Shown here: positions 1 to 64,000 of the stretch, one piece after another
Position numbering within the stretch: the first letter of the stretch is position 1
Layout of the letters: each line of letters opens with the position of its first letter
Source: Streptomyces sp. NBC_00525
Lineage (GTDB): Bacteria; Actinomycetota; Actinomycetes; Streptomycetales; Streptomycetaceae
Length of the DNA: 64,000 nucleotides
NCBI RefSeq assembly: GCF_036346595.1
Contig: NZ_CP107834.1
Coordinates: forward strand, 3,472,001 to 3,536,000
Reading direction: 5' to 3'
Notes under the pieces: generated by a model
Told to the model about the DNA's origin: nothing
Seen by the model: the letters and a program-made list of their open reading frames with translations, nothing else
Database searches by the model: none
Translations under genes and position numbers: made by a program

Positions 1-494
1 TGCAGGATCACCCACAGGAGGGGCGGGTTCTCGCGTTCCAGTATTTCGCGACGGCGCAGCCGGATCTCGACCCTCTGCTTGATCTGAGCGTCCGACTCCC
101 GAGGATGCGCGGCTCGATAGACGGCTTCCGCGTACTCCGGGGTCTGCAACATCCCCATGACGAACGCGTTTGAATAGTCCTCGACCTTTGTCGCCGTCTT
201 CTCCAGTTGGATGTACGGGATGAACCACTCAGGGTGACCGAGTTTGCTCAGCTTGGTGCGGAGGCGGACGTACGTGCCCGGCGTGCCCGCTACGCGGTCC
301 ATCGCCTGCGCGAACGCCTCCGAGGCCAGCATGACCCCGTTCTCCACCTTGCTGACCTGCGCCTGCTGGTAGTGGAGCCGGTCCGCGAGCCCCGTTTGCG
401 ACAACGCCAGGGCCTCCCGTAACGCCCTGACCTCCGCGCCGAAGTACGCCGCGCCGTTCGCGGGCTCGTGCTCCTGGTCGCTCTGTTCGCTCAT
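1..494 (-). CDS. XRE-family transcriptional regulator with DUF5753 (3' end outside window)
   Basis: This is a DNA-binding regulator cut by the left edge, with about 164 residues visible. The N-terminus reads as a helix-turn-helix (ALSQTGLADRLHYQQAQVSK, about residues 29-48). It is followed by the start of a DUF5753 region (GHPEWFIPYIQLEKTATKVE, then a conserved GMLQTPEYAEAVYRAAHP), the layout of the WhiJ-like regulators of Streptomyces. The start is the ATG at 494, with GGGGAG eight bases upstream. It is divergent from the two small genes at 649-1271, so the 154-bp gap probably holds both promoters. Such regulators usually pair with small DUF397-type proteins, but neither small neighbour here looks like DUF397. 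The target is unknown. Confidence 0.85.
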   Translation of the reverse strand, partial: MSEQSDQEHEPANGAAYFGAEVRALREALALSQTGLADRLHYQQAQVSKVENGVMLASEAFAQAMDRVAGTPGTYVRLRTKLSKLGHPEWFIPYIQLEKTATKVEDYSNAFVMGMLQTPEYAEAVYRAAHPRESDAQIKQRVEIRLRRREILERENPPLLWVIL

Positions 495-648
495 CTGTTC
501 AACTCCCCGCCATGCGCCGCGCGTTGGAATGCCTGCGGACCTATCGAGCGTACGGGTTCCGGCGTCATGGTGTGAGTAATTGGTAACAGAGAGCACGCGG
601 CGCACACGGAGCGCAGCGGGCGCAATGAGGGCGTACGGGAGAGACAGC

Positions 649-882
649 ATGACGACGAACGACTGGAACCGGGCGGCGGACGAGAAGGTCGCGGAGGCCG
701 AGCGGGCGCGGGACGAGCTGCGCGAGGCGCTGGGCGCGGCGGGGCTGAAGCTGCCGTCGCTGGGGATCGACGCCATCTCGTGCGCCGGGCCGAACCCGCT
801 GGCGCTGATCGACCTGGGGCGGTGCAACATCGACACGGCCCGCGCACTGGCTGTGGCGCTCCGGTCGGGCGGCGCGGTGTGA
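649..882 (+). CDS. Small conserved actinobacterial protein of unknown function (77 aa)
   Basis: A 77-residue acidic, mostly helical protein. The first half is charged and rich in Ala/Glu/Arg, as in a short coiled coil, and one Cys lies in SCAGPNPLALIDLG. I chose the ATG at 649 because GGGAGAG sits just upstream; the frame is open further upstream but without a ribosome site. The stop overlaps the next start (TGATG), so the two genes are translationally coupled. The divergent XRE regulator suggests a shared regulatory unit. I do not recognise a family. Confidence 0.65.
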   Translation: MTTNDWNRAADEKVAEAERARDELREALGAAGLKLPSLGIDAISCAGPNPLALIDLGRCNIDTARALAVALRSGGAV

Positions 883-1271
883 TGTTCCCTCCGGCCGTCG
901 AGCGTCCGTGGCGCGACGCGTGGCCCGTGGCCGCACAGGCCGGCGACGGGAACGCGTGGGTGACGGGCACGTGCTGGCTGTACTGCCGGCGTGAGGGGAT
1001 CGCGGTGCTGTGGGTCGGCGCCGTGGTCACGCCGGGCGCGACGGGCGACGTGTACGCCTGCGGCCCGTGCGTCGCGGAACTGGCCCGCATGGTCCGCCTC
1101 CAGGCCCACGTCCGGGACGGCGTCGCGGCCCCGGCCGCCGAGCGGTCGCCCCGTACCCCGCCCCGCCGACGCCACGCGATAGAGGCGGCCGGAGCCTGCG
1201 AGCACCGGCAGATCGAACTCCGCAGGGGCAAGACCCACTGCCGTGAGTGCAGCCGCCAGTTGTATCTGTGA
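882..1271 (+). CDS. Small conserved protein with C-terminal cysteine motif
   Basis: A 129-residue protein coupled to the preceding gene through a TGATG overlap. It carries CWLYC and ACGPC pairs and a C-terminal CEHRQIELRRGKTHCREC segment, so it may bind zinc. I infer this from cysteine spacing only. The middle is Arg/Pro/Ala-rich and probably disordered. A longer frame upstream of 882 only overlaps the preceding gene and is not used. Function unknown. Confidence 0.6.
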   Translation: MFPPAVERPWRDAWPVAAQAGDGNAWVTGTCWLYCRREGIAVLWVGAVVTPGATGDVYACGPCVAELARMVRLQAHVRDGVAAPAAERSPRTPPRRRHAIEAAGACEHRQIELRRGKTHCRECSRQLYL

Positions 1272-1295
1272 CCCGTACAGGGCCCCGGTCCGCCG

Positions 1296-1979
1296 CTACC
1301 GGCCCGCCAGGGCGGCGACCAGTTCCGTCGCTTCGGTGATCAGGGCCGTTTCGGACGGGGACATCATCGGGTTGAGCGTGCGGCGGGTGGCCGCTTCGGC
1401 GAGGTGGTGGGCGGGGATGCCGTCGTCGGCGGCCAGGCGCGGGACCAGCGCGCCGGCCAGCAGCCGGGCGCCGGGCGCCGCCGGGTGAGCGGGGTCCACG
1501 GCGACCTGGGCCAGGATCAGCGCCGACATCGCCCGGTCCAGGGCGGGCGCCCCCTCCTCGGTGTTGCTCCAGTCGATCACCACGGGGCCGTCAGCCGTCA
1601 GCATCACGTTGTCCGGGTGCAGGTCCAGGTGCAGGACGCGGTCGTCCGGGTCGGGCGAGAGGCGGGCCGGGACGGTGTGCAGCTCGGCGAGGAGGCCGGC
1701 CAGCAGTTCGGCGCCCTCCTCGGCGCCGACGTCCCCGGACATCAGGGACTCCAGCATCGTCGGCCCGTACAGCCGCTGGAGGACCAGATCGCCGGGCCCG
1801 GCCGACGGCGGCTGCGGGCCCAGGCGGGGCACCGGATAGCCGGAGGCCGACAGATAGGACATCACGGGGAGTTCGCGGGCGGCGTCCATACCGTCCCGGT
1901 AACGCCGCAGCACCCATGCCTCGTCCAGCTCGTACACATCCGCGTTGCGTCCGCTGCCCAGCAGTTGGCCTATGTGCAT
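1296..1979 (-). CDS. Aminoglycoside phosphotransferase-family kinase
   Basis: A 227-residue protein with the eukaryotic-like kinase fold used by APH and choline kinases. The N-lobe begins with a glycine-rich loop (LGSGRNADVYEL, about 7-18). The catalytic loop is HLDLHPDNVM (Asp119, Asn124) and the metal-binding segment is VIDWSNT (Asp136). The family phosphorylates small hydroxylated molecules; the substrate cannot be read from sequence, and many chromosomal members are not resistance enzymes. The protein is short for the family (usually 260-300 aa). It lies convergent to the small-gene pair. Confidence 0.85.
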   Translation of the reverse strand: MHIGQLLGSGRNADVYELDEAWVLRRYRDGMDAARELPVMSYLSASGYPVPRLGPQPPSAGPGDLVLQRLYGPTMLESLMSGDVGAEEGAELLAGLLAELHTVPARLSPDPDDRVLHLDLHPDNVMLTADGPVVIDWSNTEEGAPALDRAMSALILAQVAVDPAHPAAPGARLLAGALVPRLAADDGIPAHHLAEAATRRTLNPMMSPSETALITEATELVAALAGR

Positions 1980-2178
1980 GAAGGGAACCTACTCGGGCTC
2001 CGGGCAGGAGGGGAGGCCGGGCCCGGCGGGGCGCCCGGGCACAGCTCGCGGGGGCCCCATAACGCGATGCGATGGGGAGGACGGGATCTCCTGAAGATGA
2101 CGTGTACGCGGCTACCTTGGCGGCGAATTCCCCCGCACTGCTTCCCCCCGAAGCGATCCCCAGAACAAGGAGAGTTCC

Positions 2179-3549
2179 GTGGAGAGAACCATGCTCCGCA
2201 GACGGGCCCTGGCCGCGTGTACCGCCACCGTGGCCGTCGGCGCGCTCGCGATCGCCGGTCTGACCGGCACCGCGTCCGCCGATCCCGCCCCCCACGCCCC
2301 CACCCAAGCGGCGGACTCCGCCCAACTCTCACCGGGTCTGCTCAAGGCCATGCAGCGGGACCTCGGACTGACCGCATCCGAGGCCCGCAGCCGCATAGCC
2401 AACGAGGCGCAGGCCACCGCCGTCACCGCCGGACTGAAGTACTCCCTCGGGGACAACTTCGCCGGTGCCCGTGTCTCCGGTGACACGGCCAAGCTGACCG
2501 TGTCCACCACCAGCGCCGCGGACGCCGCCCGCATCGCGAAGGCCGGCGCCCGCGCCGAGGTCGTCGACCACAGCCTGGCGGAGCTGAACACCGCCAAGGC
2601 GGCCCTGGACCGGGTCGCACTGCGCAAGGCCCCCGCGAACGTCCCGTCCTGGTACGTGGACGTCAGCACCAACCGGGTCGTCGTCCAGGCCGGCAAGACC
2701 GCCGCCGCCGAGGCGTTCCTCGCCAAGGCCGGGGTGGACCGCTCCCTGGTGAAGATCGCGCACTCCACCGAGCAGCCCCGCACCTTCGCGGACCTGCGCG
2801 GCGGCGACGCGTACTACATGAACGGCTCGGGCCGCTGCTCCATCGGCTTCCCCGTCAAGCGCGGCACCCAGAGCGGCTTCGTCAGCGCCGGGCACTGCGG
2901 CCGCCCCGGCACCAGCACGAGCGGCTACAACCAGCAGGCCCAGGGCTCCTTCCAGGGCTCGACGTTCCCCGGCCGCGACTACTCCTGGATCGCGACCAAC
3001 TCCAACTGGACGCCGCGTCCCCTGGTGAACGGCTACGGCAACGCCGACGTCACGGTCACCGGTTCCACCGAGGCGATCGAGGGCCAGTCCGTCTGCCGCT
3101 CGGGCTCCACGACCGGCTGGCACTGCGGCACCATCCAGCAGCGCAACAGCAGCGTCACCTACCAGGAGGGCACCGTCACCCCGGTGACCCGGACCAACGT
3201 GTGCGCCGAACCCGGTGACTCCGGCGGTTCGTTCATCTCCGGCAGCCAGGCGCAGGGCGTCACCTCCGGTGGCACCGGCAACTGCTCGCAGGGCGGTGTG
3301 ACGTACTTCCAGCCCATCAACGCCGCGCTCCAGGCGTACGGCGTGACCCTGGTGACCAACGGCGGCCCCACCACGCCGCCGGACCCGTCCGACCCGCCGA
3401 ACCCCGGCGGCACCTGGGCGGTCGGCACCAACTACGCGGCCGGTGACGTCGTGACGTACGGCTCGGCGAGCTACCGCTGCCTCCAGGGCCACCTGGCGCA
3501 GCCCGGCTGGACCCCGCCGAACGTTCCGGCCCTCTGGCAGGCGCTGTAA
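2179..3549 (+). CDS. sprC: Streptogrisin C-type secreted serine protease with chitin-binding module
   Basis: A 456-residue pre-pro-protease of family S1 (alpha-lytic/streptogrisin). It has a signal peptide with cleavage near TASA-DPAP (about 34), an alpha-lytic-type pro-region (about 45-200), and a mature protease from about Ala204. The triad is His239 (SAGHC), Asp267 (GRDYSW) and Ser348 (GDSGG). Cys220/240, 306/316 and 342/369 fit the three family disulfides. After a Pro/Asp linker comes a CBM5/12 module (about 410-456, GGTWAVGTNYAAGDVVTY), which distinguishes streptogrisin C from A, B, D and E. The GTG start at 2179 follows AAGGAGAG. It is expected to be exported by Sec and self-processed, attacking protein on chitin or other polymers. 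Confidence 0.93.
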   Translation: MERTMLRRRALAACTATVAVGALAIAGLTGTASADPAPHAPTQAADSAQLSPGLLKAMQRDLGLTASEARSRIANEAQATAVTAGLKYSLGDNFAGARVSGDTAKLTVSTTSAADAARIAKAGARAEVVDHSLAELNTAKAALDRVALRKAPANVPSWYVDVSTNRVVVQAGKTAAAEAFLAKAGVDRSLVKIAHSTEQPRTFADLRGGDAYYMNGSGRCSIGFPVKRGTQSGFVSAGHCGRPGTSTSGYNQQAQGSFQGSTFPGRDYSWIATNSNWTPRPLVNGYGNADVTVTGSTEAIEGQSVCRSGSTTGWHCGTIQQRNSSVTYQEGTVTPVTRTNVCAEPGDSGGSFISGSQAQGVTSGGTGNCSQGGVTYFQPINAALQAYGVTLVTNGGPTTPPDPSDPPNPGGTWAVGTNYAAGDVVTYGSASYRCLQGHLAQPGWTPPNVPALWQAL

Positions 3550-3559
3550 CACCCGCTTC

Positions 3560-3596
3560 CGCGTCGCAGGTGCTGTGACACCGGCCCTGCGACGCG
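3560..3596 (+). terminator. Hairpin after the protease gene
   Basis: A perfect 11-bp stem (3560-3570 with 3586-3596) and a 15-nt loop begin 10 bases after the protease stop. There is no U-run, as is usual in Streptomyces. Confidence 0.7.
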
Positions 3597-3642
3597 GGCG
3601 ACAACCCCTCATTACCGGCCCACCCTCTCCGGATCGAGGAGC

Positions 3643-3672
3643 GGGGCCCGGAGCAGCGTCGCTCCGGGCCCC
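3643..3672 (+). terminator. Second GC-rich hairpin before the dioxygenase gene
   Basis: A perfect 12-bp stem (3643-3654 with 3661-3672) around a 6-nt loop. It lies 50 bases before the dioxygenase start, so it is either a second terminator for the protease transcript or a 5' leader structure of the next gene. Confidence 0.55.
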
Positions 3673-3721
3673 CCGCACCGCGTACGTGCCCTTCCCCACC
3701 GTCCCGAGGAGACCGTCAGCC

Positions 3722-4579
3722 ATGTCCCCCGAGCCCAACGAGTCCGTCGAACCGGCAGCCGCCGAAGCCGCAGGCGGCCCGGCCATCAGCCGGAAGTCCC
3801 TGCTCAAGGCCGCGCTCGTGGCCACCGCCGTGCCGCTGTTCGCGGGTGGCGGGGTCGCCCTCGCCCGCGACGCCGGCAAGAGCGGCGAGCTGCTCGCCCC
3901 CACGCCGGACTGCGACGACGGCGACGAGCCGACGCACGACCAGATGGAGGGCCCGTACTTCAAGCCCAACTCGCCCCTCCGCACCAGCCTGGTGACCTCC
4001 TCGACGCCCGGCGTCCCGCTGACCGTCAGCGGTTACGTCTTCGGCCGTGAGTGCCGCCCCATCCCCGGCGTGCTGCTCGACTTCTGGCAGGCCGACAACA
4101 ACGGTGGCTACGACATGAGCGGGTACAACTTCCGCGGTCACCAGTTCACCGACCAGAGCGGCGCGTTCACGCTCACCACGATCGTGCCGGGCCTGTATCC
4201 GGGCCGCACCCGCCACATCCACGTCAAGGTGCAGGCGCCGGGCTCCGGCATCCTCACCACCCAGCTGTACTTCCCGGGCGAGCCGCGCAACGGCACCGAC
4301 ATGCTGTACGACCCCGCGCTGCTCATGAACGTCCGGACGGCCGGCTCCGGCAAGCAGGGCAGTTTCGACTTCGTCCTCAACGTCGCCCAGCAGCCGGACC
4401 CGACCGACCCGCCGGACCCGACCGACCCGCCGACCGGCGGTACCTGGGCGGCCGGGACGGCCTACACCGCGGGCAACCGCGTCACATACGGCGGGGTCGC
4501 GTACCGCTGTCTGCAGGCTCACACCGCCATGGTCGGCTGGGAGCCGCCGAATGTCCCCGCGTTGTGGGAACGCGGGTAG
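3722..4579 (+). CDS. Secreted intradiol ring-cleavage dioxygenase fused to CBM5/12
   Basis: A 285-residue non-haem Fe(III) dioxygenase that would open catechol-type rings between the hydroxyls. The intradiol signature runs from about 102 to 130 and ends in GGY. Likely iron ligands are Tyr130, Tyr159 (PGLYPG), His165 and His167 (RHIHVK). The N-terminus SRKSLLKAALVATAVPLF resembles a Tat signal with RK in place of RR. A Pro/Asp linker (about 224-238) leads to a CBM5/12 module (239-285) close to that of the upstream protease. I know one described protein of this layout, the lignin-binding SACTE_2871 of Streptomyces sp. SirexAA-E. The ATG at 3722 follows GAGGAGA; an upstream in-frame extension lacks a ribosome site. 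Confidence 0.9.
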   Translation: MSPEPNESVEPAAAEAAGGPAISRKSLLKAALVATAVPLFAGGGVALARDAGKSGELLAPTPDCDDGDEPTHDQMEGPYFKPNSPLRTSLVTSSTPGVPLTVSGYVFGRECRPIPGVLLDFWQADNNGGYDMSGYNFRGHQFTDQSGAFTLTTIVPGLYPGRTRHIHVKVQAPGSGILTTQLYFPGEPRNGTDMLYDPALLMNVRTAGSGKQGSFDFVLNVAQQPDPTDPPDPTDPPTGGTWAAGTAYTAGNRVTYGGVAYRCLQAHTAMVGWEPPNVPALWERG

Positions 4580-4618
4580 ACGAGCAGACCGGCCGAGCGG
4601 CCGTAACCGCCGCGCCCC

Positions 4619-4649
4619 CGCGCCTCCGGGCTCTCTCCCCGGAGGCGCG
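4619..4649. terminator. Bidirectional terminator hairpin
   Basis: A perfect 12-bp stem (4619-4630 with 4638-4649) and a 7-nt loop, placed between the convergent dioxygenase and DNA polymerase genes, so it can serve both. Confidence 0.75.
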
Positions 4650-4735
4650 GCGGGCGCACGGCCCGGACCGGAGGGGGTTCGGTTCGGGCCGCATCTCTTC
4701 CCCCTCCTCAGCCCCCTCGCGCTCGCACCGCGCGT

Positions 4736-6451
4736 TCACTTCGCGTCGGAGTAGCGCTCCACCACCGCGGTGGTGAACGGAAAACGCACCGGGGTCTCGC
4801 CGAACACCGTCCGCCCGGCCAGTTCGGCGGCCTCCCGGATCGCCGCCACCACCGCTGCGGCCTCCGCCTCCGGGCAGTGCACGATCACCTCGTCGTGCTG
4901 GAAGAACACCAGTTCCGCCCGGAGGCCGGCGGCCGCGATCGACCGCCGCAGCGCCGCCAGCAGCAGCAGCGCCCAGTCCGCCGCACTGCCCTGGACCACG
5001 AAGTTCCGGGTGAACCGGCCCCGCGCCCGCGCGTCCGCCGAGGCATAGCCCGGCTGCCGGCCGTAGCCCGGTTCGTCGCCGCCGCCCGCCCCGCCCGCCG
5101 GCACCGGCTCCTCCTGCGGGATTCCGGCCTCCCCGTCCTCCCCGTGACCCGCAGCGGGCGGGCTGGTCCGGCCCAGCCAGGTGCGTACGAGACGGCCCTC
5201 CTCGCCCGCCTTCGCCGCGTCGTCCACATAGGCCACCGCGCGCGGGAACCTGCGGCGCAGGGCCGCCAGATTCTTCAGCCCGTCCCCGGACGTCTGCCCG
5301 TACACCGCGCCGAGCAGCGCGAGCTTCGCGTGGTCCCGGTCGCCGTGGAAGGCGCGGTCGGACAGCGCGGTGTAGAGGTCGCCCTCATGACCGGCCACCT
5401 CCATCAGACCGGGGTCGCGCGAGATCGCGGCCAGCACCCGCGGCTCCATCTGGGCGGCGTCCGCGACGACCAGCCGCCAGCCCTCGTCCGCGACGACGGC
5501 CCGCCGGATCACCTTCGGGATCTGGAGCGCCCCGCCGCCGTTGGTCGTCCACCGCCCGCTCACCGTGCCGCCCGGCTGGTACTCGGGGCGGAAGCGGCCG
5601 TCGCGCACCCAGTCCTGGAGCCAGCCCCAGCCGTGCGCCGTCCAGATCCGGTACAGCTTCTTGTACGCGATCAGCGGCCCGACCGCCGGATGGTCCAGCG
5701 ACTCGATCTCCCAGCGGCGCGTCGAGCGCACCCGCACCCCGTCCCGCGCGAACGCCCGCACCACGTCGGCCGGCAGATCCGGCCGCACCCGGCGGCCGAA
5801 CGCGGCGGACACCTCGTCGGCCAGCTCCGCCAGCCGGCGCGGCTCGCCCCCGCCCGCGTACCGCTCGCCGAGCAGTTCGCGCAGCACCTCGCGGTGGACG
5901 TCGGCCCGCCAGGGCAGGCCCGCGCGGTTCATCTCGGCGGCGACCAGCATCCCGGCCGACTCGGCGGCCGTCAGCAGCCGCATCCGGTCCGGCCGGTCCG
6001 TCGCGTCGTGCCGGGCGAGCTGGGCCGCGTACACCTCGGTCAGCTCCTCCAACGGCGGCTCCGGGCCCGGCGACGGCTCGAAGAGGGAGGACTGGGAGCC
6101 GGGCTCCGCGGCGCGGGGCGGCGGATCGGGCGGCACCGGGCCGCCCCGCAGCCGCGCCAGGGCTGCCGCCGCCGACCGGGGCTCGCCGAGCCGGCCCTCG
6201 TACCCCAGGAGCAGGGACTCCGCCGCCTCCACGTCGTAGGCGCGCTCCACCCGCACCCCGGCCGCCAGCAGCCGGGGGTAGACGGCGGCCGTGGAACGCC
6301 ACACCCAGCGCGCGACGTCCGGCCGGGAGCGGACCGCATCCGCCACGTCGGGCGCGGTCAGCACCGGGCCCGCCGGACGGCCGGCGCGGTCCAGCGGGGC
6401 GAGGCGCGCGGCCCCGTCCTCCGTGACGGCCAGCGCCCAGCGTTCGGTCAT
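4736..6451 (-). CDS. DNA polymerase I-family protein (bifunctional 3'-5' exonuclease/polymerase type)
   Basis: A 571-residue family A polymerase paralogue. The polymerase motifs are intact: motif A DAAQMEPRVLA, motif B RDHAKLALLGAVYGQTSG and motif C FQHDEVIVHCPE. The N-terminal third has the place of the 3'-5' exonuclease domain, but I see no convincing catalytic acidic set. There is no 5' nuclease domain, so it is much shorter than PolA (about 900 aa). A Gly/Glu/Pro-rich insertion (about 440-480) interrupts the fingers region after WLGRTSPP. It should synthesise DNA in the cytoplasm, perhaps in repair. The ATG at 6451 is chosen; the frame is open far upstream only as antisense of the next gene. 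Confidence 0.88.
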   Translation of the reverse strand: MTERWALAVTEDGAARLAPLDRAGRPAGPVLTAPDVADAVRSRPDVARWVWRSTAAVYPRLLAAGVRVERAYDVEAAESLLLGYEGRLGEPRSAAAALARLRGGPVPPDPPPRAAEPGSQSSLFEPSPGPEPPLEELTEVYAAQLARHDATDRPDRMRLLTAAESAGMLVAAEMNRAGLPWRADVHREVLRELLGERYAGGGEPRRLAELADEVSAAFGRRVRPDLPADVVRAFARDGVRVRSTRRWEIESLDHPAVGPLIAYKKLYRIWTAHGWGWLQDWVRDGRFRPEYQPGGTVSGRWTTNGGGALQIPKVIRRAVVADEGWRLVVADAAQMEPRVLAAISRDPGLMEVAGHEGDLYTALSDRAFHGDRDHAKLALLGAVYGQTSGDGLKNLAALRRRFPRAVAYVDDAAKAGEEGRLVRTWLGRTSPPAAGHGEDGEAGIPQEEPVPAGGAGGGDEPGYGRQPGYASADARARGRFTRNFVVQGSAADWALLLLAALRRSIAAAGLRAELVFFQHDEVIVHCPEAEAAAVVAAIREAAELAGRTVFGETPVRFPFTTAVVERYSDAK

Positions 6452-6515
6452 ACGGCCGAGTCTGGCACCCGGCACTGACAGCGGCCGGGAGCCAGGGTTT
6501 CGTGCGCGCGTTCGA

Positions 6516-6546
6516 TATCCACAGCCTGTGGAGACAGCTGTGGACG
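6516..6546. promoter_or_regulatory. Cluster of DnaA-box-like sequences with a palindrome
   Basis: In the divergent gap between the polymerase and DUF2786 genes lie TATCCACAG, its inverted partner CTGTGGAGA and a third box CTGTGGACG. The first two form a palindrome (TCCACAG-C-CTGTGGA, 6518-6532). All three resemble the Streptomyces DnaA box. The 17-bp core recurs exactly at 50322-50338. Confidence 0.5.
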
Positions 6547-6583
6547 GAGACCCCCCGGACAGTGCGTTGCTTACGCTGATCCC

Positions 6584-7726
6584 ATGGAATCGGTGATCGA
6601 CCAGGCGTTCGCGGCCGCCCTCTACTCGGAGGGCGACGCCGGCCTCGACACCGGCGCCTCGCTGCTCGCCGCCGCCCCGCAGGCCGACGCGGAGCTGGCG
6701 CGCCGGGGCGAGGAGTTCGTCCGGCGCGCCTGGCGGCGCGGCTGGCTGCCCGCCGACGTCGTCCGCATCGTCCGCCGCGACCTCGGCGAGCACGCCGCCG
6801 GGCTGGCCGCCGGGCTCATCGCCTCCGAGGTCCGCGGCTACGACGGGCTGCCGCCGCGCTGGGCCGCCCAGCTCGCCGAACTGCCCGCCGCGCCGCCCGC
6901 GGGCCGGCCGGACCGGTTCTCCTACGCCTCCGCGCTCCTCGCCCTGCACCGGCTCCTGCTGAACCTGCCCGCCATCGAGCCGGTCGGGCCCCCGCCCGGC
7001 GCCGCCCGCGAGGCCCCGCACCGGCCGCCCGCGCCCGGCGAGCCCCGCATGCTCACCCGCATCCGCGCCCTGCTGGCGAAGGCGGAGGCGACGGGCTACC
7101 CGGAGGAGGCGGAGGCGCTCACCGCCAAGGCCCAGGAGCTGATGGCCCGGCACAGCGTCGACGAGGCCCTGCTCGCCGCCCGCACGCCCGGCGACCGCAC
7201 CCCCGCCGCCTGCCGGATCGGCGTGGACGCCCCCTACGAGATGGCCAAGGCGATCCTGCTGGACGCGGTGGCCTCGGCGAACCGCTGTCGCGCCGTGTGG
7301 AACGGCGACCTCGGCTTCAGCACGGTCATCGGCTTCGAGGCGGACCTGGAGGCGGTGGAACTGCTGCACACCTCGCTCCTGGTGCAGGGCACGGCCGCGA
7401 TGACCCGCGCCGAGGCGGGCCAGCGCGCGGGCGGCCGCAAGCGCACCAAGACGTTCCGGCAGTCCTTCCTCATGGCCTACGCCCAGCGCCTGGGCACCCG
7501 CCTGGAATCGGTCACCACCCGCACCGAGGCCGCGGCGGACGCCCCCGCCCTCCTCCCGGCCCTGGCCGCCCGGGACCTGGCGGTCACCCGCGCCGCCGAC
7601 GAGCTGTTCCCGCACACCACGACCACCCGTGTCCGGGGCGCGACGGACCTGGCCGGCTGGACCCACGGCACCGAGGCCGCCGACGCCGCCCGGATGGGCA
7701 CCGAACCCCGCCGCATCCCCCGCTGA
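6584..7726 (+). CDS. DUF2786 domain-containing protein
   Basis: A 380-residue protein. The recognisable part is a DUF2786 segment near 155-195 (MLTRIRALLAKAEATGYPEE, then AEALTAKAQELMARHSVDEA). This domain is widespread in actinobacteria and has no established biochemical role. The N-terminal 130 residues are Ala/Leu/Arg-rich helices. The C-terminal half has a conserved RTKTFRQSFLMAYAQRLGTRL region and ends in a basic tail. No signal peptide or membrane segment is visible. It is divergent from the DNA polymerase paralogue across a 132-bp gap with DnaA-like boxes. Confidence 0.8.
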   Translation: MESVIDQAFAAALYSEGDAGLDTGASLLAAAPQADAELARRGEEFVRRAWRRGWLPADVVRIVRRDLGEHAAGLAAGLIASEVRGYDGLPPRWAAQLAELPAAPPAGRPDRFSYASALLALHRLLLNLPAIEPVGPPPGAAREAPHRPPAPGEPRMLTRIRALLAKAEATGYPEEAEALTAKAQELMARHSVDEALLAARTPGDRTPAACRIGVDAPYEMAKAILLDAVASANRCRAVWNGDLGFSTVIGFEADLEAVELLHTSLLVQGTAAMTRAEAGQRAGGRKRTKTFRQSFLMAYAQRLGTRLESVTTRTEAAADAPALLPALAARDLAVTRAADELFPHTTTTRVRGATDLAGWTHGTEAADAARMGTEPRRIPR

Positions 7727-7783
7727 GCACTCCGCAAGACCCGATAACTCGGGCGAAACGGTAATTCCGGCTAGGCTCGGTCC

Positions 7784-9910
7784 ATGAGCTGGCTCCGGGC
7801 GCTGAAGGAGACCGCCCGCTCCGGCCTGAAGATCGAGCGGCGGCGCCTCGAACCGCTCGTCGCCGTGCGCGGCGCCGCCGGGCTCGCCCTCGTCATCGGG
7901 GTGAGCCTGGCCCTCTTCGGGCCCGTGGTCGCCGCCAGCTCCGCCTTCGGCGCGTTCCAGGCCGCCATCGCCACCTTCCAGCGCAGCTGGCGCCCCCGCC
8001 CGGTCCTCGCCCTGGTCTCCGGAATCAGCCTCGGACTCTCCACCTTCCTCGGCTATGTCACCGGCACCCATCTCGCGCTCTTCATGCTGCTCCTGGTCGT
8101 CTGGACCTTCCTCGCCGGGCTCGCCTGGGCGGCCGGTCCGACCGGGGGCATCATCGCCGCGTCCAACGTCGCGATCATGCTCGTCACCATCACCCTGCCC
8201 ACCTCCGCCGCCCAGGCCGCCCTGCACGGCGCGATGATCATGTTCGGCGGGGTCGTCCAGGCCGCGCTGATCGTGCTCTTCCCGATCCGCAGATGGGGCG
8301 CCCAGCGCGACGCGCTCGCCGACGCCCTGGCCGCCGAGGCCGACTACGCCCGGCGGCTGCGCCACGACCCGGTCGCCCACTTCGACCCGGAACCGCTGAT
8401 GGTCGCGCGCCGGGCCGCCGCCGTCACCGCCCGCGAGGCCCGCCGCCGCCCCGCCGAACTCCACGGCTCACGCGGGGTCGCCGAACGCATCAGACCCGTC
8501 CTCGCCTCCCTCGCCGACCCCGCCATGGGCGTGCCCGCCGAGGGCCCCCAGCGCGACCGCGTACGCGAACTGCTGGCCGCCGCCGGTTCGCTGCTCGACG
8601 CCGCCGCGCGTGCCATCCGCAAGGGCGACCCGGTCCGGCTGCCCGCCCCGGCCGTCGCCGCGCTCAGGACCCCCGACACCGGGGCCCTGCTCGCCGGCCC
8701 GCCGCTGCGCGCCGCCGACCGGCTCGCCGCCCTGCTCTCCGACGTGATCGAGGCCGCCGAGGGCGACGGCACGAAGGAGGAGCGGGCCGGGGCGCGGGAG
8801 GCCGCCGAGGCCATCGAGGACGGCACACCGCTCCGCGATCACCACCCGCGCCCCGGCCTGCTGCGCCTGGTGCCGGTGATCGTGCGGTCGATGCGCCGCG
8901 AGGTCCACCACGGCTCCCCGATCCTGCGGCACGCGGTGCGGATCGCCGTCGTCGCTGCGGTCGGCTACCTGGTCGGCCGGCTGCTGCCGCTGGGCCACGG
9001 CTACTGGGTGCCCATGGCGGCCGTGATGGTGATGCGGCCGGAGTTCTCCCAGACCTACTCCCGGGCGGTCGCCCGCTTCGGCGGCACCCTCGTCGGCGTC
9101 TTCCTCGCCTCGGCGATCGTCCAGGCCGCCCACCCCGGCACCGGCCCCCTCGCCGTGCTCGCCGTGATCTGCGCCCTGCTGATGTACCTGCTGATGCGGA
9201 CCGGCTACGCGGTCTCCCAGGCGTGCGTCGGCGCGTACGTCGTCTTCCTGCTCGGCATGGCCGGCGACGACCTCTCCCAGACCGTCTTCGAGCGGGTGCT
9301 CCTCACCCTGGCGGGCGGACTCCTGGCGATGATCTCGTACGCCGTCTACCCGGCCTGGGAGACCCCGCGCCTGCGGACCCGGCTCGGCGACTGGCTCAAG
9401 GCGGACGGCCGGTACGCCGCCGCCGTCGTCGAGCAGTACGGCGACCCGGCCGCGCGCGGCCACCACGACGTACGGGCGGCCCTGCTCGCCACCCGCGAGG
9501 CACGGGTCGCCTGGCAGGAGGCGGTGGCGACCGCCCGCCACGAACCGGTGCGCCACCGGGGCCTGTCGCACGGGGCGTCCGACGCCACCCAGCACGCCCT
9601 GGCCCAGTTCGGCCGGGTCGCCATGCTGCTGGAGGCCCATCTGCCGCCCGGTGGCGCGACGCCCGTACCGGGGGCCGCCCGGCTCGCGGAGGCGCTGCGC
9701 CGGGCGACGGACCGGGGCGCGAAGGCGGTGCGCGAGCGCCGGGTGCCGGACTGGACCCCGGTCCGCGAGGCGCTGGAGCGCTGGGAGGCGGAGTGCGCGG
9801 CGCGCGACGAGGCGGTGACCGGCGTACCGGCTCCCGCCCCGCTCGTACGCAACAGCGCCGGGCTGCTGCTCGAAGCCCTGGAGGACTTCTCGCGCGGCCT
9901 GACGTCGTGA
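7784..9910 (+). CDS. FUSC-family membrane protein (aromatic acid exporter-like)
   Basis: A 708-residue integral membrane protein of the FUSC/YccS-like family. It has two hydrophobic blocks: about 30-170 (LVIGVSLALFGPVVAASSAF, LALFMLLLVVWTFLAGLAWA) and about 375-520 (VVAAVGYLVGRLLPLGHGYW, LTLAGGLLAMISYAVYP). An Ala/Arg-rich cytoplasmic domain separates them, and a long soluble domain follows. The second block has the family segment YWVPMAAVMVMRPEFSQTYS. Members export aromatic acids or fusaric acid-like compounds; the substrate here is unknown. The ATG at 7784 has no strong ribosome site. Confidence 0.87.
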   Translation: MSWLRALKETARSGLKIERRRLEPLVAVRGAAGLALVIGVSLALFGPVVAASSAFGAFQAAIATFQRSWRPRPVLALVSGISLGLSTFLGYVTGTHLALFMLLLVVWTFLAGLAWAAGPTGGIIAASNVAIMLVTITLPTSAAQAALHGAMIMFGGVVQAALIVLFPIRRWGAQRDALADALAAEADYARRLRHDPVAHFDPEPLMVARRAAAVTAREARRRPAELHGSRGVAERIRPVLASLADPAMGVPAEGPQRDRVRELLAAAGSLLDAAARAIRKGDPVRLPAPAVAALRTPDTGALLAGPPLRAADRLAALLSDVIEAAEGDGTKEERAGAREAAEAIEDGTPLRDHHPRPGLLRLVPVIVRSMRREVHHGSPILRHAVRIAVVAAVGYLVGRLLPLGHGYWVPMAAVMVMRPEFSQTYSRAVARFGGTLVGVFLASAIVQAAHPGTGPLAVLAVICALLMYLLMRTGYAVSQACVGAYVVFLLGMAGDDLSQTVFERVLLTLAGGLLAMISYAVYPAWETPRLRTRLGDWLKADGRYAAAVVEQYGDPAARGHHDVRAALLATREARVAWQEAVATARHEPVRHRGLSHGASDATQHALAQFGRVAMLLEAHLPPGGATPVPGAARLAEALRRATDRGAKAVRERRVPDWTPVREALERWEAECAARDEAVTGVPAPAPLVRNSAGLLLEALEDFSRGLTS

Positions 9911-9920
9911 TGTCACGGCA

Positions 9921-10418
9921 CTACGGCTCCGGGACCTCCGGGACCTCGTCCATGTCCGGGTCGCCGCCCAGGCCGGGGTCCTCCATGTCGCCGGAGACGT
10001 CGGGCATCTCCGGCAGGTCGGGGAGGTCCACGCCCGCGGCGGCCCTCTTCAGCTCGTCCCGGGTCCCGCCGTCCCACGCGATGACGAGGGTCTTGCCGTC
10101 GTTGGACTCGACGGTCCCCGCGGTCCGTGCGGTGTCCCCGTCCGCGCACTCCAGCTTCAGCGTCGGCTTGTCCGCGTCCTTGACGCTCCCCGTGCAGACA
10201 TGGGCGTCGGCGACCAGGCTGGCCATGCCGTCGTTCACGGACAGCACCACCTGCTTGCCGTCCTTCTGGCTGATCCAGCCGCCCGCCAGGGACTTCACGT
10301 CCCCCGCCCCCTTGGCGTCCGCATCGTTCTTGTCACCGTCGCTTCCGCAACCGGTGAGCATCACCGCGGCCAACAGGCCGGCGGTCAGTATCGCGCCGGT
10401 CCGCGCGTTCCCGTACAT
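9921..10418 (-). CDS. Putative secreted lipoprotein
   Basis: A 165-residue protein with a lipoprotein signal peptide (hydrophobic stretch about 8-21, lipobox LTGC with Cys near 24). The mature part is a small hydrophilic domain (about 40-120) with two further cysteines (HVCTGS and LECADG) that could form a disulfide outside the cell. It ends in an acidic Asp/Pro/Glu/Met-rich tail. I do not recognise the domain. It is convergent with the FUSC gene, 10 bases away. Confidence 0.8.
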   Translation of the reverse strand: MYGNARTGAILTAGLLAAVMLTGCGSDGDKNDADAKGAGDVKSLAGGWISQKDGKQVVLSVNDGMASLVADAHVCTGSVKDADKPTLKLECADGDTARTAGTVESNDGKTLVIAWDGGTRDELKRAAAGVDLPDLPEMPDVSGDMEDPGLGGDPDMDEVPEVPEP

Positions 10419-10576
10419 GTCGATTTCCCCCTGTGATTGGAATGGTCACCTGAGTGACCGCCGACAAGCTATCAGCGATCCGAACGGCCTGTTGTGAGGT
10501 CAACTCGCTTGATCGGGAGCCGAAGAGGCCATTTACGCGTCTCTACGGACGGGAGCTGTAATCGCGGGAACACCCC

Positions 10577-10607
10577 GCGTGCACGTGCATCTGCCCGTGC
10601 ATCCGCT
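10577..10607 (+). promoter_or_regulatory. Operator copy A of the DUF397/ATPase/XRE locus
   Basis: A 31-bp element that recurs in inverted orientation at 11656-11686 with 29 of 31 bases identical. TGCAT occurs at 10586, 10598 and 10610, spaced 12 bp. The last copy falls about where the -35 would be for a good -10 (TATGAT, 10632-10637), which suggests activator-dependent transcription of the DUF397 gene. The XRE regulator encoded nearby is the obvious candidate to bind it; that is inference. Confidence 0.65.
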
Positions 10608-10681
10608 CATGCATCAGGAATTGAACACAGCTATGATCCCGGACAGTTGACACTTGCACCTTGCAACTCGGGGAGCGTCCT

Positions 10682-10918
10682 GTGCACCACGTGTACAACG
10701 GCATGGCGGCCACAGAGCTTCGCGGAGTCGTCTGGCAGAAGAGCAGACACAGCAACTCCCAGGGTTCCTGCGTGGAGTTCGCGAAACTGCCCGACGGGGG
10801 AGTGGCGATGCGCAATTCGCGCCACCCGGACGGCCCGGCCCTGGTCTACACGCCGGCCGAGATAGAGGCGTTGCTGCTCGGCGTCAAGGACGGCGAGTTC
10901 GACCACCTGGTGGGCTGA
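10682..10918 (+). CDS. DUF397 small regulatory protein
   Basis: A 78-residue DUF397 protein. The family core is WQKSRHSNSQGSCVEFAKLP (about 19-38), followed by VAMRNSRHPDGPALVYTPAE. DUF397 proteins are partners of XRE/DUF5753 regulators in Streptomyces (for example Scr2 with Scr1) and belong to the BldB/WhiJ-type development network. The GTG at 10682 is chosen because GGGGAG lies 7-12 bases upstream; GTG and ATG codons at 10691 and 10703 are alternatives. It is convergent to the HATPase gene; the XRE partner is encoded at 11872. Confidence 0.9.
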   Translation: MHHVYNGMAATELRGVVWQKSRHSNSQGSCVEFAKLPDGGVAMRNSRHPDGPALVYTPAEIEALLLGVKDGEFDHLVG

Positions 10919-10939
10919 ACCGCCTTCCGTACACCACAA

Positions 10940-10978
10940 AGGGCCGAACACACGCGGATTTCCGCGGTGTTCGGCCCT
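10940..10978. terminator. Bidirectional terminator between DUF397 and ATPase genes
   Basis: A 12-bp perfect stem (10940-10951 with 10967-10978), then one bulged base and a further 5-bp stem closing an ATTT loop. It can serve both convergent genes. Confidence 0.8.
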
Positions 10979-11024
10979 CGGGCGGTGTGTTGCGCGGTGC
11001 GCCGGCCGGTCGCACCGCCCCCCG

Positions 11025-11546
11025 TCACACCGGGTCGCCGAGCCGGAACAGCGCCCAGACGACCTTGCCTCGCGCCGCGGTGGTGCCCGCGACGCTCTCG
11101 GTACTCAGTACGGGCGACGGGTGCCATCCCCAGCAGTCGCTGAACGACTCCACCAGGAAGAGGCCCCGGCCCGATTCGGCCGAGTCCGCCGCCTCCGAGG
11201 CGACCGGACTGGCATGGCTCGGATCGCGCACCGCGCACACCAGCCGCGAGGTCCAGCGCAGCAGATGCAGCCGCACGGGCCGCTCCTGGGCCTCGCGCGG
11301 GGCGTCGGCCGGCAGGGCGTGCCGCAGCGCGTTGGTCACCAGCTCGGAGACGACCAGCGCGACATCGTCGAACCGCTCGCTCAGCCCCCAGCCCCCCAGG
11401 GTCACCCGAGTGAACTGCCGAGCCCCGCCCACCGCTTCGTAGCGGGCGGGCAGTGTGCAGGTGGCTGATCCGGAGACGGCTGAGGGATCGATGGGGGGAA
11501 GCCCCTGCCGTAACGGCTCGAGCATCGTCGATCCATTCGTCCCCAT
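11025..11546 (-). CDS. ATP-binding protein (anti-sigma/SpoIIAB-like HATPase)
   Basis: A 173-residue single-domain GHKL ATPase of the RsbW/SpoIIAB type. The N-box is VVSELVTNALRHA (about 75-87), the G1-type segment is VRDPSHASP (about 117-125), and the glycine segment is SGRGLFLVESFSDCWGW. Such proteins bind or phosphorylate sigma factors or anti-sigma antagonists; in WhiJ-like loci they accompany a DUF397 protein and an XRE regulator, as here. The ATG at 11546 has GGGAG eight bases upstream. An in-frame extension to 11684 would run through operator copy B and is rejected. Confidence 0.88.
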   Translation of the reverse strand: MGTNGSTMLEPLRQGLPPIDPSAVSGSATCTLPARYEAVGGARQFTRVTLGGWGLSERFDDVALVVSELVTNALRHALPADAPREAQERPVRLHLLRWTSRLVCAVRDPSHASPVASEAADSAESGRGLFLVESFSDCWGWHPSPVLSTESVAGTTAARGKVVWALFRLGDPV

Positions 11547-11871
11547 GCGAGGCACTCCCGGTAATCGCGGCTGTATCGGTACTGCGTACCGGGGAACAGC
11601 GGCACAACACGAACGAGCACGCAGGTGCGCGGGCTCCATGGTTCCGAATGCGCACAGCAGATGCAAGGGCAGATGCACGTGCACGCGCCGGACCTGTCCG
11701 ACGCCGTCCCTTACGGGTCATTTCTTCCCGGCCCGTGTTTCGCCCACTTCCAAAGGTCTTCCCATTTCCGTAATCGAATGAGTACGGGCTGAAGCGTTTT
11801 GATGGCAGAATCCGGCACTTGGGGTTCAGGGGGAGCCCCGATGCCAGGAAGCGATGGGGAGGGTTGGACCA
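11547..11871. other. Divergent regulatory region between ATPase and XRE genes
   Basis: These 325 bp separate the two divergent genes. The only clear element is operator copy B at 11656-11686, about 110 bp upstream of the ATPase start. The 11780-11860 part before the XRE gene has no copy of it. I see no small gene or strong hairpin. Confidence 0.6.
11656..11686 (-). promoter_or_regulatory. Operator copy B, inverted repeat of copy A
   Basis: On the minus strand this matches 10577-10607 at 29 of 31 bases, so it faces the ATPase gene the way copy A faces the DUF397 gene. The 12-bp spaced TGCATC motif is present twice. The conservation of both sequence and orientation indicates a shared regulator. 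Confidence 0.65.
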
Positions 11872-12735
11872 GTGGCGGCAGGCGAGTCGAGTGGGTCCGT
11901 GGTGCGACGCATCCTGCTGGGCTCCCAGCTCAGGAGACTGCGTGACTCGCGAGGCATCACGCGCGAAGCGGCCGGCTACTCCATCCGGGCCTCCGAGTCG
12001 AAGATCAGCCGCATGGAGTTGGGACGGGTGAGCTTCAAGGCCAGGGACGTCGAGGATCTGCTCACGCTCTACGGCGTCACGGACGAGGCGGAGCGCGACT
12101 CCCTGCTCGCCCTGGCCCGTGAGGCCAACGTGGCGGGCTGGTGGCACAGTTACGGGGACGTACTGCCCGGCTGGTTCCAGACGTACGTCGGTCTGGAGGG
12201 TGCGGCCTCGCTCATCAGGATCTACGAGGTCCAGTTCGTGCACGGACTGCTGCAGACCGAGGACTACGCCCACGCGGTCGTCGCGCGCGGTATGCGCGGG
12301 GCGCCGGCCGCCGAGATCGAGCGCCGGGTCGCACTGCGCCTGGAGCGGCAGAAAGTGCTCGTCTCCGAGCGCGCCCCCCGTTTCCACGCGGTCCTGGACG
12401 AGGCCGCGCTGCGCCGCCCGTACGGCGGCCGCGAGGTGATGCGGGCGCAATTGCGGCATCTGATCGATATGTCGGAGCAGCCGAACATCACGCTCCAGGT
12501 GATGCCGTTCAGTTTCGGCGGCCACTCCGGCGAGAGCGGTTCCTTCACGATGCTGCGATTCCCGGAATCCGATCTGTCGGACATTGTCTATTTGGAGCAG
12601 CTGACAAGTGCGCTCTATCTGGACAAGGACGAGGAGGTCGCCCAGTACGAAAAGGCGATGACGCGGCTCCACGAGGACAGTCCGGGTCCGGAAGAGAGTC
12701 GTGACCTGCTGCGCGGACTTCTCCAACTCTCCTGA
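11872..12735 (+). CDS. XRE-family regulator with DUF5753 (WhiJ-like)
   Basis: A 287-residue regulator. It has a helix-turn-helix near 15-60 (LGSQLRRLRDSRGITREAAG, then IRASESKISRMELG) followed by a DUF5753 domain (about 95-275: YEVQFVHGLLQTEDYAHAVV, QPNITLQVMPFSFGGHSGES). The locus, with DUF397 and HATPase genes, matches the whiJ-type arrangement that controls differentiation in Streptomyces; DUF397 partners are thought to modulate DNA binding. I chose the GTG at 11872, nine bases after GGGAGGG. The in-frame ATG at 11854 is an alternative with a poorly spaced site. Confidence 0.9.
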   Translation: MAAGESSGSVVRRILLGSQLRRLRDSRGITREAAGYSIRASESKISRMELGRVSFKARDVEDLLTLYGVTDEAERDSLLALAREANVAGWWHSYGDVLPGWFQTYVGLEGAASLIRIYEVQFVHGLLQTEDYAHAVVARGMRGAPAAEIERRVALRLERQKVLVSERAPRFHAVLDEAALRRPYGGREVMRAQLRHLIDMSEQPNITLQVMPFSFGGHSGESGSFTMLRFPESDLSDIVYLEQLTSALYLDKDEEVAQYEKAMTRLHEDSPGPEESRDLLRGLLQLS

Positions 12736-12792
12736 AATTTCAGTAGGATGACGTTCCCACAGGAGTCTGCACCTGAGCTGTTAAGGGATCGC

Positions 12793-14250
12793 ATGTCCTT
12801 CTTCCAAGAGCTGGCCGGCCAGTACATCGACGGTGAATGGCGGACGGGCACCGGCTCCTGGGACATCATCGATTTCAACCCGTACAACGGGGAGAAGCTC
12901 GCCGCGATCACCATCGCCACGGCCGCCGAGGTGGACGAGGCGTACCGCGCCGCCGAACGCGCGCAGGGCGAGTGGGCCGCGACCAGCCCGTACCGCCGCC
13001 GCGACGTCCTGGAACGCGCCCTGCGGGTCACCGAGCGAATGGCCGGTGAGATCACCGGGGCGATCATCGACGAACTGGGCGGCACCCGCACCAAGGCGGA
13101 GTACGAACTGGGCCTCGCCCAGGAATTCCTGCGGGAGGCCATCCGCCAGGCGCTGTCCCCGGAGGGCCGCATCCTGCCCTCCGCCGCGGACGGCCGGGAG
13201 AACCTGCTCTACCGGCTGCCGGTGGGTGTCGTCGGCGTCATCAGCCCGTTCAACTTCCCGCTCCTGGTGACGATGAAGTCCGTCGCCCCCGCGCTCGCCC
13301 TCGGCAACGCGGTCGTCGTCAAGGCCAACCAGAACTCGCCCGTCGTCGGCGGCGGCCTGGTCGCCAGGATCTTCGAGGAGGCCGGGCTGCCGGCCGGGCT
13401 GCTCAACGTCGTCGTCACGGACATCGCCGAGATAGGCGACGCCTTCATCGAGCACCCCGTGCCCAGCGTGATCTCCTTCGCCGGCTCGGACCGCGTCGGC
13501 CGCCATGTCGCCGCCGCGGCGGGTGCCCTCTTCAAGCGCACCATCCTCGAACTCAGCGGCAACAGCGCCCTGGTGGTCCTGGACGACGCCGACGTCGACT
13601 ACGCGGTGGACGCCGCCGTCTTCAGCCGGTTCATCTACTCCGGCCAGGTCTGCATGGCCGCCAACCGCATCCTCGTGGACCGCGCGGTGGCCGACGAGTT
13701 CACCGAGAAGTTCTGCGCCCGTGTGGCCGCCCTCAAGACCGGCGACCCGCGTGAGCCGGACACCCGCATCGGCCCGGTCATCAACACCTTCCACGCCGAC
13801 TCGCTGGCCGTCCTGGTGGACCAGGCGATCGCCGAGGGCGCCGAGGCGCCGGTCCGCGGCTGGGTGCGCGGCAACCTCGTCGAGCCGACCGTGCTCACCG
13901 GGCTGCCCGAGGGCTCCCCGCTGCTGAACCAGGAGATCTTCGGGCCCGTCGCGCTGCTGGTCGCCTTCGACGGCGAGGACGAGGCCGTGCGCATCGTCAA
14001 CGACAGCCCGTACGGTCTCAGCGGCGCCGTGCACACCGCCCGCACCGGGCGCGGGGTCCGGTTCGCCCAGCGCATCCGCAGCGGCATGTTCCACGTCAAC
14101 GACTCCACCGTGCACGACGATCCGGGCATCGCCTTCGGCGGCGAGAAGGACTCCGGCCTCGGCCGGATGAACGGCGACGCGGCGGTGGAGGCGTTCACCA
14201 CCCAGAAGTGGATCTCCGTCCAGCACGGCCGCAGCGTCTTCCCCTTCTGA
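12793..14250 (+). CDS. NAD(P)-dependent aldehyde dehydrogenase
   Basis: A 485-residue cytoplasmic enzyme of the ALDH superfamily that oxidises an aldehyde to an acid. Visible residues are Asn154 (SPFNFP, oxyanion hole), Lys177 (VVVKAN, cofactor), the general base Glu253 (LELSGNS) and the nucleophile Cys287 (SGQVCMAANR). NQEIFGPVALL and GGEKDSGLGRMNGD mark the C-terminal region. The length is normal. It resembles benzaldehyde/vanillin dehydrogenase-like members, but the substrate is not certain. The ATG at 12793 follows AAGGGA; the frame is open upstream to 12748 without a site. Confidence 0.9.
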   Translation: MSFFQELAGQYIDGEWRTGTGSWDIIDFNPYNGEKLAAITIATAAEVDEAYRAAERAQGEWAATSPYRRRDVLERALRVTERMAGEITGAIIDELGGTRTKAEYELGLAQEFLREAIRQALSPEGRILPSAADGRENLLYRLPVGVVGVISPFNFPLLVTMKSVAPALALGNAVVVKANQNSPVVGGGLVARIFEEAGLPAGLLNVVVTDIAEIGDAFIEHPVPSVISFAGSDRVGRHVAAAAGALFKRTILELSGNSALVVLDDADVDYAVDAAVFSRFIYSGQVCMAANRILVDRAVADEFTEKFCARVAALKTGDPREPDTRIGPVINTFHADSLAVLVDQAIAEGAEAPVRGWVRGNLVEPTVLTGLPEGSPLLNQEIFGPVALLVAFDGEDEAVRIVNDSPYGLSGAVHTARTGRGVRFAQRIRSGMFHVNDSTVHDDPGIAFGGEKDSGLGRMNGDAAVEAFTTQKWISVQHGRSVFPF

Positions 14251-14277
14251 TCCGACCCCGCACGGCCCCTCCCGTTA

Positions 14278-14301
14278 CTCTGGTCACCGGGTTGACCAGA
14301 G
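14278..14301. promoter_or_regulatory. Palindromic operator before the PadR gene
   Basis: A perfect inverted repeat, CTCTGGTCA-N6-TGACCAGAG, ends 10 bases before the PadR start codon. Autorepression is typical of PadR regulators and this is the natural site. It resembles the elements before the ABC genes at 14967-15028 but has a 6-bp rather than 4-bp spacer between TGGTCA-like halves. Confidence 0.65.
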
Positions 14302-14311
14302 AGGTGAGGGC

Positions 14312-14953
14312 ATGTCCGCGATCCGGCTGCTGGTCCTCGGCGCCGTGCGCCAGCACGGCCGGGCCCACGGCTACCAGGTCCGCAACGACCTGGAGTACTG
14401 GGGCGCCCACGAGTGGTCCAACGCCAAGCCCGGCTCCGTCTACCACGCGCTCAAGCAGCTCGCGAAGCAGGGCATGCTCCTCGCCCACGAGGTGGCCCCG
14501 AGCACGGCGGGCGGCCCGCCGCGCATCGAGTACGAGATCACCGAGCGCGGCACCGGGGAGTACCTCGCCCTGCTGCGCACCTCGCTGACCTCGTACGACC
14601 AGCGCATGGACGTCCTCTCGGCGGGCATCGGCTTCATCGTCGACCTGGAGCGCACCGAGGCGGTCGCGCTGCTCCGTGAGCGGCTGGAGAACCTCGCCAC
14701 CTGGCGCACCGCCGTCACCGAGCACTACCTCCCGGAGGGCGGGCCCGAGGCGCTGGGCCACATCGGCGAGGTCATGAACTACTGGGTGCACTCGGCGGAC
14801 GCCGGCGCGGAGTGGACGCGCGGCCTGATCGCCCGCATCGAGGGCGGGGCGTACGTCTTCGCCGGCGAGGGGGAGCCCTTCGTCGGCGTACTCGCCGAGG
14901 GCGAGGAGAACCCGTACGCGACGGGCATCCCCGATCCGGGCGACGCGGACTGA
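14312..14953 (+). CDS. PadR-family transcriptional regulator
   Basis: A 213-residue repressor. The PadR winged helix occupies about 1-90 (IRLLVLGAVRQHGRAHGYQV, KPGSVYHALKQLAKQGML, IEYEITERG). A C-terminal helical domain with Trp and Tyr residues is likely used for dimerisation and ligand binding. It lies directly upstream of an ABC export pair in the same direction, an arrangement in which PadR proteins repress a drug exporter until a ligand binds. The start at 14312 is preceded by GAGGTGAGGG. It is probably autoregulated through the palindrome at 14278-14301. Confidence 0.9.
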   Translation: MSAIRLLVLGAVRQHGRAHGYQVRNDLEYWGAHEWSNAKPGSVYHALKQLAKQGMLLAHEVAPSTAGGPPRIEYEITERGTGEYLALLRTSLTSYDQRMDVLSAGIGFIVDLERTEAVALLRERLENLATWRTAVTEHYLPEGGPEALGHIGEVMNYWVHSADAGAEWTRGLIARIEGGAYVFAGEGEPFVGVLAEGEENPYATGIPDPGDAD

Positions 14954-14966
14954 CGGCCGACCCGAC

Positions 14967-15028
14967 TAATCAAGTTTGACCAATGCCGGATCGTGGCTTA
15001 CCTTCGACGTGCTAGTCAAGTTTGACTA
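14967..15028 (+). promoter_or_regulatory. Promoter with two PadR-like operators before the ABC exporter
   Basis: Two 16-bp elements, TAATCAAGTTTGACCA (14967-14982) and TAGTCAAGTTTGACTA (15013-15028), lie 46 bp apart. The second is a 7-2-7 inverted repeat. A -35 TTGACC (14976-14981) and a -10 TACCTT (14999-15004), 17 bp apart, place the first operator on the -35 and the second just after the start of transcription, a repression geometry. Confidence 0.65.
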
Positions 15029-15042
15029 CTGGGGGTGTGGCC

Positions 15043-15985
15043 GTGCGGGACGCGATCATGGTCGAGGGAATGCGCAAACGGTACGGGGGGAGGTGCGCTG
15101 GACGGGCTGGACCTGACGGTCGCCCGCTCCACCGTGCATGCCGTGCTCGGACCCAACGGGGCCGGCAAGTCCACGGCGGTCCGCGCCCTGGCGACCCTGC
15201 TGCGGTACGACGAGGGCCGGGCCGAGGTCGCCGGGTACGACGTGCGGCTCCGGCCGCGCGAGGTCCGCCGCCGCATCGGGCTGCTCGGGCAGTACGCGGC
15301 GCTGGACGAGGAGCTGGACGGCCGGCAGAACCTGGAGATGTTCGGCAGGCTGCACCACCTGGGCGCCCGCCGGGCCGGGGCGCGGGCCGGTGAACTGCTC
15401 GACCGCTTCGGCCTAGCGGACACCGGCCGCAAGGCCGTCCGCCACTACAGCGGAGGCATGCGCCGCCGCCTGGACCTGGCGGCCTCGCTGATCACCGGCC
15501 CCGAGGTGCTGTTCCTGGACGAGCCGACGACCGGCCTCGACCCGCGCGGCCGGGCCGAGGTGTGGGCGGCGGTGCGCTCCCTGGTCGGCGACGGCACGAG
15601 CGTGCTGCTCACCACGCAGTACCTGGAGGAGGCGGACCAGCTGGCGGACCGGATCTCCCTGATGGACGGCGGCCGGGTGGTCGCCGAGGGCACGGCCGAC
15701 GAGCTGAAGACCCGCGTCGGCGGCGACCGCATCGACGTCGTCGTGCGCGACGCCTCCCAGCTGGCGCGCGCCGCCGCGCTGCTCGACGGCGGCGTGGTCA
15801 CCGACCCGGAGCGCCGGATCGTCGGCGCCCCGGCCCCGGACCGGATGGCGGCGCTCGCCGCGGCGGTGCGGGCGCTGACGGACGCGGGCATCGAGGCGGA
15901 GGACATCGCGGTGCGCCGCCCGACCCTGGACGAGGTCTTCCTGACCCTGACGGGCGGCCGGAACGAGACGGAGGTGGCCGCATGA
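15043..15985 (+). CDS. ABC transporter ATP-binding protein (DrrA type), apparent frameshift near the 5' end
   Basis: The ATPase of a drug/antibiotic exporter. It has Walker [10 protein letters not shown], signature [14 protein letters not shown], Walker [14 protein letters not shown], a switch His ([10 protein letters not shown] region) and the DrrA-type C-terminal domain ([12 protein letters not shown]). The natural N-terminus [16 protein letters not shown] starts at the GTG at 15043 after GGGGG, but it is one frame away from the rest ([20 protein letters not shown]). Removing one G from the run at 15085-15090 joins them. As given, the only uninterrupted frame starts at a GTG at 15035 with an unrelated N-terminus. 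This is a sequencing error or a real inactivating or phase-variable change. It overlaps the permease gene by ATGA. Confidence 0.8.
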
Positions 15986-16767
15986 GCGCGGTGACGTGGG
16001 CGGTGTCCGATTCCTGGACGATGATCCGGCGCGAACTGGCCCGCTGGGCCCGGCAGCCGGGCCAGGTGGCGGTGGGCCTGGCCTTCCCGGTGATGCTGCT
16101 GCTGATGTTCACCTATCTGGTCGGCGGCGGGCGCGGCGTCGAGGGGGACACGGCGGAGTATTTGGTGCCCGGCATGCTGGCGCTGACCATGGGCTTCGGT
16201 CTGGAGTCGACGGTGCTGGCGGTCACCCGCGACCTGGAGAAGGGGGTCGTGGACCGGTTCCGCTCGATGCCGATGGCCTCCGGGGCGGTGCTGGTCGGCC
16301 GGGCCGCCGCGGACATGCTCCAGTCGGCGGCCGCGCTGGTGGTGCTCACGGGAGTGGGCCTGGCGGTCGGCTGGCGCTGGCACCACGGGCCGGGCGCCGC
16401 GCTCGGCGCGATGGGGCTGCTCCTGCTGCTGCGGTTCGCGATGCTGTGGCTCGGCATCCTGCTCGCGCTGGTGGCCGGGCGCCCGGAGCGCGCGCAGGCC
16501 GTGCAGATCCTGGTCTGGCCGGTGGGCTTCCTGTCCACGGTGTTCGCCACGCCGGAGACGATGCCCGGATGGCTGGGCGCCGCCGTCGAGTGGAACCCGC
16601 TCTCGGCCACCGCGACGGCGGTGCGCGAACTGTGCGGCAACCCGGGCGCGGACGGCGGCTCCTGGGCGGCCGGCCACGCCCAGCTCCTCGCGGTGCTCGG
16701 CCCGCTGGTGCTGCTCGCGGTGTTCTTCCCGCTCGCGGTGCGGCGGTTCGCGCGGCTCGGCCGCTGA
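15982..16767 (+). CDS. ABC-2 type permease (DrrB-like)
   Basis: A 261-residue ABC-2 membrane subunit with about six membrane segments. The first is [20 protein letters not shown] (about 33-52) and the last is [16 protein letters not shown] near the C-terminus. The family features are a conserved [12 protein letters not shown], then [15 protein letters not shown] between segments 2 and 3, and [15 protein letters not shown]. It is translationally coupled to the ATPase (ATGA overlap) and forms the export channel with it. PadR control and DrrAB similarity suggest export of a hydrophobic toxin or antibiotic; the substrate is unknown. Confidence 0.9.
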
Positions 16768-16771
16768 ACCC

Positions 16772-18196
16772 TCAGTGGTGGAAGGACGTGGCGGCGTTCT
16801 GGTCGCGGGTCAGCGGGTGCGGCTGGGCGCGCAGTTCGGGCATCAGCAGCCGCAGGTCCTCGATGAGGAGTTCCGCCAGGTCGGAGGAGAAGCCGTTGCG
16901 GCACACGACGCGGAGCACCGACAGATCCTCCCGGTCGGCCGGGAAGGTGTACGCGGGCACCAGCCAGCCCCGCTCGCGCAGCCGCCGTGACACGTCGAAG
17001 ACGTCGTAGGACTTCACCTCCGGCTTCGTCGTCAGCGCGAAGACGGGGAGCTGGTCGCCCCGGGTGAGCAGCCGGAAGTCGCCCAGCTCCTCGATCTTCG
17101 CGGCCAGGCCCGTCGCCACGTCCCGCGCCGCCTGCTGCACGGCCCGGTAGCCGTCCCGGCCCAGCCGCAGGAACGTGTAGTACTGCGCGACGACCTGGGC
17201 GCCGGGCCGGGAGAAGTTCAGCGCGAAGGTCGGCATGTCGCCGCCCAGGTAGTTCACCCGGAAGACCAGCTCCTCGGGCAGCTCGGCGGACGACCGCCAC
17301 AGCGCCCAGCCGACGCCCGGATAGACCAGCCCGTACTTGTGGCCGGAGGTGTTGATGGAGGAGACGCGGGGAAGCCGGAAGTCCCACACCAGCTCCTCGT
17401 CGAGGAACGGCGCGACCATGGCCCCGGACGCCCCGTCCACATGGACCGGGATGTCGAGGCCGGTGCGCTCCTGGAGTCCGTCCAGGGCCGCGCACAGCTC
17501 CTCGATCGGCTCGTAGCTGCCGTCGAAGGTGGAGCCGAGGACGCCCACGACCCCGATGGTGTTCTCGTCGCAGAGGTCGACGGCGGCCTGCGGGTCGAGG
17601 TGGAAGCGGTCGCCCTCCATGGGGACCAGGCGCGGCTCGACCTCCCAGAACGTGCAGAACTTCTCCCAGCACACCTGCACGTTCACCCCCATCACGAGGT
17701 TGGGGCGGGCGGTCGCCGGGTAGCGGTCGGCGTTCTTCGCCGCCCAGCGGCGTTTGAGCGCCATCGCGGCGAGCATGCACGCCTCGCTGGACCCGGTCGT
17801 CGAACAGCCCACGGCCGCCGAGGGGTCGGGGGCGTGCCAGAGGTCGGCGAGCATCGACACACAGCGCCGCTCCAGCTCGGCGGTGCGCGGGTACTCGTCC
17901 TTGTCGATCATGTTCTTGTCGCGGCACTCGCCCATCAGCACCGCGGCCTGCGGCTCCATCCAGGTGGTGACGAAGGTGGCGAGGTTGAGCCGCGAGTTGC
18001 CGTCGAGCATCAGCTCGTCGTGGACGAGCCCGTACGCGGTGTGGGGCGGCAGCGGCCCGTCCGGCATCCGGTGCCGGGGCGGCGCCGACTCCATGCCGGC
18101 GACCGGGTCGGCCTCCCCGTAGAACGGGTTGAGCGCGAGCCTGCGCTGCGCGGCCGACGGTTCGCCCTCGTGCGCGGAGCCACGGTGGAGCGGCAT
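16772..18196 (-). CDS. Glutamate decarboxylase
   Basis: A 474-residue PLP enzyme converting glutamate to GABA and CO2 with consumption of a proton. The PLP lysine is Lys287 in INTSGHKYGL, after His286, and Asp254 (HVDGASGAM) should pair with the pyridine nitrogen. MEPQAAVLMGECRDKNMIDK and GCSTTGSSEACMLA are strong glutamate decarboxylase segments. The length fits the GadA/GadB family. The ATG at 18196 starts MPLHRGSAH; a long open frame upstream is only antisense. It is convergent with the ABC permease and followed upstream on the same strand by a CLC channel gene, which suggests a role in acid tolerance. No GadC antiporter is in the window. Confidence 0.92.
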   Translation of the reverse strand: MPLHRGSAHEGEPSAAQRRLALNPFYGEADPVAGMESAPPRHRMPDGPLPPHTAYGLVHDELMLDGNSRLNLATFVTTWMEPQAAVLMGECRDKNMIDKDEYPRTAELERRCVSMLADLWHAPDPSAAVGCSTTGSSEACMLAAMALKRRWAAKNADRYPATARPNLVMGVNVQVCWEKFCTFWEVEPRLVPMEGDRFHLDPQAAVDLCDENTIGVVGVLGSTFDGSYEPIEELCAALDGLQERTGLDIPVHVDGASGAMVAPFLDEELVWDFRLPRVSSINTSGHKYGLVYPGVGWALWRSSAELPEELVFRVNYLGGDMPTFALNFSRPGAQVVAQYYTFLRLGRDGYRAVQQAARDVATGLAAKIEELGDFRLLTRGDQLPVFALTTKPEVKSYDVFDVSRRLRERGWLVPAYTFPADREDLSVLRVVCRNGFSSDLAELLIEDLRLLMPELRAQPHPLTRDQNAATSFHH

Positions 18197-18336
18197 CACG
18201 GACCTGCCCTTCTCGGCTCGCGCCCGCGAGACCGGACGAATCCGACGATACGGGCGGCCCGTACGGGTGCCACCCGATGCTGGTCCGTCCGGTGGGCGGG
18301 CCTCCGGCGCGGCCCGCGCCGCGCCCCGGCCCCCGT

Positions 18337-19608
18337 TCAGCGCATCGGCGTGCCGTCCTCGCGCAGCTGCATCAGCGGGCGGCCGGTGACCAGCAGCCAG
18401 CCGGGCAGCAGGGCGACGCACAGCACCGGGAGCAGGGCGGTGTCCCCGGCCAGCACCGCCGCCGTGAACAGGCTGAGCCAGCCCTGCCGGGTGACGGCCA
18501 GCAGGACGCCCAGCACCGCACACGTCACCGCGAGCGCCACCGGCACCCCGTCCACCAGCGCGTGGGCGCACAGCCCGAGCGCCACGCCCGAGAACACCGC
18601 GGGGAAGATCCGGCCGCCCCGGAAGCCGCAGGTCGCGGCGATCACCAGGGCCGCCGTCTTCACCACCGCCATCGCCCCGAACCCGGCGGCCGACCAGCCG
18701 TCCGGATCGGCGGCGATCGTCTTCACCTCGTCCAGCCCCTTGAAGAGGGTGAGGTGTCCGCCCAGCGCCCCGAGCAGCCCGAGCGCCAGGCCGCCCAGGG
18801 TCAGGGCGAGCACCGGATGCCGCAGGGCCCGGAAGAACCGGTGCACCAGCGGGAACGCGTACACCGCCGCGAGGCCGAGGACCGCTCCGGCGGACGCGAT
18901 CACGGCGGCGGAAAGCAGATCGCCCCAGCCGGTGTGCGCGTACGCGGGCAGCGACAGGTCGAAGCTGGGGTGTTCGGCCAGCGCCATGGTCAGCGATCCG
19001 GCGGCCCCGGCCGCCAGTGGCCCGAACAGCTTGTCCCAGAGCGCGCCGGGCCCCGGTGCGGAGGCCAGTGCCTCGGTGAGGATGAGGGCGGCGGCCACCG
19101 GGGTGCCGAAGAGGGCGCCGACCGTGCCGGCGGCGGCGAGCCCGAGCCACAGCTGTCCGGGCGCGCCGGGGGCGATCCGGCGTCCGGCCCAGGCGGCCAG
19201 GGCGATGTTGGCGGCGGTGATCGGGTTCTCCGGGCCCAGGCTGACGCCGCCCGCCAGGGCCAGGACGGTGGCCACGAGCAGGCCGGGCACCACGTACGGG
19301 GGCAGCGGCGGGTCGACGAGGCCCATGGTCGCCGGGTCCGGCCCGGCCCGGCCCGGCACCGTACTGACCACCAGGCCGGTCACCAGGCCGGTGACGGTGA
19401 GCATGACGATCATCCAGAGCGAGGAGTACCGGCCGACCGACAGCGCGTCGGGCAGCGTCTTCCAGAGGACGTCCTGCAACTCCTCCGCGAGGAGGCTGAC
19501 CCCGAGCAGCACCAGGGCCGAGGCCACCCCGACGGCCAGGGCGGGCACGATGAGCGCGAGCAGCCGACGGGCGGGAACCGGCTCGGCGACGGCGGAATCG
19601 GTCGTCAT
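18337..19608 (-). CDS. CLC-family chloride/ion channel protein
   Basis: A 423-residue membrane protein of the voltage-gated chloride channel fold, with roughly ten hydrophobic helices. The gate motif appears as SLGPENPITAA (about 123-133), the counterpart of GREGP with the gating glutamate retained. CGFRGGRIFPAVF matches the GxFxP-like segment that lines the anion site. The family includes Cl-/H+ exchangers and channels; I cannot assign which. The start is ATG 19608, with GTG 19614 as an alternative; both have weak ribosome sites. It is on the same strand as and 140 bp from the glutamate decarboxylase gene. Confidence 0.87.
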   Translation of the reverse strand: MTTDSAVAEPVPARRLLALIVPALAVGVASALVLLGVSLLAEELQDVLWKTLPDALSVGRYSSLWMIVMLTVTGLVTGLVVSTVPGRAGPDPATMGLVDPPLPPYVVPGLLVATVLALAGGVSLGPENPITAANIALAAWAGRRIAPGAPGQLWLGLAAAGTVGALFGTPVAAALILTEALASAPGPGALWDKLFGPLAAGAAGSLTMALAEHPSFDLSLPAYAHTGWGDLLSAAVIASAGAVLGLAAVYAFPLVHRFFRALRHPVLALTLGGLALGLLGALGGHLTLFKGLDEVKTIAADPDGWSAAGFGAMAVVKTAALVIAATCGFRGGRIFPAVFSGVALGLCAHALVDGVPVALAVTCAVLGVLLAVTRQGWLSLFTAAVLAGDTALLPVLCVALLPGWLLVTGRPLMQLREDGTPMR

Positions 19609-19675
19609 CGCCACACCATAGCGATCCAAAGGGCGTGAAAAGGGACAAAGGGTACGCGTCCGCACCGGGGCGGAC

Positions 19676-19706
19676 TTGCACCTCACGTCACGTCAGGACC
19701 CAGGCT
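19676..19706 (+). promoter_or_regulatory. tipA-type promoter with 19-bp MerR spacer
   Basis: TTGCAC (19676-19681) and CAGGCT (19701-19706) are separated by 19 bp, the over-long spacing that MerR activators correct. The spacer CTCACGTCACGT is the same as in the ptipA promoter as I remember it. The dyad CCTCACG/CGTCAGG is imperfect here. Confidence 0.75.
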
Positions 19707-19741
19707 CGCAGGCGTACCCACACAGGAAGGAGCGGGGAACC

Positions 19742-20500
19742 ATGGAGCACTCCGTGGGACAGGTCGCCGGCTTCGCCGGGGTCACGGTGCGCACCCTGCA
19801 CCACTACGACTCCCTCGGCCTCCTCTCGCCGAGCGGCCGCAGCCACGCGGGCCACCGGCGCTACGACGACGCCGATCTGGACCGGTTGCAGCAGATCCTG
19901 TTCTACCGGGAGCTCGGATTCCCGCTCGACGACATCGCGGCCCTGCTCGACGACCCGGACGCGGACCCGCAGGAGCACCTGCGCCGGCAGCACACCCTGC
20001 TGTCCCACCGGATCGCCGAACTCCAGCGGATGGCCGCCGCCGTAGAGACAGCCATGGAGGCACGCAGAATGGGCATCGACCTCACACCCGAGGAGAAGTT
20101 CGAGGTCTTCGGCGACAAGGACCCCGAACAGTACGCGGAGGAAGCCGAACGGCGCTGGGGCTCCACCGACGCCTACGCCGAGTCGCGGCGCCGGACCGCC
20201 CGCCTCACCAAGGAGGACTGGCTGCGGATCAAGGCCGAGAACGCCGACTGGGGCGAGCGCTACACGGCCCTGATGGACGCGGGCGAGCCGGCCGACGGCG
20301 AGCGCGCCATGGACCTCGCGGAGGAGCACCGGCTCCAGATCTGCTCCCGGTTCTACGAGTGCGGCTACGACATCCACCGGGGCCTCGGCGAGATGTACGT
20401 CTCCGACCCGCGCTTCACCGCGTTCTACGACGCCGTGCGGCCGGGGCTCGCCGCGCATCTGCGCGACGCGATCGAGGCGAACGCCCGCCGCCGGGCGTAA
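19742..20500 (+). CDS. tipA: MerR-family activator TipA (TipAL)
   Basis: A 252-residue thiopeptide-responsive activator. The MerR helix-turn-helix covers 1-75 (VGQVAGFAGVTVRTLHHYDS), a dimerisation helix 76-109, and the TipAS effector domain 110-252 (MGIDLTPEEKFEVFGDKDPE onward). An internal ATG at 20069 (codon 110) would produce free TipAS, the abundant ligand-binding form. In the S. lividans protein, as I recall, Cys214 bonds covalently to thiostrepton, with Cys207 nearby. Here Cys207 is kept (FYECGYD) but position 214 is Gly (HRGLGEMYV). The ATG at 19742 follows AAGGAG. It probably autoactivates its own promoter. Confidence 0.93.
   Translation: MEHSVGQVAGFAGVTVRTLHHYDSLGLLSPSGRSHAGHRRYDDADLDRLQQILFYRELGFPLDDIAALLDDPDADPQEHLRRQHTLLSHRIAELQRMAAAVETAMEARRMGIDLTPEEKFEVFGDKDPEQYAEEAERRWGSTDAYAESRRRTARLTKEDWLRIKAENADWGERYTALMDAGEPADGERAMDLAEEHRLQICSRFYECGYDIHRGLGEMYVSDPRFTAFYDAVRPGLAAHLRDAIEANARRRA
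20056..20071 (+). promoter_or_regulatory. Internal ribosome site and start for TipAS
   Basis: GGAGG (20056-20060) stands eight bases before the in-frame ATG at 20069, codon 110 of tipA. This is the position at which TipAS starts in S. lividans, as far as I recall. Confidence 0.7.
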
Positions 20501-20602
20501 ACGGTCAAGAGGGCGGGTGGAACCCGTGGCCGACCCGAGGCGTTGATAGCTTGGGGCGGCCACGCAGCCGTTTGTCGACACCTCATCCTGGAGCCCGGAC
20601 CC

Positions 20603-21313
20603 TTGAATACGCTTGCGCTCGGACCGAGCTGGCTGGACCCGGACTATCTCATCGGGGAATTCGGCCTGATCGGCGTGCTGGTCATCGTCTTCGCCGAGTC
20701 CGGGCTGTTGATCGGGTTCTTCCTGCCCGGTGACTCCCTGCTCTTCACCACCGGCCTGCTGGTGACCACGGGCAAGCTGCACACCCCGCTCTGGCTGGTC
20801 TGCGTCCTGGTCGCCCTGGCGGCGATCATCGGCGACCAGGTGGGGTACCTCTTCGGCCGCAAGGTCGGCCCCGCGCTCTTCAGCCGGCCCGACTCCCGCC
20901 TCTTCAAGCAGGAGAACGTCGAGAAGGCCCACGAGTTCTTCGAGAAGCACGGCCCGAAGTCGCTGATCCTGGCCCGCTTCGTGCCGATCGTGCGCACCTT
21001 CACCCCGATCATCGCCGGGGTCAGCCGGATGAACTACCGCTCGTTCATCATCTTCAACATCATCGGCGGCGTTCTCTGGGGTGTCGGCGTGACCCTGCTG
21101 GGCGCCGCCCTCGGCAACGTGAAGTTCGTGCACGAGAACATCGAGGCGATGCTCGTCCTCATCGTGCTGATCTCGGTCGTCCCGATCATCATCGAGTTCC
21201 TGCGCGCCCGCAGCAAGGGCAAGAAGGAAGGGACCGCCGCGAACGGCGAGGTCCCCCCGCAGGAGCCGGCCGCCGGCCCCGGCCGCCGCGGCGGGCGCCA
21301 CGCCAAGCGCTGA
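20603..21313 (+). CDS. DedA-family membrane protein
   Basis: A 236-residue inner-membrane protein of the DedA/VTT (SNARE-associated) family. It has an N-terminal re-entrant region (GVLVIVFAESGLLIGFFLPG, then DSLLFTTGLL), the family motif FGRKVG, and the conserved RFVPIVRTFTPIIAGVSRMN with its arginine. Later membrane helices include FNIIGGVLWGVGVTLLGAAL. The C-terminus is a basic, Gly/Pro-rich tail. DedA proteins are linked to lipid flipping and membrane potential. I chose the TTG at 20603 because GGAG lies nine bases upstream; an open extension to 20543 has no site. Confidence 0.87.
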   Translation: MNTLALGPSWLDPDYLIGEFGLIGVLVIVFAESGLLIGFFLPGDSLLFTTGLLVTTGKLHTPLWLVCVLVALAAIIGDQVGYLFGRKVGPALFSRPDSRLFKQENVEKAHEFFEKHGPKSLILARFVPIVRTFTPIIAGVSRMNYRSFIIFNIIGGVLWGVGVTLLGAALGNVKFVHENIEAMLVLIVLISVVPIIIEFLRARSKGKKEGTAANGEVPPQEPAAGPGRRGGRHAKR

Positions 21314-21328
21314 GCGCCGGCCCGTCCG

Positions 21329-23026
21329 TCAGAAGCCGCGCGTCCGCTTGGCCGCGCGGCGGTTCGCCCCGCCGACCGCCCCCGGCACCCGCATGAACAG
21401 CCGGGAGATCTCGCTCCCCAGATTCACCCCGATGGCGATCGCCAGCGCCGTCGCCACCGCCGTGGACAGCGACGCCAGCCCCCGGTCCAGCTCGTTCTGC
21501 GCCACACCCAGCAGCCCGAAGTACGTCGCCGAACCGGGCAGCAGCGGCCCGATCGCCGCCGTGATGTACGGCAGCGACGAGGTGTAGCGATACCGCGAGA
21601 ACAACTGCCCGAACAGGCCGACGAGCCCGGCCGCCGCAGCCGTCGCGGCCACCGCCGACAGCCCGCCCGTACGGGCCATCGCCCCGAAGACCACCCAGGC
21701 CACGCCCCCGTTCAGCGTCACCGCCAGGACCGTCGCCCGCTCCTGCTGGAGCAGGATCGCGAAGGACAGGGTCAGCACCATCGAGGCCAGGATCTGGATC
21801 ACCGGCCGGTCGTGCGAGATCAGCCGCGCCTCCGGATTCAGCTCCGCGCCCAGCTGAAGGCCCCCGTACAGCGCCAGCAGCACCCCGGTGACGATCGCGA
21901 TGAAGAAGTACATCACCTCCAGGAGCCGCGCCGAGGCCGTGATGTAGTACCCGGTCAGCCCGTCCTGCACCCCCGCCACCAGCGCCCGCCCCGGCAGCAG
22001 CGCGAACAGCCCACCGGTGATCACCGCCGAGGGCCGCACGTCCGACCAGTGCGTCAGCGTCAGCGCCACACCCATCGCGGCCGGCGGCATCGCCGCCACC
22101 ACGAACTGGTAGAACTCCGGAAGGCCGCGCCCCGCGCACACCCAGGCCAGCCGGTCACCCAGCATCGCCCCGACCATCGCCACCAGGAACACCAGCGCGC
22201 CACCGCCGACCAGCACCGACGCCGCACCCGCCAGCGTGCCCGCCGCCAGCGTCAGCACCCAGCCGGGATACGGATGCCGGTTGCGCCGGATCTCCGCCAG
22301 CCGCCGGTACGCCTCCTCCAGCGACACCTCGCCCTCGACCGTCGTGATGTCGTCGATCAGCCGGAAGACCGCGGCCAGCCGGGTGTAGTCCGTGCCCCGG
22401 CGGCGTACCGTACGGCTCGCCGTCACCGGGTCGTCCACCAGCGACGGCTGGTGCGAGATCGACAGCAGGGTGAACGTCACGGTCGGCTCGCAGCGGTCGA
22501 GACCGTAGCTGCGCGTCACCGCGAACATCGCCGCCTCGACGTCCTCCGCGCCCTCGCCGCCCGCCAGCAGCAACTCCCCGATGCGCAGGGTCAGGTCGAG
22601 CACCCTCGGCACCGCGGGCGCCGCCTCGTCGTGCCGCTGGACCGGCTCCGGCGCCGGGCGCTCGGCCACCGGCAACCGCAGCATCGTGCGCATCCGGTCC
22701 TGCCAGGGCGCCTCCTCGGTCAGCTTGACCATCGGGATGCCGTGCGCCGGAGTGAAGGCCGGCGGCGAGTCCCGGAAGCTGTACGTGCTCGGCGGGGCGA
22801 ACGCCGAACCGATCGTGTCGGACCCGGAAGCGGAACCCGTACCGGAACCGGAACCCGCCGCCGGGGGCTCGGGCGTCACCCCTGCCGGAAGGGCGAATTC
22901 CGACGTCGGGCTGTCCTCCTCGGGCGGCGCCGCGGGCGGCTCGGTCCCGGCCGGCCGCGAGAAGGCACTGTGCGCCTCGTCGGACTGGGGCTTCTCGTCC
23001 TCGGACCCGCCCGCTTCCGCCACCAC
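21329..23026 (-). CDS. Threonine/serine exporter ThrE-family protein
   Basis: A 565-residue membrane protein. A disordered acidic and Pro/Ser-rich N-terminal region of about 130 residues precedes the ThrE domain (LDLTLRIGELLLAGGEGAED near 140, then FTLLSISHQPSLVDDPVTAS). The remainder has about ten membrane segments in two blocks (DUF1212-like, then DUF3815-like). The Corynebacterium ThrE exports threonine and serine; the substrate here is inferred. The start is one of two adjacent GTG codons (23026 or 23023) after a GAGGAG-rich stretch. A longer open frame upstream crosses the ppa terminator and is rejected. Confidence 0.88.
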   Translation of the reverse strand: MVAEAGGSEDEKPQSDEAHSAFSRPAGTEPPAAPPEEDSPTSEFALPAGVTPEPPAAGSGSGTGSASGSDTIGSAFAPPSTYSFRDSPPAFTPAHGIPMVKLTEEAPWQDRMRTMLRLPVAERPAPEPVQRHDEAAPAVPRVLDLTLRIGELLLAGGEGAEDVEAAMFAVTRSYGLDRCEPTVTFTLLSISHQPSLVDDPVTASRTVRRRGTDYTRLAAVFRLIDDITTVEGEVSLEEAYRRLAEIRRNRHPYPGWVLTLAAGTLAGAASVLVGGGALVFLVAMVGAMLGDRLAWVCAGRGLPEFYQFVVAAMPPAAMGVALTLTHWSDVRPSAVITGGLFALLPGRALVAGVQDGLTGYYITASARLLEVMYFFIAIVTGVLLALYGGLQLGAELNPEARLISHDRPVIQILASMVLTLSFAILLQQERATVLAVTLNGGVAWVVFGAMARTGGLSAVAATAAAAGLVGLFGQLFSRYRYTSSLPYITAAIGPLLPGSATYFGLLGVAQNELDRGLASLSTAVATALAIAIGVNLGSEISRLFMRVPGAVGGANRRAAKRTRGF

Positions 23027-23104
23027 TCGACCTCGCTCCTCCTCGGCTTCGCGTCCTCGGCCGCACTCCTGCCCAGTATGGCCACGCCCAAGGGAGGCCA
23101 CGCG

Positions 23105-23139
23105 AAACGGGCGGCACACCAGAGGTGTACCGCCCGTTT
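23105..23139 (-). terminator. Terminator of ppa
   Basis: A 10-bp outer stem (23105-23114 with 23130-23139), one mismatch, a 5-bp inner stem and an AGA loop. The minus-strand arm ends in a short A/T tail. It lies 28 bp downstream of the pyrophosphatase stop. Confidence 0.8.
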
Positions 23140-23166
23140 CACCAACCGCTTACCGGAAGCGGAACG

Positions 23167-23661
23167 TCAGTGCGCGCCGCCCTGCGCCTCCAGGCGCTTG
23201 CGCGAGGCGTCGATCTCGGCCTCGGCCTCGGCGCGGCCGACCCAGTCGGCGCCCTCGACGGACTTGCCAGGCTCCAGGTCCTTGTAGACCTCGAAGAAGT
23301 GCTGGATCTCCAGACGGTCGAACTCCGACACGTGCTGGATGTCCTGCAGGTGCTCCACCCGCGGGTCCGACGCCGGGACGCACAGCAGCTTGTCGTCGCC
23401 GCCGGCCTCGTCGGTCATCCGGAACATGCCGATCGCGCGGCACTTGATGAGGCAGCCGGGGAACGTCGGCTCCTCCAGGATGACCAGCGCGTCCAGCGGG
23501 TCGCCGTCCTCGCCGAGGGTGTTCTCGACGAAGCCGTAGTCCGCCGGGTAGCTGGTCGAGGTGAAGAGCCGACGGTCCAGACGAATCCGGCCGGTCTCGT
23601 GATCCACCTCGTACTTGTTGCGCGAACCCTTCGGGATCTCGATAACGACGTCGAACTCCAC
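23167..23661 (-). CDS. ppa: Inorganic pyrophosphatase
   Basis: A 164-residue family I soluble pyrophosphatase that hydrolyses PPi to two phosphates and pulls biosynthetic reactions forward. Active-site segments are [13 protein letters not shown] (near 9-21), [20 protein letters not shown] with the Asp residues that bind Mg2+, and the late [12 protein letters not shown] helix. The length is typical of the hexameric bacterial form. The GTG at 23661 follows GGAGGAG at eight bases. It is divergent from the carboxypeptidase gene and terminated by the hairpin at 23105-23139. Confidence 0.95.
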
Positions 23662-23747
23662 GGGTGGCTCCTCCATGATCAACACATACGACTGGTGGTT
23701 AAGTGTCCCTCACGCAGATGTGTGCTCGCGAAAGGGGCTGGTCAACG

Positions 23748-25235
23748 GTGGCCGAGCCGGTGGAAAGACCGTCGACCGAACCGTCCGGCGGGCCGGGCGG
23801 AAGTCTCGCGGCCCGCTCGGGCGTACGCGGCCCCGTGAACAACTGGCAGTTCACAGCCGTCTCCGCCGTCGCCGGACTGGCCCTCGCGGCCGGCGCCGTC
23901 CTCGCCGCCGGCCCCTGGGACTCGGGTCAGCGTAAGGCCGAGCGGGACCGGGCGACCGCCGCCGCCCGCACAGGTGGCGTACATCACGCCGCAGACCCCG
24001 AGGGCCCCGCCCCCGCCCCCAGCGCCCCCGCCGTCCTCGACGCCCTCGGCACCGGGGGAACCGTCAGCCGGGACGCCCCGGCCGGCGCCACCCGCGACCT
24101 GCGCGCCGTCCTGGACCCGCTGATGGGGAACGACGCGCTCGGCACCCGGCGCGCCGCCGTCGTCATCGACACCGCCACCGGCAAACGCCTCTACGGCAAG
24201 GGCGCCGACGCCCCCATGACCCCCGCCTCCACCGTCAAGATCGCCACCACCGTCGCCGCCCTCGACGCCCTCGGCCCCGCCCACCGCATCCCCACCACCG
24301 TCCGCGCCTCCGCCGACCTGCGCACCGTCACCCTCGTCGGCGGCGGCGACCCCACCCTCCGCAAGGCCGACCTGCGCGCCCTGGCCACCGAGACCGCCCG
24401 CGCCCTCAAGGCCGGCAAGACGCGCTCCGTGCACCTGCGCTACGACACCTCCCGCTACACCGGCCCCTCCCACCACCCGATCGGCCCCAACGAGAACATC
24501 GCGCCCATGAGCGCCCTCATGGTCGACGAGGGCCGCCGTGACGACTCCACCAAGGGCCCCGCCCCGCGCACCGAGGACCCGGCGGGCGACGCCGCCCGCG
24601 CCTTCGCCGGACTCCTGGACGACGCCGGGATCGACACGAAGGGCGCCCCCGCGCACGGCCGCCCCGCCAAGGGTTCCCACACCGTCGCCACCCACCTCTC
24701 CGCCCCGCTCTCCGGCCTCGTCGAACGCGCCCTGACCAACAGCGACAACGACATCGCCGAGGCCCTCGCCCGGCAGACCGCCATCGCCGCCGGGCAGCGC
24801 GCAGACTTCGCCGGCGGCCGCCGGGCCGTCACCGCCCGCCTCAAGAAGCTCGGCCTCCCCCTCAAGGGCGTGAACATCGCCGACGGCAGCGGACTCGACC
24901 GCCGGGACAAGGTCACCGCCGCCCTCCTGGCCGGACTCCTCGCCCGCGCCGCCGACCCCGGCCACCCCGAACTCCGCCCCGTCCTCACCGGCCTGCCCGT
25001 CGCCGGATTCACCGGCACCCTCAGCCGCCGCTACACCACCGAGGACGGCGGCACCGGCTTCATCCGCGCCAAGACCGGCACCCTCACCGGCGTCAACAGC
25101 CTCGCCGGAACCGTCGTGGACACCCGCGGCCGGCTCCTCGCCTTCGCCTTCCTCGCCTCCGGCACCACCGCCCCCGCCGAAGCCCAGAAAGCCCTCGACG
25201 AACTCGCCACCGCGCTCGGCGCCGGCCGGAGATGA
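23748..25235 (+). CDS. D-alanyl-D-alanine carboxypeptidase/endopeptidase (PBP4 type)
   Basis: A 495-residue extracytoplasmic penicillin-binding protein of the S13/DacB family that trims or cleaves peptidoglycan peptides. A cytoplasmic Pro/Gly/Ser-rich N-terminus precedes one membrane anchor (FTAVSAVAGLALAAGAVLAA, about 35-55). The SxxK motif is PASTVKIA (about residue 158), SxN is TNSDNDIAE, and the KTG box is RAKTGTL. The YDTSRY region and the long insert after SxxK are as in PBP4 proteins. The GTG at 23748 is chosen; AAAGGGG lies about ten bases upstream. Confidence 0.9.
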   Translation: MAEPVERPSTEPSGGPGGSLAARSGVRGPVNNWQFTAVSAVAGLALAAGAVLAAGPWDSGQRKAERDRATAAARTGGVHHAADPEGPAPAPSAPAVLDALGTGGTVSRDAPAGATRDLRAVLDPLMGNDALGTRRAAVVIDTATGKRLYGKGADAPMTPASTVKIATTVAALDALGPAHRIPTTVRASADLRTVTLVGGGDPTLRKADLRALATETARALKAGKTRSVHLRYDTSRYTGPSHHPIGPNENIAPMSALMVDEGRRDDSTKGPAPRTEDPAGDAARAFAGLLDDAGIDTKGAPAHGRPAKGSHTVATHLSAPLSGLVERALTNSDNDIAEALARQTAIAAGQRADFAGGRRAVTARLKKLGLPLKGVNIADGSGLDRRDKVTAALLAGLLARAADPGHPELRPVLTGLPVAGFTGTLSRRYTTEDGGTGFIRAKTGTLTGVNSLAGTVVDTRGRLLAFAFLASGTTAPAEAQKALDELATALGAGRR

Positions 25236-25284
25236 GCCCGCCAACACCTCACCGCGACAAGGGCCGAGCACGTACGGTTGACGC

Positions 25285-26418
25285 ATGACGAGCATCGGTG
25301 GTGCAGGGATGGTCGACTGGAACCTCGCAGTCGCGACGGCGACCCGCCTCGTGCGGCCGGGTCCCGAGATCAGCCGCGAGGAGGCCCGCGAAGTCGTCGC
25401 GGAACTGCGCGGGCACGCGAAGGCGGCGGAGGAGCACGTCCGCGCCTTCACCCGGATGATCCCCGAAGGGACCGAACCCGAGGACACCCCGGTCCTCGTC
25501 GTGGACCGCGCCGGCTGGATCAAGGCCAACGTCGCCGGCTTCCGCGAACTGCTGCGCCCCCTCCTGGACAAGATGGAGGAACGGCGCGGCGGCGGCGCGG
25601 GCGGCGCCGTGTTCGGCGCGGTCGGCTCCAAGGTCACCGGCGTCGAGGTCGGGATGCTGCTGTCCTTCCTCGCCTCCCGCGTCCTCGGCCAGTACGAGAC
25701 CTTCGCCCCCGCCACCCGCGACCTGCCCGCCTCCGCCGACGGCGGCGGCCGGCTCCTGCTGGTCGCCCCCAACATCGTCCACGTCGAGCGCGAGCTGGAC
25801 GCCGACCCGCACGACTTCCGGCTCTGGGTCGCCCTCCACGAGGAGACCCACCGCACCCAGTTCACCGCCGTGCCCTGGCTCCGCGACCACCTCCAGGGCG
25901 AGATCCAGTCGTTCCTGGACGAGACCGACGTGGACCCGATGACCTTCCTGGAGCGGCTGCGCGAGGCCGTCCAGGCCCTCGTCGGCGGCCGGCCGGACGG
26001 CGAGGCCGACGAGGACGGCGGCCGCAGCCTGGTCGAACTCGTCCAGACCCCCGCCCAGCGCGAGATCCTCGGCCGCCTCACCGCCGTCATGTCCCTCCTG
26101 GAAGGACACGCCGACTACGTGATGGACGGCGTCGGCCCCGACGTGGTGTCCTCCGTCGCCGAGATCCGCGAGAAGTTCCAGCAGCGCCGCGCCCGCGGCG
26201 CGGGCCGCCTCGACCAGGCCCTGCGCAAGCTCCTCGGCCTCGACGCCAAACTGCGCCAGTACCGCGACGGCGAGCGCTTCGTGCGCGCCGTGGTCGACCG
26301 CGTCGGCATGGACGGCTTCAACCGCGTCTGGACCTCGCCCAACACGCTCCCCACCAAGGCCGAGATCGCCCGGCCCGAGGACTGGATCGCGAGGGTGCAC
26401 CGTAAGGCAGAGTCGTGA
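25285..26418 (+). CDS. Zinc-dependent metalloprotease-like protein (zincin_2 / coenzyme F420 biosynthesis-associated)
   Basis: A 377-residue cytoplasmic protein of the actinobacterial family annotated as zincin-like or coenzyme F420 biosynthesis-associated. The metal motif HEETH lies at 185-189 (WVALHEETHRTQF), and a downstream EGHADYVMDGVG (Glu273) can supply the third ligand. FLASRVLGQYETFAP and VHVERELDADPHDFRLW are strongly conserved family segments. Substrate and F420 link are unproven. It begins 49 bp after the carboxypeptidase and precedes tilS, hpt and ftsH in the same direction. Confidence 0.85.
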   Translation: MTSIGGAGMVDWNLAVATATRLVRPGPEISREEAREVVAELRGHAKAAEEHVRAFTRMIPEGTEPEDTPVLVVDRAGWIKANVAGFRELLRPLLDKMEERRGGGAGGAVFGAVGSKVTGVEVGMLLSFLASRVLGQYETFAPATRDLPASADGGGRLLLVAPNIVHVERELDADPHDFRLWVALHEETHRTQFTAVPWLRDHLQGEIQSFLDETDVDPMTFLERLREAVQALVGGRPDGEADEDGGRSLVELVQTPAQREILGRLTAVMSLLEGHADYVMDGVGPDVVSSVAEIREKFQQRRARGAGRLDQALRKLLGLDAKLRQYRDGERFVRAVVDRVGMDGFNRVWTSPNTLPTKAEIARPEDWIARVHRKAES

Positions 26419-26608
26419 GCACGCCCCCGGCTCCGAAGGCAACGCGCCGGTAATCACCCATCCGAGGGACCGTAGGGGCATGGGAAGGCGTGCAATGCTC
26501 GATGAACGGCATTGCTCTGTCACCATCGACGCACTCTGAGTGACGGCACTCCTTCCCGTCCCGGCACTCCGAGACTCCCCCTGAAGACCTTCACGAAGGG
26601 CACCGGAC

Positions 26609-27700
26609 ATGGGTCCCCATCCTGCGGTCGCGGCGATACGCCTGGCGGTCCGCCGCGTACTCCACGACGTCATCGACGCCTACGCCGAACAGACCGGACG
26701 CGCCGGGCACGCCGCCCCGCACCCCGAGCTCGCCCGGGCCGGGGCGGGCAGCCGCCGCGGCACACTCCCCGGCCGCCCCGATACGGACACCCCCCTCGTC
26801 CTCGTGGCGTGCTCCGGCGGCGCCGACTCCATGGCGCTCGCCTCCGCCCTCGCCTTCGAGGCCCGCAAACTCCCCGTCCGGGCCGGCGGCATCACCGTCG
26901 ACCACGGCCTCCAGGACGGCTCCGACACCCGCGCCACCGAGGTCGCCGCCCGGCTCTGCGCCATGGACCTCGGCCCCGTCGAGGCCGTCGCCGTCCGCGT
27001 CGGCCGCGAGGGCGGCCCCGAGGCCGCCGCCCGCGACGCCCGCTACGCCGCCCTCGACGCCGCCGCCGAACGCCACGGCGCCGCCGCGGTCCTCCTCGGC
27101 CACACCCGCGACGACCAGGCGGAGACCGTCCTGCTGGGCCTCGCCCGCGGCTCCGGCATCCGCTCCCTGTCCGGCATGGCCGCCGCGTCCGGCCCGGCCG
27201 GCCGCTACCGCCGCCCCTTCCTCCAGCTCGACCGGCAGACCGCCCGCACCGCCTGCCTCGCCCAGTCCCTGCCCGTCTGGGACGACCCGCACAACATCGA
27301 CCCCGCCTACACCCGCTCCCGGCTGCGCCACGAGGGCCTGCCCGCCCTGGAGAAGGCCCTCGGCAAGGGTGTCGTCGAGGCCCTCGCCCGTACGGCCCAG
27401 CTCTCCCGCGACGACGCCGACGCCCTCGACACCTGGGCCGCCGAGGCCGACCGCGACGTACGCGACGAGGCGGGCCGGCTGGAGTGCGCCAAGCTGTACG
27501 TGCTGCCGCCCGCCGTACGCCGCCGGGTGCTGCGCCGCGCCGTCATAGACGCGGGCGCCCCGGCCGGCTCCCTCTTCGCCCGGCACATCGAGGAAGTGGA
27601 CCGCCTCGTCACCGGCTGGCGCGGCCAGCAGGCCATCAACCTCCCCGGCCGCGTCGAAGCCCTGCGCCAGGGTGGCAGACTGGTCATCCGGCAGAGCTGA
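26609..27700 (+). CDS. tilS: tRNA(Ile)-lysidine synthetase
   Basis: A 363-residue ATP-pyrophosphatase that converts the wobble cytidine of the CAU-anticodon tRNA-Ile to lysidine, so the tRNA reads AUA codons. The PP-loop SGGADSMA is at 69-76. Other TilS segments are [37 protein letters not shown] and the [14 protein letters not shown] region. The C-terminal tRNA-binding domains of E. coli TilS are absent, as in other actinobacteria. The ATG at 26609 follows GAAGGG. The hpt gene lies 87 bp downstream. Confidence 0.93.
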
Positions 27701-27787
27701 CGCACGAGCGGCTGACATGCAGGGCGAGCGGCCCCGCAGGCGTCCGGGACTCCATCCCGGACCCGGCAGGCACAGAAAGAGACGCGG

Positions 27788-28342
27788 GTGAACGAGAAGG
27801 ACATGGGCACCGACCTCCAGTCGGTGCTTCTCACCAAGGAAGAGATCGACGCGAAACTCGTCGAGCTGGCCGCGAAGATCGACGCGGAGTACGCCGGCAA
27901 GGACCTGCTCCTCGTCGGGGTCCTCAAGGGCGCGGTCATGGTCATGGCGGACCTCGCGCGCGCGGTGTCCACCCCCGTCACCATGGACTGGATGGCCGTC
28001 TCCTCGTACGGCGCGGGCACCCAGTCCTCCGGCATCGTCCGCATCCTCAAGGACCTGGACACCGACATCAAGGGCAAGCACGTCCTGATCGTCGAGGACA
28101 TCATCGACTCCGGCCTGACGCTGTCCTGGCTGAAGTCGAACCTCGGCTCGCGCGAGCCGGCCTCGCTGGAGATCTGCACCCTGCTGCGCAAGCCGGACGC
28201 CGCCAAGGTCGCGCTCGACTGCAAGTGGGTCGGCTTCGACATCCCCAACGAATTCGTCGTCGGCTACGGCCTCGACTACGCGGAGAAGTACCGCAACCTG
28301 CCCTTCGTCGGCACCCTCGCCCCGCACGTATACGGAGGCTGA
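27788..28342 (+). CDS. hpt: Hypoxanthine(-guanine) phosphoribosyltransferase
   Basis: A 184-residue purine salvage enzyme joining hypoxanthine or guanine to PRPP. The PRPP loop is [14 protein letters not shown] (about 100-113) and the SSYG flexible-loop motif is at [12 protein letters not shown]. The base-binding region [20 protein letters not shown] closes the fold. The length is typical. The GTG at 27788 is the start. Its place between tilS and ftsH is conserved widely in bacteria. Confidence 0.95.
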
Positions 28343-28348
28343 GGGCAC

Positions 28349-28391
28349 GAGGACCCGCGACAGGGGATACCGGGAACCCTGGCGGGTCCTC
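28349..28391 (+). terminator. Terminator of the tilS-hpt unit
   Basis: A 10-bp perfect stem (28349-28358 with 28382-28391) with a 23-nt loop, starting 6 bases after the hpt stop. Confidence 0.6.
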
Positions 28392-28537
28392 CGCCGTTGA
28401 GCCTCAGAAGGCGGGATTGCCGTACGTCCGAGGCGGACGCCGGTGACCATGCTGGGGTACCGTCCGAAGAACAGTCTTTACTCACAGCAGCATTTACCTA
28501 CGGGCAGGAGGGACGGGGCGAATCTCGCTCCGTATGG

Positions 28538-30565
28538 ATGGACGTGAAGCGATACTTCCGTGGGCCGGTCATGTGGATCGTGCTGGCCGTCCTCGCCGTG
28601 GTCGTGTTGATGAATGTCGTCGGCTCGGGCGGCGGCTACAAGACGGTGGACACCGGCCAGGTGATCCAGGCGATCAGCAAGAACCAGGTGAACCAGGCCA
28701 AACTCACCACCGGTGACGACCAGATCATCAAGATTGAGCTGAAGGACGGCCAGGAACTGGCCGACGAATCCGGCAGCAAGTTCCAGGCGAGCTATATCGG
28801 CAACCAGGGCGTCGAGCTCGCCGACATGCTGCAGAAGAAGTTCGAGAGCGGCGACATCAAGGACGGCTACACCGTCTCGCCCTCGAAGCAGTCCCCGTTC
28901 GTCTCGATCCTCTTCTCCCTGCTGCCGTTCGTCCTCATCGTCGTCGTCTTCCTGTTCCTGATGAATCAGATGCAGGGCGGCGGCTCCAAGGTCATGCAGT
29001 TCGGCAAGTCCAAGGCCAAGCTGATCACCAAGGACACCCCCAAGACGACCTTCGCCGACGTGGCGGGTTCGGACGAGGCGGTCGAGGAGCTCCAGGAGAT
29101 CAAGGAATTCCTCCAGGAGCCGGCGAAGTTCCAGGCCGTCGGGGCCAAGATCCCCAAGGGCGTCCTGCTGTACGGGCCTCCCGGTACGGGCAAGACCCTG
29201 CTCGCGCGCGCCGTCGCGGGCGAGGCGGGCGTCCCGTTCTACTCGATCTCCGGTTCCGACTTCGTCGAGATGTTCGTCGGTGTCGGTGCCTCCCGGGTCC
29301 GCGACCTCTTCGAGCAGGCCAAGGCGAACGCCCCGGCCATCGTCTTCGTCGACGAGATCGACGCCGTCGGCCGCCACCGCGGCGCCGGCATGGGCGGCGG
29401 TCACGACGAGCGCGAGCAGACGCTGAACCAGCTCCTCGTGGAGATGGACGGCTTCGACGTGAAGGGCGGCGTCATCCTGATCGCCGCCACCAACCGGCCG
29501 GACATCCTGGACCCGGCGCTGCTGCGTCCGGGCCGCTTCGACCGCCAGATCGCCGTGGACCGCCCGGACATGCAGGGCCGCCTGGAGATCCTCAAGGTCC
29601 ACCAGAAGGGCAAGCCGGTCGCCCCGGACGTCGACCTCGGCGCCGTCGCCCGCCGCACGCCCGGCTTCACCGGTGCCGACCTGTCGAACGTGCTGAACGA
29701 GGCCGCGCTCCTGACGGCGCGCAGCAACCAGAAGCTCATCGACAACGCCATGCTGGACGAGGCCATCGACCGCGTCGTGGCCGGCCCGCAGAAGCGGACC
29801 CGGATCATGTCCGAGAAGGAGAAGAAGATCACCGCGTACCACGAGGGCGGACACGCCCTGGTCGCGGCGGCCTCTCCGCAGTCGGACCCGGTCCACAAGA
29901 TCACGATCCTCTCCCGCGGCCGCGCCCTCGGTTACACGATGGTGCTCCCGGAGGAGGACAAGTACTCCACGACGCGCAACGAGATGCTCGACCAGCTCGC
30001 GTACATGCTGGGCGGGCGCGCGGCCGAGGAGCTGGTCTTCCACGACCCGACCACCGGCGCCGCCAACGACATCGAGAAGGCCACGGCCACGGCCCGCGCG
30101 ATGGTCACGCAGTACGGCATGACGGAGCGGCTCGGCGCGATCAAGTTCGGCGGCGACAACACCGAACCGTTCGTGGGCCGCGAGATGGGCCACCAGCGCG
30201 ACTACTCGGAAGAGGTCGCCGCGCTGGTCGACGAAGAGGTCAAGAAGCTCATCGAGACCGCCCACAACGACGCGTGGGAGATCCTCGTCGAGAACCGCGA
30301 CGTGCTGGACACCCTGGTCCTGCGCCTCCTGGAGAAGGAGACGCTGGGCAAGGAGGAGATCGCCGAGATCTTCGCCCCGATCGTCAAGCGCCCGGCCCGC
30401 CCCGCGTGGACCGGCTCCGCCCGGCGCACCCCGTCCACCCGCCCGCCGGTCCTCTCCCCGAAGGAGCTGGCCCTCACCAACGGGGCGAGCACGGCCGGCG
30501 GCGCGGTCGCGGACAGCGTCTCCACCACCAAGGAGACGCTGCCCGAGGAGCGCCCCGAGAGCTAG
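28538..30565 (+). CDS. ftsH: ATP-dependent zinc metalloprotease FtsH
   Basis: A 675-residue membrane-anchored AAA+ protease that extracts and degrades membrane and soluble proteins. It has two N-terminal membrane segments (about 9-28 and 121-143) around a periplasmic-side domain. The AAA module contains Walker A GPPGTGKT (213-220), Walker [11 protein letters not shown] and the second region of homology [10 protein letters not shown]. The zinc-protease site is HEGGH at 435-439. The C-terminal 45 residues are Pro/Thr/Ser-rich. ATG 28538 gives the expected [10 protein letters not shown] start; GGAGGG is 27 bases upstream, so initiation is unusual. The frame is open upstream to 28397 without homology. 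Confidence 0.95.
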
Positions 30566-30617
30566 TCACACCCCCGGTGTGGCCCCTGTCACGGGGTTCG
30601 CACCGGGCCCGGAATGG

Positions 30618-30663
30618 ATGCCGCGCCCCCCAGGTTCTAGCCTGTTGGGGGCGCGGCATTTTC
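30618..30663 (+). terminator. ftsH terminator
   Basis: A perfect 13-bp stem (30618-30630 with 30647-30659). The 16-nt loop folds again through CAGG/CCTG, and TTTT follows. It sits 53 bp before the folE start. Confidence 0.8.
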
Positions 30664-30715
30664 CGTACACCTGCGCGGATGCCCCCGCGGCGACGGCTCA
30701 AGGAACGAGGCACAC

Positions 30716-31318
30716 ATGACCGACCCGGTGACGCTGGACCCCCGGCCCGAGATCGGCGAGTTCGACGAGAAGCGTGCCGAGGCCGCAGTCCGAGAGCTGC
30801 TGATCGCCGTGGGCGAGGACCCGGACCGCGAGGGCCTGCGCGAGACCCCCGGCCGGGTGGCGCGGGCGTACAAGGAGATCCTGGCCGGCTTGCGGCAGGA
30901 GCCCGAGGACGTTCTGACGACGACGTTCGACCTGGGGCATGACGAGATGGTCCTGGTGAAGGACATCGAGATCGTCAGTCTCTGCGAGCACCATCTGCTT
31001 CCCTTCCACGGAGTGGCGCACGTCGGATACATCCCGGCGGAGAGCGGCAAGATCACCGGTCTGTCGAAGCTGGCCCGACTGGTCGAGGTCTTTGCCCGGC
31101 GGCCGCAGGTCCAGGAGCGGCTGACCACACAGGTCGCGGACTCGCTGATGCGCATCCTGGACGCGCGGGGCGCGATCGTGGTCGTCGAAGCCGAGCACAT
31201 GTGCATGTCGGTCCGGGGCATCCGCAAACCGGGCGCCAAGACGACGACGTCGGCAGTGCGCGGACAACTGCGCGACGCGACCACACGGGCCGAGGCGATG
31301 AGCCTGATACTGGCTTGA
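30716..31318 (+). CDS. folE: GTP cyclohydrolase I
   Basis: A 200-residue enzyme for the first step of folate synthesis, GTP to 7,8-dihydroneopterin triphosphate. Zinc ligands are Cys90, His93 ([10 protein letters not shown]) and Cys163 ([11 protein letters not shown]). [20 protein letters not shown] and the [11 protein letters not shown] tail are family signatures. The homodecamer is cytoplasmic. The other folate genes, folP, folB and folK, are on the opposite strand from 35478 to 32953, separated from folE by the Hint endonuclease gene and the DUF3180 gene. Confidence 0.96.
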
Positions 31319-31346
31319 CAGTCGGATTGTCGGTGCCGGGACGTAA

Positions 31347-31382
31347 CCTCCCGATTCATGCGAGCGCGTGTGAATCGGGAGG
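31347..31382 (+). promoter_or_regulatory. Hairpin enclosing the ribosome site of the Hint gene
   Basis: CCTCCCGATTCA (31347-31358) pairs perfectly with TGAATCGGGAGG (31371-31382) over a 12-nt loop. The right arm contains the GGGAGG ribosome site six bases before the GTG at 31389, so the folded RNA would hide it. It may also terminate folE transcription, 28 bases after its stop. Confidence 0.75.
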
Positions 31383-31388
31383 GGCGCT

Positions 31389-32375
31389 GTGGGGGGATTG
31401 CCCAGTCGGCAAACGGTGAACGCGGTGGGAGGGCGGCAGCGAGCCGCAAACGTCCGCGTGGGCTCGGAGCTGTGGACGCTGGACGGAGACCGGACCGCCC
31501 GGACAACCGTGGTGACTGTGAGCGCTGCCAGGAGCCGTGAGGCCGTGGACGTGGTCACCAGCCATGCGACGTTCACCGTGGCTCCGGAGCAGTTGCTGGG
31601 GACGCCGGACGGCTGGGTGCACGCTCGCGATGCCGCAGGCACGGTGTTGGCCTGGGCGCAGGCCAGGAAGCTGTGCCGGAAGAGGCTGACGATCCGACCC
31701 GGCTACGAGTTCGGCTATTTCGTGGGTGCGACGTGTGCGGATGGCACCGTGGGCGCCAACTACGTCTCGCTCGTCGTGAACGACAAGGCGTTTGCCACGA
31801 AGTACGCCCGATGCCTGCGCAGTGCCACGGGGCTGTCCGCCCGTTTGGAGGCCGTGACCAGGCCCTCCGGCTATCTGGGGCGGGACGTACCGGGATTCCG
31901 GGTGCGCGTGGTCTCCTCGTACCTGGCCGACGCCATGCGCCAGTACACCGGCGGCGACGCGCACCACATGCGGCAGCGGTTCCCGCGTGTGGTCCTGCGG
32001 GACAGGGACGTGTTCGACGGATTTCTCGACGGGTACGCGGACGGGGACGGCTGCCGGAGCAGGACATGGGACGGCAGAGTGCTGGTCAGCGCGAATGTCG
32101 GGTTTCTGGCCGAGCTGGCACAGGTGATCGGGGCGCGGTTCACTCCCCGGCCGCGCGGGATCGCCTCTCATCTGGTCGTCGTCGACAACTGGGCCGCTCG
32201 TGGGACGTTCAAGGCAGAGCGGCACCCTGTCCAGCTCAAGGAGTCCGCCTGGGTCGAGGTCACCGCAGTTCGCGAGAGCACGGCGGTGGCCAAGCCGTTC
32301 ACCTTCTACACCTGCCGGCTTGACCCGTACCCGACGTTCCTCGTCAACGGGCACCTGGCCCGGCAGCCCTGGTAG
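31389..32375 (+). CDS. Free-standing Hint/LAGLIDADG homing endonuclease (intein-like)
   Basis: A 328-residue protein with the layout of a mini-genome intein but no host protein around it. An N-terminal Hint half (about 20-97) includes a block-B-like TSHATFTVAPEQLLGTPDGW. Two LAGLIDADG motifs follow: FGYFVGATCADGT (108-120) and FLDGYADGDG (212-221). The C-terminal Hint half ends YTCRLDPYPTFLVNGHLARQ, close to intein blocks F and G. The nucleophile at the first position and the terminal His-Asn are missing, so splicing should not occur. The catalytic acids of the nuclease motifs remain. The GTG at 31389 follows GGGAGGGG. It is inserted between folE and the reverse-strand fol genes. Confidence 0.8.
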   Translation: MGGLPSRQTVNAVGGRQRAANVRVGSELWTLDGDRTARTTVVTVSAARSREAVDVVTSHATFTVAPEQLLGTPDGWVHARDAAGTVLAWAQARKLCRKRLTIRPGYEFGYFVGATCADGTVGANYVSLVVNDKAFATKYARCLRSATGLSARLEAVTRPSGYLGRDVPGFRVRVVSSYLADAMRQYTGGDAHHMRQRFPRVVLRDRDVFDGFLDGYADGDGCRSRTWDGRVLVSANVGFLAELAQVIGARFTPRPRGIASHLVVVDNWAARGTFKAERHPVQLKESAWVEVTAVRESTAVAKPFTFYTCRLDPYPTFLVNGHLARQPW

Positions 32376-32392
32376 GGCCAGGTCAGCCGGTC

Positions 32393-32878
32393 TCAGGCAG
32401 CCGCCGCGTTCGGTCTGTCGTCGTCGCGGTCGTCGGGGAGCTTGCAGATGTGTTCCAGGAAGAGGGCCGCGGCGATGACGGCGAAGCCGGCCAGGACCGC
32501 GAAGCCGGCGTAGATGGCCTGGTCGCGCCGGGGCGGGATGTCCAGGGAGCCGAGCAGGAAGACGGCGGTGCCGCCGTACATGCCGGCGACCAGGGCCACG
32601 ACGAGGGCGCTCGCCTGGGCGAAGACCAGGGCGCGGGCGGCCATCAGGGGCTCGACGCCCTTCGCGCCGGGGCGGCGTTCGCGCTGGGCGCGGAGCCGGG
32701 CGCGGATGGACAGGGCCGTGGCCAGCAGGACGACCGCGATCACCGCGAGCACGATGGGCGCGGCCAGCGGGACGCTGGGCAGGGTGCCGAAGGAGTCCCA
32801 GAGGCGGGCGCCGCCCCAGGAGAGGACCCCGGCGGCGGCGAAGAGGCCGGCCAGGACTCCGAGCCGTAGTTGCTTCAC
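32393..32878 (-). CDS. DUF3180 membrane protein
   Basis: A 161-residue membrane protein with four hydrophobic segments: LGVLAGLFAAAGVLSWGGAR, PLAAPIVLAVIAVVLLATAL, ASALVVALVAGMYGGTAVFL and YAGFAVLAGFAVIAAALFLE. It ends in an acidic tail. The arrangement and the MKQLRLGVLAGL start match DUF3180, which in actinobacteria sits at the end of the folate cluster. It lies downstream of folK on the same strand with a 74-bp gap. Its function, and any link to folate, is unknown. Confidence 0.87.
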   Translation of the reverse strand: MKQLRLGVLAGLFAAAGVLSWGGARLWDSFGTLPSVPLAAPIVLAVIAVVLLATALSIRARLRAQRERRPGAKGVEPLMAARALVFAQASALVVALVAGMYGGTAVFLLGSLDIPPRRDQAIYAGFAVLAGFAVIAAALFLEHICKLPDDRDDDRPNAAAA

Positions 32879-32952
32879 CGGGTGAGCCGCCCTTCGCCGC
32901 CTGTGGTCCGTCGTGCTGTGGTCCGTCGTGCTGTGTGCTGAGAGCCTAACGA

Positions 32953-33564
32953 CTACTCGGGCAGCCGCAGTTCCAGGTCGGTCCGGGGAAGCACCCCGTC
33001 GCGCCCCACACCGCTCAGCAGCTCGGCGACCGGTCCGGCGCCGGGGAGCTGGGCCTCGGGGTCCACGTCGTGCCAGGGGGCGAGGACGAAGGCGCGCTCA
33101 CGGGCGCGGGGGTGGGGGAGGGTCAGCACGGGGTCGTCCGAGACGACGTCGGCGTAGGAGACGATGTCCACGTCGATCGTGCGGGGCCCCCAGCGCTCCT
33201 CGCGGACCCGCTCGAAGGCTTCCTCGACGGCCTGGCCGCGCTCAAGGAGGGAGGCCGGGGGCAGCGTCGTCTTCACGACGATCACCGCGTTGAAGTACGA
33301 CGGCTGGGAGCCGGGCGCGACGCCCCACGGCTCCGTCTCGTACACCGGGGAGACCGCCTTGACCCGGAGGCCGGGCGTGTCCTCCAGCGCGTCGATGGCG
33401 CCCTGGAGGTTCTCCAGGCGGTTGCCCAGATTGGCGCCGAGCGAGAGCACGGCGAGTTTGGGGTTGGAGAGGGTGCTGTCCGCCGCGTCCACCTGCTCGA
33501 CCACGGAGGCGGGCACCGGCTGTACGGTCGGGTCGCTCTGCCCTTCGGTGGAAAATGCAGTCAT
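32953..33564 (-). CDS. folK: 2-amino-4-hydroxy-6-hydroxymethyldihydropteridine diphosphokinase
   Basis: A 203-residue HPPK that transfers pyrophosphate from ATP to the pterin before DHPS. The core begins at about 35 with LAVLSLGANLGNRLENLQGA. RWGPRTIDVDIV carries the Mg-binding Asp pair, and LPHPRARERAFVLAPWHD is the signature end. The first 35 residues (STEGQSDPTVQPVPASVVEQ) are an extra hydrophilic extension common in Streptomyces. The ATG at 33564 overlaps the folB stop (ATGA), so they are coupled. Confidence 0.94.
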   Translation of the reverse strand: MTAFSTEGQSDPTVQPVPASVVEQVDAADSTLSNPKLAVLSLGANLGNRLENLQGAIDALEDTPGLRVKAVSPVYETEPWGVAPGSQPSYFNAVIVVKTTLPPASLLERGQAVEEAFERVREERWGPRTIDVDIVSYADVVSDDPVLTLPHPRARERAFVLAPWHDVDPEAQLPGAGPVAELLSGVGRDGVLPRTDLELRLPE

Positions 33565-33920
33565 GCTCGGCTCCGGGTGATGGTGATGGTGACGTCGTCG
33601 AACGGGACGGTGATGGGCGCGTCCGGCTTGTGCACCACGACCTCCACCTCCTCGACGCCGCCGTGCTTGAGGCACTGCTGGGCGATGCGCTCCGCGAGCG
33701 TCTCGATCAGATCGACCGGCTCGCCCCGGACCACCGCGACGACCTCCTCCGCGACCACGCCGTAGTGCACGGTCTTCGTCAGGTCGTCGGCGGCCGCCGC
33801 GGGGCGGGTGTCGAGGCCGAGCACCAGGTCGACGATGAACGTCTGGCCCTCCTCCCGCTCACGGGGGAAGACGCCGTGGTGCCCGCGGGCCTTGAGGCCG
33901 CGCAGCGCGACACGATCCAC
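33561..33920 (-). CDS. folB: Dihydroneopterin aldolase
   Basis: A 119-residue enzyme that cleaves dihydroneopterin to hydroxymethyldihydropterin and glycolaldehyde. GLKARGHHGVFPREREEGQT is the family's N-terminal motif, with the catalytic Glu/Lys residues, followed by VHYGVVAEEV and HKPDAPITVPFDDV. The GTG at 33920 has AGGAG eight bases upstream. The 221-bp gap to the upstream gene holds no gene that I can see; an in-frame read-through there carries no domain. Confidence 0.94.
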   Translation of the reverse strand: MDRVALRGLKARGHHGVFPREREEGQTFIVDLVLGLDTRPAAAADDLTKTVHYGVVAEEVVAVVRGEPVDLIETLAERIAQQCLKHGGVEEVEVVVHKPDAPITVPFDDVTITITRSRA

Positions 33921-34141
33921 GCGAATCACTCCTGCTGTCGTTGGTCGTAGGGCACGGGGCCGTGTGCGGTCGGCCGGGTACCCGATTTCGAATCTACCCG
34001 CGCGCACCGACACCCTTTTCCCGCGGGGGAGGGCGTTCGGGCACGGAACAGATAGCCGCTGATACCCCGATGCGGCCGGTTCCAATCCGGCCGGACCCGC
34101 ATTCGAGCCCCCTTTGTGCCCCGCCGGGGGCACCGGCCGGC

Positions 34142-34624
34142 TCAGGAAGGGGTCGCTTCGTCCTCTTCCTCGCCGGTTTCGGCCAGTACGGGCGAACCGT
34201 GGTGCGACCAGAGCTTCCAGCCGTCCGAAGTGCGCCGGAACACATTCGTCGCGACGACGAGCTGGCCGACGAGCGGCCCGAGCGAGGCGCCCTCCTCGGC
34301 GGGGCCGCCGCTGAGGATGTTCTCCGTACAGGTCACGAGTGCGGTGTCGCCGGTCATGGAGACGCCGACGTCCGTCAGGAAGAACTGGATGTACTCGGTG
34401 TTCGCCATGATCAGCGCGTAGCTGCGCAGCACCTCGCGCCGCCCGCTGAGCACCGGCCAGCCGGGGTGGACGCAGGAGACCGTCAGGTCCTCGCCCGGCA
34501 GCCAGGCGGCCGTCAGGGCGTCGAGGTCGCCGCGCTCCAGCGCCTCGTAGTACGCCGTGTTGGCCCGCTCGACGGCCGCGATGTCGGCGGCGGCCTCCGC
34601 GTGGTCGTCCCGCGGCGCGGTCAC
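34142..34624 (-). CDS. Nuclear transport factor 2-like (SnoaL-type) protein
   Basis: A 160-residue NTF2-fold protein: DIAAVERANTAYYEALERGD and DLDALTAAWLPGEDLTVSCV form the conserved cone helix and strand, and FRRTSDGWKLWSHHGSP the last strands. No catalytic residues can be assigned; the fold is used by ketosteroid isomerases, dehydratases and small binding proteins. Its GTG start overlaps the folP stop (GTGA), so it is made with DHPS, and its place in the fol operon is conserved in related actinobacteria as I recall. The role in folate synthesis, if any, is unknown. Confidence 0.87.
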   Translation of the reverse strand: MTAPRDDHAEAAADIAAVERANTAYYEALERGDLDALTAAWLPGEDLTVSCVHPGWPVLSGRREVLRSYALIMANTEYIQFFLTDVGVSMTGDTALVTCTENILSGGPAEEGASLGPLVGQLVVATNVFRRTSDGWKLWSHHGSPVLAETGEEEDEATPS

Positions 34625-35478
34625 GCGGCTCCCTCGATCGCGCGGGCGACCCGCACGGCGTCGGCGGTGGCCCGGACCTCGTGCACGCGTACCGCCCAGG
34701 CACCGGCCCGCGCGGCGAGGGCGGAGACGGCGGCGGTGGCCGCGTCGCGCTCGCGGGCGGGCGGCGGTGCGGCGCCCTCCTCCCCGGCCAGCACCCGGCC
34801 CAGGAACCGCTTGCGGGAGGCGGCCACCAGCAGCGGCCGGCCCAGCTCGTGCAGCGCGTCCAGCCGGGCGAGGAGCGCGAGGTCGTGCGGGGCGTCCTTG
34901 GCGAAGCCGAGTCCGGGGTCGATCACCAGGCGCTCCGGGGCGACGCCGCCCGCGACCACCGTGTCCATCCGGGCGCGCAGCTCGGCGACGACCTCGGCGA
35001 CCACGTCCCCGTACACCGCGCGGCTGTTCATCGACTCGCTGAAGCCGCGCCAGTGCATCACGACGAACGGCGCCCCGGCGGCGGCGACCACGCGGACCAT
35101 GTCCGGGTCGGCCTGGCCGCCGCTGACGTCGTTGACGAGGACGGCGCCGGCCGCGAGCGCCTGTTCGGCGACGCGGGCGCGCATGGTGTCCACGGAGACC
35201 GTGACGCCCTCGGCGACCAGGCCGCGGACGACCGGGATCACCCGGCGCAGCTCCTCGGACTCGTCCACCCGGGTGGCGCCGGGGCGGGTCGACTCTCCGC
35301 CGACGTCGACGAGGTCGGCGCCCTCGCCGACCAGGTCGAGGCCGTGCTTGACGGCCGTCGTGGTGTCGAACCAGCGGCCTCCGTCGGAGAAGGAGTCGGG
35401 GGTCACGTTGACGACCCCCATGACCGCGCAGCGGTCCCACTCCGGCAGCCCCTGGACCGTTCCACGCAACGTACTCAT
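34621..35478 (-). CDS. folP: Dihydropteroate synthase
   Basis: A 285-residue TIM-barrel enzyme that condenses the pterin diphosphate with p-aminobenzoate; it is the target of sulfonamides. The signature segments are MGVVNVTPDSFSDGG (about 20-34), DLVDVGGESTRPGA, ISVDTMRA-like VSVDTMRARVAE, LVIDPGLGFAKDA and ASRKRFLGR. The ATG at 35478 gives MSTLRGTVQG. It follows the MprF-like gene by 30 bp and is coupled to the NTF2-like gene. Confidence 0.95.
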   Translation of the reverse strand: MSTLRGTVQGLPEWDRCAVMGVVNVTPDSFSDGGRWFDTTTAVKHGLDLVGEGADLVDVGGESTRPGATRVDESEELRRVIPVVRGLVAEGVTVSVDTMRARVAEQALAAGAVLVNDVSGGQADPDMVRVVAAAGAPFVVMHWRGFSESMNSRAVYGDVVAEVVAELRARMDTVVAGGVAPERLVIDPGLGFAKDAPHDLALLARLDALHELGRPLLVAASRKRFLGRVLAGEEGAAPPPARERDAATAAVSALAARAGAWAVRVHEVRATADAVRVARAIEGAA

Positions 35479-35508
35479 ATGACCAGCGTAGGCCCGTACG
35501 GGGGACAT

Positions 35509-37350
35509 CTACGCCGTGCGGGCGCCCTGGCCGCCCGCCGGAGGGGGGACGTGGGCGCACGGGCGGCGGGGCGCGACGGGGAGGCGGCGGGCCAGCGGGC
35601 GGGGGAGCGCGAGGTTCACGAAGCCCTCGGCCTGCATCGCGGCGAAGGAGATGCGGGGCAGGTCGCGGGCGGCGCGGTACACCACGAAACGGGGCTCCCA
35701 GCGTGGCCGGAACTTTGCGTTGAACTTGTACAGCGACTCGATCTGGAACCAGCGCGAGAGGAAGATCAGCAGCCCGCGCCAGACCCGCAGGACGGGCCCC
35801 GCGCCCAGTTTCTCGCCGCGCGCCAGGGCCGAGCGGAACATCGCGAAGTTCAGCGAGACGCGCTCGATGCCGAGCCGGGGCGCGGCCTGGAGCGCGGCGA
35901 CGATCAGCAGCTCGTTCATGCCCGGGTCGGCGGCCCGGTCGCGGCGCATGAGGTCGAGGGACATGCCGTCGGTGCCCCACGGCACGAAGTGGAGGACGGC
36001 CTTCAGGTCGCCGTACGGGGAGTCGGCGCTGTCCTCGTCGGTCTTGTGGGCGGTGGCGAGGAAACAGTCCCGGTCGGCCGTGTCACCGATCCGGCCGAGC
36101 GCCATGGAGAAGCCGCGTTCGGTGTCGGTGCCGCGCCAGTCGGCGGCGGCGCGGCGGATGCGGGCGAGTTCGGCGTCGCCGATGTCGGCCACGCGCCGGA
36201 CGCGGGTCTCGTAGCCGCCCCGCTCAATGCGCTTCACCATCTGGCGTACGTTGCGCATCGCGCGTCCGGCGAGGGAGAAATCCGCGACGTCCACCACCGC
36301 CTCGTCGCCCAGCTCCAGGGCGGTGAGCCCGGTCTCGCGGGTCCAGACCTCGCCGCCGGTCTCGCCGCAGCCCATGACGGCGGGGGTCCAGGAGTGGGCC
36401 CGTGCCTCGTCCATGAAGCGTTCGATGGCGCCGGGCCACGCCTCCACGTCCCCGATGGGGTCGCCGCTGGCCAGCATCACGCCGGAGACGACGCGGTAGC
36501 AGACGGCGGCCTTGCCGCTGGGGGAGAAGACGACGGCCTTGTCGCGGCGGAGCGCGAAGTGGCCGAGCGAGTCCCGCCCGCCGTGCCGCTCCAGGAGGCC
36601 GCGCAGCCGGGTCTCGTCGTCCTCGGTGAGCCGGGCGGCCGGGTGCTCGGGGCGCAGGGCCAGGTAGATGGTGGTGACGGCGGTGAGCAGGCCGAGGGCG
36701 CCGAGCGAGTAGGCGACGGTCCAGGAGGTGTCCCCGGCGTAGTCGACGGGCCCCTCGAAGCCGAACAGGCCGTACAGCACGTGCTGGAGCCGGTCGGCGA
36801 TGCTGGGGCTGCCGACCAGGCGGTTGGGGTGGGCGCTGACGACGACCAGGCCGAGGCCGAGCGATCCGGCGCCGAGCAGCACGAAGTTGGCCAGCGCCCG
36901 CCACCGGCTGCGCGGGTCGGGCAGGGCGGCGAACTCGCTCCGGTGGCGCAGCAGCGGGTAGCACAGCGCCAGTGAGAGGACGGTGCCGATGACCGAGTGC
37001 CGGTAGGCGAACTGGGCGAGTGCCCCGGCGGGGAGGAGGACGACGGCGGCCCGCCAGGCACGTCGCTTGCGCCGCTTGAGGCCGTGGGCCAGCAGGAGCA
37101 GCAGGACGCCGGTGCTCAGCGAGAGCGCGGCGGCGAAGGGGCCGAGGGCGCCGGGGAGCACTTCGGCCAGACTGTGCATGCGGCTGTGCCGGAAGCGCGG
37201 GAAGACCCCGGCGGCGACGTCGATCAGTCCGACGACGGTGCAGGCCGTGCCGACGAGCGCCGGTACGGCCTCCGGCCGTGGAGCGCGCACGAACGTACGT
37301 GTGCGAACCGGAACCGATCCTGATTTATCCCCATCTAGCGTGACAGACAT
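35509..37350 (-). CDS. Phosphatidylglycerol lysyltransferase-domain membrane protein (MprF-like)
   Basis: A 613-residue protein. The N-terminal 240 residues contain about six membrane helices (VGTACTVVGLIDVAAGVFPR, FAAALSLSTGVLLLLLAHGL and others). The C-terminal 330 residues are a DUF2156/GNAT-like domain (LGHFALRRDKAVVFSPSGKA, GFSMALGRIGD, SLNFAMFRSALARGE) that in MprF moves an aminoacyl group from tRNA to phosphatidylglycerol. Fewer membrane helices than full MprF suggest a shorter actinobacterial type. The ATG at 37350 follows GGGAAG; a 33-codon in-frame extension lacks support. It is first in the reverse-strand fol group. Confidence 0.88.
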   Translation of the reverse strand: MSVTLDGDKSGSVPVRTRTFVRAPRPEAVPALVGTACTVVGLIDVAAGVFPRFRHSRMHSLAEVLPGALGPFAAALSLSTGVLLLLLAHGLKRRKRRAWRAAVVLLPAGALAQFAYRHSVIGTVLSLALCYPLLRHRSEFAALPDPRSRWRALANFVLLGAGSLGLGLVVVSAHPNRLVGSPSIADRLQHVLYGLFGFEGPVDYAGDTSWTVAYSLGALGLLTAVTTIYLALRPEHPAARLTEDDETRLRGLLERHGGRDSLGHFALRRDKAVVFSPSGKAAVCYRVVSGVMLASGDPIGDVEAWPGAIERFMDEARAHSWTPAVMGCGETGGEVWTRETGLTALELGDEAVVDVADFSLAGRAMRNVRQMVKRIERGGYETRVRRVADIGDAELARIRRAAADWRGTDTERGFSMALGRIGDTADRDCFLATAHKTDEDSADSPYGDLKAVLHFVPWGTDGMSLDLMRRDRAADPGMNELLIVAALQAAPRLGIERVSLNFAMFRSALARGEKLGAGPVLRVWRGLLIFLSRWFQIESLYKFNAKFRPRWEPRFVVYRAARDLPRISFAAMQAEGFVNLALPRPLARRLPVAPRRPCAHVPPPAGGQGARTA

Positions 37351-37488
37351 CGCTTCCCGTGGCTCCGCGAGAGGTTCCTGCGTCCGGCGGCCAAAGCGCT
37401 GCGGACGGTGTGCGCCCTCTAGGACGAGGCTTCCGGGGCGCGGGTTCACCCGCTTCCCGGAAATTTACTGACAGAAAGTTCATCGGTC

Positions 37489-38610
37489 ATGGGCCTTACC
37501 GGCAAGCCAGTGCTGGTCCTCGCGATCGCGCTGGCCGTCGTACTGTTCACCGCCACCGTCTGGTGCTGGCCGCGGCTCGCCCGCCGCGGCGCGCGCGCCG
37601 TGCTGGGGCGGGTGGGCATGCTGCTGGCGACCCAGGTGGCGTTGTTCGCCACGGTGGGGCTGCTGGCCAACAACAGCTTCCTCTTCTACGGCTCCTGGGC
37701 GGACCTGCTGGGCCGCAAGCAGGAGATGGGGGTGGTCACCGACCACGCGGCCGGGACGCTCGCCGCGAAGAACATCGTCCGGGTGGACACGCGGCGGCCC
37801 GACGTGCCGGGCGGGGCGGTGCCCACGAGGGGCGGCCGGATCGACAAGGTGGTGATCTCCGGCCGGCGGACCGGCATCGAGACCCCGGCGTACGTGTATC
37901 TGCCGCCGGAGTACTTCCAGCCGGCGTACGCACACCGCAAGTTCCCGGCGGTCGTGGTGCTCACCGGCTATCCGGGCACCGCGGAGAACCTCATCGAGGG
38001 CCTGCGCTATCCGCGTACCGCGTTCGACCGGGTGAAGGCGGGCCGGGCGCAGCCGATGATCCTGGTGATGCTGCGTCCGACCGTGGCGCCGCCCCGTGAC
38101 ACGGAGTGCGTGGACATAGAGGGCGGGCCGCAGACGGAGACGTTCTTCGCCGACGACGTGCCGCACGCCGTCTCCGCCGGTTACCGGGTCGGCGGCCACG
38201 CCCGCAACTGGGGCATCATCGGCAACTCGACCGGCGGGTACTGCGCCCTGAAGATCGGGCTGCACCACCCGGACAGGTACGCGGCGAGCGCGGGCCTGTC
38301 CGCGTACTACAAGGCGGCCGAGGACCCGACGACGGGCGACCTCTTCCACGGCGACGAGTCCGCGCGGCGCCGCGCGGACCTGATGTGGACGCTGGACAAC
38401 CGGCCGCAGCCGGCCGGTTCGTTCCTGGTGACGACGTCGCGCCAGGGCGAGTCGAACTACGCGTCGACCAGGAAGTTCATCGCCAAGGTGAAGCGGCCGG
38501 CCCAGGTCTCGTCGATCGTGCTGAAGAGCGGCGGGCACAACTTCAACACCTGGCGCCGGGAGATCCCGGCCGCGCTGGAGTGGCTGAGCAGCCGGCTGAG
38601 CGAGAGCTGA
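37489..38610 (+). CDS. Membrane-anchored esterase of the antigen 85/esterase D type
   Basis: A 373-residue protein with two N-terminal membrane helices (about 7-27 and 45-63) and an extracytoplasmic alpha/beta-hydrolase domain. The nucleophile elbow is GIIGNSTGGYCAL (Ser near 245). RPTVAPPRDTECVDIEGG and GGHNFNTWRREIP (His) supply the other family segments. The fold matches mycolyltransferase/antigen 85-like esterases; in Streptomyces, which lacks mycolates, the substrate is unknown. It is divergent from the MprF-like gene. The ATG at 37489 has only a weak ribosome site. Confidence 0.87.
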   Translation: MGLTGKPVLVLAIALAVVLFTATVWCWPRLARRGARAVLGRVGMLLATQVALFATVGLLANNSFLFYGSWADLLGRKQEMGVVTDHAAGTLAAKNIVRVDTRRPDVPGGAVPTRGGRIDKVVISGRRTGIETPAYVYLPPEYFQPAYAHRKFPAVVVLTGYPGTAENLIEGLRYPRTAFDRVKAGRAQPMILVMLRPTVAPPRDTECVDIEGGPQTETFFADDVPHAVSAGYRVGGHARNWGIIGNSTGGYCALKIGLHHPDRYAASAGLSAYYKAAEDPTTGDLFHGDESARRRADLMWTLDNRPQPAGSFLVTTSRQGESNYASTRKFIAKVKRPAQVSSIVLKSGGHNFNTWRREIPAALEWLSSRLSES

Positions 38611-38675
38611 GGACGGCCGGGGGCGGGGCGGGGGCCGGGGGCGGTGCCCAGGGCCGGGGGCCGGGGGCGTCGCGT

Positions 38676-39866
38676 CTACCCGGCCGGTGCCTCCGCCACG
38701 CAGGTGGCGCTCTCGACCGACACCTGCGCGCGCGGTACGGAGCGCCCGTCCGCGCCGACCGAGCGGCGCAGCGCCTCGTGCAGGCGGGCCGGGGTGAGCA
38801 CGCCGAGGAAGCGGCCGCCGCCGTCCGTCCCGTCGGTGACGGCGATCCAGCCGGCGTCGTGCTGGAGCATGGTGGCGAAGGCCGGTTTGAGCGGGGCGCC
38901 GAGGGGGAGCGACGCCTCCATCCGGCGGACCCGGTCGCGGACGGTGCCCTTGGCGCCGGGGCTCGCGTCGTCGGCGGTCAGCCAGCCGTACGGGCGCCCG
39001 TCGCCGTCCAGGACGACGGCCCAGCGGGCGGCGTCCTCGCGCAGGCGCGCGGCCGCGCCGGACAGCGGGTCGTCGAGGCGGACGACGGGCGGATGGTCGA
39101 GGTCGCTCTCCTCGACGGGGGTGACGGCGAGCCGCTTGAGTCCCCGGTCGGCGCCCACGAAGTCGGCGACATAGGCGTTGGCGGGGGCGCCGAGCACCGT
39201 TCCGGGGGTGTCGAACTGCTCGACGGAGCCCTGCCCGTAGACGGCGATGCGGTCGCCGAGGCGCACCGCTTCCTCGATGTCGTGGGTGACGAACAGGATG
39301 GTTTTACGGACCTGTTCCTGGAGTTTCAGGAATTCGTTCTGGAGGTGTTCGCGCACGACCGGGTCCACCGCGCCGAAAGGCTCGTCCATCAGCAGGACCG
39401 GCGGATCGGCGGCCAGCGCCCGTGCCACCCCGACGCGTTGGCGCTGCCCGCCGGAGAGCTGTTCCGGATATCGGCCGCCGTGAACGGAAGGGTCGAGTCC
39501 GACCAGGTCGAGGAGTTCGGCGGCGCGTGCGCGGGCCTTTGCGCGTTTCCAGCCCAGGAGATGGGGAACGGTGGCGGTGTTCTCCAGGACCGTCCTGTGC
39601 GGGAAGAGGCCCACTTGCTGGATCACATAGCCGATACGGCGGCGCAACCGGACCGGATCGATGGTGGATATGTCGTCCCCGTCGAGGAATATCCGCCCCT
39701 CGGTCGGTTCGGTCAGCCGGTTCACCATCTTCATGGTGGTCGTCTTGCCGCAGCCCGACGGTCCGACGAGCGTGACCAGTTCACCCTCGGCGACCTCGAA
39801 GGAAAGGCCGTCGACGGCGGTGGTGCCGTCCGCATACCGCTTGGTGACCTGCTCGAAACGGATCAT
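38676..39866 (-). CDS. Osmoprotectant (glycine betaine/choline) ABC transporter ATP-binding protein
   Basis: A 396-residue ATPase of the OpuCA/ProV type. Walker A is GPSGCGKTTT (near 36-45), the signature is LSGGQRQRVGVARA, Walker B is VLLMDEPFGAVDP and the switch His is in FVTHDIEEA. The C-terminal 150 residues hold tandem CBS-like sequence (VVRLDDPLSGAAARLREDAA, WAVVLDGDGRPYGWLTADDA, ATMLQHDAGWIAVTDGTDGG), which in OpuA senses ionic strength. It is divergent from two permease genes and a binding-protein gene that complete the system. The ATG at 39866 is used. Confidence 0.92.
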   Translation of the reverse strand: MIRFEQVTKRYADGTTAVDGLSFEVAEGELVTLVGPSGCGKTTTMKMVNRLTEPTEGRIFLDGDDISTIDPVRLRRRIGYVIQQVGLFPHRTVLENTATVPHLLGWKRAKARARAAELLDLVGLDPSVHGGRYPEQLSGGQRQRVGVARALAADPPVLLMDEPFGAVDPVVREHLQNEFLKLQEQVRKTILFVTHDIEEAVRLGDRIAVYGQGSVEQFDTPGTVLGAPANAYVADFVGADRGLKRLAVTPVEESDLDHPPVVRLDDPLSGAAARLREDAARWAVVLDGDGRPYGWLTADDASPGAKGTVRDRVRRMEASLPLGAPLKPAFATMLQHDAGWIAVTDGTDGGGRFLGVLTPARLHEALRRSVGADGRSVPRAQVSVESATCVAEAPAG

Positions 39867-39997
39867 GGTTCCCCATTGTCGCGGGTGTTCTGTGAAGGAC
39901 ATGTTGCTGGAATACAACGGCTCCGGCGATTGTCAGTGGTCGAGGATAGGCTCGCCGGACATCAGTACGAGAAGGCGAACAGGGGGTGGGGGGACGG

Positions 39998-40711
39998 ATG
40001 GCCGGACAGAACTGCCTGGTGACGAACGACTGGATCTGCGGCGAGTATCTCCGTACCCGCAGCCAGGAGTTGACGGACGCCACCCTCCAGCACATCTGGA
40101 TCACCGCCGTATCCGTCGCGATCGGCGTGGCCGTCGCCTTTCCGCTCGCGCTCCTCGCCCGCCGGGGCCGGGGATTCGCCGCACCGGTCCTCGGACTGAC
40201 GACGGTGCTCTACACCGTGCCGTCCCTCGCGATGTTCTCGCTCCTGCTGCCCCTGTTCGGGCTCTCCGCCGCGCTCGTGGTCACCGGGCTCGTGCTGTAT
40301 TCGCTGACCATCCTCGTACGCAACATCCTGGCCGGTCTCGAAGCGGTGCCCGAGGAGGCGAAGGAGGCCGCGCACGGCATGGGGTACGGGCCGCTGCGCC
40401 TGCTGTGGGAGGTGGAACTGCCCCTCGCGCTCCCCGCGCTGATGGCCGGCATACGCATCGCCACGGTCTCCACGATCGCGCTCACCACGGTCGGCTCGAT
40501 CGTCGGCCGGGGCGGCCTCGGCAACCTCATCGAGGACGCGCTGCCGAGCTTCTTCAAGGCACAGGTGCTGGCCGCCTCGGTGCTCTGCGTGCTGCTCGCG
40601 ATCGTCGCCGATCTGCTGCTGCTCGGCGTGCAGCGGCTGCTGACCCCCTGGACCCGCGTCCGCGCCCCGCACGGCGGCACGGACGCGCCCGGCCCGGCGA
40701 AGGCGGTCTGA
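39998..40711 (+). CDS. Osmoprotectant ABC transporter permease (OpuCB-like)
   Basis: A 237-residue permease with about six membrane segments (IWITAVSVAIGVAVAFPLAL first). The ABC permease loop is EEAKEAAHGMGYGPLRLLWE, followed by LPLALPALMAGIRIATVSTI and VGSIVGRGGLGNLI. The segment LTTVLYTVPSLAMFSLLLPL is typical of ProW/OpuCB proteins. The ATG at 39998 is preceded by GGGGGGA; a GTG at 39986 is an alternative. The next permease starts one base after its stop. Confidence 0.92.
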   Translation: MAGQNCLVTNDWICGEYLRTRSQELTDATLQHIWITAVSVAIGVAVAFPLALLARRGRGFAAPVLGLTTVLYTVPSLAMFSLLLPLFGLSAALVVTGLVLYSLTILVRNILAGLEAVPEEAKEAAHGMGYGPLRLLWEVELPLALPALMAGIRIATVSTIALTTVGSIVGRGGLGNLIEDALPSFFKAQVLAASVLCVLLAIVADLLLLGVQRLLTPWTRVRAPHGGTDAPGPAKAV

Positions 40712-40712
40712 C

Positions 40713-41384
40713 ATGGGAGTCCTCGGGGACGCCTGGACCTGGCTCACCACCGGAGCCAACTGGTCCGGCGAGAGCGGAATCGCCCACCGGCTGAGCGAGC
40801 ACCTGTACGTCAGCGGCGTGGCGCTCGCCCTGTCCTGCGCCGTCGCCCTGCCCGTCGCGCTGTATCTGGGCCACATCCGCAGGGGCGGCGCGCTCGCGGT
40901 CAACCTCGCCAACATCGGCCGCGCGGTCCCGGTCTTCGCGGTGCTGGCCCTCTTCATGGTCTCGCCCCTGCGCAACGCGGGCTACATACCCACGATCACC
41001 GCGCTGGTGCTGTTCGCCGTGCCGCCGCTGCTGACCAACGCCTACGTCGGGATGACCGAGGTGGACCGGGCGGTGACGGAGGCCGCGCGCGGGATGGGCA
41101 TGTCGGGCGGTCAGCTCTTCCTCCGCGTCGAGCTGCCGCTGGCGTACCCGCTGATCATGACCGGGCTGCGGTCCGCCGCCGTCCAGGTCGTGGCCACGGC
41201 GACCATCGCCGCCATGGTCGGCCAGGGCGGCCTCGGCCGGATCATCACCGCCGGTTTCAACACGTACGACACCGCGCAGGTGGTGGCGGGGGCGCTGCTG
41301 GTGGCCGCGCTCGCCCTGCTGGTGGAAGCGGTCCTGGTGGCCCTGGACCGCCTGCTGTCCCCGCTGCGCCGCCGCCCCGCGTGA
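40713..41384 (+). CDS. Osmoprotectant ABC transporter permease (OpuCD-like)
   Basis: A 223-residue second permease with the same layout: YVSGVALALSCAVALPVALY, then the loop VTEAARGMGMSGGQLFLRVE and MVGQGGLGRIITAGFNTYDT. Two distinct permeases with one ATPase and one lipoprotein are the OpuC pattern. It is almost contiguous with the upstream permease and 95 bp before the binding-protein gene. Confidence 0.92.
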   Translation: MGVLGDAWTWLTTGANWSGESGIAHRLSEHLYVSGVALALSCAVALPVALYLGHIRRGGALAVNLANIGRAVPVFAVLALFMVSPLRNAGYIPTITALVLFAVPPLLTNAYVGMTEVDRAVTEAARGMGMSGGQLFLRVELPLAYPLIMTGLRSAAVQVVATATIAAMVGQGGLGRIITAGFNTYDTAQVVAGALLVAALALLVEAVLVALDRLLSPLRRRPA

Positions 41385-41479
41385 CGGCGCCGGGCCCGCG
41401 CCGCCGCGCCCCGCAACGCATGCCGCACATCCATCACTTGTCGCATACGGCGCGCCGCCGCCGTGGACGGAGAAGAGAC

Positions 41480-42454
41480 ATGACCAGGACCTCACGCACG
41501 GCCGGTGCCGTCATCGGCATCCTCGCGCTCGCGGGCTCGCTCGCCGCGTGCGGCGGGGACAGCCTGGAACAGGACAAGGGCGCCCCGGCCGCCGGCGACT
41601 CCGGCAAGAAGGGCTCGCTGGTCGTCGGCGCCGCCGCCTTCACCGAGTCCAAGGTGCTCGCCGAGCTGTACGCGCAGATCCTCGCCGACGCCGGATACAG
41701 CACCTCCGTCACCACGGTGAAGAACCGCGAACTCTACGAACCCTCCCTGGAGAAGGGCGAGATCGACGTCGTACCGGAATACGCGGCCACCATCGCGGAA
41801 TTCCTCAACGCCAAGGTGAACGGCGCCGAGGACGCCGCCGCGAAGCCCGTCGCCTCGGGTGACGCCGGGGCCACCGTCGCCGCCCTCAAGAAGCTCGCCG
41901 AACCGCGCGGACTGAAGGTGCTCCCGGCGGGGAAGGCCGTCGACCAGAACGCGTTCGCGGTGACCAGGGAATTCGCCGACAAGCACAAGCTGAAGACCCT
42001 TTCGGATCTCGGCGCCGCGAAGATCGGCGTCCGCATCGCCGCCGGGGACGAGTGCGAGATACGGCCGTTCTGCGCACCCGGTCTGGAGAAGACGTACGGC
42101 ATCGACGTCACCGGAATCGACCCCAAGGGCGTCGGCACCCCGCAGGCCAAGCAGGCCGTCAAGGACGGCAAGGACCAACTGGTTCTCACCACCACCACCG
42201 ACGCGGTGCTGGACACCTACGACCTGGTGTTCCTGGAGGACGACAAGAAGCTCCAGAACGCGGACAACGTCCTTCCGGTTCTCAACGCCGCGGACGCCGG
42301 AGCCCCGGAGATCGCCGACGCGCTGGGCCGCCTCACCGGCGCTCTCACCACCGAGGACCTCGCACAACTCAACCGCAAGGTCGACGCGGAACGCGTCAAG
42401 CCGGCGGACGCCGCCCGCGAATACCTTCAGTCGAAAGGGCTGATCGAGAAGTAG
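41480..42454 (+). CDS. Osmoprotectant-binding lipoprotein (OpuCC-like)
   Basis: A 324-residue extracytoplasmic solute-binding protein. It has a signal peptide with lipobox LAAC (Cys near 24), a low-complexity linker, then the OpuAC domain (LVVGAAAFTESKVLAELYAQ near 45). KNRELYEPSLEKGEIDVVPE and LVLTTTTDAVLDTYDLVFLE are typical of glycine betaine/choline binders. A GDECEIRPFCAPGL segment contains two cysteines that may bond. The ATG at 41480 follows GGAGAAGAG. It captures substrate outside and delivers it to the permease pair. Confidence 0.92.
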   Translation: MTRTSRTAGAVIGILALAGSLAACGGDSLEQDKGAPAAGDSGKKGSLVVGAAAFTESKVLAELYAQILADAGYSTSVTTVKNRELYEPSLEKGEIDVVPEYAATIAEFLNAKVNGAEDAAAKPVASGDAGATVAALKKLAEPRGLKVLPAGKAVDQNAFAVTREFADKHKLKTLSDLGAAKIGVRIAAGDECEIRPFCAPGLEKTYGIDVTGIDPKGVGTPQAKQAVKDGKDQLVLTTTTDAVLDTYDLVFLEDDKKLQNADNVLPVLNAADAGAPEIADALGRLTGALTTEDLAQLNRKVDAERVKPADAAREYLQSKGLIEK

Positions 42455-42504
42455 CGAACACGCACCGGTGAACGGGCCCCGCAACGGGCCGGAACACCCG
42501 CAAG

Positions 42505-42553
42505 GGGGAGCCGCCGGGTAACTTACCGGGCACGGATTGACGGGCGGCTCCCC
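42505..42553 (+). terminator. Terminator of the osmoprotectant operon
   Basis: An 11-bp stem (42505-42515 with 42543-42553) whose 27-nt loop folds again through GTAA/TTAC. It is 50 bp after the binding-protein stop. Confidence 0.65.
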
Positions 42554-42585
42554 AAGTACGCCGCGCACACGGTAAATTTCGGGCC

Positions 42586-43548
42586 ATGCCACGTGGACGC
42601 CACCGCCATTCGCCCCCACTGCACAGAATCCTTCCGCCTTCGGCAGTCGCCGGAGCGGCGGTGCTCTGTGCCGCGGGCGCCTGGCTGCCGACCGAACCCA
42701 TGGTCCTGCGGGCCCTGGTCGCCGTCGCGGCGGCCGCCGCCGTCACCGGCGCGGTCCTGATGCGCGGCTGGGACCGCGAGGCGGGCCGCCGGGTCGCCGA
42801 GCTGACGCGCGCCCGCGCGAGCGACGAGTGGCGTGCCGAGGAACGCGCGGCGGAGCTGGAGTCCGACCTGGAGGAGGCGCGTGAGATCCGCGCCCGCCTG
42901 GAGACCAAGCTGCGCCGCAAGCGGGTGGAGCTGGCCGGGCTGCGCGGCGAACACGCCGCGCTCCTGCGGCGGTACGCCACCGCCGAGACCGAGCGCGCCA
43001 GCGTCCTGGAGAGCCGCAGGCAGCTCGCCATCGAGGCGTCCGCACCCGCCCGCGAACTGCCCCCCGCCCGCTCCACACCCACCCCGGAGGCGTTCGCCCG
43101 CGCCGCCCGCGCGCTGGCCGACCTCCCGCGCAACGCCGCCCTCCAGCAGGCCAGGCGCGCCGCCGACGAGGCCCGCCGCGTCGCCGAGGAGGCCCGGAAC
43201 CGGCAGGTCGAGGAGCGTTCCCGCCCGGTCCCGGCCACGCGACCGGTGCCGGCCGCCAGCGCCGTCGTCCCGTACGCCGGACCCCGCCGCGGCGCGGTCC
43301 CGCAGGGCGGCTTCGACTTCTTCGGCACGCAGAAGGAGGCGCCGCCCGCCGTCGAGCCCGCCGCCGAGCGCGCCGCGATCGAGTCCGTTCAGGACGAGGA
43401 CCTGGCCGACGTGGTCGGCGAGGAGGCGCTGGCCGCGCACCGCTCGGACACGGCCAGGGAGCGCGCCGTCGGCAAGGTCATCGACCTCACCGCGCACGAC
43501 GAGACGGAACAGCTGGACGTGGCGGAGCTGCGCAGCGCGATCTCCTGA
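42586..43548 (+). CDS. Conserved membrane protein with coiled coil
   Basis: A 320-residue protein. Two membrane segments (about 18-36 and 40-60: LRALVAVAAAAAVTGAVLMR) are followed by a long heptad-like charged helix (about 65-155, ERAAELESDLEEAREIRARL and so on). A Pro/Ala-rich region then contains GGFDFFGTQKEAP, and the tail is acidic (VIDLTAHDETEQLDVAELRS). I know this type only as a conserved Streptomyces protein of unknown function. It looks like a membrane-tethered cytoplasmic scaffold. Confidence 0.75.
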   Translation: MPRGRHRHSPPLHRILPPSAVAGAAVLCAAGAWLPTEPMVLRALVAVAAAAAVTGAVLMRGWDREAGRRVAELTRARASDEWRAEERAAELESDLEEAREIRARLETKLRRKRVELAGLRGEHAALLRRYATAETERASVLESRRQLAIEASAPARELPPARSTPTPEAFARAARALADLPRNAALQQARRAADEARRVAEEARNRQVEERSRPVPATRPVPAASAVVPYAGPRRGAVPQGGFDFFGTQKEAPPAVEPAAERAAIESVQDEDLADVVGEEALAAHRSDTARERAVGKVIDLTAHDETEQLDVAELRSAIS

Positions 43549-43575
43549 CGCGGCGTCGGCGGAGTTACTTGCCGA

Positions 43576-44718
43576 TTACTTGTCGATGTCGCCGACGACG
43601 AAGAACAGCGAGCCCAGGATCGCCACCATGTCGGCGACCAGCGTCCCCGGCAGCAGCTCGGTGAGCGCCTGGATGTTGTTGAACGACGCGGACCGCAGCT
43701 TGAGCCGGTACGGCGTCTTCTCGCCCTTGGACACCAGGTAGTAGCCGTTGACCCCGAGCGGGTTCTCCGTCCAGGCGTACGTGTGGCCCTCCGGCGCCTT
43801 GAGGACCTTCGGCAGCCGCTGGTTGACGGGCCCCGGCGCGAGCCCGGCCAGCCGGTCCAGGCAGCCGTCCGCGAGGTCCAGGGCGTTGTGCGTCTGCTCC
43901 AGCAGGCACTCGAACCGGGCCAGGCAGTCGCCCTCGGTCCGGGTGACGACCTTCAGGGTGTCCCGCAGTTCCCCGTACGCCAGGTACGGCTCGTCGCGCC
44001 GCAGGTCGAAGTCGACGCCCGAGGCGCGGGCGATCGGCCCCGACACCCCGTACGCGTGCACCGCTTCGGCCGACAGCACGCCGACGCCCCGGGTGCGGCC
44101 CCGGAAGATCTCGTTGCCGAGGACCAGTTCGTCGTACACGTCCATCCGGGAGCGGACCGCGGCGACGGCGTCCCGCGCCCGGCCGAGCCAGCCGGCCGGC
44201 AGGTCCTCCTTGAGACCGCCCACCCGGTTGAACATGTAGTGCATACGGCCGCCGGAGACCTCCTCCATCACGGTCTGCAGCTCCTCGCGCTCCCGGAACG
44301 CGTAGAACACCGGGGTGATCCCGCCCAGTTCCAGCGGGTACGAGCCGAGGAACATCAGATGGTTGAGGACCCGGTTCAGCTCGGCGAGCAGCGTGCGGGT
44401 CCACACCGCGCGCTCGGGGACCTCCATGCCGAGCATGCGCTCGACGGCCATCACGACGCCCAGTTCGTTGGAGAACGCGGACAGCCAGTCGTGGCGGTTG
44501 GCGAGCATGATGATCTGGCGGTAGTCGCGCGCCTCGAACAGCTTCTCCGCGCCCCGGTGCATGTAGCCGACGACCGGTTCGGCGTGCTGGACGCGCTCGC
44601 CGTCCAGGACGATGCGGAGGCGGAGCACGCCGTGCGTGGAGGGGTGCTGCGGGCCGATGTTCAGCACCATGTCGGTGCTTTCGGCCGCGCCGCCGATGCC
44701 GATGGTCGTCTCCGTCAT
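43576..44718 (-). CDS. nuoD: NADH-quinone oxidoreductase subunit D, orphan copy
   Basis: A 380-residue homologue of the 49-kDa/NuoD subunit that lines the quinone site of complex I. Segments include [40 protein letters not shown], the long central helices, and the C-terminal [20 protein letters not shown] with the invariant end. Tyr and His residues of the quinone pocket (QHPSTHG) are present. No other nuo genes are nearby, so this is the second, isolated copy found in Streptomyces rather than the operon gene. Arg55 in HRGAEKL corresponds to the arginine methylated in mitochondria. The next gene on the same strand encodes an NDUFAF7-like methyltransferase. Confidence 0.93.
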
Positions 44719-44775
44719 GGAGGCCAGTATTCCTTGCGTGCCGTCGCCGCGGGGCCCTGCCCCGGACCCCGCTCC

Positions 44776-45768
44776 TCAATCGCCGCAGGGGGCCAGACTC
44801 CGCTTGCGGTGTTCCAGCCAGCCGAAGTCGCCCAGGCCGCCCGCGGCCGTCAGCTCCGCCGCCTCGCCCGCCGAGGCCAGCGCGCGGACGTAGCCGGCGG
44901 GGTCCGTCGTGGCCAGGGACAGCGGCGGGCGGGTGCCGGCGACGCCCAGGGCCGCCAGCGCCTCGCGCTGGGTGCGCAGCACGGCGGGCGGACCGGCCGC
45001 CGCCGCGCAGGCGTCCAGGGCCACGTGCGCGGTCAGGTCGCAGCTGCCGTCCGGCACCGGACGGACCTCGCGGCCGGCCCGGAAGCCGGTGAGCGTCCCG
45101 CAGGACGGCCGCCGCCCGCGTACGTGCGCGTAGTCCACCGCCACCGCGAGCCCGGCGGACACCGTGGCGACCGCCGCCGCCCACGCCTCGTCGCGCGGGC
45201 GGCCGATCTCCGCCCGGCTGCCCGGACCGGCCGACGGCCACCAGCGCCGCAGCCACGCCGCGTCCGCCCCGGCGACCGGCGCGCCCAGCCGCTCCGCGCC
45301 GTCCCTGGCGCGCACCTCGACGTACCGTTCGACGCCGTCCGCGTCGGTCTCCGAGACGGGCAGCGGCACATTGTCCAGCCACTCGTTGGCGAACAGCAGC
45401 CCGCGCACCCCGTCCGGGGGCTCCGCGCACCACCGCACGCGGGGGTCCAGGCCCTCCGGGCGGTCGGCCAGCTCGACGGCGTACGCCCGTACCGCCAGGT
45501 CCGCGCCGCCCTCGGCGGGAAGCGCGGCGAGGACGCCGGTCACCAGCTCCCCGCGCCCCGCGCCCATGTCCACCAGGTCCACGTCCGGGGTGCCCAGCTC
45601 CGCCGCCGTGGCGACCAGCAACCGGGCGACGGCGGCGGCGAACAGCGGCGAGGCGTGCACCGAGGTACGGAAGTGGCCCGCGGGGCCCTCGGGGCGCCGG
45701 TAGAAGCCCTCGTCACCGTAGAGCGCGGCTTCGGCCGCCTCCTGCCACCCGCGCCACTCATCCCTCAC
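44776..45768 (-). CDS. SAM-dependent methyltransferase of the MidA/NDUFAF7 (DUF185) family
   Basis: A 330-residue methyltransferase. The SAM loop is [15 protein letters not shown] (66-80), and [17 protein letters not shown] (27-43) is the family's N-terminal signature. [14 protein letters not shown] corresponds to the conserved NE-D segment after strand 4. Mitochondrial NDUFAF7 dimethylates an arginine of NDUFS2, the NuoD homologue, and this gene is directly upstream of and in the same direction as an orphan nuoD. A role in modifying that protein is an inference from this context. Confidence 0.85.
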
Positions 45769-45863
45769 GTTTCCCAGTCTCCACCTTGGGGAGTAGGGTC
45801 CCGAGACCCGGATCGACCCTTCGGCTGACCCGGCACCCGTCGACCTTCTTTACGCTGGGTTAC

Positions 45864-47081
45864 GTGCAGCGCCTCTACGATTTCATCCGCAGACACCCGA
45901 CGGGTGTGGACAGCTTCTGGGCTGTCTTCCTCCTCGGGCTCTCCGGCATGACCATCGTGGTGGACGACGCCGGGCGCGGCGGCCCGCTGGAACGGGTCGC
46001 GGTCGTGCCGGTGGTCGTCGGGCTCTGCCTCGTCGTCGCGCTGCGCCGGCGGGCGCCGGAGAAGATGCTGCTGCTCGCCATCGCGATGGGTGTGGTGCAG
46101 CTGCTCTGCGGGGTCCGGCCGACCGTGGCGAACTTCGCGATGCTGGTGATCACGTTCACGGTCGCCACCGTCGGTGAGCGCTGGGCCTCCCGGCTCTCCC
46201 TGGTGTGCAGCCTGAGCGCGGCCACGCTCTCCCAGCTCCGCTGGCCCAACGCGGGCGAGGTGCCGCGCAACTGGGCGCAGACGGTGTTCGTCGTCGTGGT
46301 GATGACGGTGCCGTTCGTGCTGGCCTGGGTGCTCGGGGACTCGATGCGGACGCGGCGCGCCTACTTCGACCAGCTGGAGGAGCGGGCGGCCCGGCTGGAG
46401 CGGGAGCGGGAGGCGCAGTCGAAGGTCGCGGTGGCCGCCGAGCGGGCCCGGATCGCCCGCGAACTGCACGACGTCGTCGCGCACAACGTGTCGGTGATGG
46501 TGGTGCAGGCCGACGGCGCCGCCTATGTGCTGGACGCGGCGCCCGACCAGGCCCGGCAGGCCCTGGAGACCATCTCGGGCACCGGCCGGCAGGCCCTCGC
46601 GGAGATGCGCCGGCTGCTCGGCGTGCTGCGTACGGGCGACGCCCGGGAGAGCGGGGAGTACGTCCCGCAGCCCGACGTCGAGCAGATCGAGGAGCTGATC
46701 GACCAGGTGCGCAAGGCCGGCCTGGAGGTGGACTTCAAGGTCGAGGGCACCGCCCGCCCGCTGCCCAGCGGCGTCGAGCTGACCGCGTACCGCATCGTGC
46801 AGGAGGCCCTGACCAACACCCGCAAGCACGGCGGCCCGCACGCCGGGGCCAGCGTCCGGCTGGTCTACTTCGACGACGGGCTCGGCCTGCTGGTCGAGGA
46901 CGACGGCCGGGGCGCCGCGCACGAGCTGTACGAGGACGGCGGCGCGGACGGCGCGGGCCACGGCATGATCGGCATGCGGGAACGGGTCGGCATGGTCGGC
47001 GGCACACTGGACGCCGGACCGCGCCCCGGCGGCGGCTTCCGGATCAGCGCCCTGCTGCCGCTCAAGGCCGCCGACCGCTGA
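45864..47081 (+). CDS. Two-component sensor histidine kinase (NarL/DesK type)
   Basis: A 405-residue membrane kinase. The N-terminus has about five hydrophobic segments (20-160). A coiled linker then leads into the HisKA_3 box with phospho-acceptor His202 (RIARELHDVVAHNVSVMVVQ) and the HATPase domain (YRIVQEALTNTRKHGG N-box, VEDDGRG, GHGMIGMRERVGMVGG). The signal is probably sensed in or near the membrane because there is no large external domain. The GTG at 45864 gives VQRLYDFIRR. The response regulator is 66 bp downstream. Confidence 0.92.
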   Translation: MQRLYDFIRRHPTGVDSFWAVFLLGLSGMTIVVDDAGRGGPLERVAVVPVVVGLCLVVALRRRAPEKMLLLAIAMGVVQLLCGVRPTVANFAMLVITFTVATVGERWASRLSLVCSLSAATLSQLRWPNAGEVPRNWAQTVFVVVVMTVPFVLAWVLGDSMRTRRAYFDQLEERAARLEREREAQSKVAVAAERARIARELHDVVAHNVSVMVVQADGAAYVLDAAPDQARQALETISGTGRQALAEMRRLLGVLRTGDARESGEYVPQPDVEQIEELIDQVRKAGLEVDFKVEGTARPLPSGVELTAYRIVQEALTNTRKHGGPHAGASVRLVYFDDGLGLLVEDDGRGAAHELYEDGGADGAGHGMIGMRERVGMVGGTLDAGPRPGGGFRISALLPLKAADR

Positions 47082-47084
47082 CAC

Positions 47085-47132
47085 GAACGAGCCGAACCGA
47101 ACGAGCCGAACCGAACGAGCTGGACGAACGAG
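47085..47132 (+). repeat. 14-bp tandem repeat between kinase and regulator genes
   Basis: GAACGAGCCGAACC occurs twice (47085-47098, 47099-47112), followed by a diverged 13-bp copy (47113-47125) and the first seven bases of another. It fills almost the whole spacer before the response-regulator ribosome site. Confidence 0.85.
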
Positions 47133-47147
47133 GAGAGACAGGACCCG

Positions 47148-47822
47148 ATGGCGATCCGCGTGATGCTCGTCGACGACCAGGTGCTGCTGCGCACCGGCTT
47201 CCGGATGGTGCTCGCCGCCCAGCCGGACATGGAGGTGGTCGCCGAGGCCGGTGACGGGGCGGAGGCGATCGAGATCCTGCGCTCCACCGCCGTGGACGTG
47301 GTGCTGATGGACGTCCGCATGCCCAGGCTGGACGGCGTCGAGGCCACCCGCCGCATCTGCGCGCAGCCCGATGCGCCGAAGGTGCTGATCCTGACGACGT
47401 TCGACCTCGACGAGTACGCGTTCTCCGGGCTCAAGGCCGGGGCCAGCGGCTTCATGCTCAAGGACGTGCCGCCGGGCGAACTGCTGGCCGCGATCCGCTC
47501 CGTGCACAGCGGGGACGCGGTCGTCGCCCCGTCCACCACCCGCCGGCTCCTCGACCGCTTCTCGCCGATGCTGCCCAGCGGCACGCCGGAACCGCAGCAC
47601 AAGGACGTCGCCAAGCTCACCGAACGCGAGCGCGAGGTGATGCTGCTGGTCGCCCAGGGCCTGTCCAACGGCGAGATCGCGGGCCGGCTGGTCCTCTCCG
47701 AGGCGACCGTGAAGACGCATGTCGGCCGCATCCTGACCAAGCTGGCGCTGCGCGACCGGGTGCAGGTCGTCGTCCTCGCGTACGAGACGGGGCTGGTTCG
47801 CGCGGGCGGCGGCGCGGGCTGA
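47148..47822 (+). CDS. LuxR/NarL-family response regulator
   Basis: A 224-residue regulator. The receiver domain has the acidic pair Asp9/Asp10, phospho-acceptor Asp55 (VVLMDVRMPRLDG) and Lys near 105 (FMLKDVPPG). The C-terminal LuxR helix-turn-helix is LTEREREVMLLVAQGLSNGE followed by SEATVKTHVGRILTKLALRD. Its partner is the kinase just upstream. The ATG at 47148 follows GAGGAGAG. Targets are unknown. Confidence 0.95.
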   Translation: MAIRVMLVDDQVLLRTGFRMVLAAQPDMEVVAEAGDGAEAIEILRSTAVDVVLMDVRMPRLDGVEATRRICAQPDAPKVLILTTFDLDEYAFSGLKAGASGFMLKDVPPGELLAAIRSVHSGDAVVAPSTTRRLLDRFSPMLPSGTPEPQHKDVAKLTEREREVMLLVAQGLSNGEIAGRLVLSEATVKTHVGRILTKLALRDRVQVVVLAYETGLVRAGGGAG

Positions 47823-47853
47823 ACGGCGCGGGCCGGTCGCGGGGGCGCCGCGC

Positions 47854-48972
47854 TCAGCGCAGGATGCCCTCCAGGAAGTCGCTGCCGAGCCGGGCCACCA
47901 CCGTCAGGTCCAGCTGGTGCAGCACGTACCGGCCCCGGCGCCGGGTCGTGACGAGCCCCGCCTTCTTGAGCACCGCCAGATGCCGGGAGACCTCCGGCGA
48001 GGTGATCCCGTTGGTGTCGGCCAGCTCACCGGTGGTGTACGGGGAACGGGCGATGTTGCGGCACAGCCGCATCCGCATCGGGTGGGCCAGCGCCTCCATC
48101 CGCCGTTGCAGCAGCTCCACCGAGGCGGGCGCGGGCAGCTCGGGCCGGTGCACCGGGTAGTGGATCACCGGCCGCCAGCCGGGGGCGTGCAGCACCATCA
48201 GATGCGGCCGGCCGAAGGCGGTGGGGATCAGCGTGAGCCCGGGACCGACCGCCGGGTCCGTGGCATCGGTCTCCCCCTCGGTCAGCTTGTCGACGTCGAT
48301 CGTGCCGCCGTCCGCGCCCAGCGACAGCGCGGGGGAGACCGCCCGGATCGCCTCGGCCAGCCCCTTGTGCCGCAGCAGGTCCGTCTTGTGCCGCGCGTCG
48401 GCCACCAGCTGGACGCGCACCCGCTCCCAGGTGTCCGCGAAGAACGCCCGGTCGCAGTCCTCGAAGAGGCGGCGCAGCCAGCGGCGCACCGGCGCCGGGT
48501 CGGCCAGCAGCCGCTGGGTGAACTCCACCTGGCGCGGCCCGCGCGCCGCCGCCATGTCCAGGGCGCGGGCACGCGTCCCGGCGTCCCGCAGCGGGGAGGC
48601 CGCACGGGTTCCGTAGAAGGCGGCGCAGGTGAACTCCAGGGCGGCGGAGACGAACCGGTCGTCGTCCAGCCGGTCCAGGATGTCCAGGTCGGCGGCGAGG
48701 TCGGCGCCCGTCGCGCCGTCGCCGCCGGTGATGCCGGCGAACGGCATGAAGATGTCCGAGAAGGTGTTCCGCCACAGGAACTCCACCTCGTGCAGCCGGT
48801 CCGCGAGGTCGGGCTCCAGGGCCGTGGCGGTGGCCGTCGCCCAGCCGTGCAGCCCCGGATGGTGGCCCGGCTCGGAGAGCGCGTGCAGCGCCACCCCCAG
48901 CTCGACCAGCGGGGAGGTCCGGAAGACGATGCGCTCGGGGGCGAGCCCCGCGATGTGGATGGTGACGCTCAC
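47854..48972 (-). CDS. ArsR-type winged-helix regulator with DUF5937
   Basis: A 372-residue protein. A long N-terminal DUF5937 region (about 1-270; VTIHIAGLAPERIVFRTSPL start) precedes an ArsR winged helix near 290-350 (MEALAHPMRMRLCRNIARSP, NGITSPEVSRHLAVLKKAGL, RRRGRYVLHQLDL). It has no CxC metal motif, so metal sensing is unlikely. The family is common in Streptomyces and its ligand is unknown. It is convergent with the response-regulator gene. Confidence 0.85.
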   Translation of the reverse strand: MSVTIHIAGLAPERIVFRTSPLVELGVALHALSEPGHHPGLHGWATATATALEPDLADRLHEVEFLWRNTFSDIFMPFAGITGGDGATGADLAADLDILDRLDDDRFVSAALEFTCAAFYGTRAASPLRDAGTRARALDMAAARGPRQVEFTQRLLADPAPVRRWLRRLFEDCDRAFFADTWERVRVQLVADARHKTDLLRHKGLAEAIRAVSPALSLGADGGTIDVDKLTEGETDATDPAVGPGLTLIPTAFGRPHLMVLHAPGWRPVIHYPVHRPELPAPASVELLQRRMEALAHPMRMRLCRNIARSPYTTGELADTNGITSPEVSRHLAVLKKAGLVTTRRRGRYVLHQLDLTVVARLGSDFLEGILR

Positions 48973-49054
48973 GCGTCCATGGTGCCCGGCGGGTCCGGCG
49001 AGCCGGTCGCCGATTGACGGTCGCCGTCAATCCACGACCGGGGCCGCGCGGGCC

Positions 49055-50260
49055 TCAGCCCTTCGCGGGCAGCCGGGCCAGGAACGCGGCCACCGCGTCC
49101 CGCACGTCCTGGGCGGTCCACTCCAGACCGGCCTCCGTCACCGTCACCTCGGTGACCGCCGTGCCCGGCGCGCCGGTGTCCGGCGTGAACCAGCGGCGGA
49201 AGAGAACCGTGCCGGTCTCCTCGGCCTGCCGCAGCGCCGCATCGGTCAGCACGCCGGCGTCGTACGGCAGCCACACCTGGAACTGATGGGTGTGCGGCCG
49301 CTGCGGATGCACCCGGAACCAGCCCGTGCCGGCCGCCTCGAACCCCTCGGCCAGCGCCCCGGCGACCGTCCCGGCGTGCGCCACGTACGCGGGCAGCCTG
49401 GGCAGCTCCCGGTCCAGCCCGGCCAGCGCCGCGACCGCCGCCGGGAACTGCTGGTAGAGCATGCCCCCGTACCGGTGGCGCCAGAGGCGGGCCTCCTCGA
49501 CCAGCGAGGCGGAACCGGCGAGCGCGGCCCCGGAGATCCCGCCCAGGGACTTGTAGAACGACACGTACACGCTGTCCGCGAGCGCGGCGATCTCCGGCAG
49601 TGTCCGCCCGAAGTGCGTGGCGCACTCCCACAGCCGGGCCCCGTCGAAGTGGACCACCGCGTCCCGGTCGCGGGCGGCGGCCACCACGGCCTCCAGCTCC
49701 TCCCAGGAGGGCAGCACGAATCCGGCGTCCCGCAGCGGCAGCTCCAGCATCAGGGTGCCGAACGGCTCCGGGAAGTCCTGGACCTCGTCGGCCGAGGGCA
49801 GCCTCGGCGCGGTCGTCGGGTGGACGGTGCGCAGCCCGCTCACCGCGCCCAGCGCGCCGTTCTCGTGCACCTCCGGGTGGGCGAGCGGGTGCAGGGCGAC
49901 GACGGGGTTGCCGGTGCGGCCCGCCCAGCAGCGGAGCGCGACCTGCTGCGCCATCGTCCCGGTCGGGAAGAACACGGCGGCCTCCGTGCCCAGCAGGCCG
50001 GCGACCCGGCGCTCCAGCTCACCGACGACCCCGTCCCCGTAGATGTCCGCCGGGAGGGCCGGGTCGGTGACCGTGGCGGCCTGGGCTGCCAGGGCGGCCA
50101 GCTGTTCGCCGAGCGTGCGGTCCTGGGGGAGCCGGCCCAGGGCGCGTTCGGCCCTCCGCCAGGCGGTGAGCCTGCGCAGCCGCGCGGTCTCCCCGGTGTC
50201 CGCCGCGTCCGTCCCGCCGTCCGAGGCCACGTTCGTTTCCTGCGCGCTCATGTATGCCAT
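49055..50260 (-). CDS. Threonine aldolase/beta-eliminating lyase family PLP enzyme
   Basis: A 401-residue fold-type I PLP enzyme. The lysine lies in SVYVSFYKSLGGISGAALAG and the cofactor Asp in AVVHFDGARLWECATHFGRT. FFPTGTMAQQVALRCWAGRT and HPLAHPEVHENGALGAVSGL match the low-specificity threonine aldolase/tryptophanase-like group. It would cleave a beta-hydroxy amino acid; the substrate is not defined. The N-terminal 50 residues are a less conserved extension. The start is ATG 50260 or 50251. It is divergent from the cofactor operon. Confidence 0.85.
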   Translation of the reverse strand: MAYMSAQETNVASDGGTDAADTGETARLRRLTAWRRAERALGRLPQDRTLGEQLAALAAQAATVTDPALPADIYGDGVVGELERRVAGLLGTEAAVFFPTGTMAQQVALRCWAGRTGNPVVALHPLAHPEVHENGALGAVSGLRTVHPTTAPRLPSADEVQDFPEPFGTLMLELPLRDAGFVLPSWEELEAVVAAARDRDAVVHFDGARLWECATHFGRTLPEIAALADSVYVSFYKSLGGISGAALAGSASLVEEARLWRHRYGGMLYQQFPAAVAALAGLDRELPRLPAYVAHAGTVAGALAEGFEAAGTGWFRVHPQRPHTHQFQVWLPYDAGVLTDAALRQAEETGTVLFRRWFTPDTGAPGTAVTEVTVTEAGLEWTAQDVRDAVAAFLARLPAKG

Positions 50261-50321
50261 GGGACGATCATCGCGCGGAACGCCGGAGCCGCCCATACGG
50301 TTTCCGCCCGGCCGGAGGCGG

Positions 50322-50338
50322 TATCCACAGCCTGTGGA
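50322..50338. promoter_or_regulatory. DnaA-box-like palindrome, second copy
   Basis: TATCCACAGCCTGTGGA, identical over 17 bp to 6516-6532 and again in a divergent intergenic region, here before the DUF2520-panC operon. Confidence 0.5.
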
Positions 50339-50424
50339 CAGCCGGGATGCGGGGCCGGGGGCTGGCGTAGCATGCAGAGGAATCGTCCGGTACCCCCCGC
50401 GGACTGGAACGGAAGGCCCGCAGT

Positions 50425-51444
50425 GTGAACGCAACAGCTCCCCAGGGGCCCCTCGACGCGAGGGACCGCCCCGCCCGGCTCACCGTCGGCGTGGTGGGGG
50501 CGGGCCGCGTCGGCCCCGCCCTGGCCGCGTCCCTGGCCCTCGCCGGGCACCGGCCGGTCGCCGTCTCGGGCGTCTCCGACGCCTCGGTGCGGCGTGCCGC
50601 CGACCTGCTCCCCGACGTCCCGCTCGTCCCGCCCGCCGAGGTCCTCGCGCGCGCCGAGCTGGTCCTGCTCACCGTCCCCGACGACGCCCTGCCCGGACTC
50701 GTCGAGGGCCTGGCCGAAACCGGCGCCGTCCGCCCCGGACAGCTCCTCGTCCACACCTCGGGGCGGTACGGGACGAAGGTCCTGGACCCCGCCCGCCGGG
50801 CCGGCGCCCTGCCGCTCGCCCTGCACCCGGCGATGACGTTCACCGGCACCTCCGTGGACGTGCAGCGGCTGGCCGGCTGCTCCTTCGGGGTCACCGCCCC
50901 GGACGAGCTGCGGCTCGCCGCGGAGGCGCTGGTCATCGAGATGGGCGGCGAGCCCGAGTGGGTCGCCGAGGAGTCCCGCCCGCTCTACCACGCGGCCCTC
51001 GCCCTCGGCGCGAACCACCTGGTCACGCTGGTCGCCCAGTCGATGGAGCTGCTGCGCACCGCCGGGGTCACCGCCCCCGACCGGATGCTGGGCCCGCTCC
51101 TCGGCGCCGCCCTGGACAACGCCCTGCGCTCCGGCGACGCGGCGCTCACCGGCCCGGTCGCGCGCGGCGACGCCGGCACGGTCGCCGCCCACATCGGCGA
51201 GCTGCGCGCCCACGCCCCGCAGACGGTCGCCGGCTACATCGCGATGGCCCGCGCCACCGCCGACCGCGCCCTCGCCCACGGCCTGCTCAAGCCGGAACTG
51301 GCCGAGGACCTGCTGGTCGCCCTCGCCGACGACGGCACCCCCGGCGGCACATCCGGCGCCGGGCCCGGCACGGGCGGGCCGGGCCCCGGCACCGGCCCCC
51401 ACGGCAACGGCCCTCACGGCAACGGACCGGAGGAGTCCCGATGA
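50425..51444 (+). CDS. Rossmann-fold DUF2520 protein
   Basis: A 339-residue oxidoreductase-like protein. The N-terminal NAD(P)-binding loop is VGVVGAGRVGPALAASLALA (about 21-40), and the Rossmann region reaches VLLTVPDDALPG. The C-terminal DUF2520 helical domain includes LHPAMTFTGTSVD and LYHAALALGANHLVTL. It resembles ketopantoate reductase and F420-dependent reductase folds. It is the first gene of the operon, overlaps panC by ATGA, and ends in a Gly/His/Asn/Pro repeat tail. A role in pantothenate synthesis is plausible but unproven. The GTG at 50425 is the start. Confidence 0.88.
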   Translation: MNATAPQGPLDARDRPARLTVGVVGAGRVGPALAASLALAGHRPVAVSGVSDASVRRAADLLPDVPLVPPAEVLARAELVLLTVPDDALPGLVEGLAETGAVRPGQLLVHTSGRYGTKVLDPARRAGALPLALHPAMTFTGTSVDVQRLAGCSFGVTAPDELRLAAEALVIEMGGEPEWVAEESRPLYHAALALGANHLVTLVAQSMELLRTAGVTAPDRMLGPLLGAALDNALRSGDAALTGPVARGDAGTVAAHIGELRAHAPQTVAGYIAMARATADRALAHGLLKPELAEDLLVALADDGTPGGTSGAGPGTGGPGPGTGPHGNGPHGNGPEESR

Positions 51445-52454
51445 CCGCCACCCCCTTCACCCCGGCCCTCTTCCACACGGCCGCCGAACTCCACGCGTAC
51501 GCCACCGAGGGGCGGCGGGCCGTCGTCATGACGATGGGCGCCCTGCACGAGGGCCACGCCTCCCTGATCCGCGCCGCCCGCGCCCACGCGGGCCCCGCCG
51601 GGCAGGTCGTCGTCACCGTCTTCGTCAACCCGCTCCAGTTCGGCGAGGCCGCCGACCTCGACCGCTACCCGCGCACGCTCGACGCCGACCTCGCGGTGGC
51701 CGGCGCGGCCGGCGCCGACGCGGTCTTCGCCCCGTCCGTGGACGAGGTCTACCCCGGCGGCGAACCGCAGGTCCGGATCGCGGCCGGCCCGATGGGCGAA
51801 CGCCTGGAGGGGGCCGCGCGCCCCGGCCACTTCGACGGCATGCTCACCGTCGTCGCCAAGCTGCTCCACCTCACCCGCCCCGACATCGCGTTCTACGGGC
51901 AGAAGGACGCCCAGCAGCTCGCCCTCATCCGGCGCATGGCGCGGGACCTGAACTTCCCGGTGGAGATCGCCGGCGTGGAGACGGTCCGGGAGCCGGACGG
52001 CCTCGCGCTCTCCAGCCGCAACCGCTTCCTCGACGCGCACGAGCGCCGCACCGCGCTCGCCCTGTCCCGCGCCCTGTTCGCCGCCCGCGACCGCCTGGCC
52101 GCACAGTCGGCGCTGCACGCCCGCGCCCGGGCGGCCGGTGCGAACCCGGACCGGGCCGCCGGGCTCGACCGGCTCGGCGAACCGCGCCTCGCGGCCGACG
52201 CCCAGGCCGTGGCCCGCGCCCGGCCGGACACCGGACCGGCCGCCGTGCGCGCCGCCGCCCGCACGGTCCTGGAGGAGGCGGGGGCCGCGAGCCCGCCGCT
52301 CGCCCTGGACTACGTGGCCCTGGTGGACCCGGCCGACTTCACCGAGATCCCCGACGACCGGACGTCCGGCGAGGCGATCCTGGCCGTCGCGGGCCGGGTC
52401 GGCGCCACCCGGCTGATCGACAACATCCCCCTCACCTTCGGAGCGACATCGTGA
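51441..52454 (+). CDS. panC: Pantothenate synthetase
   Basis: A 337-residue ligase that joins pantoate and beta-alanine with ATP. The HIGH-type motif is MTMGALHEGHASL (30-42), and FYGQKDAQQLALIRRMARDL and REPDGLALSSRNRFLDAHER are the KMSK-like and substrate loops. A region near 205-255 is longer and Ala/Arg-rich compared with the E. coli enzyme (283 aa). The ATG at 51441 follows GGAGGAG and overlaps the previous stop. Confidence 0.95.
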   Translation: MTATPFTPALFHTAAELHAYATEGRRAVVMTMGALHEGHASLIRAARAHAGPAGQVVVTVFVNPLQFGEAADLDRYPRTLDADLAVAGAAGADAVFAPSVDEVYPGGEPQVRIAAGPMGERLEGAARPGHFDGMLTVVAKLLHLTRPDIAFYGQKDAQQLALIRRMARDLNFPVEIAGVETVREPDGLALSSRNRFLDAHERRTALALSRALFAARDRLAAQSALHARARAAGANPDRAAGLDRLGEPRLAADAQAVARARPDTGPAAVRAAARTVLEEAGAASPPLALDYVALVDPADFTEIPDDRTSGEAILAVAGRVGATRLIDNIPLTFGATS

Positions 52455-54181
52455 CCGGAATACGGCTGACCGCCCCCGCACCCGGCTGGTCCATCGACGC
52501 CGATGTCGTGGTCGTCGGCTCCGGCGTCGCCGGACTCACCACCGCCCTGCGGTGCGCGGCCGAGGGCCTCGCCACGGTCGTGGTGACCAAGGCCCGGCTG
52601 GACGCCGGTTCCACCCGCTGGGCGCAGGGCGGCATCGCCGCGGCCCTCGGCGAGGGCGACACCCCCGAACAGCACCTGGACGACACCCTGGTCGCCGGCG
52701 CCGGACTCTGCGACGAGGCCGCCGTGCGGACCCTGGTCACCGAGGGCCCCGGCGCGGTCCGCCGCCTCATGGAGACCGGCGCCCGCTTCGACACCGCCGA
52801 GGACGGCTCCGTACAGCTGACCCGCGAGGGCGGCCACCACCGCCGCCGCATCATCCACGCGGGCGGCGACGCGACCGGCGCCGAGGTCTCCCGCGCCCTG
52901 GTCGACGCGGTCCGCGCGGCCGCCCTGCACACCGTCGAGAACGCCCTGGTCCTCGACCTGCTCACCGACGCCGACGGCCGCACCGCCGGAGTCACCCTGC
53001 ACGTCATGGGCGAGGGCCAGCACGACGGCGTCGGCGCGGTCCGCGCCCCGGCCGTGGTCCTGGCCACCGGCGGCATGGGCCAGGTCTTCTCCGCCACCAC
53101 CAACCCCTCCGTCTCCACCGGGGACGGCGTGGCGCTGGCGCTGCGGGCCGGCGCGGAGGTCTCGGACCTGGAGTTCGTCCAGTTCCACCCGACCGTCCTC
53201 TTCCTCGGCGCCGGCTCCGAGGGCCAGCAGCCGCTGGTCTCCGAAGCGGTCCGGGGCGAGGGCGCCCACCTCGTGGACGCCTCCGGTACGCGCTTCATGC
53301 TCGGGCAGCACGAACTGGCCGAGCTGGCCCCGCGCGACATCGTCGCCAAGGGCATCACCCGCCGGATGCTGGAGACCGGCGCCGAGCACATGTACCTGGA
53401 CGCCCGGCACTTCGGCGCCGAGATGTGGGAGCACCGCTTCCCGACCATCCTGGCCGCCTGCCGGGCCCACGGCATCGACCCCGTCACCGAACCGGTCCCG
53501 GTCGCCCCCGCCGCGCACTACGCCTCCGGCGGCGTCCGCACCGACCTGCGCGGCCGTACGACCGTGCCCGGCCTCTACGCGTGCGGCGAGACCGCGTGCA
53601 CCGGAGTCCAGGGCGCCAACCGGCTCGCGTCCAACTCGCTGCTCGAAGGACTCGTCTTCGCCGAGCGCATCGCGGCCGACGTCGTCGCCTCCCGGCCGCG
53701 CGCCGGTGAGCCCGTCGAGGAGACCAGGACGCCCGCCCCGCTGCTGGCCCCCGAGACCCGGGTCGCGATCCAGCGCGCCATGTCGCGGGGCGCCGGAGTG
53801 CTGCGCTCCGGCGAGAGCCTGGCCGCCGCCGCCGAGAAGCTGGAGGAGCTGCACCAAGGCGCCCGCCCGGCCGGGGCCGGTGAGGCCAAGCCCGCCGTGC
53901 CCGGCGTCGAGGCATGGGAGGCCACCAACCTGCTGCTGGTCTCCCGCGTCCTGGTCGCCGCCGCCCGGCTGCGCGAGGAGACCCGGGGCTGCCACTGGCG
54001 CGAGGACCGGCCCGAGCGCGACGACGCGAACTGGCGCCGCCACCTCGTCGTACGGCTCGACCCGGAGGGCGGCCTCGTGATCGACCGCACGGACACCGAG
54101 GCGTTCGGGCCCGTGGACGCCTCCGGGACGGCGGACCGCGCCGCGACCAGCACCACCCACCCCACACCCGAGGAGCCGTAA
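52451..54181 (+). CDS. nadB: L-aspartate oxidase
   Basis: A 576-residue FAD enzyme that oxidises aspartate to iminoaspartate for quinolinate synthesis. The FAD loop is VVVGSGVAGLTTALRCAAEG (about 18-37). RWAQGGIAAALGEGDTP, EFVQFHPTVLF and ASGGVRTDLRGRTTVPGLYA with CTGVQGANRLASNSLLEGLV are family blocks. The helical C-terminal domain is complete. The GTG at 52451 overlaps panC (GTGA). The partner nadA is not in this window. Confidence 0.95.
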   Translation: MTGIRLTAPAPGWSIDADVVVVGSGVAGLTTALRCAAEGLATVVVTKARLDAGSTRWAQGGIAAALGEGDTPEQHLDDTLVAGAGLCDEAAVRTLVTEGPGAVRRLMETGARFDTAEDGSVQLTREGGHHRRRIIHAGGDATGAEVSRALVDAVRAAALHTVENALVLDLLTDADGRTAGVTLHVMGEGQHDGVGAVRAPAVVLATGGMGQVFSATTNPSVSTGDGVALALRAGAEVSDLEFVQFHPTVLFLGAGSEGQQPLVSEAVRGEGAHLVDASGTRFMLGQHELAELAPRDIVAKGITRRMLETGAEHMYLDARHFGAEMWEHRFPTILAACRAHGIDPVTEPVPVAPAAHYASGGVRTDLRGRTTVPGLYACGETACTGVQGANRLASNSLLEGLVFAERIAADVVASRPRAGEPVEETRTPAPLLAPETRVAIQRAMSRGAGVLRSGESLAAAAEKLEELHQGARPAGAGEAKPAVPGVEAWEATNLLLVSRVLVAAARLREETRGCHWREDRPERDDANWRRHLVVRLDPEGGLVIDRTDTEAFGPVDASGTADRAATSTTHPTPEEP

Positions 54182-54183
54182 CC

Positions 54184-55212
54184 GTGAGCACGCCCGAAGA
54201 GAATCCGCGCCCCACCCCCGTGGACGTACCGCTGATCCGGGTCGGCGCGCCGGCGGCCGCCCCGGACGGCTGCGGCGACGGCTGCGGCTGCGGCGGCGAG
54301 GAGTACGAGGAGTGCGGGCTCGACCCCGCCCTCGCCCAGCTCCTCCTGGACGCCGGTCTGGACCCGGTCCAGGTCGAGGACGTGGCGCACCTGGCCATCG
54401 CGGAGGACCTGGACGGCGGGGTGGACGTCACCACCGTCGCCACCATCGCCGAGGACGCCATGGCCACCGGCGACTTCACCGCCCGCGAGGCCGGGGTGGT
54501 GGCCGGGCTGCGGATCGCCGAGGCGGTCCTGTCCATCGTCTGCACCTCCGAGTTCGAGGTCGAGCGGCACGTCGAGGACGGCGACCGGGTCGTCCCCGGC
54601 CAGAAGCTGCTCACCGTCACCACCCGCACCCGCGACCTCCTCACCGGCGAGCGCAGCGCCCTGAACCTGCTGTGCCGGCTCTCCGGGATCGCCACCGCCA
54701 CCCGCGCCTGGGCCGATGTGCTGGAGGGCACCGGCGCGAAGGTCCGCGACACCCGCAAGACCACGCCCGGCCTGCGCGCCCTGGAGAAGTACGCGGTGCG
54801 CTGCGGCGGCGGCGTCAACCACCGGTTCTCGCTGTCCGACGCCGCGCTCGTCAAGGACAACCACGTCATCGCCGCGGGCGGGGTCGCCGCCGCGTTCAAG
54901 CGGGTCCGGGAGGAGTTTCCGGAGCTGCCCGTCGAGGTCGAGGTGGACACCCCGGAGCAGCTCGCCGAGGTGCTGGAGGCGGGCGCCGACCTGATCCTGC
55001 TGGACAACTTCACCCCGGCGCAGACCGCCGACGCGGTCGCCCTGACCGCCGGGCGGGCCGTCCTGGAGTCCTCGGGCCGGCTCTCCCTGGACTCGGCCCG
55101 CGCCTACGCGGAGGCCGGGGTCGACTACCTGGCCGTCGGCGCGCTGACCCACTCCTCGCCGATCCTCGACATCGGCCTGGACTTCCGCGACGCCGACGGG
55201 GCCGACGCCTGA
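54184..55212 (+). CDS. nadC: Nicotinate-nucleotide pyrophosphorylase (quinolinate phosphoribosyltransferase)
   Basis: A 342-residue enzyme making nicotinate mononucleotide from quinolinate and PRPP. The family core starts near 55 (VAHLAIAEDLDGGVDVTT) and includes SALNLLCRLSGIAT, RKTTPGLRALEKYAVRCGGG, HRFSLSDAALVKDNH and the LLDNFTP strand. The first 48 residues are an added tail with a cysteine cluster, DGCGDGCGCGGEEYEECG (Cys30, 34, 36, 44), absent from the common enzyme. The GTG at 54184 follows GAGGAG, two bases after nadB. Confidence 0.93.
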   Translation: MSTPEENPRPTPVDVPLIRVGAPAAAPDGCGDGCGCGGEEYEECGLDPALAQLLLDAGLDPVQVEDVAHLAIAEDLDGGVDVTTVATIAEDAMATGDFTAREAGVVAGLRIAEAVLSIVCTSEFEVERHVEDGDRVVPGQKLLTVTTRTRDLLTGERSALNLLCRLSGIATATRAWADVLEGTGAKVRDTRKTTPGLRALEKYAVRCGGGVNHRFSLSDAALVKDNHVIAAGGVAAAFKRVREEFPELPVEVEVDTPEQLAEVLEAGADLILLDNFTPAQTADAVALTAGRAVLESSGRLSLDSARAYAEAGVDYLAVGALTHSSPILDIGLDFRDADGADA

Positions 55213-56009
55213 TGCTGCTCACCATCGACGTCGGCAACACCCACACCGTCCTCGGCCTCTTCGACGGCGAGGAGATCGTCGAGCACTGGCGGATCTCCAC
55301 CGACCCGCGCCGCACCGCCGACGAGCTGGCCGTGCTGCTCCAGGGGCTGATGGGCATGCACCCGCTGCTCGGCATGGAGCTGGGCGACGGCATCGAGGGC
55401 ATCGCGATCTGCTCCACCGTCCCGGCCGTGCTGCACGAGCTGCGCGAGGTGACCCGCCGCTACTACGGCGACGTCCCGGCCGTGCTCGTGGAGCCCGGCA
55501 TCAAGACCGGGGTGCCGATCCTGATGGACAACCCGAAGGAGGTCGGCGCGGACCGCATCATCAACGCGGTCGCCGCCGTCGACCTGTACGGCGGCCCGGC
55601 GATCGTCGTGGACTTCGGCACGGCCACCACCTTCGACGCGGTCTCGGCGCGCGGCGAGTACACCGGCGGGGTCATCGCGCCCGGCATCGAGATCTCCGTG
55701 GACGCGCTGGGCGTACGGGGCGCGCAGCTCCGCAAGATCGAGCTGGCCCGGCCGCGCAGCGTCATCGGCAAGAACACCGTCGAGGCCATGCAGTCCGGCA
55801 TCATCTACGGCTTCGCCGGCCAGGTGGACGGGGTCGTGGAGCGGATGCGCAAGGAGCTGGCGGCCGACCCGGACGACGTCACCGTCATCGCGACCGGCGG
55901 CCTTGCTCCGATGGTGTTGAACGAGTCCTCCGTGATCGACGAGCACGAGCCCTGGCTGACCCTCATCGGACTGCGCCTGGTGTACGAACGCAACGTGTCG
56001 CGGCTGTAG
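55212..56009 (+). CDS. coaX: Type III pantothenate kinase
   Basis: A 265-residue ASKHA-fold kinase, the first committed step from pantothenate to CoA; the type is insensitive to CoA feedback. The phosphate-1 motif is TIDVGNTHTVLGLF (4-17), the pantothenate-binding region is NPKEVGADRIINAVAA, and phosphate-2 is VVDFGTATTFD. GGVIAPGIEISVDAL and ATGGLAPMV complete the site. Start ATG and nadC stop overlap (TGATG). It closes the operon. Confidence 0.95.
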   Translation: MLLTIDVGNTHTVLGLFDGEEIVEHWRISTDPRRTADELAVLLQGLMGMHPLLGMELGDGIEGIAICSTVPAVLHELREVTRRYYGDVPAVLVEPGIKTGVPILMDNPKEVGADRIINAVAAVDLYGGPAIVVDFGTATTFDAVSARGEYTGGVIAPGIEISVDALGVRGAQLRKIELARPRSVIGKNTVEAMQSGIIYGFAGQVDGVVERMRKELAADPDDVTVIATGGLAPMVLNESSVIDEHEPWLTLIGLRLVYERNVSRL

Positions 56010-56139
56010 CGGCGGCCCCGGGAAACCCCGGCACAGAGCCTTCGGACGGCGGTTCCGCGCGCGCCCGCGCCCCGGAACCGCCGCGCCCGGCGACGGCCAG
56101 TTAAGAGGATTTTGTCCCTTTAGCACGTATTGTCGCTTC

Positions 56140-56742
56140 ATGCCCACGCCCTACGGATCACGCGGCGGTATGGCGTTCAGCGCGGACGAGCTGCGAGTGC
56201 TCCGACGCGCCCTCGCCTTCGCCCTGCACCCCGCGCCCCTGCCCGACGAGGATGTCCAGGACTGCCTGCGGCTTGCGGGCGGCGTGGACGACGCCGTCGC
56301 CGAGGCCGGACGGCTGCGTGCCTTCCTCCTCGCCGACCTCGCCCGCTACCGCGACGCCCTCCCCGGCTCGCTCGGCGGCTATCTGGAGCTCCTCCAGGAC
56401 GCCCTGGCCGCCGGATACGACCCCCGCCCCGAGGATCTGGCCGCGCTGCGCTCGCTGCGCGGCTCCCCGCTCGCCGTCGCGCTCCTGGAGCGGTGCCGGA
56501 CGCTCGCGGAGCGCTCGGTACGCGCCCGGCTCGCCGGGCGGACGGTGGCCCGCACGGCCCCGGCGCCCCGCAGCAGGCTCCTCGCGCTGCCCGGCGGGCG
56601 GGCCGCGGAGCCGGACAAGCCGAAGACCCCGCCGGCGCCGGTCCGCCCCGTGCCGCCCGGCGAGCGCCCGGCCCCGAAGCCCTCGGAGGTCTTCCCGCCG
56701 CGCCGCCCGGTGCCCCGGCCGCCGGAGCGCGCCGCCGGGTAG
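56140..56742 (+). CDS. Conserved hypothetical protein with Pro-rich C-terminus
   Basis: A 200-residue protein. The first 130 residues are helical (ELRVLRRALAFALHPAPLPD, GGYLELLQDALAAGYDPRPE) with no recognised domain. The last 60 are Pro/Arg/Ala-rich and likely disordered. No signal peptide or membrane helix is present. The ATG at 56140 is used, with ATG 56170 possible. It looks Streptomyces-specific; function unknown. Confidence 0.65.
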   Translation: MPTPYGSRGGMAFSADELRVLRRALAFALHPAPLPDEDVQDCLRLAGGVDDAVAEAGRLRAFLLADLARYRDALPGSLGGYLELLQDALAAGYDPRPEDLAALRSLRGSPLAVALLERCRTLAERSVRARLAGRTVARTAPAPRSRLLALPGGRAAEPDKPKTPPAPVRPVPPGERPAPKPSEVFPPRRPVPRPPERAAG

Positions 56743-56785
56743 GGCCTCTCGGGGTGCCGGGGAACGGCTCGCTACTCTGGACGGC

Positions 56786-56965
56786 ATGGACTACGTATCC
56801 GCGCTCGTGCCCCCCGTGGTGATGGCCGCCTTCTTCATCGGCCTGGTCGTGACGATCGTCAAGAGCCAGGGCGGCCCCAACAAGGCCAAGGAGGACGCGG
56901 CCGTGGACGCGGCGATCACCCGCGCCGAAGCGGGCCCGCAGACCCCGCGCACCGAAGGGGCCTGA
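56786..56965 (+). CDS. Small single-span membrane protein (59 aa)
   Basis: A 59-residue protein with one membrane helix (ALVPPVVMAAFFIGLVVTIV, about 6-25) and a short hydrophilic tail beginning KSQGGPNKAKEDAA. It starts at ATG 56786, 44 bp after the preceding gene, and is followed by a strong terminator, so the two probably share a transcript. Function unknown. Confidence 0.7.
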   Translation: MDYVSALVPPVVMAAFFIGLVVTIVKSQGGPNKAKEDAAVDAAITRAEAGPQTPRTEGA

Positions 56966-57000
56966 CCCCTCGGAGGCGCGCCCGGCGCACCTCGCAAACG

Positions 57001-57038
57001 AAAGGGCGTACGACTCACGAAGAGTCGTACGCCCTTTT
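57001..57038 (+). terminator. Strong intrinsic terminator
   Basis: A perfect 16-bp stem (57001-57016 with 57022-57037), a 5-nt loop and a TTTT tail, 36 bp after the small membrane protein gene. Confidence 0.92.
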
Positions 57039-57088
57039 GCCGTGCCGAACTGCTGCGCATTCCAGACATCTGGCACTAAGGTGACGCT

Positions 57089-57526
57089 GTGCCCCGTCAA
57101 TTGGGAGAGCTTGAGGACGCCGTGATGACACGGGTCTGGGAATGGAACCGTCCGGTCACCGTCCGGGAAGTCCTGGAGGACCTTCAGCGGGAGCGGTCCA
57201 TCGCCTACACCACCGTCATGACGGTAATGGACAATCTCCATCAGAAGGGCTGGGTCCGCCGCGAAGTGGAGGGCCGCGCATATCGCTATACGGCCGTCTC
57301 CACCCGCGCCGCATATGCCGCTGCCCTGATGAACGAAGCCTGGTCGCACAGCGACAACCCGGCGGCCGCGCTGGTCGCCTTCTTCGGCATGATGTCCGCC
57401 GAGCAGCGCGAAGCCCTGCGGGACGCGATGCGGATCGTTCTGCCCACTCTTCCCGAGGACGGCCCGCCCCCCGGCGGGGAAGCCGGTGAACCGGTCGATG
57501 ACACGGAGCCCGCCGGCGAGCGATAG
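57089..57526 (+). CDS. BlaI/MecI/CopY-family repressor
   Basis: A 145-residue winged-helix repressor. The DNA-binding region is LGELEDAVMTRVWEWNRPVT followed by IAYTTVMTVMDNLHQKGWVR and RRYRYTAV-like sequence. The C-terminal dimer helices include WSHSDNPAAALVAFFGMMSA. BlaI proteins are usually released by a BlaR1 protease; none is adjacent, so the inducer is unknown. The GTG at 57089 is used. It precedes argA by 9 bp in the same direction. Confidence 0.9.
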   Translation: MPRQLGELEDAVMTRVWEWNRPVTVREVLEDLQRERSIAYTTVMTVMDNLHQKGWVRREVEGRAYRYTAVSTRAAYAAALMNEAWSHSDNPAAALVAFFGMMSAEQREALRDAMRIVLPTLPEDGPPPGGEAGEPVDDTEPAGER

Positions 57527-57535
57527 CGTCTGCGT

Positions 57536-58093
57536 ATGTCCTCTGAGCTTCCGCAAACCGATTTGCAGACCGAACCGTCGGTTATAAACGTGGCCATCAC
57601 CGTCCGGCGCGCACGGACGAGCGATGTAGCGGCCGTCCGACGACTCCTCGACGGCTACGTGAGGGAAGGCATCCTCCTCGACAAAGCCACGGTCACGCTT
57701 TACGAGGACATCCAGGAGTTCTGGGTCGCCGAACGGGACGAGGACGCGGCCGTCGTCGGCTGCGGCGCACTGCACGTGATGTGGGAAGACCTCGCCGAAG
57801 TCCGCACGCTCGCCGTCGACCACGGCCTGCGCGGCTCCGGCGTGGGGCATCAAGTCCTGGACAAGCTGCTGCGCACCGCCCGCTGGCTGGGCGTCCGCCG
57901 GGTTTTCTGTCTCACCTTCGAAGTCGAGTTCTTCGCGAAGCACGGCTTCGTGGAGATCGGAGAGACGCCGGTCGACGGAGATGTCTACAGTGAGCTGCTG
58001 CGTTCCTATGACGAGGGAGTCGCGGAGTTCCTCGGTCTCGAACGAGTGAAGCCGAACACCTTGGGCAACAGCCGGATGCTTCTGCACCTGTGA
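57536..58093 (+). CDS. argA: Amino-acid N-acetyltransferase (short-type ArgA)
   Basis: A 185-residue GNAT enzyme of the short N-acetylglutamate synthase type known from Mycobacterium tuberculosis (Rv2747). It would acetylate glutamate at the first step of arginine synthesis. VRRARTSDVAAVRRLLDGYV opens the fold. LAEVRTLAVDHGLRGSGVGH is the acetyl-CoA loop, and FCLTFEVEFFAKHGFVEIGE the signature end. No kinase-like domain is present, unlike E. coli ArgA. The ATG at 57536 is used; the first 20 residues are less conserved. Confidence 0.85.
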   Translation: MSSELPQTDLQTEPSVINVAITVRRARTSDVAAVRRLLDGYVREGILLDKATVTLYEDIQEFWVAERDEDAAVVGCGALHVMWEDLAEVRTLAVDHGLRGSGVGHQVLDKLLRTARWLGVRRVFCLTFEVEFFAKHGFVEIGETPVDGDVYSELLRSYDEGVAEFLGLERVKPNTLGNSRMLLHL

Positions 58094-58178
58094 CCGCCGG
58101 AACTTGGGCGATCCCTATGTCCGAATCGCGCACGTTTCCCGGCCCGTTGTGCCCTTGAACCTCTCCCGAGGGTTTGTG

Positions 58179-58192
58179 TTTTCCGGGGAAAA
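58179..58192. promoter_or_regulatory. Palindrome in an AT-richer patch before lsr2
   Basis: TTTTCC-GG-GGAAAA lies 46 bp before the lsr2 start, in a stretch (about 58165-58235) clearly richer in A and T than its surroundings. Lsr2 prefers AT-rich DNA, so it may bind here and limit its own synthesis. Confidence 0.4.
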
Positions 58193-58237
58193 GCGGTTTC
58201 CTTTCCGCGTACTCCATTTTCGATGAAAGGAAATCCG

Positions 58238-58573
58238 GTGGCACAGAAGGTTCAGGTCCTTCTTGTTGACGACCTCGACGGTGGCGAGGCGGACGAGACG
58301 GTGACGTTCGCGCTGGATGGCAAGACGTACGAGATCGACCTCACCACCAGCAACGCCGACAAGCTGCGTTCCCTTCTCGAGCCCTACGCGAAGAACGGCC
58401 GGCGTACCGGTGGCCGTGCGGCGTCGGGCCGCGGCAAGGGCCGCGCCGTCTCCGGCGGCAACAAGGACACCGCCGAGATCCGTAAGTGGGCCCGCGAGAA
58501 CGGCCACAATGTGAATGACCGCGGCCGCGTCCCGGCGGAGATCCGTGAGGCTTACGAGAAGGCCAACGGCTGA
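58238..58573 (+). CDS. lsr2: Lsr2 histone-like protein
   Basis: A 111-residue nucleoid protein that bridges AT-rich DNA and silences acquired genes in actinobacteria. The N-terminal dimer domain is QKVQVLLVDDLDGGEADETV, then YEIDLTTSNADKLRSLLEPY. A basic Gly/Arg linker follows, and the C-terminal DNA-binding domain is EIRKWARENGHNVNDRGRVP with the AT-hook-like RGR. The GTG at 58238 has AGGA eight bases upstream; an ATG at 58223 lacks a site. Its 3' end overlaps the next, convergent gene by 22 bp. Confidence 0.95.
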   Translation: MAQKVQVLLVDDLDGGEADETVTFALDGKTYEIDLTTSNADKLRSLLEPYAKNGRRTGGRAASGRGKGRAVSGGNKDTAEIRKWARENGHNVNDRGRVPAEIREAYEKANG

Positions 58574-59193
58574 GTCGCGGACTCGCCGTGGAACACGCCC
58601 GCCCGGGCGCGAGCAAGCCGGACCCGGTGGCATTCCGCGGCCACCGCGTCCACGAGCCGGACGAGGTCGGGAGCATCTCCATCCCCGCTCCCGAAGCCGG
58701 AGAAGGCCGGAAGAACCGGCGCCTCGTCCTGTTCCGGTGACGGCCAGGGGGGTCGCAGCCAGGAGGCGGCCCCCGGCTCCACCGGCACGCCCGGCGGCGG
58801 CGGTGCGGTGATCCGCCCGCCCGCGCCCAGACCGGCCAGCGGGAGCGCGACCCCGCTCCACTCCAGCCAGTCCAGCAGTCCCGGCAGCTCCTCCGCGCTC
58901 CCCGGCGCGACCAGCAGCGCCAGCCGCGGGCCCCGCAGCGCCACCGGACCGCTCCGGCCCACCCGCCGCAGCGCCGCCCGGCCCGCCGCGGCGGGGACGA
59001 CCAACGCGTCGAACCGCAGCCCGGTCGGCAGCCGCACGGGCGGACCGCCCACCGCGGCCCAGCCCAACTCCCGCTCGTACCACCCGGCCCAGCCGGCCCC
59101 CGGCCCGCCCGGAGCCTCACCGCCGGACTCGGTGGACGACCCGCCGGACTCGGCGGACGACGGGGCGCGGGGCGGCGGGACGGTGAGGGCCAT
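58552..59193 (-). CDS. Conserved Streptomyces protein next to lsr2 (SCO3374-like)
   Basis: A 213-residue protein with a Ser/Gly/Pro-rich start (about 1-30), then a conserved region WAGWYERELGWAAVGGPPVR, LPTGLRFDALVVPAAAGRAA, and a glycine-rich GVALPLAGLGAGGRITAPPP. It may relate to the small N-terminal primase/polymerase-like domain proteins, but I would not assign a function. It is convergent with lsr2 and overlaps it, and divergent from clpC. Confidence 0.75.
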   Translation of the reverse strand: MALTVPPPRAPSSAESGGSSTESGGEAPGGPGAGWAGWYERELGWAAVGGPPVRLPTGLRFDALVVPAAAGRAALRRVGRSGPVALRGPRLALLVAPGSAEELPGLLDWLEWSGVALPLAGLGAGGRITAPPPPGVPVEPGAASWLRPPWPSPEQDEAPVLPAFSGFGSGDGDAPDLVRLVDAVAAECHRVRLARARAGVFHGESATQPLAFS

Positions 59194-59298
59194 GACGGAA
59201 CAACGCCCGGCCGGACCCCGGAGTTACGCCCCGCTTATGGGCGACAGCGTAGGGTGTCCGGGTTGGGGGCGTACGGGCGCATTCAGGAGTACGAAGAT

Positions 59299-59312
59299 GT
59301 TCGCCCGTAGCG
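59299..59312 (+). promoter_or_regulatory. ClgR-like box 1
   Basis: GTTCGC-CCGTA-GCG matches the ClgR motif GTTCGC-N5-GCG that I recall for Streptomyces clp promoters. It is 322 bp upstream of clpC. Confidence 0.6.
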
Positions 59313-59405
59313 GAGGGAACCCGCGTACGCCGCATGGACTGTCTGTAATTGCGGGTAAGACATCCCTAGTGGGGAGGGGCGACACGCAAGTCATACACGT
59401 CTCAC

Positions 59406-59419
59406 GTTCGCCATCGGCG
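59406..59419 (+). promoter_or_regulatory. ClgR-like box 2
   Basis: GTTCGC-CATCG-GCG matches the same motif and lies 215 bp upstream of clpC. Confidence 0.65.
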
Positions 59420-59633
59420 TACTGGCGACTCGGGTATCTGTCTGGCCTGCGGGAACATCGTCTCGCACCATCGAGTTGGAGCAGTTGTCGGCGTTCGGGG
59501 CGGGTATCCGCCAGGAAGCAGGGCCGAGTGTCGGCCGTTGAAATGAGCGGTCCCCGCTTGCGGGACTAAGCTGCGGAAGGACAGGGAGGGGACCGCCCCC
59601 TTACTGCCTGACCGCTCTGAGGAGCGATTAACG

Positions 59634-62162
<2,529 letters not shown>

Positions 62163-62204
62163 GCGGCCACCGCCGCCCTGCGGGGCGGTAGGGCCCGAAC
62201 GTCC

Positions 62205-62253
62205 AAAGGAGCGGCCCCGGACCGGTTTCGACCGGCCGGGGCCGCTCCTTTTC
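62205..62253 (+). terminator. clpC terminator with TTCG-capped inner stem
   Basis: A 16-bp perfect stem (62205-62220 with 62236-62251), whose loop folds again as CCGGT-TTCG-ACCGG, followed by a T-run. It lies 43 bp after the clpC stop. Confidence 0.92.
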
Positions 62254-62452
62254 CGTATGTGCGCTCTCTTTGTTTTCGCATGCGCGACGGTGACAGCCGC
62301 GTCACAGAAGGGTCCCGGTCGCGTTCGCTACGCGCGTTGGCCGAAATCGGCTCGTTAATCTGGCCCCGCCTCGGGCGTCCTGCCCGGGGAAGGTTTTTCG
62401 TTCGCAAACGAAGAGCCCCGGAGAGTTGAGCGGCAAGGGGGATGGGCACGCC

Positions 62453-63667
62453 ATGGGCAGAGGCGAAGTGTCACGCAGGCGGATGATCGGGCTGGCCGGA
62501 GCCGGGCTGCTGGCGCTGGGCGCCGGGACCGCGGCCTGCGGTCCGGTGGAGGAGCCGATCGAGGGCGGCGGTTCGGAGCCGGGCGGGGGCTCGGGCTCGA
62601 AGAAGCCGGGCGGCGGCGCCGCGCCGGGCGGAAAGCCCGAGCCGGCCTGGCAGCACGCCACCACCTTCGACGGACTGGCCTGGATAGCCGGGGTCGCCGT
62701 GGTGGACGACGTGGTCCTCGTCTCCGGCGACCCGCTGGTGGCCCGCGACCTGGCCACCGGCAAGGAGATCTGGTCCCGCGCGGAGGTGACCACCCCCGGC
62801 GCGAGCATGCTGATCGCTGACGGCACCCTCTACCTGGCCAGCGCCCGCTACGACGGCAACGTCATCGGGCTCGACCCCAGGACCGGCCGGGACACCTGGC
62901 GCAGCCGGCTGGGCGACAAGGAGTACGCGCAGCCGCGGGTCATCGCGGCGGACGCCGACCACGTCTACGTCATCGCGGGAATCCTGGACAAGAACTTCCG
63001 GACCCCGGACAACGTGATCGCCGCCATCGCCACCGGTTCCGGCAAGGTCGTCTGGCGCGAGCAGCGCGACCACGGCACCGACCAGTACGGCATCACCGCG
63101 CAGGCCGTCGGCAAGCGCCTCGTCTACACCGACTTCCGCGAGAACCTCACGGTCCGGGACACCGCGACCGGCCACCAGGTGTGGACGAAGAAGGTCGGCC
63201 GCACCAGCAACCGGGGCTTCGCGGTCCACGACGGCCTGGTCGTCGTGGCGATCGGCGAGCGGCTGCGCGCCTTCGACCTGGAGACGGGCGCGGAGCGCTG
63301 GTCCTTCGCGACGGAGAAGTACAGCCGGTTCAACGACCCGGCCGTGCTGGACGGCGTGCTGTACGTCTCCGACACCGCCCACGGCCTGTGGGCGGCCGAC
63401 CCGGCGACCGGAAAGCGCCACTGGCACAACAAGGGAAGCCTGGACGTGGCCGCCCCCTGGCAGTTCGCCAAGGTGGGCGACGTCCTCTACGGGGCGACCC
63501 AGTTCGACAAGAACGGCGGCGTCCACGCCTTCGACCCGGCGAACGGCAAGGTGCTGTGGACGTACAACGACGGCTCCGGCGACATCGACCGCTGGTATCT
63601 GGCGGCAGGCGGCAGGACCGTGGTCGGGCTGCACGCGAAGAAGGTGACCGCGCTGCCCGTGGGGTAG
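62453..63667 (+). CDS. PQQ-binding-like beta-propeller lipoprotein
   Basis: A 404-residue exported protein. The N-terminus has a twin-arginine motif (VSRRRMIGLAGAGLL, about 6-20) and a lipobox GTAAC (Cys near 29), so it is a likely Tat-dependent lipoprotein. A Gly/Pro/Ser-rich spacer follows. The rest is a propeller of about seven blades with the repeat form DLATGKEIW, DPRTGRDTW, DTATGHQVW, DLETGAERW, DPATGKRHW and DPANGKVLW. Quinoprotein dehydrogenase catalytic residues are not evident, so it is more likely a scaffold or sensor such as BamB or kinase-associated propellers. The ATG at 62453 is used. Confidence 0.88.
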   Translation: MGRGEVSRRRMIGLAGAGLLALGAGTAACGPVEEPIEGGGSEPGGGSGSKKPGGGAAPGGKPEPAWQHATTFDGLAWIAGVAVVDDVVLVSGDPLVARDLATGKEIWSRAEVTTPGASMLIADGTLYLASARYDGNVIGLDPRTGRDTWRSRLGDKEYAQPRVIAADADHVYVIAGILDKNFRTPDNVIAAIATGSGKVVWREQRDHGTDQYGITAQAVGKRLVYTDFRENLTVRDTATGHQVWTKKVGRTSNRGFAVHDGLVVVAIGERLRAFDLETGAERWSFATEKYSRFNDPAVLDGVLYVSDTAHGLWAADPATGKRHWHNKGSLDVAAPWQFAKVGDVLYGATQFDKNGGVHAFDPANGKVLWTYNDGSGDIDRWYLAAGGRTVVGLHAKKVTALPVG

Positions 63668-64000
63668 CGCCCGGCACCGGGTCGAAGGTCCCGAAACGGA
63701 CGGCCTTCGGTCCCACCGCCGGTGACAAGGCGCACAGGCCGTTCAGGGCCTACTAGCCGCCATAGGAGAAACGGGCCCGATTCGTCGGGGGGCTTGCCGC
63801 CCTCCGGCGAACGGGCCCTTGGCATATCGGGCGACCGGCATCAAAGAGGGTGATTCCGGTTACGCGGCCGGTGAATTCCCCCGGTGATCGCTACGGCTTT
63901 TGTTCGTAGATGGGGTGTTTGAGCACCGGCGGGGGTGCGGGTTACCAAGGTATGGCCAGCCCGGCGCACCGCCGGGTCCAGTCATCTCCGGAGGATTTCC
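63668..64000. other. Right-end intergenic region
   Basis: No gene is visible in these 333 bp. A terminator-like inverted repeat lies at 63771-63820. The last 100 bases contain further short GC-rich inverted repeats (CCCGGCG near 63960 against CGCCGGG near 63970) and end in GGAGGATTTCC, a ribosome site that suggests a start codon just beyond the window. Confidence 0.6.
63771..63820 (+). terminator. Terminator after the propeller lipoprotein
   Basis: GGGCCC at 63773-63778 pairs with 63813-63818, with further partial pairing inward. It lies about 105 bp after the stop, with TT following. Confidence 0.5.

Follow-up and report, generated by a model that had tools for sequence, protein, structure and literature searches.

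What is an intein-like endonuclease gene that lacks a host protein doing next to a folate gene? This question is raised by a 64,000-nucleotide stretch of Streptomyces sp. NBC_00525 (contig NZ_CP107834.1, positions 3,472,001 to 3,536,000 of the forward strand; hereafter the window, from whose first letter all coordinates are counted), in which folE, the gene for GTP cyclohydrolase I (30716..31318, + strand), is followed by a free-standing, apparently intein-derived LAGLIDADG gene with a GTG start that encodes 328 aa (HEG; 31389..32375, + strand). The right flank is a DUF3180 gene on the opposite strand (32393..32878, - strand), which served as species marker and whose stop codon lies 17 bp from that of the HEG. 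Interconversion between inteins and homing genes of the free-standing type is commonly assumed, but an intein parent and a free-standing escapee have rarely been observed at one gene.

Anatomy of the gene and its kin inside folE

The HEG is an open reading frame of its own, with an in-frame TGA upstream, and the folE of the window is uninterrupted; the HEG is thus not an in-frame insertion, as an intein would be. Its protein nevertheless adopts the Hint fold, with an N-terminal half (31389..31673, + strand) and a C-terminal half (32232..32372, + strand), and carries two LAGLIDADG motifs with catalytic aspartates, Asp118 (codon at 31740..31742, + strand) and Asp220 (codon at 32046..32048, + strand). 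A domain search returned LAGLIDADG_3 alone; the C-terminus is a Hint C-half, and structural matches included PI-SceI, I-DmoI, and I-SceI. An earlier note, made from the letters of the window, had proposed exactly this architecture, as well as the absence of an extein and of splicing residues and the position between folE and the opposite-strand DUF3180 gene, and all of these proposals held.

The residues used by inteins for splicing (i.e., Cys or Ser at position 1, T..H in block B, and a C-terminal His-Asn) are missing from the HEG protein, so that both halves of the Hint domain appear dead. Among 48 distinct full-length free-standing proteins, a set that includes one (L006) that stops about 22 residues short, Cys1 is replaced by Gly in 48/48; block B mostly reads A/S/G..L/Q, with Thr retained in two and His in one. 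The window protein has TFLVNGHL in its C-terminal half and Arg-Gln where inteins end in His-Asn; across the set, the final intein His has become Arg in 44/48, and Asn is absent from the states listed at the final-Asn position (47/48 shown). By contrast with these splicing positions, Asp118, Asp220, and Lys94 are conserved in all 48 proteins. With a median dN/dS of 0.18 (NG86; 96 pairs of 80-98.5 % identity), the HEG is, by this measure, under purifying selection.

Homologues were sought in genome contigs of 84,980 species, using only two short peptide patterns of alignment A1, and 80 loci were kept; as the list of FolE inteins derives from these two patterns, further inteins may be missed. Sixteen of the 80 loci are inteins in FolE, found in Amycolatopsis, Prauserella, Actinophytocola, Kibdelosporangium, Saccharopolyspora, and Halosaccharopolyspora as well as in two Gemmatimonadota and two Rubrobacteraceae MAGs. 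In these loci folE is followed by an element running from CVP.KQ to HL.HN and then by folE again from CEHH, which places the insertion point immediately 5' of the active-site Cys of CEHH. Fifteen of the 16 could be excised in silico from C1 to HN|C, giving 324-329 residues (excluding the +1 Cys) with no internal stop. One locus (L207) starts at a contig end, which leaves its left folE part out of view; in another (L195) the left folE part is in a different frame, probably through a sequencing indel because ftsH of the same locus is split too. The remaining 64 loci, all from Streptomyces except for one from Streptantibioticus (L181), are free-standing genes or remnants adjoining folE.

The window protein shares the Hint plus LAGLIDADG layout with the FolE inteins and is 50-57 % identical to them (nine inteins in alignment A2), but unlike it the inteins retain Cys1, T..H, and His-Asn and sit within folE. 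In a quick tree, for which no root was inferred, a single branch (SH-aLRT 100) separates the 48 distinct free-standing sequences from 15 intein sequences, so a single origin of the free-standing form suffices. Since the Hint fold of the free-standing proteins has decayed splicing residues, the likely direction of change would be from intein to free-standing gene. As judged from these comparisons, the most likely reading of the Streptomyces HEG is that of an intein that departed from its host gene, folE. The possibility raised in the earlier note that a host protein had been lost is supported, yet the note overlooked that this protein would be FolE, encoded by the adjacent gene, as it did the joint movement of the HEG with the folE 3' end and the two leader elements described below.

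Occurrence, decay, and the folE tract that accompanies the gene

HEG matches were detected in 33 of 295 Streptomyces genomes (19 near full length and 14 fragments) and in 7 of 394 genomes sampled class-wide, every one a Streptomyces, while DUF3180 is present in 294 of the 295. Traces of the HEG were called by tblastn (E<=0.01; in one locus, L094, by tblastn and inspection by eye). Frameshifts or deletions damage 14 of these 33 HEGs and 23 of the 64 non-intein loci named above. So many broken copies could mean that no strain makes an active nuclease any more and that the pattern is old history; with both aspartates and K94 kept in 48 distinct full-length copies, and with low omega, we find such a relic hardly credible. 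No match to a plasmid or phage vehicle was found (0/72,556 and 0/50,697 records). A 292-aa homologue from Streptomyces sp. CWNU-52B (P0100) is plasmid-borne according to its source and represents a possible vehicle. In one genome assembled in 260 contigs, an approx. 200-bp piece of that genome's own HEG lies within folK (L017, 3160-3366), reflecting either duplication or misassembly.

For comparisons between loci, 30 DUF3180 matches and 80 more regions were fetched in addition to the carrier loci; after dropping five duplicates and three loci without full folE, 137 loci with full folE were available, 136 of which were used for trees (L020, which has no DUF3180, was omitted). The gap between folE and DUF3180 has a median of 65.5 bp in the 100 loci without HEG traces. 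Large gaps in some HEG-free loci were considered as sites of other HEGs and rejected, as their longest ORFs look un-HEG-like by eye; one of these intervals (L142) holds an ORF that by eye resembles an aldo/keto reductase, indicating that this interval accepts other genes too.

FolE falls into two classes, A and P, which were assigned by one residue (EAEH or ECEH). Class P, with the signature CEHHLVPF, EPRG, and ECEH, accounts for 91 of the 137 loci, whereas the folE of the window is a class A allele. Class A folE was found in 21/21 full-length carriers of the first set and in 38 of the 41 intact carriers among the 64 named non-intein loci; the exceptions are L163 and L181, with class P folE, and L179, a mosaic. 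On a tree of folE from codon 55, with the diagnostic codons removed, the A/P label requires only two changes (three if third positions are used by themselves). The trees of folE codons 1-50, of the ftsH 3' end (126 rows), and of DUF3180, by contrast, require 31, 28, and 27 changes, as compared to means of 38.4, 34.9, and 38.5, respectively, for shuffled labels, with shuffles spanning 26-45.

Pairwise identities locate this conflict within folE. When each class A locus was paired with the class P locus of nearest DUF3180 (DUF identity >=85 %), mean identities over 43 pairs were 91.7 % for DUF3180, 92.9 % for folE codons 1-50, and 79.3 % for folE from codon 55 on; 82 control pairs of class P loci gave 92.0 % for DUF3180, 92.4 % for the folE 5' part, and 92.6 % for the 3' part. 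The window genome (L001) and L037, for example, share 97.3 % identity in ftsH, 93.2 % in folE codons 1-50, and 94.9 % in DUF3180 versus 79.4 % in the folE 3' part. For 36 of the 46 class A loci, the changepoint falls within codons 38-56 (full range, 12-81). In the window, the changepoint is at nt 164 of folE, and the part travelling with the HEG is placed at 30880..31318 (+ strand), 30880 being the first mismatch to L037 beyond the changepoint. Taken together, the trees, identities, and changepoints show that a tract that starts at about codon 55 of folE and includes the HEG was transferred between lineages. In the folE 3' part, carriers have a lower GC3 than class P, with a minimum at about codons 84-104, where class P dips too.

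A gene present in all Streptomyces, inherited vertically, with mutated nuclease residues would have spoken against the earlier note; we found patchy occurrence, flanks whose trees disagree, and intact aspartates, and the first two of these observations exclude a vertical, universal domesticated gene.

The possibility that the class A 3' end was brought from Pseudonocardiaceae together with the intein was rejected for now, as both classes are about equally distant from intein-bearing FolE. Over the 108 residues starting at CEHH, for which Pseudonocardiaceae provided the usable rows (three others were compared ungapped), class A and class P were, for example, 68.7 and 68.7 % identical to FolE of L186, 72.0 and 67.4 % to L193, and 69.4 and 71.2 % to L195, respectively; the class A 3' end, being no closer, was not simply delivered with the intein from those taxa.

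Class A folE also occurs in 15 of the 100 HEG-free loci. A pattern search found scars of the leader or the HEG start in five of these 15 (L080, L088, L104, L113, and L117) versus 0 of 85 class P loci, and a sixth (L108) was seen by eye; from their sequences, these six loci look like former carriers.

Predicted target site and leader

The insertion point of the FolE inteins corresponds, in the window, to the junction between 30982 and 30983, just 5' of the CEHH Cys, and the region surrounding it (30965..31000, + strand) is the predicted homing site. Among distinct folE, none of the 85 that adjoin a HEG, whether intact or decayed, has Ser-Thr in front of CEHH, as compared to 65 of 100 without (Fisher 1.5e-24; 201 loci, reduced to 185 once identical folE of the same state were removed). 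This includes 11 folE of class P with traces of the HEG, which have Ser-Ser or Ser-Cys instead. Because these sequences are related, independent pairs on the DUF3180 tree were evaluated: on well-supported branches, nine pairs gave means of 6.7 in agreement, 0 in disagreement, and 2.3 without difference (median p 0.016), and eight pairs restricted to intact HEGs gave 5.7 in agreement and 0 in disagreement (median p 0.031). Ser-Thr is also missing from 35 of the 100 HEG-free folE, a state that must hence have additional causes.

Kinship with the inteins and the Ser-Thr pattern together suggest a cut near the intein site (codon 90 in the window). The ends of the tract suggest an alternative cut at codons 38-56; these codons are at least 100 bp upstream of the intein site, and cleavage may take place there rather than at CEHH. 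In WHO elements of yeasts, the cut was where the tract ended (PMC7282813). The commonest codon for the CEHH Cys in class P is TGT (65/91), despite 92 % G or C at third positions of class P folE, a preference that is possibly the trace of a DNA-level constraint at this site.

Alternatively, ordinary homologous recombination could have spread the class A folE 3' end, perhaps on metabolic or antifolate grounds, with the HEG as a passenger whose nuclease plays no part. Coding changes in folE do form part of the moved tract, and 15 of 100 HEG-free loci do carry class A; however, six of these 15 bear the scars of former carriers, Ser-Thr is absent even from the 11 folE of class P that have traces of the HEG, and the HEG is under purifying selection (median omega 0.18) with both Asp in 48/48. 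We consider this hitch-hiking unlikely and continue with the reading in which the HEG itself acts on folE.

The region between folE and the HEG contains two further features. The first (31328..31349, + strand) is an exact match to TGTCRGTG-N8-TANNNT, a PafBC-type DNA-damage promoter motif; the mycobacterial consensus for PafBC promoters, TGTCRG-N10-TA-N3-T across -35 and -10, as given in PMC8151990, is present at this position. The full-length genes have 49 distinct leaders, of which 26 match the longer motif exactly, two with one mismatch, and 21 with two or more (exact matches in 0/2450 base-shuffled leaders); 19 of the 21 motif-poor leaders belong to one HEG clade, in which the -10 half and a hairpin are present and the -35 half is gone. 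The motif is not confined to the HEG, with 42 exact matches in the window genome (0 for the reversed pattern), 29-76 in 13 Streptomyces genomes, the window genome included (0-3 for the control), and 0-23 in eight genomes of the same order (0-3 for the control). Thirty loci were fetched, and Pfam was run on eight ORFs behind the motif that were hand-chosen by the author, which gives no rate; they comprise MgsA/RarA, a PD-(D/E)XK nuclease, an O6-methylguanine methyltransferase, an AlkZ-like glycosylase, a polymerase beta clamp, and an endonuclease III type protein as well as an HD phosphohydrolase and a TnpB-like protein. Two adjacent WYL genes in the window genome are candidates for pafB and pafC. 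According to PMC9380542, a first search reported the M. smegmatis PafBC motif as not conserved in S. venezuelae, a remark to which the over-representation in 13 Streptomyces genomes runs contrary. A regulon of the PafBC type in Streptomyces, an issue that PMC9380542 leaves undecided, is also suggested by the promoter link. PafBC is activated by single-stranded DNA (PMC11804915).

Several individual matches deserve mention. In the window, a second exact motif (33991-34012, - strand) precedes the folB ORF at a distance of about 61 nt, and a third (39931-39952, + strand) precedes an ORF that by eye resembles an ABC transporter permease (L254). Elsewhere in the window genome (L243, 1530-3020), the TnpB-like gene (OrfB_IS605, Cas12f1-like TNB) lies directly behind an exact motif and represents a second mobile-element nuclease that is possibly tied to DNA damage. 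In L012, an approx. 160-bp insert with inverted ends, MITE-like by eye, separates the folE stop from the intact HEG promoter motif.

The sharing of a PafBC-type motif between the HEG and repair genes, along with purifying selection, would also fit a domesticated nuclease that serves its host (e.g., in DNA repair controlled by PafBC), domestication being one of two possibilities raised in the earlier note. Such a role is at odds with occurrence in just 33 of the 295 genomes of Streptomyces, of which 14 have only fragments, and with the binding of the gene to one locus and one folE class (21/21 and 38/41 intact carriers), and we judge it very improbable. The other possibility, a selfish endonuclease without a host protein, is the one that agrees with patchy occurrence, a tract that moves between lineages, and decaying copies.

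The second feature is a 16-bp hairpin (31347..31382, + strand; MFE -31.5, z -4.27), the 3' arm of which contains the Shine-Dalgarno sequence GGGAGG (31377-31382) and the 5' arm of which overlaps the end of the -10 element. In an arm-swap test with 19 distinct stems of motif-bearing leaders and 328 swaps, arms paired at 11.42 of 12 positions with their own partner versus 6.36 of 12 when swapped between strains; comparison thus shows covariation, between strains, of this predicted hairpin over the ribosome-binding site. With transcription assumed to start 7 nt past the -10 element, predicted accessibility of the Shine-Dalgarno sequence rises in the shortened transcript from a mean of 0.25 to 0.42 (up in 15 of 19 leaders), and from 0.09 to 0.68 in the window. 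The same promoter-in-hairpin layout is described for I-TevI and other T4 endonucleases in PMC2988022.

Proposed homing mode and its relation to known systems

We think it very probable, reasoning from sequence comparisons, that the HEG is a former folE intein that lost splicing and would home from outside the gene by cutting sensitive folE alleles. In the mechanism we propose, damaged or incoming DNA would yield single-stranded DNA, upon which PafBC would switch on transcription of the HEG; the hairpin would mute read-through from folE, whereas transcripts initiated within its 5' arm would expose the ribosome-binding site. The HEG protein would then cut a sensitive folE, presumably near the former intein site, and, if a donor is present, repair of the break would bring in the resistant folE 3' end together with the HEG, as a copy that reaches DUF3180. 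The changed folE 3' end would shield the new carrier from cutting, and the HEG would decay once fixed.

The closest parallel is provided by the WHO elements of Torulaspora and Lachancea yeasts (Coughlan et al. 2020, PMC7282813). In both systems, an extein-free, intein-related LAGLIDADG gene lies downstream of a conserved host gene, whose 3' end has been replaced and has a history conflicting with that of the 5' end; separate transcription and protection through allelic difference rather than interruption, two further traits of WHO, would apply to the HEG as well. The HEG differs in being bacterial, in having folE rather than FBA1 as host gene, in encoding a protein without a zinc finger, in not forming clusters, and in having a damage-type promoter motif and an RBS hairpin; furthermore, its putative parent intein is extant in the same gene of other taxa. 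A duplicated host-gene fragment of the WHO type was not found downstream of the HEG, each locus giving one folE match (tblastn, E<=1e-3). Saccharomyces HO endonuclease resembles the HEG as a relative of intein endonucleases that functions without splicing, but it differs in acting at MAT and in not belonging to the repair template (PMC7282813).

Homing from outside the cut site is also a trait of phages. SegF, SegG, and MobE of T-even phages are of the GIY-YIG or HNH type, while the HEG is an ex-intein LAGLIDADG gene, as it appears, on a bacterial chromosome rather than in a phage genome. On "intronless homing", PMC2988022 describes for these phage enzymes a gene situated away from the cut site, co-conversion of flanking markers, and an RBS-sequestering hairpin enclosing the promoter, all of which would have counterparts in the HEG. 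Among the open-access papers listed in literature searches, none described an intein in FolE or a WHO-like element in bacteria. On balance, we favor the view that bacteria independently evolved a third, WHO-like structural class of homing element, in which an intein left folE, retained its nuclease, gained an ssDNA- or damage-gated promoter and an RBS lock, and operates as a natural cleave-and-rescue drive in Streptomyces, destroying folE alleles that are sensitive and providing a resistant 3' end in their place.

At folE, all stages are extant, i.e., the intein outside this family and partly in different phyla, the apparently escaped gene in Streptomyces, apparent former carriers, and strains free of traces, and the transition from intein to free-standing gene can therefore be tested step by step. 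If the proposed mechanism is true, a homing mode known from yeasts arose in bacteria as well, the movement of one end of folE between species, and not of the other, would be explained, and Streptomyces would harbor a naturally regulated cleave-and-rescue system.
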